IMG/VR virus record: IMGVR_UViG_3300034072_000913
Coordinates: 1 to 31,579 of that record
DNA length: 31,579 nucleotides
Direction: 5' to 3' (one strand)
Source of the DNA: a virus
The notes beneath the pieces were generated by a model that was not told where the DNA came from, searched no databases, and worked only from the letters and a program-made list of their open reading frames with translations. This document shows positions 1 to 31,579 of this stretch, one piece after another. Numbering within the stretch: position 1 is the stretch's first letter; each line of letters starts with the position of its first letter. The translations under genes and the position numbers were made by a program.

Positions 1-23
1 GCATTGGGCAGATAAACTATAGT
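1..23 (+). promoter_or_regulatory. Partial phage promoter at window edge
   Basis: TATAGT at 18-23 matches the -10 element of the other promoters in this window. Exactly 17 bases precede it, so the -35 would lie just outside the window. It would drive the gene at 109. The leader holds a small GCGCC/GGCGC hairpin around 60-78. Confidence 0.45.
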
Positions 24-108
24 ATTCTTTATTGTGGCTGGATACAGCTAAGAGGCCACGCGCCTTACACCGCGGCGCTTAAATGCGCTCATCCACAAAG
101 GACTTAAA

Positions 109-441
109 ATGGAAATGAAGTTCAAAGACGAAGGTGACAAGATCAAATGGGATGAAGGCATGCAACGTGTGATGGCTGCCGCCCATGCTGTACAAACTGG
201 TGTGAAGCTGGAAATGCAGCGCGAAGGTTTCAGTGTTCTGCCCCAGATCGACAAGTCTGGGCAAGGGCCTAAACATCTTCGTGTGGGCGTGAATATGGCC
301 ATGTGCGAGACTTCGACTCTCACACGTCTCTTGGTTGAGAAGGGCATCTTCACCTGGGGTGAGTTTGCTTCAACCTATGCTGAGGTGGTCGAAGAAGAAA
401 AAGCCAAGTACGAAAAGCAACTCGGAATCAATCTAGCCTAG
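109..441 (+). CDS. Hypothetical phage protein, 110 aa
   Basis: Family not recognised. The start has a good ribosome binding site (AAAGGA, 6 bases upstream). The protein looks soluble, with no signal peptide or membrane segment. A lysine- and glutamate-rich C-terminal helix runs from about residue 85 to 107. It is the first gene after the partial promoter at the window edge and is followed after 10 bases by the gene at 452, so the two are probably co-transcribed just ahead of a regulator and a primase-helicase. No function can be assigned from the sequence. Confidence 0.8.
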   Translation: MEMKFKDEGDKIKWDEGMQRVMAAAHAVQTGVKLEMQREGFSVLPQIDKSGQGPKHLRVGVNMAMCETSTLTRLLVEKGIFTWGEFASTYAEVVEEEKAKYEKQLGINLA

Positions 442-451
442 GAGAAGAAAA

Positions 452-919
452 ATGGGTTATGCAGATCTGACACAAGCGCAGCAGGAGCGTCTGAGCATCT
501 GGAATAAGGCTCTGGATACTCTGATGCCATGGTTCGCCAAGGAAGTTCCTCAAATTGGCAACCAAACGCCATCTGGCCTCGCTGATGATATCGGGCGTGT
601 GAATCAGCTCAAGAAGGATGTCGAGAAGATCGAGAAGACTTTGAAGGAACGCTTCAAGGTTCTTCGCGAAGGAAAGTCTGAAGTTCGTGGCGATGTCTAT
701 GAGCTGAAAGTCAGTACACAAGAGCGCACAGCTCTCGACCAGGAGATGGCCAAACAGACACTCAATCTGCTGGGTGATTTCAATATCCCCAACCTGGTGC
801 GATACATCAATTCGCTCCCCGAGATGCCTGAAGGGCTGCTGCTGCCTAAAGGCACCACGAATCTGCAGGTGCACATGAAGACCTCTGAAGTCGAGACCAT
901 TCGAGTCAACGAGATCTGA
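452..919 (+). CDS. Hypothetical phage protein with central coiled coil, 155 aa
   Basis: The start follows an AGGAG ribosome binding site. The middle (about residues 50-75) is a charged heptad-like helix rich in K, E and D. It is followed by a short beta-type region and an ERTALDQEMAK stretch of a kind seen in several phage early proteins of unknown role. The C-terminus is beta-rich and has no membrane segment. It sits between the small gene at 109 and the regulator at 1054, in the early or replication block. A role in DNA metabolism is possible by context only. Confidence 0.8.
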   Translation: MGYADLTQAQQERLSIWNKALDTLMPWFAKEVPQIGNQTPSGLADDIGRVNQLKKDVEKIEKTLKERFKVLREGKSEVRGDVYELKVSTQERTALDQEMAKQTLNLLGDFNIPNLVRYINSLPEMPEGLLLPKGTTNLQVHMKTSEVETIRVNEI

Positions 920-968
920 CGGCTGTCGCTATGAAAGGAGGTGTGGGATTATTCCTGCATCTCTTTTC

Positions 969-1010
969 TTGTGCGACCAACAAATCCCATCTAGTTTGTG
1001 CCCAACAAAC
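969..1010 (+). repeat. Operator-like direct and inverted repeats
   Basis: TTGTGC-GA-CCAACAAA at 969-984 recurs as TTGTGC-CCAACAAA at 996-1009, 27 bases downstream. The second copy is also an inverted repeat (GTTTG at 994-998, CAAAC at 1006-1010) and contains the -35 element of the promoter at 996-1024. This arrangement suits a repressor or activator site. The gene directly downstream is a winged-helix-like protein that could bind it. Confidence 0.5.
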
Positions 1011-1024
1011 TATTTTATTATATT
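996..1024 (+). promoter_or_regulatory. Sigma70-like promoter for gene at 1054
   Basis: TTGTGC at 996-1001, a 17-base spacer, and TATATT at 1019-1024. Transcription would begin near 1031, which rules out translation starts at 931 or 1027 and supports ATG 1054. Confidence 0.6.
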
Positions 1025-1053
1025 GTATGTTTTCACCACCACGCCGAGGCCTC

Positions 1054-1350
1054 ATGTCTGAGCATCTTGAGAGTGTGATGGAAGGTGCATCGTCCACGAT
1101 TGATCAAACTCGTGACAAGATCCTTCACACACTGACAATCTTTCCATTCCTATCTCGTTCGATGATCCATGTTGGCATTGGCACGAGCACACCTACCACT
1201 CTGTGGAAGCCAATTCTGGACCAGCTGGTCGCAGAAGGTAAGGTGCAGGTCACCAAGTTCCAACGTAACAGTCCGTTGGATCGCTCGCAGAGCTATACCA
1301 TCTACCATCTGCCTGAGAACGAATATAAAGTCGAACCAACGGCTGAATAA
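1054..1350 (+). CDS. Putative winged-helix DNA-binding regulator, 98 aa
   Basis: Residues about 18-85 follow a winged-helix pattern: helix (KILHTLTIF), turn, a second helix (SRSMIHVGIG), a recognition-type helix (TTLWKPILDQLVAEGKV) and a two-strand wing ending YTIYHL. The start at 1054 is preferred because it has a CGAGG ribosome binding site and lies 23-30 bases after the inferred transcription start. In-frame starts further upstream fall inside the promoter. The gene sits alone behind its own promoter, whose -35 overlaps repeats, so autoregulation is a reasonable inference. It is followed closely by the primase-helicase. The DNA-binding call rests on pattern only; the family was not identified. 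Confidence 0.6.
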   Translation: MSEHLESVMEGASSTIDQTRDKILHTLTIFPFLSRSMIHVGIGTSTPTTLWKPILDQLVAEGKVQVTKFQRNSPLDRSQSYTIYHLPENEYKVEPTAE

Positions 1351-1371
1351 TCGTCTTAGACAGGGGCAGTC

Positions 1372-3762
1372 ATGGTTACCGATCAATTCTCGCAAGCGGT
1401 AATTGATGACCTTGCTCGGTCTGGACTGACTCCAACCGACATTAAGGCCAAACCGCTAGGACCTGCAGAGAAGCAGATGACCAACTCACCTCAGGGTGCT
1501 GATGGTTATGTTCTACCTTACTTCTCTCTGTACGGTGAGCCTCTGAAGTATTACCGTGTACGGTTGTTCAATAACGACCCCAAGTACAAGCAAACGGTAA
1601 ACTCGAGCAACCACGTATATTTTCCGCCCCAGCTTGCTGGAATGCTTGGCACTGCCAAATACCTCCTCCTCACGGAAGGTGAGAAGAAGGCTGCTGCTGC
1701 ATGTCGCGCAGGATTCCCTTGCGTAGCGCTATCTGGTGTAGACTCTTGGAAGAGTCGTACTGTAGTGCTGCCTAAAGATGCCAAGCTTGTGCAAGGCAAA
1801 GATGGTAGCGTGATCGCACGCCTTGAAGGCAACCAAAAAGCCCTGGAAGGATTGGGTGATGGGTATGCTGTGGGTTTCCAGGAGATTATTGACTTTGTCT
1901 CCAAACGGAACATCCCTATCATCATTGCTTATGATTCGGATTCAGTACTGGGCACTAAACCTGATGTTCAGCGTGCTGCTGCTGTTCTTGGCTATGAGCT
2001 ACGGTTCCGTGGAATCCCTCTTAAGCATATTCGTCAGCTCATCCTCTCAGGCGAACAAAGCGGGCTCAGGAAAATTGGTCTAGACGATCTTCTGGTTCAT
2101 CCTGAACTAGGAGCTATGTCTCTAGAAGGCCAAATAAATAAGTGCCTTGCACAAAAGAGCGCTTTCCCTATTCACCCAAATCCGAAAGAATATGTCAACA
2201 AAAAGCTCCAGCGGAATAACCTGAGCAGACAAGAAGCTCAGGCTCTGGGTACTGCTGTGCTTTCGGATCTGGATGCTAAAGGAACTAGGCTCTACTCGCC
2301 TAACGATGATAACCTGTACTACTTCGATCGAGGGGCTAAACACCTGATGAAGGTGAACTTTAAATTCCTCGATCCAGAATATGCTAAGTCTGACTTCGGC
2401 AAGAAGATGTATCGTGACTACAATGTAGCAGGTCACGAGACTCGTCTCATGAGCTGGGTTGGTACAATGTTCTCTGGTGAATCTCCTATTGAGGATGTTT
2501 ATCCTGAACGAGTGGTTACTGTTCGTGGTGACACAATGTACTACCAGCTTAATGATGGTCAGACAGTAAAGGTCAATGCAGACCAGATCTCTGTGATCGA
2601 CAATGGTGAAGACAACCTGTTGTTTGAAAGTGGGCATGTGGCTCCTATCACAGAGAAGGAGATTACCGAAGCCGTAGCCAAGGTTAGAGCTATGCCTTGG
2701 GAAAGCTGGTGGCTCCAAGTTCTGCAAGAAGCCCGCATTAAGAACTCCGAAGCAGACTACCAGCGTAAGCTATTGGCTCTGCTCTATAATATCAGTCCTT
2801 GGATGTATCGTTGGCGTGGTACGCAGCTGCCTGTTGAAATGACCTGCGGTGAAGCTGGCTCTGGTAAGTCAACTCTCTACCTCCTCCGCCTCGGGATCAT
2901 GAATGGCAAGCCTGTTCTGCGTAACGCACCCAATGACCTAAGAGACTGGGGTGCTTCTGTTGCATCCACTGGCGGTCTGCATGTTACCGACAACGTACAC
3001 ATGTCAAACACGTCACTCAGGCAAGAGCTGTCTGATGAACTCTGCCGTCTTGTAACAGAACCTGATCCACATATTGAACGGCGCAAGTTGTACTCAGACA
3101 ATGTTCTGGTGCGTACACCGGTAAAGTCTGTGTTTGCAATCACTGCGATCAAACAGCCGTTTACCAATGTGGACATCATTCAACGGTCAATCATCACAGA
3201 ACTCGATAAGGGGACTGATGAGGATCTAACCTACGATGGTGACTGGGAAAAGCATCAGATGGCCAAATATGGTGGCCGTGCCATGTGGCTGGCCCATCAG
3301 TTTGTGTTCCAACAGAAGCTGTTCCAACAGATCAGGGAAAATTGGCGTGCGAACTACAAAGCTAAATACCGGCTGATCAACATCGAGCAACTACTCCAGA
3401 TGGCTGCTCAAGTCTATGGTTGGGATGGTTCTTGGATTCCTGGCTACGTCGAAGAGTCGCGTGACGAGCGGTCTAGTGACACAGACTGGGCACTGTCAGG
3501 GATTAAGGAATATGTGACCATCATTTCTAACACTATGACTTCAGCACAACTCAATGCCTTTAATTTTACGGCCTCATCTCTATCAGAGTGGGCTGAGTCA
3601 AACCCAGAGTACAGTGACTGTGCCATGTTGACAAATACTCGTCAGCTAGGTAAGTACATGAGCCAGAACAAGCATACAATTTCGATGGTTGCAGGTGTGG
3701 TTCCTGGCCCAGTTGTTGGTAATAGGCAAACATACAAAATCAGGCCAAATAGACCAAAATGA
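1372..3762 (+). CDS. DNA primase-helicase (TOPRIM-like plus P-loop ATPase)
   Basis: A 796-residue protein expected to prime and unwind DNA at the phage fork. The N-terminal half carries a TOPRIM-like domain of the DUF3854 type: an acidic strand LLLTEGEKKA at residues 98-107 and IIIAYDSDS at 183-191, where E102 and the DSD acids would hold metal. The C-terminal half has a Walker A motif GEAGSGKST at 493-501 and a possible second strand GLHVTDN at 535-541, as in D5/SF3-like phage helicases. No N-terminal zinc finger is visible. The start ATG has AGGGGC weakly placed upstream. It closes the operon that begins at the regulator, with a promoter following at 3797. Helicase activity is better supported than priming. 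Confidence 0.8.
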   Translation: MVTDQFSQAVIDDLARSGLTPTDIKAKPLGPAEKQMTNSPQGADGYVLPYFSLYGEPLKYYRVRLFNNDPKYKQTVNSSNHVYFPPQLAGMLGTAKYLLLTEGEKKAAAACRAGFPCVALSGVDSWKSRTVVLPKDAKLVQGKDGSVIARLEGNQKALEGLGDGYAVGFQEIIDFVSKRNIPIIIAYDSDSVLGTKPDVQRAAAVLGYELRFRGIPLKHIRQLILSGEQSGLRKIGLDDLLVHPELGAMSLEGQINKCLAQKSAFPIHPNPKEYVNKKLQRNNLSRQEAQALGTAVLSDLDAKGTRLYSPNDDNLYYFDRGAKHLMKVNFKFLDPEYAKSDFGKKMYRDYNVAGHETRLMSWVGTMFSGESPIEDVYPERVVTVRGDTMYYQLNDGQTVKVNADQISVIDNGEDNLLFESGHVAPITEKEITEAVAKVRAMPWESWWLQVLQEARIKNSEADYQRKLLALLYNISPWMYRWRGTQLPVEMTCGEAGSGKSTLYLLRLGIMNGKPVLRNAPNDLRDWGASVASTGGLHVTDNVHMSNTSLRQELSDELCRLVTEPDPHIERRKLYSDNVLVRTPVKSVFAITAIKQPFTNVDIIQRSIITELDKGTDEDLTYDGDWEKHQMAKYGGRAMWLAHQFVFQQKLFQQIRENWRANYKAKYRLINIEQLLQMAAQVYGWDGSWIPGYVEESRDERSSDTDWALSGIKEYVTIISNTMTSAQLNAFNFTASSLSEWAESNPEYSDCAMLTNTRQLGKYMSQNKHTISMVAGVVPGPVVGNRQTYKIRPNRPK

Positions 3763-3788
3763 CCATCAGTTATCTTTGGTGACCATCA
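3760..3788 (+). repeat. TGACCATCA direct repeat upstream of promoter
   Basis: TGACCATCA occurs at 3760-3768 and again at 3780-3788, 20 bases apart (about two helical turns), just upstream of the promoter at 3797. The same nine bases occur upstream of the promoter at 15339, and a GGACCATCA variant lies in the promoter at 10597. It may be an activator site. Confidence 0.4.
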
Positions 3789-3796
3789 TTTGCTGC

Positions 3797-3825
3797 TTGC
3801 AATGTCCTCTCTTCTTCTTTAATAT
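3797..3825 (+). promoter_or_regulatory. Sigma70-like promoter for gene at 3910
   Basis: TTGCAA at 3797-3802, a 17-base spacer, and TAATAT at 3820-3825. This predicts a leader of about 78 bases before ATG 3910. Confidence 0.6.
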
Positions 3826-3909
3826 GAATCTTGTCATCGAGAGTGACGTGGGTTTCCACATCATTCCGCAATCAACCAGCAGAACACCACTGCGATCATG
3901 GAGGCCAAA

Positions 3910-4278
3910 ATGGCTAAGAACGAAACCGTCACTACGGAAACAGCCACTCAACCGGAAGGTCAAGTGACTGAAACCGGCGCCGCGACCACCACCGAAGCCG
4001 CCGCCGCTCCGAAGAAGGACAGCCGCTACATCGAGCTGACTCTGAAGGACGGCAGCACCATGAAGCGCAAGGATTACATCCTGAAGCGCTGGGGTGAAAA
4101 GGCCTCGCGTGGCGAAATCGCCAAGGAACTGACGGAGCTGGAAGGCCGCGAAGTGCCGTACCAGATCGTCTTCCAGGCGACGAAGGGTGTCGCCGGTGGT
4201 CCGGATCCGAAGCCTGCCGCTGCTCCGGCTGCTGAAGCTCCTGCCGCTGAGGGCGGCGACGTGGTTGCCGGCGCCTAA
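3910..4278 (+). CDS. Small GC-rich HTH-like protein with Ala/Thr/Pro tails, 122 aa
   Basis: The start at 3910 is chosen over 3898 because GGAGG lies six bases upstream of it. The protein has a disordered N-terminus (Thr, Glu, Ala; residues 1-35), a compact core at about 38-92 (IELTLKDGS, then RKDYILKRWGEKASRGEIAKELTE and VPYQIVFQATKG) and an Ala/Pro-rich acidic tail. The RGEIAKEL segment looks like a helix-turn-helix. Codon use is much more GC3-rich than in neighbouring genes and resembles the genes at 15421 and 21527, which fits strong expression. It has its own promoter and ends in stacked hairpins and an intrinsic terminator. It may be an abundant DNA-binding or nucleoid-like protein; this is inference. 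Confidence 0.8.
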   Translation: MAKNETVTTETATQPEGQVTETGAATTTEAAAAPKKDSRYIELTLKDGSTMKRKDYILKRWGEKASRGEIAKELTELEGREVPYQIVFQATKGVAGGPDPKPAAAPAAEAPAAEGGDVVAGA

Positions 4279-4291
4279 CCAGCGTCGTCAA

Positions 4292-4356
4292 GCAGGCTAA
4301 CCACCTGCGGGAGAAGAATGAACTCCACCGGCCGGTGTATAAGTAGTTCTTCTCCC
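4292..4356 (+). promoter_or_regulatory. Stacked hairpins, possible attenuator upstream half
   Basis: Hairpin 1 pairs GCAGG (4292-4296) with CCTGC (4304-4308). Hairpin 2 starts on the next base: GGGAGAAGAA (4309-4318) pairs perfectly with TTCTTCTCCC (4347-4356), and its loop contains the palindrome CACCGGCCGGTG (4326-4337). The 5' arm GGGAGAAG can also pair with CTTCTCCC at 4384-4391, inside the terminator stem, so the two folds exclude each other. Confidence 0.6.
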
Positions 4357-4378
4357 AAATACCAGATGGGTTCTTTTG

Positions 4379-4417
4379 GCCAGCTTCTCCCATTAAAAGA
4401 AGCTGGCATTTATTTTA
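4379..4417 (+). terminator. Intrinsic terminator after gene at 3910
   Basis: GCCAGCTTCT (4379-4388) pairs perfectly with AGAAGCTGGC (4398-4407) around a nine-base loop, followed by the T-rich ATTTATTTTA. It lies upstream of the genes at 4441 and 4721, for which no separate promoter is visible, so read-through or regulated termination is implied. Confidence 0.8.
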
Positions 4418-4440
4418 GCCATATCCTTGGGGAAGATATA

Positions 4441-4785
4441 GTGGGCTACGAATCTTGGCGCGATGCACAATTCCGCACCAAAGAAGATCCAGATGAAATT
4501 CATACGACCGAAGTAGGTCGTTTGTCTATGAAGACCATGCATCGTCTTCGTGGATATTCCAATAGGCGCATATTGGACGCACTGGTAGATCGAGTGGTTG
4601 CTCTCTACCCAGATGCCATACAGATGCATACACACCACAATAACTCTGCTCAGGTGATAACCTTGTCGGTTACTCACAAAGGCAAGTGGCTGCCCTATCC
4701 AACGATGGAAGGAAAGTTCAGTGTCCAAAGAACCAGTTATACTCGTTCCGAACAACAACTTCCACCGCATATACAAGTCATGTAA
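4441..4785 (+). CDS. Hypothetical protein upstream of resolvase, about 114 aa
   Basis: Family not recognised. The frame is open from 4318, but that start lies inside a hairpin and before the terminator. The GTG at 4441 has a good ribosome binding site (GGGGAAG) and lies just past the terminator, so I prefer it; ATG 4369 is an alternative. Residues are mixed alpha/beta, with a His-rich patch (QMHTHHNN) near the middle. The 3' end overlaps the start of the RuvC-like gene by 65 bases, which suggests translational coupling. No function can be assigned. Confidence 0.6.
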   Translation: MGYESWRDAQFRTKEDPDEIHTTEVGRLSMKTMHRLRGYSNRRILDALVDRVVALYPDAIQMHTHHNNSAQVITLSVTHKGKWLPYPTMEGKFSVQRTSYTRSEQQLPPHIQVM

Positions 4786-5233
4786 GGAAGCCATTCCAAG
4801 AATCGAAGAACGAACTTTTCTGGCACTAGATCCTGGTGAAACCACTGGATATGCCAACTGGGATGGCTCATCCATCCTACTAAGACAATGGGACACAAAA
4901 GATCGGGCAGCTGGCTTCAGGTTGCTTGATGATGATCTGCGACGTCAAGGCGACGTGATGCACTTGAGGATGGAAGACTATCGTGTCTATTCCTTCAAGG
5001 CTGATCAGCACCATTTCACTGAACTTCACACTGCCAAACTTATTGGTGCCTTTGAAGTAGCCGCGCTGCTTAATGGCGTGCCTATCTCTATGATGATGGC
5101 CCAGCAAGCTAAGGCCTTCTGGACAGACGAGAAGCTGAAGCTGGTTGGCTTGTATGAGCCAGGCATGAAACATGCCAGAGACGCTCTCCGACATCTACTA
5201 TACCTCATCTGCTTCGGTAAGAAGGGAGGCTAA
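4721..5233 (+). CDS. RuvC-like Holliday junction resolvase
   Basis: A 170-residue RNase H-fold nuclease expected to cut Holliday or other branched DNA during replication and packaging. The first catalytic strand is FLALDPGETTGYANWDG (residues 33-49, D37). The second acid is E85 in RMEDYRVY. The C-terminal motif is KHARDALRHLLYL (150-162), with H151 and D154 completing the metal site. Length matches phage and bacterial RuvC proteins. The start is GTG at 4721 with a GGAAGGAAAG ribosome binding site inside the upstream gene. Residues 1-28 precede the first strand and could be a short extension. It fits beside the primase-helicase and recombination genes. Confidence 0.85.
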   Translation: MSKEPVILVPNNNFHRIYKSCKEAIPRIEERTFLALDPGETTGYANWDGSSILLRQWDTKDRAAGFRLLDDDLRRQGDVMHLRMEDYRVYSFKADQHHFTELHTAKLIGAFEVAALLNGVPISMMMAQQAKAFWTDEKLKLVGLYEPGMKHARDALRHLLYLICFGKKGG

Positions 5234-5234
5234 C

Positions 5235-5462
5235 ATGTATGTTTACCTACGTAAGGAACGACTAGGTGATGTTAAGGGCATCACTCTCGAACTTGACGAC
5301 CTGCTGGATATTCCTACGGTAATTAAACACGAAGGCCTGCTCTACCACTTGACTGAGCGTAGGCATCGTGGACTGCCTCTATACATGGCCGCACGCTTTT
5401 TCAACCACGATGTTCAAACAGGCTGGACATTCTCCATTCTACAGGAGAAGCAACCCCAATGA
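5235..5462 (+). CDS. Hypothetical protein, 75 aa
   Basis: Family not recognised. The start ATG follows GGGAGGC one base after the resolvase stop. The stop overlaps the next start (ATGA at 5459). The fold appears mixed alpha/beta, with no cysteines or membrane segment. It lies between the resolvase and another tiny gene in one operon. Confidence 0.75.
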   Translation: MYVYLRKERLGDVKGITLELDDLLDIPTVIKHEGLLYHLTERRHRGLPLYMAARFFNHDVQTGWTFSILQEKQPQ

Positions 5463-5659
5463 ATGTGCTGCTTAAGGATGCTGGACGTCCTATCTGTGAG
5501 CTCCGGATGGTGGTCATAGGAGAGTTGCTGCCGGATGTGGTTATCTGGGGCAACGAAATCTACATCCATGATGACACAGACCAACAAGGTAAACGTGCTA
5601 TCTATGTGAAGGCTGTTGGAGTCATTAACCTCGACAAGAAGAGCAAACAACCAAAATAG
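5459..5659 (+). CDS. Hypothetical small beta-rich protein, 66 aa
   Basis: Family not recognised. It is mostly beta-strand by pattern (ELRMVVIGELLPDVVIWGNEIYI) with a basic C-terminal tail. Its ATG overlaps the preceding stop and ACAGGAG lies upstream. It is the last gene before the promoter at 5666. Confidence 0.7.
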   Translation: MNVLLKDAGRPICELRMVVIGELLPDVVIWGNEIYIHDDTDQQGKRAIYVKAVGVINLDKKSKQPK

Positions 5660-5665
5660 CCACTC

Positions 5666-5694
5666 TTGCTTTGAGCCTCTTTTCATTCTATAAT
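5666..5694 (+). promoter_or_regulatory. Sigma70-like promoter with palindromic -10
   Basis: TTGCTT at 5666-5671, a 17-base spacer, and TATAAT at 5689-5694. The -10 sits in a perfect palindrome ATTCTATA-A-TATAGAAT (5684-5700). A CCACTC box directly precedes the -35. It drives the gene at 5723. Confidence 0.75.
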
Positions 5695-5722
5695 ATAGAA
5701 TCTGACAAGAAGGACATCAGAC

Positions 5723-6145
5723 ATGAGCAATTGGGGTAAACCAGATTTCGATTCGCGTAGCAAGGAACAGCAAGCAATCGATGCTGCAGCACCGGCTCTG
5801 CGTGAGAAGCTGAAGCTCGACGGTTTCATGTATGAGTGGCCTCGTAGCTACAAAGTGCAAGCTGGCTACAATCCAGCAGAAGTTCAGATTATCTGTGTGC
5901 GTCATGCTGAGTGGCAGAAAGTGCGCTTGAGCATGAAGGGTAAGTATACTCACGAGAAGTTGCGGATCTGCAAAGACTGGTGGGATATGAACAATAAGCA
6001 TGCAGATGCTCTGGAAGAGCTGGGCAAGAAAGCTGAGGCACAAAATCTTCGGTATGATACTGAAGTGCAAGTGGGGAATTATTTGGGGGCGTTACGCCGT
6101 GGTGGTCAACTCGACATGAACAATCAAGTGCGGAGGTATATCTAA
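5723..6145 (+). CDS. Hypothetical phage protein, 140 aa
   Basis: Family not recognised. It is a soluble protein with aromatic-rich segments (GFMYEWPRSYKV, KDWWDMNNKHADALEELGKKAEA) and a largely helical C-terminal half. It is the first gene after the strong promoter at 5666, with AAGGACATCAGAC upstream of the ATG. The stop overlaps the next start (TAATG). This is the head of a run of small accessory genes of unknown role. Confidence 0.8.
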   Translation: MSNWGKPDFDSRSKEQQAIDAAAPALREKLKLDGFMYEWPRSYKVQAGYNPAEVQIICVRHAEWQKVRLSMKGKYTHEKLRICKDWWDMNNKHADALEELGKKAEAQNLRYDTEVQVGNYLGALRRGGQLDMNNQVRRYI

Positions 6146-6330
6146 TGACTATTCCTACTATTTCTGAGCGTTTGCATTTTGGTGTGCAAACTGGTAGTAT
6201 GGCTATCATGTGGGACTCTGCTATCAAGAAGATGGAAGAAGAGTTCCATAATGGGCCAGAGGGTGTAACTCTGTCTCCAGGTGAAGGAGCAGCAGTCTAC
6301 CGTATTCTCAAAGAACTAGGGCTCGTCTGA
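6145..6330 (+). CDS. Hypothetical protein, 61 aa
   Basis: Family not recognised. It is a short protein ending GEGAAVYRILKELGLV, with an excellent GGAGG ribosome binding site. It overlaps both neighbours by one to four bases, so it is clearly part of the 5723 operon. Confidence 0.75.
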   Translation: MTIPTISERLHFGVQTGSMAIMWDSAIKKMEEEFHNGPEGVTLSPGEGAAVYRILKELGLV

Positions 6331-6536
6331 TGGCTGACTTCTGCAAACAATGCAGTGTTAAGACTTTCGGAGAAGATTTCGGAGACCTGGCAGGTATTAC
6401 CAAGCCAGAAGATGAGGCTCGGGAATTATACTGTGTAGTCCTCTGTGAAGGATGTGGCTGCATCCAAGTTGATTCCGAAGGCAAGTGTGTCTCTGAAAAC
6501 TGTCTAGAGAAGGGGCATAAAGATGACCAAGTATAA
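6330..6536 (+). CDS. Small zinc-ribbon-like protein, 68 aa
   Basis: Cysteines occur as CKQC (residues 5-8), then CVVLCEGCGC in the middle, then CVSENC and a nearby His, a spacing typical of a small zinc-binding fold. Similar tiny Cys-rich proteins are common in phage early regions, but no function is known for this one. The start overlaps the upstream stop (TGATG). The stop overlaps the start at 6523 by 14 bases. Confidence 0.75.
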   Translation: MADFCKQCSVKTFGEDFGDLAGITKPEDEARELYCVVLCEGCGCIQVDSEGKCVSENCLEKGHKDDQV

Positions 6537-6762
6537 GCAAGAGGTCTTCAAGCTGCAGCGTCCTGTGATGACGAACGCCAAACAAGTCATGATACTAGCA
6601 TATAACAAGGATCGCAGTGCACTTGGGGAATTCCCGATAACAGATCGGCTACGTAAGCTGTTCGGGAATGAATACAAGATCTATGTGCAAGGCTATCTAG
6701 ATGAGCAAGGCCAAATTATTTTGGTCGATCTCGTTAAACCAGAGGATGAGCCCTCCTGGTAG
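6523..6762 (+). CDS. Hypothetical beta-rich protein, 79 aa
   Basis: Family not recognised. The predicted strands (KQVMILAYNKD, EYKIYVQGYLDEQGQIILVDLV) suggest a small beta barrel or sheet. The start follows AAGGGGC within the previous gene. It is the last gene before the promoter at 6779. Confidence 0.75.
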   Translation: MTKYKQEVFKLQRPVMTNAKQVMILAYNKDRSALGEFPITDRLRKLFGNEYKIYVQGYLDEQGQIILVDLVKPEDEPSW

Positions 6763-6778
6763 ACAAGCTTTTATGCCC

Positions 6779-6807
6779 TAGAAAGCATCCCAGGAATCCT
6801 GTATAAT
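6779..6807 (+). promoter_or_regulatory. Promoter for gene at 6832
   Basis: A perfect TATAAT at 6802-6807 lies 17 bases after a weak -35 (TAGAAA, 6779-6784). ATGCCC just upstream matches the promoter at 10597. The weak -35 suggests that an activator may help. Confidence 0.5.
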
Positions 6808-6831
6808 AAAGAATAAGAAGGAAGCTAGCTC

Positions 6832-7431
6832 ATGGCTGGAAAAGGTGGAAGGCCATCAATCTACAAGGCGGGAGATCGCTTTGGGGAATTGGTGCTAAAA
6901 CAGAAGGTTCGTACTAAGCCAGGCTCTTCTGGAGGACAGAAGTGGCTAGTGCAATGTGATTGCGGTCAACGCTTCACAGCACCAATCTTCTATATGGTTC
7001 GGGATAATCATCCTAAGCGCCACTGTGGTGCTAAGATCCATAAGCCAGAAGTAAATCCTTATCCACGGGAAAAAGGTATCTGGCAGATGATGCATATGCG
7101 GTGTGAAGATCCGCGGCATCGATTCTACAAGTACTACGGAGGTGCAACTCCTCCAATTCAAATCGATCCTCGGTGGTCGAAGCGTAATCCTGATGGATGG
7201 AAGAACTTCATCGAGGATATGGGTCCAGCACCCACAAAGAAACACACCCTCGATCGAATCAATCCATTCCAGAACTATGGTTGGGTTGAAGGCAAGCTCA
7301 ATTGCCGGTGGGCAACACCGAAGGAGCAAGGTAACAACATGAAACGTCACTGGTTGGAAAAGGGCTACAAGCCAGAAGACTTCCAACAGGCACAACAGGA
7401 AGAAGAGGAGGCCATCGATGCAGAAGCCTAA
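6832..7431 (+). CDS. HNH/homing-endonuclease-like protein, 199 aa
   Basis: The N-terminal part (residues about 12-65) has a strand-rich segment with CDCG and HCG cysteines, a likely zinc-bound domain. The C-terminal part matches a family widespread in phages, usually annotated as HNH or homing endonuclease-like: GIWQMMHMRCEDP, YYGG, the IDPRW...F..DMG pattern, then HTLDRINPF and NCRWATPKEQGNN. The His-Leu-Asp-Arg and Asn-Cys-Arg-Trp elements would form the beta-beta-alpha metal site. It stands behind its own promoter, and the C-terminus is Gln/Glu-rich. Such genes can be free-standing mobile endonucleases, but no intron or intein is visible nearby. Nuclease activity is uncertain. Confidence 0.65.
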   Translation: MAGKGGRPSIYKAGDRFGELVLKQKVRTKPGSSGGQKWLVQCDCGQRFTAPIFYMVRDNHPKRHCGAKIHKPEVNPYPREKGIWQMMHMRCEDPRHRFYKYYGGATPPIQIDPRWSKRNPDGWKNFIEDMGPAPTKKHTLDRINPFQNYGWVEGKLNCRWATPKEQGNNMKRHWLEKGYKPEDFQQAQQEEEEAIDAEA

Positions 7432-7588
7432 CTACCCGAAGCGTCCTAGTGCTCTGGATATGCTGCTGGATAAGAACGCAGAAAGACGCTACCACGACAA
7501 GCTCTCTCAGTATGAAGAGGATTCGCGGAGATACGACAGTGAGCGCTATCCGCCAGTAAATAATGGTCCTTGGGGTGATGGAGAATAG
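7418..7588 (+). CDS. Hypothetical small charged protein, 56 aa
   Basis: A short gene with GAGGAG upstream of ATG 7418, overlapping the end of the 6832 gene by 14 bases. The product is hydrophilic and Tyr/Arg/Asp-rich (ERRYHDKLSQYEEDSRRYDSE), with a predicted single helix and a Pro/Gly tail. The close packing supports it as real; the function is unknown. Confidence 0.6.
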   Translation: MQKPNYPKRPSALDMLLDKNAERRYHDKLSQYEEDSRRYDSERYPPVNNGPWGDGE

Positions 7589-7591
7589 CTA

Positions 7592-7768
7592 ATGCCGAAG
7601 CCTAAGACTTTGGATGAGGTGAAGGAAGAAATTCGTCACCGGATCAGTGAGCATGAAATTCGTGCTCGTGGAGAGTTTGGATCATACCGCACAAAGCAGA
7701 AATATCATGTCCGTTCAAACGAACTTTCCCAGCTGCTAGGCTGGATCAACCAACCGAAGGATGTCTAA
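7592..7768 (+). CDS. Hypothetical small helical protein, 58 aa
   Basis: The ATG lies three bases after the preceding stop, with GGAG upstream. The product is charged and helical (LDEVKEEIRHRISEHEIRARGEF) and ends LLGWINQPKDV. Function unknown. It completes the gap between 7431 and 7811. Confidence 0.6.
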   Translation: MPKPKTLDEVKEEIRHRISEHEIRARGEFGSYRTKQKYHVRSNELSQLLGWINQPKDV

Positions 7769-7810
7769 ACTACACCCGCTGTGACACCCAGCTGCAAAGA
7801 AGGAAGGGCA

Positions 7811-8314
7811 ATGTATCAACTTTCGAACCCGCTTTATGAAGCCTTTCGTCAACATCTCGTGCAGGAGGCTCGCCAGAAGTACCACGAGTCCCAGCGAGAC
7901 ACTCTTCCTGAGGCTCGAATCGTGAAGGCTCGGTGTATGGAGTTCACCAAGGCCTTCTGCATCCGCTTCCCAGAGCTTCGACCTGAGCGTGGCTGGGTGA
8001 AAACCGCCATTCTGGATCATCAAGACTATAAGGGCCAAGAACATTGGTGGTGTGTGGCTCCTGACAGCACTATCGTTGATCCCACTCTGAACCAGTTCGG
8101 CTTCTGGGATCGAGAACTAGTCTACACTGTCTTCAATCCCGAAGTCGACCATATATACATCGGCAAGTGCTGTAACTGCGGCATGGAGATCTACGGTCTC
8201 GAAGCCGAAGGCCCTGCAGAAATCTGCCCACCTGAAGAAGGTGAGGAAGTCTCTGAGTGTGCCGCTTCCTACGAGCGCTACCTTCGCTCCGAAGCAGCAA
8301 GATACCGTCAATGA
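7811..8314 (+). CDS. Hypothetical protein, possible papain-like fold plus Cys cluster, 167 aa
   Basis: The start at 7811 is chosen for its AAGGAAGGG ribosome binding site; an in-frame upstream ATG (7781) lacks one. The centre contains EHWWCVAPDSTIVDPTLNQF (about residues 77-96), a pattern of the His-Trp...Asp-Pro-Thr kind seen in papain-like or transglutaminase-like proteins, but a full Cys-His-Asp triad cannot be assigned. The C-terminal third has CCNCG and later cysteines that could bind zinc. It is preceded by a short leader similar to one at 17124. The function is unproven. Confidence 0.7.
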   Translation: MYQLSNPLYEAFRQHLVQEARQKYHESQRDTLPEARIVKARCMEFTKAFCIRFPELRPERGWVKTAILDHQDYKGQEHWWCVAPDSTIVDPTLNQFGFWDRELVYTVFNPEVDHIYIGKCCNCGMEIYGLEAEGPAEICPPEEGEEVSECAASYERYLRSEAARYRQ

Positions 8315-8323
8315 AGAAGTCCT

Positions 8324-8572
8324 ATGGAGCTAGTCACCGTCATGTTTGACACGCCCGCTCGCCAAGCTGCACGTATTCGCAACCACAAGATCCGCACCCT
8401 GCGGATGATCTATACGTATGCAGCATCTCAAGTCAGTGACATTTCAGCCAGAACCACAATTCTGCAGCTTCTCGATCGTGAACTGATCAACCTTGGAGCT
8501 GAGGCTCAATCCATCCGCATCTTGCGAATCGAATCCGAAGACCAACCTCTCGAGGACAACAGCAATGAGTGA
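8324..8572 (+). CDS. Hypothetical protein, 82 aa
   Basis: Family not recognised. It is an all-helical protein with a basic N-terminus (RQAARIRNHKIRTLRMIY) and an acidic C-terminus. The ribosome binding site is GAAGAAG. The stop overlaps the start at 8565. Confidence 0.7.
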   Translation: MELVTVMFDTPARQAARIRNHKIRTLRMIYTYAASQVSDISARTTILQLLDRELINLGAEAQSIRILRIESEDQPLEDNSNE

Positions 8573-8912
8573 ACAACCCACAGAAGTTCGTATCAGCTTT
8601 ATCCAGAAGACTGTATGTCAACGAGCACAGGATAAGTACGTCGACGAAATCAAAGCTGCTTGCGAAGCATTGGCCAGAACTATTCGTCTGCATCACTATG
8701 CCCAGGGTGTATCGTATACCGAGCGTGCAGCGTGGGACAAAGATTTTAAGGCCCTGATAGCTAAGGCTGTGGCTTACTGTCTGCCCAACGTACGCAAGGA
8801 GGGTGCTGAGGCGTTCCTGAGGCAGTTCGCTCTTCTGGTTACTTCTATACCAGAGCTGCAAGCTGTGGCCTATGAACAAGGACAGTCCGATGACACGCGC
8901 GGTAGTTTTTAA
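8565..8912 (+). CDS. Hypothetical helical protein, 115 aa
   Basis: Family not recognised. ATG 8565 (GAGGAC upstream, overlapping the previous stop) is preferred over the longer frame from 8493. It is helical throughout, with several Ala-rich helices and no motif. The 3' end overlaps the next start, as in the rest of this compact operon. Confidence 0.7.
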   Translation: MSEQPTEVRISFIQKTVCQRAQDKYVDEIKAACEALARTIRLHHYAQGVSYTERAAWDKDFKALIAKAVAYCLPNVRKEGAEAFLRQFALLVTSIPELQAVAYEQGQSDDTRGSF

Positions 8913-10020
8913 GACACATGGGCACATCCCAATCGAAGCCTTCACAACCTTCGGGATCAACTCGAAGCCCAACAGCCTGAACCCAATTGGCTTCTTCGGT
9001 TCGGGGCTCAAGTATGCCGTAAGCGTTCTGGTGCGTGAAGGAATCGAAGTTTCTGTGTGGGTTGGAATGACTGAATACCGGTTCAAGATCGCCCGCGAAG
9101 AGTTCCGAGACAAGGAATTCGGGTTCGTCTACATGGGAGTGCATGCCAATGTCTGGCGTGAGAAGCTTCTACAGGCAGTCTATCATGGCACCCAACGACT
9201 CCCATTCACTACGGAGTTCGGCAAGACTTGGAAACTGTGGCAAGCCTTCCGAGAGTTGGAGTCCAACACCCGAGACGAGAACGGCGAGACATTCATTGCT
9301 GAATCCTTCGGGCTAGACGAGATCCGTGCCGGCTCATTGAATACCACTCACATTGCGGTAAAGGGTGAAGCTTTCGTCCAGGAATATTATGAACGTCATA
9401 AGACCTTCTTGCCTGAAGGCTTGCGTGAGCGTAATTCCACAGATCGTCTGCAGGTACTAGATAAACCAGGGGGTGCAATCTACTACCGTGGAATCCGTGT
9501 GCTCGACCTCGAAGGCGACCGCAAGTCCAAGTTCACCTACAACATTCTTCAGCAGATGGAACTGACGGAAGATCGTACACTTAAGAACGTGCACGAGGCT
9601 GAACGTATCATTGCTGAACATATTTCTCAGTCAGAAGATAAGAAGCTGGTGTCTTCTGCCCTCGACGGGAACAAGTCCCTCGAGAGTAACCTCCCATATG
9701 ATTGGGGATACAGTCCACCATCTGAAGTCTTTAGTAGTTATGCGTCTCGTCCAAGTGCTCCCTCACGAGCACAATCGTACACAGGTTATTTCAAGCCTAA
9801 GACACCACCTCCAGATTGGCGTGCTCTCTTCATACAGTACATGAAGATACAGTTGGCATCTAGTGGTTATACCTCACTACTCAAATGCCAAGAGCAGATG
9901 CATCCTGACGACTATAAGCGTGTTGTCGAGGTAGCTCTTGAAGTAACACCTCACAATGAGGCTCTGCAGGCAATCGCTAAGGAGCTAGGTATCCACTTCG
10001 AACAGGAGATTCCCTTCTAA
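8890..10020 (+). CDS. Putative GHKL-like ATPase, 376 aa
   Basis: The N-terminus FKTHGHIPIEAFTTFGINSKPNSLNPIGFFGSGLKYA (given here as residues 7-43) resembles a widespread phage protein family. Its FGINSKPN and GSGLKYA elements look like the N and G boxes of GHKL ATPases (Hsp90, gyrase B, MutL, histidine kinase). The rest is alpha/beta to about residue 260, then a Ser/Pro-rich linker (YSPPSEVFSSYASRPSAPS) and a helical C-terminal domain. ATG 8890 has AAGGA eight bases upstream; ATG 8872 would add six residues. The biological role is unknown and the ATPase call is tentative. Confidence 0.6.
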   Translation: MTRAVVFKTHGHIPIEAFTTFGINSKPNSLNPIGFFGSGLKYAVSVLVREGIEVSVWVGMTEYRFKIAREEFRDKEFGFVYMGVHANVWREKLLQAVYHGTQRLPFTTEFGKTWKLWQAFRELESNTRDENGETFIAESFGLDEIRAGSLNTTHIAVKGEAFVQEYYERHKTFLPEGLRERNSTDRLQVLDKPGGAIYYRGIRVLDLEGDRKSKFTYNILQQMELTEDRTLKNVHEAERIIAEHISQSEDKKLVSSALDGNKSLESNLPYDWGYSPPSEVFSSYASRPSAPSRAQSYTGYFKPKTPPPDWRALFIQYMKIQLASSGYTSLLKCQEQMHPDDYKRVVEVALEVTPHNEALQAIAKELGIHFEQEIPF

Positions 10021-10280
10021 TGACTACCGCAAATGTTCTGGAGTTCCTGATCTCCAAGGAAGCAGCTTACGACTATGGAATCGAGGACCTAGTCAAGAAG
10101 GCCTACAAAGAAGGCCGAAAGGCCTCACGGTACTGCCAGACCATCGATCCAGACTCAGGAGAGATTCACCTCGAAGAAGGCACTGAGATTGAGATCGCAC
10201 TCTTCTCTGACGGTGCCGTGGCAATCAGAATCTTCGAACCAAACCGCAAACGCCTAGATGGCGAGGAGGATCAGAAATGA
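10020..10280 (+). CDS. Hypothetical protein, 86 aa
   Basis: Family not recognised. It has a helical N-terminus and then a beta-rich acidic C-terminal half (EIHLEEGTEIEIALFSDGAVAIRIFEP). The start overlaps the preceding TAA (TAATG) and the stop overlaps ATG 10277. Confidence 0.75.
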   Translation: MTTANVLEFLISKEAAYDYGIEDLVKKAYKEGRKASRYCQTIDPDSGEIHLEEGTEIEIALFSDGAVAIRIFEPNRKRLDGEEDQK

Positions 10281-10588
10281 TGTTCAACCCCACACCAGCC
10301 TCCACAGAGCTGTTCGCGGAAATCTGTGATCGCCGTGGTATCGAACCAAGTGTTATGTTCGAGATCATGTGCAGGCATTTTGCAGTCAAGGAGTTCCTCT
10401 TTGGGCTCCAAGATAACATGCCTTTCGGTAAGTATAAAGGGCTACGCGTCGAAGACATCATCCGTGCTGATCCTACATACATCCGGTGGCTGTGTGGAGA
10501 GTCGGACAAATTCGATTTGTCCAAGGCTGCATGGGAGTTCTTGCTGGACTTCTTCCCAATCAAAGAGGATGTCTCTACCGACCATTAG
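10277..10588 (+). CDS. ExoX C-terminal/DUF3820-like protein, 103 aa
   Basis: The motif MPFGKYKG (residues 48-55), followed by a helix and YIRWL (68-72), is the signature of the small DUF3820 / exodeoxyribonuclease X C-terminal domain, often found beside DNA repair nucleases. No nuclease domain is present, so it is probably a DNA-binding or nuclease accessory module. The start ATG follows GAGGA, overlapping the previous stop. It is the last gene of the operon that starts at 6832 or 5723. The next promoter begins nine bases after its stop. Confidence 0.75.
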   Translation: MMFNPTPASTELFAEICDRRGIEPSVMFEIMCRHFAVKEFLFGLQDNMPFGKYKGLRVEDIIRADPTYIRWLCGESDKFDLSKAAWEFLLDFFPIKEDVSTDH

Positions 10589-10596
10589 ATGCCCTC

Positions 10597-10625
10597 TTGA
10601 GGACCATCAAAGCATTCTATATAAT
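10597..10625 (+). promoter_or_regulatory. Sigma70-like promoter for ligase operon
   Basis: TTGAGG at 10597-10602, a 17-base spacer, and TATAAT at 10620-10625. It shares the ATTCTATA half-site at the -10 with the promoters at 5666 and 15339, and a CCCTC box directly precedes the -35. Confidence 0.75.
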
Positions 10626-10656
10626 ACTATGAAACGTTCAGGCAAAGAGGCTAACA

Positions 10657-11625
10657 ATGTCAGGTGTGATCCGTCCGATGCTTGCGGACAACAAGCCATT
10701 CAAGGAAAGCATCATCCAGCGCCATCTGGACACAGACGGCTTCTTGATCATGCAGCCCAAGATCGATGGTATGCGTGTTCTATTCCATGAGCAAGCAATG
10801 TCTCGCTCGTGGAAGCCTCACAAGAACAAATATGTCCAGCAGTTTCTGGCGGAGAACAAGAATGATCTCTTCGGACAAGATGGTGAAATCATCTCTGGGC
10901 ACACATACAGCCCAGAAGTCTTTAGAGAGTCTATGTCTGGAATACGAGCGGAAGATGGCTCTCCAGAGTTCTCGGTCTATCTCTTCGATAACTTCGACCC
11001 AAGACTTAGCTCGAGCATATACGAGCGTCGCAGAGAGTCTAACCAGAACTGCATTAGCGTTCTCGGAAATGCACAGGGTATTCGAGAAGGCCGCAATTAC
11101 TCAGCAAAGCTTATCCTATGCCCTCAATGGGAAGTTCGAAGCCTTGCCGAGATCTACGCTAAGGAAAACGAACTCCTCAAGAACGGATGGGAAGGCGGAA
11201 TCCTTCGGAGACCATTCGCACCTTATAAATACGGACGCTCTACAGCGCTTGAAGGTGCTCTGGCAAAAGTCAAGCGGTGGAAAACAGCTGACGCGATCGT
11301 CACAGGCTACGAGCCCTGGTATGAAAACCAGAACGAAGCAACAACTTCTGAGCTCGGCTACACCACAAGGACTGTTCATCAGGAGAATCTCGTTCCTATG
11401 GAGCGGCTGGGAGCTCTCCGATGCAAACTGGTCGACAATCCAGCAATCGAATTCAAGTGCGGAGTCTTTCTGGGACTATCCCATACTGATCGCGACGCAC
11501 TCTGGCGGATTCGAGACTCTCTCATCGGCCGTCACTTCGAGTTCAAAGATCAGGACTACGATGGCGGATACAGTGCGCCAAGGACGCCTGTCTGGCTTCG
11601 TTGGAGAAGCGCCACAGAATTTTGA
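10657..11625 (+). CDS. ATP-dependent DNA ligase
   Basis: A 322-residue T7-like minimal DNA ligase that seals nicks using ATP. Nucleotidyltransferase motifs are in order: I, QPKIDGMR (33-40), with the adenylated lysine K35; III region, DGEI (75-78); IIIa, VYLFDNF (107-113); IV, GWEGGILRRP (177-186); V, AKVKRW (203-208). An OB-fold domain follows (about 212-320). Length is typical of small viral ligases, and no zinc finger or BRCT domain is present. It is the first gene behind the promoter at 10597 (AGAGG upstream of ATG). It would join Okazaki fragments made by the polymerase encoded at 25490. Confidence 0.92.
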   Translation: MSGVIRPMLADNKPFKESIIQRHLDTDGFLIMQPKIDGMRVLFHEQAMSRSWKPHKNKYVQQFLAENKNDLFGQDGEIISGHTYSPEVFRESMSGIRAEDGSPEFSVYLFDNFDPRLSSSIYERRRESNQNCISVLGNAQGIREGRNYSAKLILCPQWEVRSLAEIYAKENELLKNGWEGGILRRPFAPYKYGRSTALEGALAKVKRWKTADAIVTGYEPWYENQNEATTSELGYTTRTVHQENLVPMERLGALRCKLVDNPAIEFKCGVFLGLSHTDRDALWRIRDSLIGRHFEFKDQDYDGGYSAPRTPVWLRWRSATEF

Positions 11626-11663
11626 GCCTATTATAAAGAAGGCTATTCTGGAGGCTGACTACA

Positions 11664-11936
11664 ATGCCATTGAACGGCGTATCCTTGCCAGACATCCCGA
11701 AGTGCTTGAAAGCGGATACCTGCAAGATCACAAAACACTGCGAGATGTCGGCCGGAGCAAATGGCAAGACTTTTTTACCTCGTACGGATATTGTAGCAGG
11801 AAATCCTAGCTGTGGCGACTTCTATCCTGTGGCTGATCTGCGAGGCGAGAATCTTCGCTTCAACCCCACCAATCAACCTGTTCAAAGCGGCTGGGATCCC
11901 CAAACTAAACGCATCAAGCGGAGACGCCCAAGATGA
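11664..11936 (+). CDS. Hypothetical Cys-containing protein with basic tail, 90 aa
   Basis: The start has a GGAGG ribosome binding site. The N-terminal half holds CLKADTCKITKHC and a later Cys (NPSC), a possible small zinc site. The C-terminus is strongly basic (TKRIKRRRPR). The stop overlaps the next start (ATGA). A second reading frame (11561-11809) also stays open across this region. I favour this one because its end fits the downstream start and its tail recurs at 12137. Confidence 0.65.
   Translation: MPLNGVSLPDIPKCLKADTCKITKHCEMSAGANGKTFLPRTDIVAGNPSCGDFYPVADLRGENLRFNPTNQPVQSGWDPQTKRIKRRRPR
11904..11936 (+). repeat. Direct repeat, copy 1 (partner at 12137-12169)
   Basis: The segment encodes the TKRIKRRRPR tail, the GGAG ribosome binding site and the ATGA junction to the next gene. 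A diverged copy (roughly four in five bases identical, with a GTG insertion) lies at 12137-12169. The two bracket the 64-residue gene at 11933. Confidence 0.6.
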
Positions 11937-12127
11937 GCAGGCTAGCAGAGGATTGGGTTGACGAGTTCGAAGGTTTCAGTACCCGTTTCGAACGTGCAGC
12001 TGACGAGATTCATAGTACCTTATCCAGAGGCGAATACCACACAGCCCTTCGTAGGTGGTTACAAGCTGCATTTGATGCAGGCATGAAAGTGGCCCGCGAG
12101 GATCTTCAAGGAGTCCATGATGGATGA
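11933..12127 (+). CDS. Hypothetical helical protein bracketed by repeats, 64 aa
   Basis: Family not recognised. It is fully helical with acidic and basic faces (DEFEGFSTRFERAADEIHS, YHTALRRWLQAAFDAGMKVARED). Its start and the region just past its end lie in two related 33-base repeats, so it looks like a cassette added between the genes at 11664 and 12166. Confidence 0.65.
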   Translation: MSRLAEDWVDEFEGFSTRFERAADEIHSTLSRGEYHTALRRWLQAAFDAGMKVAREDLQGVHDG

Positions 12128-12136
12128 GATCTCATG

Positions 12137-12169
12137 ACCAAACGCGTTAAGCGGTGGAGACCTCAATGA
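12137..12169 (+). repeat. Direct repeat, copy 2, with 11-codon mini reading frame
   Basis: It contains most of a tiny frame (12134-12169) encoding [11 protein letters not shown], closely matching the TKRIKRRRPR tail encoded at 11904-11936. It ends in ATGA overlapping the start of the DfrB-like gene, just as copy 1 overlaps the start at 11933. Confidence 0.6.
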
Positions 12170-12630
12170 ACACCAGGCAAGACCAGTTCGACGCTGAGAT
12201 GCTGGAAGAAATCCGTTCAGATATTCGTGGGGTACACAGATCCAAGTTTTCCCCGCGGCAGAAACTTGAGTTCCTGACTGAGATGTTCTCTGTGTGGCTG
12301 GCTCATCATGACCTACAAGACATGCCGATCGGGACGCGTGTTCGCAAGAAGTCCGGCTCTCGCTGGCAAGGCCGCGTTGTTGGCTACTACTCTACAGAAC
12401 TCACTCCTCAAGGTGTCTGTATCGAGAGCGAGAACGAACCAGGCTCAGTTCAGATCTACCCCATCAAGGCAGTGGAGATTCTGGAAGGAGCTACACCACA
12501 TCCTGACGAGCAAGAGCTCCAGGATATTCTGTCCGAAGCTATGTCTGATATCCATGACATGGATACAACAACCACAGACTTCGCCAAGGCGTGCGTCAAG
12601 AAACTACAGGAGCTGAAGATCATTCCATGA
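12166..12630 (+). CDS. Protein with type II dihydrofolate reductase (DfrB/R67-like) domain
   Basis: Residues about 54-106 closely match the SH3-like fold of plasmid R67 (DfrB) dihydrofolate reductase: GTRVRKKSG (56-64), WQG (67-69), VVGYY (71-75), LTPQG (79-83), [13 protein letters not shown] (87-99). The VQIY core (95-98), which lines the shared active-site pore of the R67 tetramer, is intact, as are the lysines K61/K62. R67 is 78 residues; this protein adds a helical N-terminus (1-50) and an acidic helical C-terminus (112-154). It would reduce dihydrofolate with NADPH, complementing ThyA at 14421. ATG 12166 has GGAG upstream; GTG 12154 is possible. The domain call is strong; activity in this longer context is inferred. 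Confidence 0.85.
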
Positions 12631-12896
12631 CCAAGCGAATCATTCATTACTACAGTCCAAGCAGTGCACAGCAAGAAGTAGAGGTGCCTTATGGCACTAA
12701 AATTCTATGTGCTGAATGGCGATCTAGAGGCCCCGCTCTATATGTGGAGAAACCTACAGGAGAAGCAGAGAGGTGGGTCACTCTAAGCTTTGCTATGTGT
12801 CCTACAGGTGCCGAGTTTGAAACTGACCTAGACTATGTGGGGTCCGCTTCTGACGGCCTCTATGTATTCCACGTCTATGCCAAGATTGGAGACTAA
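12627..12896 (+). CDS. DUF7352-like hypothetical protein, 89 aa
   Basis: The pattern resembles a small phage and bacterial family: an N-terminal strand, [22 protein letters not shown], a central [10 protein letters not shown] and a C-terminal [17 protein letters not shown]. In that family a similar GT/GTG core ends in a strand with VFH. The function of the family is unknown. ATG 12627 overlaps the stop of the DfrB-like gene, and dCTP deaminase starts on the base after its stop. Family placement is from memory of the pattern. Confidence 0.6.
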
Positions 12897-13460
12897 GTGA
12901 CTATTCTTTCTGACCATACAATTGGGTCCAGAGTTCAACTCTACGAAGAAGCGCCTGACATGATGTCTGGGCTGGGCATCAAGCCATTCGTGGAGAAGCA
13001 AAAGCAGGCAATGGGCATGTCCTATGGACTTGGCCCTGCTGGCTATGATATTCGTCTGGGCCTGATCGACCGCAAGGCTCCTGCTGGTAGCCCCAACGAC
13101 AATGGTATCGGCAATCTGACATCTTGGAATGTCATGCCCGGCGAATTCATTCTGCTCGCCAGCCTGGAGTGGATGCGCATTCCTCACGATGTGGTCGGCA
13201 AAGTCTGCGACAAGAGCACTCTGGCGCGCCAAGGTTTGGCTCTGCAGAACACTGTGCTCGAACCTGGCTGGGAAGGCTACATCACCCTCGAGCTCTCGAA
13301 CCATGGCGACAAGCCTATCCAGATTCGGGTGGGTCAGCCAATCGCACAAGTCGTATTCCATCTGATGGATCGGAATACAGGTCAACCCTACAAGGGCAAG
13401 TACCAAAACCAATCGCAACAACCCACACAAGCCATCTTCAAGGAGGACAACCATGACTGA
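12897..13460 (+). CDS. dcd: dCTP deaminase (Dcd/DUT family)
   Basis: A 187-residue trimeric enzyme of the dUTPase superfamily that converts dCTP to dUTP, feeding dUMP to thymidylate synthase. Motifs: GYDIRLG (49-55), KSTLARQGL (106-114), LEPGWEG (121-127), TLELSN with E132 at the catalytic position, and a C-terminal YKGKYQ (165-170) close to the usual YQGQ. Start is GTG immediately after the upstream TAA, with GGAG in the preceding codons. No separate dUTPase is seen in the window, so a bifunctional deaminase/dUTPase is possible. It sits in the ligase-ThyA operon with the other nucleotide genes. Confidence 0.9.
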   Translation: MTILSDHTIGSRVQLYEEAPDMMSGLGIKPFVEKQKQAMGMSYGLGPAGYDIRLGLIDRKAPAGSPNDNGIGNLTSWNVMPGEFILLASLEWMRIPHDVVGKVCDKSTLARQGLALQNTVLEPGWEGYITLELSNHGDKPIQIRVGQPIAQVVFHLMDRNTGQPYKGKYQNQSQQPTQAIFKEDNHD

Positions 13461-13662
13461 ATCGAACAAAAAGCCTATTATGCAGCTCAGCGAAGGTGAG
13501 GTGGCAACACTGCTCGAGCCTTTCTTGGAGACTGTGGTCTCTATTCTCACTGGCAGCAAAAAGGCTCGCCTGAACATCACACCGTATCTGGTGAATGTGG
13601 GAGTTAATGCGCGACAGGACGCCATCGCCTACACCGTCGAGCTCGAGGTGACTGATGTCTGA
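13453..13662 (+). CDS. Hypothetical protein, 69 aa
   Basis: Family not recognised. A helix (SEGEVATLLEPFLETVVSILTGSK) is followed by beta strands (LNITPYLVNVGVN, DAIAYTVELEV). AAGGAGG precedes the ATG, which overlaps the dcd stop. The end overlaps the next start by eight bases. Confidence 0.75.
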   Translation: MTESNKKPIMQLSEGEVATLLEPFLETVVSILTGSKKARLNITPYLVNVGVNARQDAIAYTVELEVTDV

Positions 13663-13849
13663 GACTTCACAAGAAATCCCGATCGAACAGTTTTCTGATG
13701 GCTTTGAGGCTCTTGTCAAGGACTTTCGTGCCTGGTACAAGAAAGAACAAGAAGCTAATCCGGAAAACTATCCAGAACGAATGAATGCCGCTGAATGGCA
13801 GGAACAGTTCTTCACCTGGCTGGAGCTAGATGATGGAGAGACAGCCTAG
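13655..13849 (+). CDS. Hypothetical acidic protein, 64 aa
   Basis: Family not recognised. It is helical, acidic and aromatic (FEALVKDFRAWYKKEQE, WQEQFFTWLELDDGE). GAGGTG lies upstream of the ATG. It overlaps both neighbours. Confidence 0.75.
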   Translation: MSETSQEIPIEQFSDGFEALVKDFRAWYKKEQEANPENYPERMNAAEWQEQFFTWLELDDGETA

Positions 13850-14162
13850 TTTCTGGGAGCCTATGACAGACCAGTTAATTCTGGCTGTGCTTGGCAAGCT
13901 CGGAGAGGAAGCCAACGAGACTGCCCAACGTGTGTGCCGTTGTATCATCCAAGGGCTCTATGAATTTGATCCTGATACCAAGGCGAGCAATAAGCACGAA
14001 TTGGAGAAGGAAATCGGAGACCTGGAAGCCAATATCGAATTGGCGAAGCAGTACCTCAGCCTCCGTAGGGACTATATCGAAAAAAGGAAGGGTGAAAAGC
14101 TTATCTACACTAGTAAGTGGTTGAGCAACTTGAAGGAAAAAGGAAACCAAAATGGCATATAA
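13830..14162 (+). CDS. MazG-like nucleotide pyrophosphohydrolase, 110 aa
   Basis: An all-alpha NTP pyrophosphatase pattern: GKLGEEANE (22-30) gives the EExxE metal motif (E26, E27, E30), and KEIGDLEANIELA (60-72) gives the ExxD motif (E61, D64). Such enzymes hydrolyse non-canonical or excess (d)NTPs, or ppGpp, to monophosphates. Length is typical of single-domain MazG-like proteins. In this operon it could turn dUTP into dUMP for ThyA, since Dcd makes dUTP and no dUTPase is seen. The substrate is inference. Two adjacent ATGs (13830, 13833) are both possible starts. Confidence 0.7.
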   Translation: MMERQPSFWEPMTDQLILAVLGKLGEEANETAQRVCRCIIQGLYEFDPDTKASNKHELEKEIGDLEANIELAKQYLSLRRDYIEKRKGEKLIYTSKWLSNLKEKGNQNGI

Positions 14163-14424
14163 CACTCTGACACCCGAACAAGCCAAAGAGGTCGCTCAGC
14201 AGTGGATGGGTAAGATCCATGCCGCAGAAGCTGCTGGTAAGCGTGTCAATCCTACGTTCCAAGCAATCAAGCCTCTGGCAGACTTCGTGCTCAACGGCTA
14301 CCGTGAACCAAAGGTGATCACACAACAGGTGAAGATGGAGCCTGATACGGACTTCTGGGGGCGGCTGAAGTACCTGTTCACCAACGACACCTTCTACCTC
14401 AACTACAGGAACAATATCAAATGA
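14152..14424 (+). CDS. Hypothetical protein, 90 aa
   Basis: Family not recognised. The N-terminal two-thirds is helical (LTPEQAKEVAQQWMGKIHAAEAAGK). The C-terminus is aromatic-rich (DFWGRLKYLFTNDTFYLNY). AAGGAAA precedes the ATG. The stop overlaps the thyA start (ATGA). Confidence 0.75.
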   Translation: MAYNTLTPEQAKEVAQQWMGKIHAAEAAGKRVNPTFQAIKPLADFVLNGYREPKVITQQVKMEPDTDFWGRLKYLFTNDTFYLNYRNNIK

Positions 14425-15308
14425 ACTGGGGCCAAAACGTCGAACAGCAATACCTGAAGCTGCTTCTGGATCTTCGCCTGCAGGACGAGGTCTATCTTCA
14501 GCCAGATCGTACAGGAACCGGTGTGTATTCGATCTTCGGTGCACAGATCAAGCACAATATGGCTGACGGTTTTCCTCTGCTGACTACGAAGTTCGTCCCG
14601 TTCAAGACTCTTACCAAGGAGCTACTCTGGATGCTCCGCGGTGAGACTAACAACAACAGTCTCCAAGCAGAAGGTGTCCACATCTGGGACGAATGGGCCA
14701 AACCAGACGGTGATCTGGGTCCAATCTATGGGGCTCAATGGCGCAGTTGGCAGGAACCTATTTGGGACAGTTCTGACCTAAATGGAAAAGACTATGTCAG
14801 TTCAATGCAAGGCATTGACCAGATTGCCAATCTCCAGAAGTCTCTGAAAGAAGATCCATTCAGTCGGCGCCACATCGTGTCTGCATGGAACGTGGCCGAT
14901 CTACCTGAAATGGCTCTGGCTCCCTGCCACTGCTTCTTCCAGTGTCATGTGCGTGAGATGCCTAATGGCACCAGAAAGCTGAGCCTCCAACTCTATCAGC
15001 GCAGTGCCGACATCTTCCTGGGTGTACCGTTCAACATCGCCTCCTATGCTCTGCTTCTGCAGATGCTCGCGGACCATTGTGGATATGAAGCCGACCAACT
15101 CGTATTCACATATGGCAACCTCCACCTCTACAAGAACCACTGCGACCAGGCTGACGAGCAGCTAAGGCGCACCACGTTCCCGCTACCTACGATTGTTAAC
15201 AGCCTGGACAAAGCCGACCGGGCAAACATCTGGGAGCACCAGGTCGACGACTATCAACTGTTGGGATACCAACACCATCCCAAGATTGAGGCACCTGTTG
15301 CCGTTTAG
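14421..15308 (+). CDS. thyA: Thymidylate synthase ThyA
   Basis: A 295-residue folate-dependent enzyme that methylates dUMP to dTMP, releasing dihydrofolate. Visible motifs: RTGTG (30-34) for phosphate binding; FPLLTTK (51-57); ELLWMLRG (67-74); the catalytic cysteine C169 in LAPCHCFFQCHV; QRSADIFLGVPFNIASYALL (193-212), where N205 matches the Asn that selects dUMP, so it is not a dCMP hydroxymethylase; and a C-terminal APVAV close to the canonical APVAI. It ends the nucleotide operon that includes Dcd, the MazG-like protein and the DfrB-like domain. A new promoter begins 31 bases after its stop. Confidence 0.95.
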   Translation: MNWGQNVEQQYLKLLLDLRLQDEVYLQPDRTGTGVYSIFGAQIKHNMADGFPLLTTKFVPFKTLTKELLWMLRGETNNNSLQAEGVHIWDEWAKPDGDLGPIYGAQWRSWQEPIWDSSDLNGKDYVSSMQGIDQIANLQKSLKEDPFSRRHIVSAWNVADLPEMALAPCHCFFQCHVREMPNGTRKLSLQLYQRSADIFLGVPFNIASYALLLQMLADHCGYEADQLVFTYGNLHLYKNHCDQADEQLRRTTFPLPTIVNSLDKADRANIWEHQVDDYQLLGYQHHPKIEAPVAV

Positions 15309-15338
15309 GCAAAAGAGTGTTGACCATCAAAATCCATC

Positions 15339-15367
15339 TTGAGGCCCATCGAAGAATTCTATAGTAT
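15339..15367 (+). promoter_or_regulatory. Sigma70-like promoter for gene/RNA/tRNA unit
   Basis: TTGAGG at 15339-15344, a 17-base spacer, and TAGTAT at 15362-15367. CCATC sits directly before the -35, and TGACCATCA lies at 15320-15328, as upstream of the promoter at 3797. It should transcribe the gene at 15421, both tRNAs, the structured RNA and the gene at 16536, up to the terminator at 16877. Confidence 0.75.
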
Positions 15368-15420
15368 ATAAAGCATGAGATCAAGAGATGCAGATGCATC
15401 CAAGAAGAAGGAATGATTCG

Positions 15421-15849
15421 ATGGGCTACAAGGTTGTGAAGGTTTCGTTCGACGCCGATAAGAAGGCTCACGCCTCCTACAAGTCGTACTACGGCACCCG
15501 TACGGTCTCCGACAAGACCTACGAATACAAGTTTCGAGAAGAACTCGACCTCAAGGAAGGTGACTTCTGCGTCGTCGAATCTCCGAGCCATGGGCTCACC
15601 GTGGTGCGTGTCGTCAGCCTCGTCGAATACCAGGAATATTCCGGCGGGCTGAAAGAGATCGTCGACAAGGTGGATGTGTCTACCTACGAAGCCAGCAAGA
15701 AGCGTGCTGCCGAGCTGCAAGCTCTGTCGAACCTGCTGGAGCGCAAGGCCATCGAAGCTCGCAAGCGTCTCGACTGGGAGCAGCTGTTCGGCAACGACGC
15801 CGAAGCCCAGGAGCTCCTGAAGAAGTTCAAGGAGCTCTCCGGCAAGTAA
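15421..15849 (+). CDS. Hypothetical phage protein, beta domain plus coiled coil, 142 aa
   Basis: ATG 15421 is chosen for its AAGGA ribosome binding site; ATG 15388 is in frame but less well placed. The N-terminal half (about 1-75) is beta-rich (TYEYKFREELDLKEGDFCVVES, LTVVRVVSLVEY). The C-terminal half (90-140) is a long charged helix. Similar two-part proteins are frequent in phages, but their role is not known to me. Codon use is GC3-rich, like the genes at 3910 and 21527, suggesting high expression. It heads the transcript that carries the tRNAs and the hammerhead RNA. Confidence 0.8.
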   Translation: MGYKVVKVSFDADKKAHASYKSYYGTRTVSDKTYEYKFREELDLKEGDFCVVESPSHGLTVVRVVSLVEYQEYSGGLKEIVDKVDVSTYEASKKRAAELQALSNLLERKAIEARKRLDWEQLFGNDAEAQELLKKFKELSGK

Positions 15850-15876
15850 CAATTCAGGATCTTCGTGCGACAAGCA

Positions 15877-15972
15877 CCGACTTCGATGGCCTCCTCTGGG
15901 GTAGGCAAGTCGGGCGCCCAAACGGAGAGGTATCGGGGTGGTTTCCCTTCGTCCTTCCAGCCACTCCGATAC
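15877..15972 (+). ncRNA. Structured RNA, 5' domain upstream of tRNA-Thr
   Basis: Two strong hairpins. CCGACTT (15877-15883) pairs with AAGTCGG (15907-15913) and encloses GCC/GGC (15889-15891 with 15904-15906). GTATCGGGGTGG (15930-15941) pairs with CCACTCCGATAC (15961-15972) over 12 base pairs, with one G-U. AGAGGTAT (15926-15933) is also complementary to ATACCTCT (16057-16064) beyond the tRNA, which would enclose tRNA-Thr in an alternative fold. No T-run follows either hairpin, so these are not terminators. Confidence 0.6.
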
Positions 15973-15975
15973 TTG

Positions 15976-16050
15976 GCCACCTTAGCACAGCGGTAGTGCA
16001 GCGGTTTTGTAAACCGAAGGTCAGGGGTTCGAATCCCTTAGGTGGCACCA
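15976..16050 (+). tRNA. tRNA-Thr (anticodon UGU)
   Basis: A full cloverleaf with encoded CCA. The acceptor stem is GCCACCT/AGGTGGC, the D arm GCAC...GTGC, the anticodon loop TTTGTAA (anticodon TGT, reading ACA) and the T arm AGGGG-TTCGAAT-CCCTT. The outermost anticodon-stem pair is G-A, a minor flaw. It lies in a structured RNA tract shared with tRNA-Pro. Confidence 0.93.
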
Positions 16051-16056
16051 ATTCGA

Positions 16057-16183
16057 ATACCTCTAGCGTCGTCTGTGGGGTCACCACGGTTAGAGGAGTA
16101 GTGGCAAAGAGGAATTTGGGTTCGTCCCGCCTTGAACGCCATGGGGTGGACTGTCTCTCGCGGGCTCCGGGGGAGACAGCACC
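16057..16183 (+). ncRNA. Structured RNA between tRNA-Thr and hammerhead
   Basis: CCTCTA (16060-16065) pairs with TAGAGG (16091-16096) around an inner GTGG/CCAC hairpin (16075-16088 region). Further on, GGTG (16145-16148) and CTGTCTC (16151-16157) pair with GAGACAG (16173-16179) and CACC (16180-16183), giving a bulged 11-base-pair stem. No reading frame here has a convincing ribosome binding site or codon pattern. Confidence 0.55.
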
Positions 16184-16185
16184 TT

Positions 16186-16253
16186 CCAAAGAAAGCCTCT
16201 GATGAGTCCCTGGCAAGGACGAAACGGTAGTAACCGTCAGGCACGCCTTTTGG
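16186..16253 (+). ncRNA. Type I hammerhead ribozyme
   Basis: All invariant core positions are present in order. Stem I strand GCCT is at 16195-16198. CTGATGA follows at 16199-16205. Stem II is GTCC (16206-16209)/GGAC (16217-16220) with a seven-base loop. GAA plus A15.1 is at 16221-16224. Stem III is CGGT (16225-16228)/ACCG (16233-16236), closed by loop AGTA, with T16237 as U16.1 pairing A15.1. C16238 is the cleavage nucleotide. The stem I partner AGGC is at 16239-16242. Stems II and III are capped and stem I is open, which defines type I. Beyond an internal loop, CCAAAG (16186-16191) can extend stem I with CTTTTGG (16247-16253), as natural hammerheads do for loop-loop contacts. Predicted self-cleavage is between 16238 and 16239. 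Confidence 0.9.
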
Positions 16254-16412
16254 GAGTAGGTCGAGGCGATTGCATTAAGGCAACCTGGAGAAATGGAGGG
16301 CACTTCGCTGATCCAGAAGTTGTAGGACTGATGCAGTGAGTTCGGTGCGGTCTACGTGATGCTAGCGTCCGCACAGAACTGTCGTACGACACTGTAGCAG
16401 TCAAAACTCCCA
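16251..16412 (+). ncRNA. Closed structured RNA domain downstream of hammerhead
   Basis: A 7-base-pair helix, TGGGAGT (16251-16257) with ACTCCCA (16406-16412), encloses about 150 bases. Inside are TTGC/GCAA with flanking AGG/CCT (about 16264-16286), ACTTC/GAAGT (about 16312-16330) and a long composite hairpin. In the latter, GACTG (16326-16330), GCAGTG (16333-16338), AGTTC (16339-16343) and GTGCGG (16345-16350) pair in turn with CAGTC (16398-16402), CACTGT (16390-16395), GAACT (16376-16380) and CCGCAC (16369-16374). A small GTCGTACGAC palindrome (16381-16390) lies at a junction. The domain begins a few bases after the ribozyme cleavage site. RNA family unknown. Confidence 0.6.
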
Positions 16413-16419
16413 GCTATTC

Positions 16420-16433
16420 GACGGATATCCGTC
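16420..16433 (+). repeat. Perfect palindrome before tRNA-Pro
   Basis: GACGGATATCCGTC is a perfect 14-base palindrome ending four bases before tRNA-Pro. It may be an RNA processing hairpin or a protein site. Confidence 0.5.
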
Positions 16434-16437
16434 ATGT

Positions 16438-16514
16438 CGGGGTGTAGCGCAGTCTGATAGCGCATCTGCTTTGGGAGCAGAGGGTCGTGGGTTTGAATCC
16501 CACCACCCCGACCA
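16438..16514 (+). tRNA. tRNA-Pro (anticodon UGG)
   Basis: A full cloverleaf with encoded CCA: acceptor CGGGGTG/CACCCCG, anticodon stem TCTGC/GCAGA around TTTGGGA (anticodon TGG, reading CCA), and T arm GTGGG-TTTGAAT-CCCAC. The sequence is very close to typical proteobacterial tRNA-Pro, hinting at a Gram-negative host. Confidence 0.95.
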
Positions 16515-16535
16515 ATTTAACCAAGGAGAAGGTAC

Positions 16536-16847
16536 ATGAAGGGTGTAGCTACAGGTCGTCCGGTGATCTACGTCAAGTCGAAGCATCCGCGACGTGGACA
16601 ATCGATGAAGCCGTTCCAGCTGGAACAGTGGGCTCGCATCCGTGAGCAGTCGACTGCCAACTTCTCGTCAATCGAAGACGTCAACCGTGCCATTCGGCGC
16701 CATGAACGTTTCGCCAAGGCGCATCCGACGATGCAGCCCAAGAAGTTCCCGCGCCACATTCGTGAGCGGTATGAACAAGCTATCGCGGTGAAGAAGGGCA
16801 TGAAGAAGCTCGCCGACCAGATTCAAGAGACTGGCCAAACGGCCTAG
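16536..16847 (+). CDS. Hypothetical basic protein, 103 aa
   Basis: An AAGGAGAAGG ribosome binding site precedes the ATG. The protein is strongly basic and helical (HPRRGQSMKPFQLEQWARIREQ, AIRRHERFAKAHP, KKFPRHIRERYEQAIAVKKGMKKLADQIQ), suggesting nucleic acid binding. It starts 21 bases after tRNA-Pro and is followed by an intrinsic terminator, so its mRNA is the 3' part of the tRNA and hammerhead transcript. If the ribozyme cuts, this message and tRNA-Pro separate from the upstream gene. An RNA-binding role is attractive but unproven. Confidence 0.75.
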   Translation: MKGVATGRPVIYVKSKHPRRGQSMKPFQLEQWARIREQSTANFSSIEDVNRAIRRHERFAKAHPTMQPKKFPRHIRERYEQAIAVKKGMKKLADQIQETGQTA

Positions 16848-16876
16848 CATCTACCCACCAGGTAGCCATGAACTAA

Positions 16877-16903
16877 GACCCGCTTCGGCGGGTCTCTTTT
16901 TCT
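16877..16903 (+). terminator. Intrinsic terminator
   Basis: GACCCGC (16877-16883), the stable TTCG tetraloop, GCGGGTC (16888-16894), then TCTTTTTCT. This ends the unit that starts at the promoter 15339. A weaker CTACC/GGTAG hairpin lies just before it (16852-16866). Confidence 0.95.
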
Positions 16904-16914
16904 AAGGAGTTGAC

Positions 16915-17118
16915 ATGTCTGAGAAAGATCTCACCACAGCCGCCACTATTGAGTACCCCCAAGACACTATTGATTCCATGGCCAAACACCTCTACGAGGC
17001 AAAAATGCATCGAGAGCAACACCCAATGGCTATAAACTATCAATATGCCTCACCTGAAGTCAAAGCCCAATGGCAAGCAATTGCCATAGATGCGCTAAAT
17101 TGGGTCGTCGAGCCCTAG
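16915..17118 (+). CDS. Hypothetical protein, 67 aa
   Basis: Family not recognised. AAGGAG precedes the ATG, 12 bases after the terminator. The C-terminal part (SPEVKAQWQAIAIDALNWVVEP) is helical. No promoter is evident between the terminator and this gene. Confidence 0.75.
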   Translation: MSEKDLTTAATIEYPQDTIDSMAKHLYEAKMHREQHPMAINYQYASPEVKAQWQAIAIDALNWVVEP

Positions 17119-17171
17119 CAACGCCCGCTGTGCAAGACCCAGGCAAAAGAGGCCTATATGATGGTGCTCAG

Positions 17172-17414
17172 ATGAGAAGGCCTGTAACCCAGATGGCAGG
17201 ACGATATACAGTCTCCCATGCCATAGCAAGTCACTGCCGTAAGCGTACTGCATTTCTGCTTGAGCGCATCAACCAAGGACCTACACGTTCATTGGAAGAC
17301 CTGCTCGCAAATGCCTATGCTCAAGGTGTTGAAGACGCGGTTATTGTACTTATGGAGAAGGGTGTAGACATAAATGCAGCAGTCCAACCAACAGCCCCGT
17401 CTGCCGACTCCTGA
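17172..17414 (+). CDS. Hypothetical protein, 80 aa
   Basis: Family not recognised. The frame is open further upstream, but ATG 17172 overlaps the stop of a five-codon mini frame (17158-17175, ATG ATG GTG CTC AGA TGA) that has AAAGAGG upstream, so coupled reinitiation is likely. ATG 17193 is an alternative. The product is helical (SLEDLLANAYAQGVEDAVIVLMEKG). The end overlaps the SNF2-like gene by 41 bases. Confidence 0.6.
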   Translation: MRRPVTQMAGRYTVSHAIASHCRKRTAFLLERINQGPTRSLEDLLANAYAQGVEDAVIVLMEKGVDINAAVQPTAPSADS

Positions 17415-18924
17415 TGAGCTCCAGAGAGCGCACACTCTATTCGACAAGTTCCGGTTTGATGGCGATGGGACTATCGAGCTCTCTGCCGATCAATATAAGG
17501 TCCTAGACCTCGGGCTCCAACAGCCCCTGTCTACTGCCACTCTCTCGGCCCCACAAATTCTGGCCAATAACTTTGGAGTGAAGAGAAAGCGGTTCGTCCT
17601 ATCTCTCGACAAGGGGATGGGTAAGACTCTCACCTACTTATCCATCATGCAGGGGCTCGGTGCTGAACGCTTCGTGATCTTGTGCACCAAGAATGCCATG
17701 GCCACACAACGCCGTGAGATTCTTAAGTTCTTCCCACAATGGGCCGATAAGTTTACCTTTGTACACGCAAATGGGTCTAAGGGGCGGGCTCTGCGAAAGG
17801 AGCAGTGGGAAAACGATGCGAAGCCCATCAAGATCACCACATATGCGACGTTCATCTCAGACATTGGCCTTCGAACTCCTGGGAGTGGTCAGACCGCAGG
17901 TCCTAAGATCATTCCTGCCAGGTATCTCGGAGGGGCTGCAGAAGGTTTCATCGGTGACGAGTTCCATCGGGTGCTCCGAGGTCGAAATACTAAACTGCTC
18001 CCAGCGCTCAAGGAAGCAGCTCCGCAGGCTCTCATCCTGTCTTCTGGATCTGCGGTCTCCAAAAGCCCGGCGGATCTTTGGCCGGCGCTGCATGTCATTG
18101 ACCATAAGTTTTGGTCATCCTTCTGGAACTACGTTGGCGCGTACTGTCTTGTTTCCGAGGGCCGCTTCGGCAAAAGTATCGATGGGCCGAACCCTGCTCG
18201 AGTACCGGCTTGGCGCCAAGCTATTGGACCTTACTTGTTTCACCGCAAGAAGGATCCACGTGATTATCCGCCCAAGATGAGGAGTTTCTTGGATGTCGAA
18301 CTCGAACCCTGGCAACAACACCTTCATGACCAGCTTCGTGAAGAACTCATGGCTGATCTTCCTAGTGGGGATCTCGCTCTTGCTGGTACCTCTCTCGAAG
18401 CCGTCTACAAGTGCAGGCTCAGCCTCATCTGCCCCCAAGTCCTCGATCCGGCCTTCGGACCTGGTGCCTCTCTCGAAGCCATACTCGACGACTACAGCGG
18501 CTCGGAACTACGCTCGGCGGTCATCAGTACACCCTTCAAGGCCCCCTTTCCCTTCATCGAACGCTTCTTCGCAAGTCACAACATCCCAGTAACCATGGTC
18601 AATGGTGACCTGATCAAGGATGCAGACCATCTAGATGCAACCATCAAACAATGGGAGCAACGTGGTGGAATCTTTCTGCAGACGATCAAGTTTGCCCAGT
18701 CCTATGAACTAGATCAGTTCACTAACGACATGTATATGCTGGGTTATGAATATGATCCAGAAGACAACGAGCAGGCTGAAGACCGCATTCACCGAGAGAC
18801 TACGAAGACGGCCAAAAATATCTGGTACTTAAGGTGCCTAGATACCTACGATGAAGAACACGTGGACATCCTTGTGAACAAGAAAAACGGTCAGCGTTTG
18901 TTATTCGGTATTCCTAGGAGGTAA
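17374..18924 (+). CDS. SNF2-like DNA helicase/translocase
   Basis: A 516-residue superfamily 2 ATPase. Motif I is DKGMGKT (79-85). Motif II is GDEFHR (194-199), with DEFH in place of DEAH. Motif III-like LILSSGSAVSKSP follows. The C-terminal RecA domain ends in NEQAEDRIHR, matching motif VI. Similar proteins are standard in the recombination blocks of siphoviruses, where they are thought to remodel or unwind DNA at forks or junctions. The start lies within the upstream gene, with GGAGAAGG 13 bases before ATG, which is rather distant. The last codons (IPRR) recur as the last codons of the next gene. Confidence 0.85.
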   Translation: MQQSNQQPRLPTPDELQRAHTLFDKFRFDGDGTIELSADQYKVLDLGLQQPLSTATLSAPQILANNFGVKRKRFVLSLDKGMGKTLTYLSIMQGLGAERFVILCTKNAMATQRREILKFFPQWADKFTFVHANGSKGRALRKEQWENDAKPIKITTYATFISDIGLRTPGSGQTAGPKIIPARYLGGAAEGFIGDEFHRVLRGRNTKLLPALKEAAPQALILSSGSAVSKSPADLWPALHVIDHKFWSSFWNYVGAYCLVSEGRFGKSIDGPNPARVPAWRQAIGPYLFHRKKDPRDYPPKMRSFLDVELEPWQQHLHDQLREELMADLPSGDLALAGTSLEAVYKCRLSLICPQVLDPAFGPGASLEAILDDYSGSELRSAVISTPFKAPFPFIERFFASHNIPVTMVNGDLIKDADHLDATIKQWEQRGGIFLQTIKFAQSYELDQFTNDMYMLGYEYDPEDNEQAEDRIHRETTKTAKNIWYLRCLDTYDEEHVDILVNKKNGQRLLFGIPRR

Positions 18925-18927
18925 TAA
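18910..18927 (+). repeat. Perfect 18-base direct repeat, copy 1
   Basis: ATTCCTAGGAGGTAATAA recurs perfectly at 19098-19115, 188 bases downstream. This copy encodes the IPRR stop of the SNF2-like gene and gives the ribosome binding site of the gene at 18927. The second copy encodes the IPRR stop of that gene. Confidence 0.9.
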
Positions 18928-19112
18928 TGGCATATGAAGATCCAACCTACATCAGCATAAACACATTGGAATCCCTGTACGAGGTTGAAGTTAATCCCTA
19001 CGCACCAGAAAATGACCCGGAAAAATACAGATACAGAAACAGGATACATTCAAATGATACTCCGTGGAAGTATTCATCCAAGATGCCAGAAGAAATGATT
19101 CCTAGGAGGTAA
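18927..19112 (+). CDS. Hypothetical small protein between direct repeats, 61 aa
   Basis: Family not recognised. The product is hydrophilic and rich in Tyr, Pro, Asn and acidic residues (NPYAPENDPEKYRYRNRIHS), probably with little fixed fold. It has an ideal AGGAGG ribosome binding site contributed by the upstream repeat copy, and its last four residues IPRR are encoded by the downstream copy. It appears to be an inserted or duplicated cassette at the SNF2 stop. Confidence 0.7.
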   Translation: MAYEDPTYISINTLESLYEVEVNPYAPENDPEKYRYRNRIHSNDTPWKYSSKMPEEMIPRR

Positions 19113-19115
19113 TAA
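19098..19115 (+). repeat. Perfect 18-base direct repeat, copy 2
   Basis: Identical to 18910-18927. No start codon follows this copy; the promoter at 19135 comes next. Confidence 0.9.
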
Positions 19116-19134
19116 AAGACCAAAATATCCACTA

Positions 19135-19163
19135 TTGATTGCCCTAAGACATTTCTATACTAT
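19135..19163 (+). promoter_or_regulatory. Sigma70-like promoter with palindromic -10
   Basis: TTGATT at 19135-19140, a 17-base spacer, and TACTAT at 19158-19163. The -10 is inside the perfect palindrome TTTCTATA-C-TATAGAAA. CCACTA directly precedes the -35. It drives the nuclease/Sak4/DUF669 module. Confidence 0.75.
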
Positions 19164-19197
19164 AGAAAAATCGGTTGAGCGTTGGAGGGAATGATTC

Positions 19198-20463
19198 ATG
19201 TCACTGAGACTAGCACATTTGAAAGATGGCCGCAAGGCAATCATCATTCGGACATCAGACCGAATCCAATTCAAAAAGTGCCGTCGCGCGTGGGCATGGT
19301 CTTCCCACCTCAAGGGTAATCTAGGACCCTCCTATCTGGCGACTCCTCTGTGGTTTGGCTCGGGCATTCACTACGCCCTAGAAGACTTCCACGGATATAA
19401 CCATTTCGGTCGCCCCTCCGATGCTTGGACTGCTTTTGCACTGTCCACCGCCAAGCAGCACATTCGTGATCTTCCCGACGATGCCCAGGAGCACTTCGAG
19501 CTCGGGCGTGCAATGATGGACTATTACGTTGACTACTGGTTGGCTCAGCGTAAGATCGATCCTACCTACTGGGAAGATGGTGTTCCTCAGGTAGAAGTGA
19601 ACTTCGAAATTGAAGTTCCTATCTGGGAGAAACATCTCGAACACCTTGCCGAGCTGGCCCGTGCATGTGGTGCTGACTGTGTTCTTTATCGGGGCACCTT
19701 CGACCGCGTCGCTATCGACGAACTGGGCCAGTTGTGGGTGGTGGAGTATAAGACAGCCAAGCGGGCTGAAACTAACCACTACATGACCGATCCGCAAGTC
19801 ACTACATACGTGTGGGCTGCCTCGCATGTCTACAACCGTCCAGTGGCTGGCGTGATCTATCAACAGTTCATGAAGGATATTCCTTCGGAGCCCAAGATTC
19901 TGAGCTCGGGCAAGATCTCTACTGCGGAGAATATGAATACCTCCGCACCTCTCTATCGCAAGGCTCTGGTTAGCATGTATGGTGCCTATGAAGCAGCACC
20001 TAAAGCGAACCAGGAAAAGTACGTCGCCTTGATGATGCAGGAGAATGAGAACAAGGACCGCTACATCCTGCGTGAGAAGCTGCCTCGTGGTAGCCATATG
20101 CTCGAGTCTGAGGCTCAGAAGATCCTCCTTGAACTGGAAGATATGATCAACCCAAATCTTCCACTCTATCCCAATCCGACCCGTGAATGTTCTCGGATGT
20201 GTTCTTTCATGTCTGCCTGCGTCTCGATGGACGATGGTGGCGACTGGGAGAATGATCTGCAACTGAACTACTCGGAGCGTGACCAGGCTGCTGATCGGAT
20301 GTGGCGTCGTCGCCTGCCGTCACCAGAACAACTCAAGCGTATCCGTGATGAGGGAAAACAACTTCCTCGCCTGGAAGATATCCAGCTGCATGTGAAGGCG
20401 CTGACCGAAGAGAAGCGGGACCGTGTGGTCTCAGGCGAAGACGACCCAATCTTCTCCTTCTAA
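19198..20463 (+). CDS. Cas4/RecB-like PD-(D/E)XK exonuclease
   Basis: A 421-residue nuclease of the RecB family with a Cas4-like iron-sulfur cluster. The order is: C28 in KKCRRAWAW; FGSGIH (53-58) with the motif I histidine; GTFDRVAID with D169; VVEYKTAK with E183 and K185 (the D...ExK site); QVTTY (Q200, Y204); and a C-terminal cysteine trio C331, C335, C341. C28 plus the trio would bind [4Fe-4S]. It probably resects DNA ends to give single strands for the neighbouring Sak4-like and DUF669 proteins. TTGGAGGG precedes the ATG, and it has its own promoter. Confidence 0.87.
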   Translation: MSLRLAHLKDGRKAIIIRTSDRIQFKKCRRAWAWSSHLKGNLGPSYLATPLWFGSGIHYALEDFHGYNHFGRPSDAWTAFALSTAKQHIRDLPDDAQEHFELGRAMMDYYVDYWLAQRKIDPTYWEDGVPQVEVNFEIEVPIWEKHLEHLAELARACGADCVLYRGTFDRVAIDELGQLWVVEYKTAKRAETNHYMTDPQVTTYVWAASHVYNRPVAGVIYQQFMKDIPSEPKILSSGKISTAENMNTSAPLYRKALVSMYGAYEAAPKANQEKYVALMMQENENKDRYILREKLPRGSHMLESEAQKILLELEDMINPNLPLYPNPTRECSRMCSFMSACVSMDDGGDWENDLQLNYSERDQAADRMWRRRLPSPEQLKRIRDEGKQLPRLEDIQLHVKALTEEKRDRVVSGEDDPIFSF

Positions 20464-20510
20464 CTTCTCCGTCACTACAAGTTCACTAACCAACCTAGGA
20501 ACTAGACATA

Positions 20511-21440
20511 ATGTCGACTGCTCCACAACAGCCAGGTTCGGGAGCTACCCGAGTAGCTTCTCCTGGTGCATTCACTATCAGTGCACTGAAGGATCCGACC
20601 CGCAAGCAGTATCTCAAGATGCTGGTTTACGGGCCTCCTGGTGCAGGCAAGACTTCGCTGCTCGGTTCGGCTGTGGACGTGTCTGAAATGCGAGACGTCC
20701 TCGTAGTGACTGCCGAAGGCGGCGTCATGGTGCTGGAAGACAACGACCGCATCTCGAATCCAAACCTGATCGACACTGTCAAGATCGATCGCATTGAACA
20801 ACTCCAGAAGATCTACGAGTTCCTACAGCATCACTGCCGTATGCGAGATGCTGGAGATCTGACAGGTCTCGCGAAACTCCAGCAGATGGTGTTCGATGGT
20901 GATCTGGCTACGCCTGAAGATACAGGCCTGAGCCGAATTCGTCAATTCCGCACGGTCATCGTCGACTCACTCACGGAAATCGAAGCACAGAACCTGGCCA
21001 AGATCCTGAACATGGATTCGCAAGGCCTCGATGCTGGTGCTGATCTGGAAGTGGCAGGCTTTGCAGAGTTCCGCCGCAACAACCACATCATTCAGCGGAT
21101 TGTGCGATCGCTTCGCGACCTGCCGCTGCACATTCTCATCGTATGCGCTCAAGGCTACAACCAGGATGAGCTGAAGCGCTACCACTACTCCCCTGCACTG
21201 ACTGGTAAGCTGGCCACTCAGATTCAGGGTTTCATGGATATCGTCGGCTGGCTTCAAGTGGGCATGGCTGATGCAAACGACCCAACAGGCGCCGGTCCAC
21301 GTCGTCTGTTCGTCCAGCCCCAGTCTGGGCCCAAGGCAGATGCGAAGAATCGTATGTCTGCATACAAGAAGCCATGGTTCGATAATCCGACTATGGCCCA
21401 AATTATGCGAGACACGGGATTCATCTCGAAGATTGCCTAA
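20511..21440 (+). CDS. Sak4-like RecA-fold ATPase (recombinase)
   Basis: A 309-residue P-loop ATPase. Walker A is VYGPPGAGKTSL (39-50). The strand VLVVTAEGG (63-71) follows, and the Walker B region is TVIVDSLTE (148-156). This matches the Sak4 group of phage single-strand annealing/RecA-core proteins that sit beside an SSB-like gene. It would pair single-stranded DNA made by the Cas4-like nuclease. The N-terminus (1-25) is disordered and Ser/Pro/Gly-rich. It starts 47 bases after the nuclease gene, without a separate promoter. Confidence 0.82.
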   Translation: MSTAPQQPGSGATRVASPGAFTISALKDPTRKQYLKMLVYGPPGAGKTSLLGSAVDVSEMRDVLVVTAEGGVMVLEDNDRISNPNLIDTVKIDRIEQLQKIYEFLQHHCRMRDAGDLTGLAKLQQMVFDGDLATPEDTGLSRIRQFRTVIVDSLTEIEAQNLAKILNMDSQGLDAGADLEVAGFAEFRRNNHIIQRIVRSLRDLPLHILIVCAQGYNQDELKRYHYSPALTGKLATQIQGFMDIVGWLQVGMADANDPTGAGPRRLFVQPQSGPKADAKNRMSAYKKPWFDNPTMAQIMRDTGFISKIA

Positions 21441-21461
21441 GCATACTGGGAACCGCAACTG

Positions 21462-21514
21462 CGTTCTACGCGTTCATGCAGAAGCGTTCATCCTAAACGC
21501 GTTCACAGTGTTCA
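21462..21514 (+). repeat. GCGTTC iteron cluster upstream of DUF669 gene
   Basis: GCGTTC occurs at 21462-21467, 21471-21476, 21485-21490 and 21500-21505, with a GTGTTC variant at 21509-21514. Start-to-start steps are 9, 14, 15 and 9 bases, a nearly symmetric layout. It fills most of the gap between the Sak4-like stop and the DUF669 start, so it may be a protein-binding array on DNA or mRNA. Confidence 0.6.
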
Positions 21515-21526
21515 AGGAACAAATCT

Positions 21527-22036
21527 ATGACCGACACTCAAACCGGCGAAGACACCTCGTTCAACAACGACGCCACCGGCGTTGCCTTCGAGCAAGAAGA
21601 AGGCTTCTCGTTCAACATGAACGAAACGGCTGAAAGCTCTGGTTTCGAGCCGATGCCTGCTGGCACCTACGACGTCGCCGTCGAAGAGGTGAAGTATCAG
21701 ATCTCGAGGTCGTCGGGCGCCCCGATGTGGGCGATCACCTACGTCATCGCGTCTGGTGAATTCGCCGAGAAGAACCGCAAGCTCTTCCAATACCTCACCA
21801 TGAAGCCCGAACAACGCGGTCGCGTGAAGCAGTGGGTCAACCGGGTCGCTCCGGAACTGGCCTCGCTGACCGACTTCAACCCGAAGAAGATCGCGGAAGA
21901 CGGCATCCTGGTCGGCAAGCGTGCTCGTGCCAAGGTCGGCATCGAGACTTCCGAACAGTACGGCGCCCGGAACACCGTTAAGGACATCCTGGCTCCGACT
22001 GCTGGTGGTGCTGGCGGCGATGGATTCCAGCTCTAA
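21527..22036 (+). CDS. DUF669-type putative ssDNA-binding protein
   Basis: A 169-residue protein with the DUF669 pattern: MPAGTYDVAVEEVKYQISRSSGAPMWAITYVI (about residues 43-74), then KNRKLFQYLTM and a C-terminal strand region with GKRARAKVGIE. The family, usually beside Sak4, is thought to act as a phage SSB (OB-fold-like). An acidic/aromatic N-terminus precedes the domain. Codons are GC3-rich, unlike neighbours, fitting an abundant protein. AAGGAAC lies eight bases before ATG, and the GCGTTC repeats in the leader may allow autoregulation. Confidence 0.8.
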   Translation: MTDTQTGEDTSFNNDATGVAFEQEEGFSFNMNETAESSGFEPMPAGTYDVAVEEVKYQISRSSGAPMWAITYVIASGEFAEKNRKLFQYLTMKPEQRGRVKQWVNRVAPELASLTDFNPKKIAEDGILVGKRARAKVGIETSEQYGARNTVKDILAPTAGGAGGDGFQL

Positions 22037-22364
22037 GCCTGAACTGAGGGGTAAAGCCCTCAATCAGCTTCGGAGTAATGGAAGGGTAAGTATTCGTTCT
22101 GCCGCTCCGCTCTTCGGATGCCACTATATGACTCTTCGGGACTGGGTCCAAAGGGGTTATGTTAGGGTGATCGATCTTGGAACCCGTAAGTACATTACAC
22201 TCCAGGAATATGAGCGGTGGCTGGCAGAAGGTGCTTACAAACCGGAGGGGGGCTCTAACGAGCCCTCCTCTTCCCATATTCCGGCAAGGCCTGCCCAACC
22301 ACCGCAACAAATGCAACAGGATTTCGGTGACGGTGGGCGTCCCGTTTTTGATGAGGACTACTGA
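22020..22364 (+). CDS. Excisionase/MerR-like HTH protein, 114 aa
   Basis: Residues about 17-62 form a MerR/excisionase-type HTH: RVSIRSAAPLFGCHYMTLRDWVQRGYVRVIDLGTRKYIT (shown as the span 19-57), followed by LQEYERWLAEG. The C-terminal 45 residues are Pro/Gln/Ser-rich and end acidic (FDEDY), like an SSB-type tail. ATG 22020 overlaps the DUF669 gene by 17 bases. It may be a regulator or replication accessory protein; no integrase is present in the window to support an excisionase role. Confidence 0.65.
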   Translation: MDSSSKPELRGKALNQLRSNGRVSIRSAAPLFGCHYMTLRDWVQRGYVRVIDLGTRKYITLQEYERWLAEGAYKPEGGSNEPSSSHIPARPAQPPQQMQQDFGDGGRPVFDEDY

Positions 22365-22365
22365 C

Positions 22366-23112
22366 ATGACACACAAGGTATTCGTTCTCCTGTCTGGCGG
22401 TGCTGATTCGAGCACTACTCTCGCCTACGCGCGTCAAGAGTTCCCGAAGGCTGAGATCGAAACGGTCACGATGGACTATGGTCAGCGCCATCGCAAGGAA
22501 ATCGAAGCGGCCAAGACTATCTCTGCCTACTTCGGCGCCAAGCATGTGACGGTCCCTCTGCAAGGCCTGATGCAAGGCATGCTCGTCGACAAGGGCGAAG
22601 ACAACGAAGCTATCCCGCACAAGAGCTATGCCGAACTTCCTCAAGGCATTTCTCCTACCTACGTCACCTTCCGCAACGGCCTGATGCTCAGCGTTCTCGC
22701 GGCTCGTGCACAAGGCTGGGTGATGGCAGAACAAAAGCGGCTGGAAGCTGAGTTGCAAGACGGTCTGGGAACTCTGGATCCCAACGAAGTCCAAGCAACT
22801 ATCTACTGCGGCGTCCATGCCGATGATGGCGCGAACTGGGCGTATCCGGACTGCACACCTGAGTTCATCGGTGGCATGGCCAATGCCATCTACATCGGCA
22901 CCTACAACAAGGTGCGTCTGCGGACTCCGCTGCTGCACTACTCCAAGGCTGATGTCATCCGTGAAGGCACTCGTCTCGGTGTTCCGTTCGAGCTCACCTG
23001 GTCGTGCTACAAGGGTGAAGACCTTCACTGCGGTCAATGTCCCACGTGCCTGTCTCGGAAAGAAGCCTTCGAACTGAACGGTCTTCTGGATCCGACTACG
23101 TACGCGGCCTAA
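22366..23112 (+). CDS. queC: 7-cyano-7-deazaguanine (preQ0) synthase QueC
   Basis: A 248-residue ATP-dependent enzyme that converts 7-carboxy-7-deazaguanine to preQ0 using ammonia. The PP-loop is LLSGGADSSTTL (8-19). The YGQRH segment follows, with CGVHADDGANWAYPDC in the middle. The zinc site near the C-terminus uses C214, C222, C225 and C228 (SCYKGEDLHCGQCPTC). ATG 22366 follows GAGGA; longer frames upstream overlap the HTH gene and lack the motif. It is the first of the contiguous queC-queD-queE-dpdA cluster and commits the pathway to preQ0 rather than the carboxy form. Confidence 0.95.
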   Translation: MTHKVFVLLSGGADSSTTLAYARQEFPKAEIETVTMDYGQRHRKEIEAAKTISAYFGAKHVTVPLQGLMQGMLVDKGEDNEAIPHKSYAELPQGISPTYVTFRNGLMLSVLAARAQGWVMAEQKRLEAELQDGLGTLDPNEVQATIYCGVHADDGANWAYPDCTPEFIGGMANAIYIGTYNKVRLRTPLLHYSKADVIREGTRLGVPFELTWSCYKGEDLHCGQCPTCLSRKEAFELNGLLDPTTYAA

Positions 23113-23141
23113 CTACGTAACTCTCCCAACAGGTGGTAAAG

Positions 23142-23636
23142 ATGTCAAGGTCAGAATTCAATGTTCGGGAGGCTGCTGAAGGCTTCCGATATCAGTCGGG
23201 GAAGACTTTCACCCACTCTGTTGGGTTGAGTGCATGCTTTCGTCAGTGGCGTGCTGAATCTCACTGCCGCCTCCTCCACGGCTACTCGCTACAGGTGGAG
23301 TTCGCGTTCTCCACGAAAGAATTGGACATCAGAAACTGGGCCGTTGACTTTGGCTCGCTGAAGTCCCTAAAGGGCTGGCTCGAAGATACCTTCGACCACA
23401 AGACTCTCGTCGCTGAAGACGATCCCAAGATCTCCATCTACCGTGAGCTCGAGATCGCAGGCATGGTCGAGCTGCGAGTGGTGCCCTCCACTGGCTGTGA
23501 GGCTTTCTCACGGATGATCTACGAGTACGCTGAACAGTGGCTGTCTGATAACGGCTATGATCATGTGGTGCTCGAAAGCGTGACCGTTCGCGAGCACGAA
23601 GCTAACTGGGCAAGCTACGGAAGGGATCCCCGATGA
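23142..23636 (+). CDS. queD: 6-carboxytetrahydropterin synthase-like QueD
   Basis: A 164-residue T-fold enzyme converting dihydroneopterin triphosphate to 6-carboxytetrahydropterin. Visible: FTHSVGLSACF (23-33), HCRLLHGYSL (41-50) with catalytic C42 and zinc H46, NWAVDFGSLK (65-74), TFDHKTL (83-89), and REHEANWASYG near the end. The usual zinc motif LHGH is LHGY here, with an extra His just before C42, a variant form. ATG 23142 has AGGTGG upstream. The stop overlaps queE (ATGA). Assignment is supported by neighbours QueC and QueE. Confidence 0.88.
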   Translation: MSRSEFNVREAAEGFRYQSGKTFTHSVGLSACFRQWRAESHCRLLHGYSLQVEFAFSTKELDIRNWAVDFGSLKSLKGWLEDTFDHKTLVAEDDPKISIYRELEIAGMVELRVVPSTGCEAFSRMIYEYAEQWLSDNGYDHVVLESVTVREHEANWASYGRDPR

Positions 23637-24481
23637 GTGAACAGGAAGAGGCAAACAATTCTGTGATGTCGCCATCTAACGCCGCCTCCACACAGAGGGT
23701 GCGCAAGTACAACGTCACAGAGATCTTCGGCCCCACCATCCAAGGAGAGGGCATCGTTGCAGGCACAAAGACGATGTTCATCCGCTTCGCCGGATGTGAC
23801 TATCGGTGCCAGATGTGCGACAGTCTCCATGCCGTGATTCCAGAGGCTATCAAGAAGCATGCTACTTTGATGTCTGCTGAAGACATCATGATTCCCCTGT
23901 TCAAGGCTCGGAATGAAACAGGCGTCGAGTGGGTTACTCTTTCAGGAGGTAACCCATGCATGTGGGATATCTCGGATCTGTGTCAGATGCTCAAGTTGGC
24001 AGGATTCAAGATTTCTCTGGAGACCCAGGGGACTCTAATTCCAGCGTGGCTACGCTTCTGTGATGTGGTCACTATTTCTCCCAAGTCTCCAGGCATGGGT
24101 GAGAAGTTCGAAAGAGACAAGTTCGATAAGTTTCTACGTGCTTGTGCTACTGCAGCTCCATGGCAGGTTTCACTGAAGGTCGTCGTCTTCAGCGCACAAG
24201 ATCTGGAGTTCGCTTTGGATGTGCGTGAGCGCTTCCGCACATACTACAAATATTCTCCGATCTACCTGTCGCTCGGGAACCCTCATCCCCCAAGGCTGAG
24301 CGAAGACTTCGACATGGTCGAAGAAGTTCCTGAACGTGCTGCTGGGTGGGATCTGCGTCTTGATCTGCTAGAAGACTACCGTATTCTAGCGGAAGAGATC
24401 TGCCAAGATCCACGATTCACAGACTTCCGGTTCTTGCCCCAGCTGCATGTGCTAGTTTGGGCAAATAAGGGAGGTGTGTGA
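23633..24481 (+). CDS. queE: 7-carboxy-7-deazaguanine synthase QueE
   Basis: A 282-residue radical SAM enzyme that contracts 6-carboxytetrahydropterin to 7-carboxy-7-deazaguanine. EIFGPTIQGEG (30-40) is the family start. The cluster motif is C55-x3-C59-x2-C62 in GCDYRCQMCD. SGGNP (104-108) contacts SAM. SLETQGT, ISPKSPGM and the C-terminal LPQLHVLVW are typical of QueE. The N-terminal 25 residues are an extra disordered extension. AAGGGA lies before the ATG, overlapping the queD stop. Confidence 0.95.
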   Translation: MSEQEEANNSVMSPSNAASTQRVRKYNVTEIFGPTIQGEGIVAGTKTMFIRFAGCDYRCQMCDSLHAVIPEAIKKHATLMSAEDIMIPLFKARNETGVEWVTLSGGNPCMWDISDLCQMLKLAGFKISLETQGTLIPAWLRFCDVVTISPKSPGMGEKFERDKFDKFLRACATAAPWQVSLKVVVFSAQDLEFALDVRERFRTYYKYSPIYLSLGNPHPPRLSEDFDMVEEVPERAAGWDLRLDLLEDYRILAEEICQDPRFTDFRFLPQLHVLVWANKGGV

Positions 24482-24711
24482 TGGCTGTCTGGGGTCTTAC
24501 ACACGACAAGAAGATCATCAGGATCCCCAAATACCTACTCGAAAGCAAACACTTCAACTCAGCCCTGTATTTCACGACGCGTCCAGCGACTGAAGAAGGT
24601 CTGAAGGAACTACAAAAGATTCGTAACACTGGAGTGGAGATCACCAATGGGTTTGTTCGCACCTGTCGCACCGGTTCAAATTCTGCACGAGATGCTTATC
24701 AACGACTGTAG
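24481..24711 (+). CDS. Hypothetical protein inside 7-deazaguanine cluster, 76 aa
   Basis: Family not recognised. A basic alpha/beta protein: HDKKIIRIPKYLL, YFTTRPATEEGLKELQKIRNTGVEITNGFVRTC. ATG overlaps the queE stop (TGATG) with AAGGGAGG upstream, and its end overlaps the DpdA-like start by 65 bases, so translation of the three is probably coupled. Its placement suggests a role linked to base insertion or modification, but the sequence gives no direct evidence. Confidence 0.7.
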   Translation: MAVWGLTHDKKIIRIPKYLLESKHFNSALYFTTRPATEEGLKELQKIRNTGVEITNGFVRTCRTGSNSARDAYQRL

Positions 24712-25474
24712 AGGTCTGTTCGGCGATTACCATCTCCTGCTGGCTCACCACACCGTGGAGAAAGAAGAATCATTCCGTCGTCTGTGGCGTACATATGAGC
24801 GCAAGACTGGAATGAATCGTGTGGGCGCCACCATCATCATGGACAACTCACTTGTTGAGTTGGGTGGTGCTGTGGACGATCAGATGGTGCGTACTGCAGT
24901 CAGTGCAGTGAAGTTCGAAGTAGGTAATCGTTCCCATGTGATTCCAGTTCTTCCTGATGTCATGGGAGATGGTGTGGCTACAATGGAAGCCTCTTCTGAT
25001 GGCTACGATCGCTGGAAGGACTCTGAAATGCCTGGTGACGGCTATATGCTGGTCGCTCAAGGCAAAGACATGCAGGAGTTCTACAACGTCATCGACTACT
25101 TCTTCATCCTGCACAAAGAATTCTTCCGTGACATTCGCTGGGTAGGTATTCCCCGTAAGCTGGCTCAGCTGACAGGCTCGCGCAAGACTGCCATTCGCTA
25201 TGTGCAATCTGTGGCACCGCAGGTTAAGATCCATCTGCTGGGCTTCTGTGACAATATTCTGGACGACATCCGATGTGCTCGTCTCCTCGGAGTCGCAGGC
25301 ATCGACTCGGCAGTGCCTGTTCGTCACCAAGATGTTCTGCTTCCCACATCCGAAGTGGGTCCACGAGATCCCAACTGGTTCGAAGAAGGTGTTCTCACCG
25401 ACAGAGGTGCTACCAACGTACGCAACTTCCGTCGATGGGTAAGCAGTAAAGAATACGCCAAGTATCACCACTAG
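24647..25474 (+). CDS. dpdA: DpdA-like DNA 7-deazaguanine transglycosylase
   Basis: A 275-residue relative of tRNA-guanine transglycosylase expected to swap guanine in DNA for preQ0. The pattern fits: APVAPVQILHEML N-terminus, DYHLLLAHH (27-35), IIMDNSLVELG (63-73) with D66 as the general acid/base candidate, VIPVLPDVMGD (98-108), WVGIPRKL (165-172), IHLLGFCDN (195-203) and GIDSAVPVR (218-226), where D220 aligns with the TGT nucleophile. The TGT zinc motif is absent, as in DpdA proteins. GGAG lies eight bases before ATG 24647; ATG 24692 is an alternative. Contiguity with queC-queD-queE strongly supports the call. Confidence 0.85.
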   Translation: MGLFAPVAPVQILHEMLINDCRGLFGDYHLLLAHHTVEKEESFRRLWRTYERKTGMNRVGATIIMDNSLVELGGAVDDQMVRTAVSAVKFEVGNRSHVIPVLPDVMGDGVATMEASSDGYDRWKDSEMPGDGYMLVAQGKDMQEFYNVIDYFFILHKEFFRDIRWVGIPRKLAQLTGSRKTAIRYVQSVAPQVKIHLLGFCDNILDDIRCARLLGVAGIDSAVPVRHQDVLLPTSEVGPRDPNWFEEGVLTDRGATNVRNFRRWVSSKEYAKYHH

Positions 25475-25489
25475 AACTAGACGGGGAAT

Positions 25490-28000
25490 ATGATGTCTGA
25501 GTGCGATCACCGTTGTGCTGATTGCCCCTTCAAGACGAAGACCATCGGCTCGAAAGGGCCGGTGGATTCTCCGTTTGTTATCGTGGGTGAATCTCCTGGC
25601 AGCCGCGAACTAATTGCAGGCAAGCCTTTCATGGGGCCAAGTGGCCTTATGCTCAATCAAGTTCTGAAGGAAGTAGGGTTCGATGATTTAGGCATCGAGC
25701 CTTTCGTCATGAATGCTCTGTCCTGTTACCCAAAGGACAAAGACATCCGCACTATGCGGACAGCCTCCAAAGCATGTCAACAACGTGTTTGGGATACTAT
25801 TCGGCAACACCCACGCAAAGTCATCCTGACTCTTGGTGCTGCTGCTGCCTGGTCTGTAACGAATGACTTCAAGATTGCAGTCACTCGAGATCGTGGTAAG
25901 ATGCTACAGGCCCCAGATCTTTGTTCCGATGGCGTTGTACTAACAGTACACCCTGCGTATCTGATGCGTAATGGTGGCGTGTATCCTTTCTGGAAGAAGG
26001 ACATCGCCTCATCGGTAGCACTGTTCAAAGGTGACATTAATACAGAAGGTGGTTTTATTCCACCAACATGGTTTGTAATTGAAAGCCGTGAGCAGTATGC
26101 TGCCATGGTTAGGAAGCTACACAACATAGTAAAGCCTCCTATGATTACAGGCGACGTGGAAACTGATTCGCTCTATGCACATACTGGGCGCATGTTGATG
26201 CTCGGCATCACCTGGGATGGTGATCATGTTACAATTATCCCAGAAGACATACTCTACGATAACTGGGACATCACCAAAGTCCTGGTTGAGCAGCCAGGTC
26301 CTCGTTGGAATTGGCACAATGGTAAGTTCGACGTTCGCTGGTTTAGGCGCCATGGAGCTCATGCTCGCGTCGACGAAGACACCATGCTGCTGTCATACTG
26401 CCTGAATGAGAATCGCGGTGTTCACGATCTGGATCAGGTTGCTCAGACATACATCAGTGCTCCTGCACACAAGAAGGAAATCGCCAAATACCTTCCAAAC
26501 AAGAACACAAGCTATCGGGTGATTCCGAAGCCAGAACTGCATAAGTATGCAGCTTATGACATTGCAAAGACCCACCGTCAGTGGGCTGTGATGCATGAGA
26601 TGGTGTTCGCAGACCAGTATCTTAAGCGGCAGTATGAAAAGCTGCTTATTCCTGCTTCTAACCTACTTCCCGAGGTGGAAGCTTATGGTGTTCGCGTATC
26701 CATGACTCGTATCATGGAGAATGAGCGTACCCATGAGGCTCAAATCAAGGAACTGGATGCTAAGATCAATGTGTATGCTCAGAAGCATCTGGGCCACGAC
26801 ATTAACATCGGCTCATGGCAACAACTGAAGAAGTTGCTCTATGGGAAGATGGGCCTTGGGCGGATGTCCGATGCCACAGACGAAGATGCTCTGATCCAGA
26901 TTAAGCGTAAGTTCAATCACCCCATTGTCGATCTTCTGCTTGAGCGTCGGGAAATTGCCAAGCGCAAAGGAACCTACATCACCAATCTCCATGACCGTGT
27001 GGATGAGAAGGGTAAGTTCATTCCAGGACGTATTGATGAAGACCAGAGAGTTAGGGCCACATTCAAACTGCACGGGACAACTTCTGGACGTCTAGCAGGG
27101 GCAGATCCTAACCTACTCAACCAGCCACGCGGCCCTATCATCCGAGGGCAGTATGTGGCAGGTAGGGGCAAAGTCTTCGTCGAAGTCGACCTTAACCAGG
27201 CAGAGCTTCGTTCACTGGCTCAGATGTCTAAAGATCCTATTCTGCTTGACATCTATACCAAAAATGAAATCTCCATTCACGATGTAACTACAGCAGCATT
27301 CTTCGGCTCCAAGAAGGAGATGAAGGAGAACGAGAACATTCGAGAAGCTGCTCGCCGTCAGCTCTTCCTTGGGCCGGAGTTCACGGCTGAAGAGATCTAC
27401 AAAGAAGCCAAGATGCGTGGCAAGGCTGTGAACTTCGGTATCGTGTATGGGCGTGAAGCCTTCTCTCTGGCTGAAGAGTTCAACATTCCAGTTGCAGAAG
27501 CACAACGCTGGATCAACACGTGGTTTGAAACTTATCCTGGAGCCAAGAAGTTCATTGAGGAATGCCGTGCTCTACCTAACCAGCGCAAATCAATCACTAC
27601 GGTGTTTGGTCGCAGGAAGCGCCCAGGTGTTGTCTCGAGTGAAAACCTGAAGGGTCTCCAAAACGAATACGCCAACTTCCCACACCAGTCAGTCGCGTCT
27701 GACATTATGCTGACTACATTCATTGAAGTGTACTACCCTCTTCGTGAGCGTTGGGGTGCGTATATCTGGAATGAACTGTATGACGCCATCTACTACGAAG
27801 TCGATGCGGATGCAGGCAAGATTGCAGAGTCTATAGCATATGTTCAAGAAGTGATTACTCGTGTTCCTCGTGAGGTGGGTCTCACACGAGTTCCTTTCCT
27901 GGGTGATGCTAAGATTGGGCTTGACTGGGGACATATGCAAGATTGGGAAGGCAAACATACACTAGAGGAGGTGCTTAATAAGTACGACTGGGTAGATTAA
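25490..28000 (+). CDS. UDG-like domain fused to family A DNA polymerase with 3'-5' exonuclease
   Basis: An 836-residue replicative polymerase. Residues 1-180 resemble family 4 uracil-DNA glycosylase: cysteines C5/C9/C12, C79 and C96 for a 4Fe-4S cluster, GESPG (33-37) and VHPAYL (153-158). The 3'-5' exonuclease has DxE in GDVETD (221-226), N277...D281 and Y353...D357. Polymerase motif A is VEVDLNQAELR (564-574, D567). Motif B is RGKAVNFGIVYG (643-654), with F649 at the sugar-selecting position. Motif C is ELYDAIYYEV (762-771), keeping D765 but replacing the usual His and Glu of HDE by Tyr and Ala. Phage SPO1 polymerase is a known UDG-PolA fusion. It would copy DNA into which DpdA then places preQ0. 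Confidence 0.93.
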   Translation: MMSECDHRCADCPFKTKTIGSKGPVDSPFVIVGESPGSRELIAGKPFMGPSGLMLNQVLKEVGFDDLGIEPFVMNALSCYPKDKDIRTMRTASKACQQRVWDTIRQHPRKVILTLGAAAAWSVTNDFKIAVTRDRGKMLQAPDLCSDGVVLTVHPAYLMRNGGVYPFWKKDIASSVALFKGDINTEGGFIPPTWFVIESREQYAAMVRKLHNIVKPPMITGDVETDSLYAHTGRMLMLGITWDGDHVTIIPEDILYDNWDITKVLVEQPGPRWNWHNGKFDVRWFRRHGAHARVDEDTMLLSYCLNENRGVHDLDQVAQTYISAPAHKKEIAKYLPNKNTSYRVIPKPELHKYAAYDIAKTHRQWAVMHEMVFADQYLKRQYEKLLIPASNLLPEVEAYGVRVSMTRIMENERTHEAQIKELDAKINVYAQKHLGHDINIGSWQQLKKLLYGKMGLGRMSDATDEDALIQIKRKFNHPIVDLLLERREIAKRKGTYITNLHDRVDEKGKFIPGRIDEDQRVRATFKLHGTTSGRLAGADPNLLNQPRGPIIRGQYVAGRGKVFVEVDLNQAELRSLAQMSKDPILLDIYTKNEISIHDVTTAAFFGSKKEMKENENIREAARRQLFLGPEFTAEEIYKEAKMRGKAVNFGIVYGREAFSLAEEFNIPVAEAQRWINTWFETYPGAKKFIEECRALPNQRKSITTVFGRRKRPGVVSSENLKGLQNEYANFPHQSVASDIMLTTFIEVYYPLRERWGAYIWNELYDAIYYEVDADAGKIAESIAYVQEVITRVPREVGLTRVPFLGDAKIGLDWGHMQDWEGKHTLEEVLNKYDWVD

Positions 28001-28023
28001 ATAAGCCACCCAAATTTAGGAAC

Positions 28024-28052
28024 TTGCTTTATTTGGGAATCGGTGTTATTAT
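28024..28052 (+). promoter_or_regulatory. Sigma70-like promoter for gene at 28068
   Basis: TTGCTT at 28024-28029, a 17-base spacer, and TATTAT at 28047-28052. It should also serve the ribonucleotide reductase and dNMP kinase genes. Confidence 0.7.
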
Positions 28053-28067
28053 ATGGAGTAAAGCGAA

Positions 28068-28406
28068 ATGAACTCTAGTACAGAGGAAAAAGGGATGCTT
28101 GAGAAAGGTGTGTGCCAATTCTGGCTCGCGTCGAAAGCATGGTATCGGGAGGATGGATTCTACGAAGGATGGAATGCAGGCAAGCTGATCGATGTGCTTG
28201 CAGATCTAAGCGAAGTGCGTACTCATGCTCTTAAGGAGCAAGCATCTGCTCTTATGGTGCAGGTGGTAAATGCTAAGCGCCGTCGCAAGAAAGTGAAAGG
28301 CGCTATCGTCGATCTGCAGGCTGAGCGTATTCGACGACTGAAGCAAGAAGGCTTCAAGAAGCTCAAGAAAGCCATCTCCGAGAATTCTATCCGCTTGGCC
28401 CAATAA
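28068..28406 (+). CDS. Hypothetical basic helical protein, 112 aa
   Basis: Family not recognised. The N-terminal half is aromatic (CQFWLASKAWYREDGFYEGWNAGK). The C-terminal half is a long basic helix (NAKRRRKKVKGA, ERIRRLKQEGFKKLKKA), possibly nucleic acid binding. GGAG lies nine bases before ATG, directly behind the promoter at 28024. It leads the NrdJ operon, so a regulatory role is conceivable but not shown. Confidence 0.75.
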   Translation: MNSSTEEKGMLEKGVCQFWLASKAWYREDGFYEGWNAGKLIDVLADLSEVRTHALKEQASALMVQVVNAKRRRKKVKGAIVDLQAERIRRLKQEGFKKLKKAISENSIRLAQ

Positions 28407-28435
28407 TATAAGTCCGCAAAGAAAGGCTACTGCAA

Positions 28436-30823
28436 ATGTTCATCAAGGTCCAAGATCTGCCTTCCTACGGCACTCCTGAATGGCACACCAAGATCCAGAG
28501 CATTCTGGAGTCTCGAGATTCGGTTTATGACCGCCTCGACATCTTCGGGCAAGTACTCACACAGGACGTCTGGAAAGACAAGTACCGCAACGGTGAAGAG
28601 AAGGCTCCTCTGGATACTTTCACTCGTGTGGCGAAAGGTATCTACGAGAAGGACTCCGATCAGCATCGCTTCCTGGGTGCTCTTGCTATGCACCTAGGGC
28701 TCTGGATGCCTGGTGGTCGGATTCTGGCTGGCGCCGGAACTGGCAAGCGTGTCACTCTCATGAACTGCTATGTCAACGAGACGCTGGACGACTCGATGGT
28801 AGGCATCATGAAAGGTCTGAACAACATCGCTTTCACCCAACAAATGGGAGGTGGCATTGGCACCGACTTTTCCCCCATTCGGCCCCCGAACGCTCTCGTG
28901 TCGCGTACCCAATCTCCAGCAAGTGGCCCGGAACCCTTCATCGATTCCTTTTTCGCCGTTGGCACAACCGTTGCATCTGCAGGAGCTCGACGCCAAGCAC
29001 AGATGGGAACTATCAGCGACACCCATCCTTTCATGCCAGGATTCGTCACAGCCAAGCAGCAAGCTGGGAAGTGGCTCGGGTTCAATGTGAGTGTCCTGGT
29101 GTCGGACGCCTTCATGGCTGCCGTTCAAGAAGATGCTGAGTGGCTGCTCTACTTCCCAGTTCCTCCTGTGTATGAGCGATCTGCTGATTTGGTCAGCAAA
29201 GACTTCGATCTGGATGGTGTGACCCAGTATGTCTATGAGGCCAAGCCAGCTCGGGAATACTGGGAAATGATCACACGGAATACCTACGAGTATTCTGAAC
29301 CTGGTGTGATCTTCATCGATCGGGTGAATGACCAAAACAATCTCCAGTACTGCGAGACTATTCGGTGCACCAATCCATGTGGTGAGCAACCTCTGCCGCC
29401 CAATGGTACGTGTAACCTAGGTGCTGTGAATCTGGCATTCATGGTGAAACGTCCTTTTACAGAAGATGCCGAATTCAACTGGGATCTTCTGGCTGCAACT
29501 GTTCAGATCGGAGTACGCTTCCTTGACAACGTTATCGATGTCACAGCGTATCCGCTTCCTGAGCAGGAAGCTGAAGAGATCAGCAAACGTCGTGTGGGTT
29601 TGGGCTTCAGTGGTCTGGCCGATGCGATGGCACAACTGGGCATCCGATATGGTTCCAGTAAAGCAGCCCGCTTTGCTGAAGAGGTCACAAAAGTCATCTG
29701 CCTCAAGGCGTATGAGACGTCGGTAGAGCTCTCCAAGGAACGTGGAGCGTTTCCCCTCTTCGACAAGGACAAGTTCTTCCAAGGGTTCGCAGGACATAGC
29801 TTGCCGCCATATCTCAAGGAGGAAATTGCTGAGAATGGTATCCGTAACGGGGTGCTGCTGACTATCGCACCCACTGGGACGACTTCTATCCTGTACGGAA
29901 ATATCTCTAGTGGTATCGAACCCACTTTCCTCCACACCATGAAGCGTAAAGTTGTTCAGGCTGATGGTTCCAAGAAGGAATACATCGCCTATGGCTTTGG
30001 TGCTCTGATGTGGAACGAGCTCTTCCCCAATGAGCCTCTTCCCCACTACATGGTGACTGCCGAAGACCTGACAGTGTATGAACACATCAGGATCCAGGAA
30101 GTCTGCCAACGCTGGATCGATGCCAGCATCTCCAAGACGATCAATCTTCCTAAGGAGACTTCCTACGAAGACTTCCAGAACGTCTACTTCCTCGCGTACG
30201 AAGCTGAACTGAAGGGCTGTACTACATACCGTCCTTCTGATATTCGTGGCAGCGTACTGTCGGCTGTGGATGAATCCGCTCCTATCCAAGAGGGTGTTAA
30301 AACCCAGAAGCCTTTCGAGCGCCCGCGCATTCTTCCGGCACAAACTATGAAGCTCAACTGGCCGGGTCTCAACTCTGCAATCTATCTGACGATGGGTCAA
30401 ACTGAAGAAGGCCCGTTCGAAGTCTTCCTGAGTTCCAAAGACCAACGCTACATGGAGTGGATGACGGCAACTACCCTCATGATCTCCTGGCTCATGCGCG
30501 CTGGAGTGCCAGTATCCAAGATTGCCCAAGAAATGAAGGCCATCCAATCTACCGAAGGTGGCTGGGCTGACAAGAAGTACCACAAGTCTATTGTTGCCTA
30601 TCTCGGAGGTGCTCTGGAAGAATTGGCTTCAGTTATTCCAGACGTTCCCGTGTTGGCTGCTCCCGCTGTGACACTAGGAGATACTTACTCCCTCGTAGAT
30701 ACGAAGGTGTCTGTGCAGCAGTTCAAACCCACTTTCACCTGTCCACAATGTGGTGGACATAATCCTATCATGAAGGAAGGGTGCATCAGCTGCGGCGATT
30801 GCAGCTACTCCAAGTGTTCCTAG
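28436..30823 (+). CDS. nrdJ: Class II (B12-dependent) ribonucleotide reductase NrdJ
   Basis: A 795-residue enzyme reducing ribonucleotides with adenosylcobalamin. Class II features: TLMNCYVNETLDD (redox C111), QQMGGGIGTDFSPIRP (135-150), NPCGEQPLPPNGTCNLGAVNL with N313, thiyl C315, E317 and redox C326, and a C-terminal cysteine cluster (CPQCGG...CISCGDCSYSKC) that passes electrons. No small radical subunit (NrdB) is in the window, as expected for class II. It frees the phage from an oxygen-dependent radical subunit but needs host cobalamin. It follows the gene at 28068 by 29 bases and precedes the dNMP kinase. Confidence 0.94.
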   Translation: MFIKVQDLPSYGTPEWHTKIQSILESRDSVYDRLDIFGQVLTQDVWKDKYRNGEEKAPLDTFTRVAKGIYEKDSDQHRFLGALAMHLGLWMPGGRILAGAGTGKRVTLMNCYVNETLDDSMVGIMKGLNNIAFTQQMGGGIGTDFSPIRPPNALVSRTQSPASGPEPFIDSFFAVGTTVASAGARRQAQMGTISDTHPFMPGFVTAKQQAGKWLGFNVSVLVSDAFMAAVQEDAEWLLYFPVPPVYERSADLVSKDFDLDGVTQYVYEAKPAREYWEMITRNTYEYSEPGVIFIDRVNDQNNLQYCETIRCTNPCGEQPLPPNGTCNLGAVNLAFMVKRPFTEDAEFNWDLLAATVQIGVRFLDNVIDVTAYPLPEQEAEEISKRRVGLGFSGLADAMAQLGIRYGSSKAARFAEEVTKVICLKAYETSVELSKERGAFPLFDKDKFFQGFAGHSLPPYLKEEIAENGIRNGVLLTIAPTGTTSILYGNISSGIEPTFLHTMKRKVVQADGSKKEYIAYGFGALMWNELFPNEPLPHYMVTAEDLTVYEHIRIQEVCQRWIDASISKTINLPKETSYEDFQNVYFLAYEAELKGCTTYRPSDIRGSVLSAVDESAPIQEGVKTQKPFERPRILPAQTMKLNWPGLNSAIYLTMGQTEEGPFEVFLSSKDQRYMEWMTATTLMISWLMRAGVPVSKIAQEMKAIQSTEGGWADKKYHKSIVAYLGGALEELASVIPDVPVLAAPAVTLGDTYSLVDTKVSVQQFKPTFTCPQCGGHNPIMKEGCISCGDCSYSKCS

Positions 30824-30856
30824 CACCAACACCATCACCATCAAGGAGACTGTGCT

Positions 30857-31507
30857 ATGCGAATTATAGGCTTTGCAGGTCCCAAATATGCAGGTAAGGA
30901 TACCGCTGCAGACTACCTCATGTCTGAAAATGTGCGTACAGGCAAAAACCTGTTCGCTAAGAGGCCTTTTGCTGCGCCGCTGAAAGCATCACTGCAGCAT
31001 ATTTTCAATCTTTCCCTCGAAGAGGTAGAAGATCCTATTCTGAAGGAGACACCACTCAATCGTTGGCCTTTCGTGGAACCGCGTAAGCTGATGCTGGACA
31101 CTGCAAAAGCTATGCGTGCTATCTACGGAGGCGACATCTTTGCCAACTCATGGGAAGGTCGTATTCGTGGTGAACCTGCCGCATGCGTCATCGTTCCCGA
31201 TCTACGCCACACTGAGGAGCTCGACAAGTTCGAGGCTCTTGACGGTAACCTCTTCTACATCCAGAATGATAAGGCAGCCGATGCTTTGTCTGAGGCACGT
31301 TCTGTGAACGATCCTCTGGCCTCTGATGTCTCAGAGTCTATGCACGAGCTGTTGATGCGTCGAGCCAAGACCATTATCCCGAATAATGGAAGCCTTGGCG
31401 AACTCTACCAAAATGTGGCTAAAGCTGTTCATGTCCATCTAGGTGACTGGAATGAATGGCCTGCTGAAACAACCATGCTCCACAAACTGCGTACAGGACA
31501 ACAATAA
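30857..31507 (+). CDS. Deoxynucleoside monophosphate kinase
   Basis: A 216-residue P-loop kinase like the T4 gp1/T5 dNMP kinases. FAGPKYAGKDTAA (6-18) is the Walker A loop with K14. FAAPLK and the RKLMLDTAKAMRAIYGGDIFANSW stretch form the NMP-binding region. CVIVPDLRHTEELD is the second core strand with the PDLRH acid/Arg motif. It would phosphorylate dNMPs from host DNA breakdown and from ThyA. AAGGAG lies upstream of ATG. It sits between NrdJ and a probable FolE. Confidence 0.87.
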   Translation: MRIIGFAGPKYAGKDTAADYLMSENVRTGKNLFAKRPFAAPLKASLQHIFNLSLEEVEDPILKETPLNRWPFVEPRKLMLDTAKAMRAIYGGDIFANSWEGRIRGEPAACVIVPDLRHTEELDKFEALDGNLFYIQNDKAADALSEARSVNDPLASDVSESMHELLMRRAKTIIPNNGSLGELYQNVAKAVHVHLGDWNEWPAETTMLHKLRTGQQ

Positions 31508-31508
31508 C

Positions 31509-31579
31509 ATGGCTTCTGCTGATAAAGACCTCGGCGAACGCGTGCACCAATACCTCATTCAGCAAGGGGTTGAAACTCC
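31509..31579 (+). CDS. folE: Probable GTP cyclohydrolase I (FolE), 5' fragment
   Basis: Only the first 23 codons are in the window (MASADKDLGERVHQYLIQQG then VET). The ERVHQYLIQQGVET pattern matches the N-terminus of E. coli FolE (VHEALVARGLETP). FolE makes dihydroneopterin triphosphate from GTP, the substrate for QueD, so it would complete the preQ0 pathway whose other genes lie at 22366-25474. The identification rests on a short segment plus context. Confidence 0.6.
   Translation, partial: MASADKDLGERVHQYLIQQGVET

Follow-up and report, generated by a model that had tools for sequence, protein, structure and literature searches.

We found that positions 16195-16242 of an IMG/VR phage record are a real and complete type I hammerhead motif, located between two tRNA genes. 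The record, IMGVR_UViG_3300034072_000913, was analysed over its 31,579 bases, and this whole stretch is called the window. The ribozyme itself is of a known kind. With moderate confidence, we propose that this genuine hammerhead cuts the co-transcript at 16238/16239 and opens a structured spacer RNA that would be closed by a pseudoknot.

The hammerhead motif and its surroundings

The + strand of the window carried genes for thymidylate synthase, helicase, exonuclease, Sak4, family A DNA polymerase and ribonucleotide reductase. The hammerhead was contained in the 387-nt spacer from tRNA-Thr to tRNA-Pro (Table 1). Its cut fell 188 nt past the tRNA-Thr end (16050) and 199 nt before the tRNA-Pro start (16438), and the distances of 188 and about 199 given in the initial annotation of this DNA were correct. 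The setting was also as annotated, with the hammerhead between two co-directional phage tRNAs and a cleavage that would split the co-transcript. A single unit from promoter to terminator had been claimed in addition. The terminator part of this claim stood, since a good terminator was present, but a search of the + strand from 15200 to 17050 gave no sigma-70-like promoter.

Table 1. Features of the window, and hammerhead cuts at tRNA-Tyr 5' ends in other loci (positions refer to the window unless a locus is named)
Feature	Position	Strand	Remarks
Upstream gene	15421..15849	+	142 aa, PHROG 3489, function unknown
tRNA-Thr (UGU)	15976..16050	+	
Possible outer stem I helix	16186..16253	+	CCAAAG 16186-16191 with CUUU(U)GG 16247-16253
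Type I hammerhead ribozyme, whole	16195..16242	+	stem I open
Stem I 5' strand GCCU	16195..16198	+	pairs with AGGC 16239-16242
Core CUGAUGA	16199..16205	+	
Stem-loop II GUCC-CUGGCAA-GGAC	16206..16220	+	GUCC 16206-16209 / GGAC 16217-16220
Core GAA (G12 A13 A14)	16221..16223	+	
Stem-loop III ACGGU-AGUA-ACCGU	16224..16237	+	ACGGU 16224-16228 / ACCGU 16233-16237; A15.1-U16.1 closing
Predicted scissile bond C17 (16238) / A1.1 (16239)	16238..16239	+	after GUC; from core homology
Candidate structured RNA	16239..16414	+	5' end at predicted cut; z -2.06; unmatched by covariance model R2
Hairpin CGCCU / AGGCG	16244-16248 / 16264-16268	+	
Candidate pseudoknot	16251..16412	+	UGGGAGU 16251-16257 with ACUCCCA 16406-16412; 7 pairs
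Stem GACUG / CAGUC	16326-16330 / 16398-16402	+	followed by AAA, then the pseudoknot
tRNA-Pro (UGG)	16438..16514	+	
Downstream gene	16536..16847	+	103 aa, no family match
Intrinsic terminator of the unit	16876..16895	+	
Hammerhead cut at tRNA-Tyr 5' end	L155:6483-6715		
Hammerhead cut at tRNA-Tyr 5' end	L115:8399-8520		
Hammerhead cut at tRNA-Tyr 5' end	L017, from 23	minus	

The motif had the invariant core CUGANGA ... GAA, the A15.1-U16.1 pair and an NUH cleavage triplet, here GUC. Stems I, II and III, of 4, 4 and 5 pairs, surrounded the core with stem I open, and a stem I internal loop and a 7-nt loop II, which might make a tertiary contact, were present. The invariant bases, three stems and open stem I of the initial annotation were thereby confirmed at exact coordinates. 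Because the core is intact, self-cleavage is predicted between 16238 and 16239.

For the 68-mer 16185-16252, the fold of minimum free energy was that of the hammerhead. In growing transcripts, stem I was favoured in the ensemble just past 16242 and faded when the 3' end was beyond about 16267. In the full 388-nt context, stems I and II reached only 2-4% in a nearest-neighbour model that disregards tertiary contacts. Stem II was weaker than in the other hammerheads checked. Most of these also scored low for stem I in long contexts, yet they retained stem II better. The strand 16239-16253 had three alternative pairings, namely stem I, a local hairpin and the pseudoknot, and the outer stem I helix and the pseudoknot competed with each other. 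The folding is contested, so that either cleavage takes place during transcription or the copy is inactive.

A chance origin of the window hammerhead was excluded. The consensus core pattern had an expectation of 0.01 in the window. Among 600 dinucleotide shuffles of the window, one match had stems of at least 3 pairs, and none was equal to the real one. A covariance model (R1) was built from 34 other viral hammerheads with the window excluded. It matched the hammerhead with 42.2 bits (E 4.7e-13) as its sole match in the window. Since the members of R1 were picked for having the stems, its pair counts characterise the model only and cannot serve as independent proof.

The Rfam search that had been suggested in the initial annotation did not report the hammerhead at gathering scores. 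A type III match of 23.5 bits appeared only in E-value mode and was mis-registered. RAGATH-1 (RF03152), a phage-type hammerhead class like that of the window, gave only 16.5 bits in this mode against a cut-off of 56.3. The gathering score is a detection threshold and not a defining trait of a type I hammerhead. Two phage hammerheads (L118 and L305) also fell below the Rfam cut-off, with 27.6 and 28.7 bits compared to 34, indicating that this threshold is strict for phage forms. Rfam thresholds overlook hammerhead copies such as that of the window.

Close relatives of the window were not found in IMG/VR using the flanking proteins and the helicase. The two flanking proteins had no relatives there, and the helicase gave nine distant loci, of which none had a hammerhead. 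The nearest named relatives by polA were Brevundimonas phages (45% identity), and MaInes and StAshley had a hammerhead nowhere in either record. MaInes had a gene order in common with the window (thymidylate synthase, gene, tRNA-Thr, gene, helicase), and its locus contained neither tRNA-Pro nor a hammerhead. The MaInes genes adjoining the tRNA were not homologous to those of the window, so all that follows from this absence is that the hammerhead is not a general feature of the broader group. Rhizobium and Sinorhizobium Schitoviridae with tRNA similarity had no hammerhead, and BLAST of the window hammerhead against 50,697 phages gave one insignificant match.

Other elements were observed in the window. 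A 12-bp hairpin with one G-U pair (GUAUCGGGGUGG/CCACUCCGAUAC, 15930-15973) lay immediately 5' of tRNA-Thr and had neither a T run nor an Rfam match at gathering score. A strong hairpin, CUGUCUC/GAGACAG (16151-16179), lay about 15 nt 5' of hammerhead stem I. Its arm is identical, probably by coincidence, to that of stem I in the common CUGUCU family of hammerheads. A decayed second hammerhead was considered at this position and rejected, as the likeness to the CUGUCU-family stem I was confined to the arm. The family A DNA polymerase (25490-28000) had an N-terminal uracil-DNA glycosylase domain.

The spacer RNA and a hammerhead-pseudoknot module

An association of hammerheads with a pseudoknot, and covariation within this pseudoknot, were shown by computation in other phages. 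The motif of the module was a hairpin no more than about 20 nt after the cut with the loop ACCUU-NNGGU-GUA, and AACCNN followed 26-177 nt further on. Members were defined by a hairpin loop CCUU-NNGGU-GUA at most 40 nt from the cut. Scanning with the hammerhead 3' half and the motif gave 94 contigs, and approximately 30 sites passed the full hammerhead test. The loop NN was exactly complementary to the NN of AACCNN in 18 of the 22 non-redundant members. When NN was permuted among the 22 members, 5.3 were expected, and 18 was reached in 0 of 20,000 permutations. The observed pairs were GUGGU/ACCAC, AUGGU/ACCAU, UCGGU/ACCGA, GCGGU/ACCGC, CCGGU/ACCGG and ACGGU/ACCGU. Modules composed of a hammerhead and CCUUNNGGNGUA were near tRNAs in 11 of 21 clusters, compared to 4 of 149 hammerheads without the motif (Fisher P 6e-9), and the scan had made no use of tRNAs. 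A search for the module pattern in the genomes of 84,980 bacterial and archaeal species yielded, among the loci read, nothing beyond chance matches.

In L013, L320, L324 and L338, a minimal module was observed, in which a hammerhead, a short hairpin and an immediate pseudoknot lay directly before a start codon. A permuted tmRNA (RF04321, 136 bits) was located at L154:22-214 on the minus strand. This viral contig carried a tRNA array and a hammerhead module at the end opposite the permuted tmRNA.

The spacer RNA of the window is likely a divergent member of the module. From the cut, the window sequence was AGGC ACGCCUUUUGGGAGUAGG..., with the CGCCU/AGGCG hairpin, CCUU and UGGGAGU. The downstream ACUCCCA was preceded by AAA and the GACUG/CAGUC stem, as in the module family, and the loop segment was complementary to this AA-preceded segment over its whole 7 nt. 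None of 20,000 spacer shuffles contained CCUU followed by 7 nt with an AA-preceded complement; this pseudoknot criterion was chosen after the family was seen. Across both strands of the window (63 kb), the loosest form (at least 5 nt) occurred at only two further sites, which corresponds to odds of about 1 in 700 for the 45 nt that follow the cut. When the pseudoknot test was applied to 254 other hammerheads, it fired for family members and L057 alone. L057 had a sister form after its hammerhead, CCUU-GGAAGU ... AAAACUUCC, with one pair changed on both sides. In addition, the window spacer folded better than its shuffles. Compared to the module hairpin loop, CCUUUUGGGAGUA was present in an altered form, and ACC before UU was absent. 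R2, a covariance model of the module 5' hairpin from which the window was left out, scored the window at only 3.6 bits (E 1.6) and so failed to recognise it.

The downstream part of the module may be kin to the orphan motif COG2908 RNA (RF02939), which was reportedly described by Weinberg in 2017. This is suggested by the sequence of a copy in L247, whose loop ACCUUUCGGUGUA and downstream ACCGA both recur with the module hairpin. In contrast to the module, this copy had no preceding hammerhead. It was a gathering-level match (L247:8322-8366) between tRNA-Thr and tRNA-Met in a 188-kb viral contig, and the pairing ACCGA followed it. The window gave no RF02939 match.

Hammerheads in phage tRNA arrays

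A subset of phage hammerheads is recurrently associated with tRNA arrays. A strict-core scan of IMG/VR gave at least 120 contigs, and among the matches listed, 6 of 137 hammerheads had a same-strand tRNA within 300 nt. Tested by random placement within loci that bear tRNAs, phage hammerheads in general were not significantly associated with tRNAs, and most of them do not lie near one. The general claim that phage hammerheads are tRNA-bound was dropped after this result, and tests of a sub-class and of the module were used instead. The sub-class closest to the window (UCUGAUGAGUCC...GGACGAAAC...GUCAG) was found in 52 contigs by a complete scan. A same-strand tRNA lay within 300 nt in 16 of these contigs and in 9 of 30 context clusters (P 0.003 for the clusters). 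The neighbouring tRNAs were Thr, Asp, Cys, Trp, Ala and Asn, and because they differ, the sub-class is not one inherited locus. The same hammerhead class recurred between phage tRNAs in unrelated contigs. A T-loop-anchored scan, biased by design through its anchoring on the tRNA, gave further hammerhead families starting 9-20 nt after the tRNA CCA.

The hammerhead cut coincided with the tRNA-Tyr 5' end, at offset 0, in L115, L155 and L017. There, the stem I 3' strand was also the 5' strand of the tRNA-Tyr acceptor stem. L155, a 347-kb contig, had two hammerheads in tandem. The second preceded a tRNA-Tyr called by ARAGORN; the first preceded a tRNA-Tyr-like sequence (GCCAGAG...CUUUGGCACCA) that was read by eye and missed by ARAGORN. 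Among 293 hammerhead sites, no further locus had a called tRNA at an offset of -3 to +7, and searching for additional hammerheads with a cut at the start of a tRNA yielded no new case. The hammerheads in L115, L155 and L017 could replace RNase P at tRNA-Tyr. If active, they would yield tRNA 5' ends that are RNase P-free and bear a 5'-OH. This side result may be more important than the window finding.

Known systems, proposed mechanism and alternatives

Phage hammerheads and phage-tRNA theta ribozymes have already been published (PMC3088659, PMC10879173, PMC6155905), and the purpose of phage hammerheads has been described as an open question (PMC6155905). Type I hammerheads (Rfam RF00163) include phage and bacterial examples, and phage intergenic regions are mentioned among them, with no tRNA context found by a text search of that paper (Perreault 2011, PMC3088659). 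The window hammerhead was similar to these in its core, three stems, GUC triplet, open stem I and phage intergenic setting. It differed from them in that it was below Rfam scores, lay between two tRNAs and was followed by a candidate structured RNA. The tRNA-associated theta ribozymes are defined by a cut at most 5 nt from the tRNA 3' end (PMC10879173). Like them, the window has a predicted self-cleaving RNA beside the tRNAs of a dsDNA phage. However, theta ribozymes have an HDV-like fold, whereas the window has a hammerhead fold, with its cut 188 nt from the tRNA 3' end and no HDV-like Rfam match. The open-access papers that were searched describe neither phage tRNA arrays with hammerheads nor the hammerhead-pseudoknot module, nor any tRNA whose 5' end is a hammerhead cut. 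The results offer concrete and testable candidate roles for phage hammerheads, namely opening a structured RNA in tRNA operons and making a cut that is the tRNA 5' end.

In the proposed mechanism, a transcript that spans the 15421 gene, both tRNAs and the 16536 gene would be cut between 16238 and 16239, most likely during transcription. Hammerhead chemistry leaves a 2',3'-cyclic phosphate on the upstream product and a 5'-OH on the downstream product. The upstream product would carry tRNA-Thr, a 188-nt trailer and the ribozyme, and the downstream product would begin at 16239. At distances of 188 and 199 nt from the two tRNAs, this cut would make no tRNA end; it would define where a structured spacer RNA, about 176-199 nt long, begins. 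RNase P, in trimming tRNA-Pro, would make the other end of this RNA and release it. Its purpose might be that of a separately stable small RNA or of a protected 5' end for the downstream RNA. A wider proposal is held tentatively, at slightly less than even confidence. It states that phage tRNA arrays contain a new class of small structured RNA, whose own hammerhead cuts its 5' end and whose loop forms a pseudoknot with its 3' end. The window would be a divergent member, and in some large phages the ribozyme would have moved onto the tRNA-Tyr 5' end, replacing RNase P.

The initial annotation had suggested tRNA processing parallel to theta ribozymes, in which the hammerhead would free tRNA-Thr from tRNA-Pro and replace host nucleases. 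The position between two tRNAs agrees with this, the cuts at tRNA-Tyr in L115, L155 (twice) and L017 indicate that hammerheads can be tRNA end-makers, and several arrays of the tRNA-anchored scan have a hammerhead shortly after the tRNA CCA. For this copy, however, such direct maturation is unlikely. With 188 and 199 nt separating it from the closest tRNA ends, the cut falls outside the theta definition. In type I cleavage, the entire ribozyme stays attached to the tRNA-Thr product, and RNase P and 3' trimming would still be required for both tRNAs. Control of the 16536 gene as a 5' leader was judged quite unlikely. Self-cleavage, constitutive or switched by the competing folds of about 16239-16268, would then set the translation or stability of this gene. 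The three alternative pairings of 16239-16253, the fading of stem I beyond about 16267 and the minimal modules before start codons in L013, L320 and L324 are consistent with such control. However, a tRNA intervenes between the ribozyme and the gene, and RNase P would separate them.

A functionless relic, a drifting copy or an inactive look-alike would agree with the lack of a hammerhead in the nearest named relatives, with the weak stems in long context and with a stem I of only 4 pairs. It is nevertheless improbable, as all invariant core bases and core pairs are intact and chance was excluded. Type I hammerheads also cut unit-length RNA in retrozymes. MaInes has tRNA-Thr and lacks tRNA-Pro at the locus, so that the hammerhead together with the spacer and tRNA-Pro has the look of an additional block, which might be part of a mobile or circular RNA. 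With a single hammerhead in the 31.6-kb window, and with a block that is only loosely defined since the MaInes flanking genes are non-homologous, we regard a retrozyme-like origin as very improbable. The proposed opening of a structured spacer RNA by the hammerhead is preferred.

Two cultured named phages are ready test cases, and each of their genomes had exactly one hammerhead. In Agrobacterium phage OLIVR1 (L284), the hammerhead was at about 3960-4009, and its core began 17 nt after a CCA-ended tRNA-like sequence. In Xanthomonas phage RiverRider, the hammerhead (17809-17858) lay about 395 nt before a cluster of seven tRNAs. The OLIVR1 tRNA-like element (approximately 3820-3948) was unannotated and was not called by ARAGORN; it had a 7-bp acceptor stem, GCCGGGG/CCCCGGC, and an ACCA end. 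Hammerhead copies were also clustered in single contigs. Five near-identical type I hammerheads were present within 4.3 kb of one viral contig (L100:1892-6151), and clustered copies were likewise observed in L036, L069 and L014.
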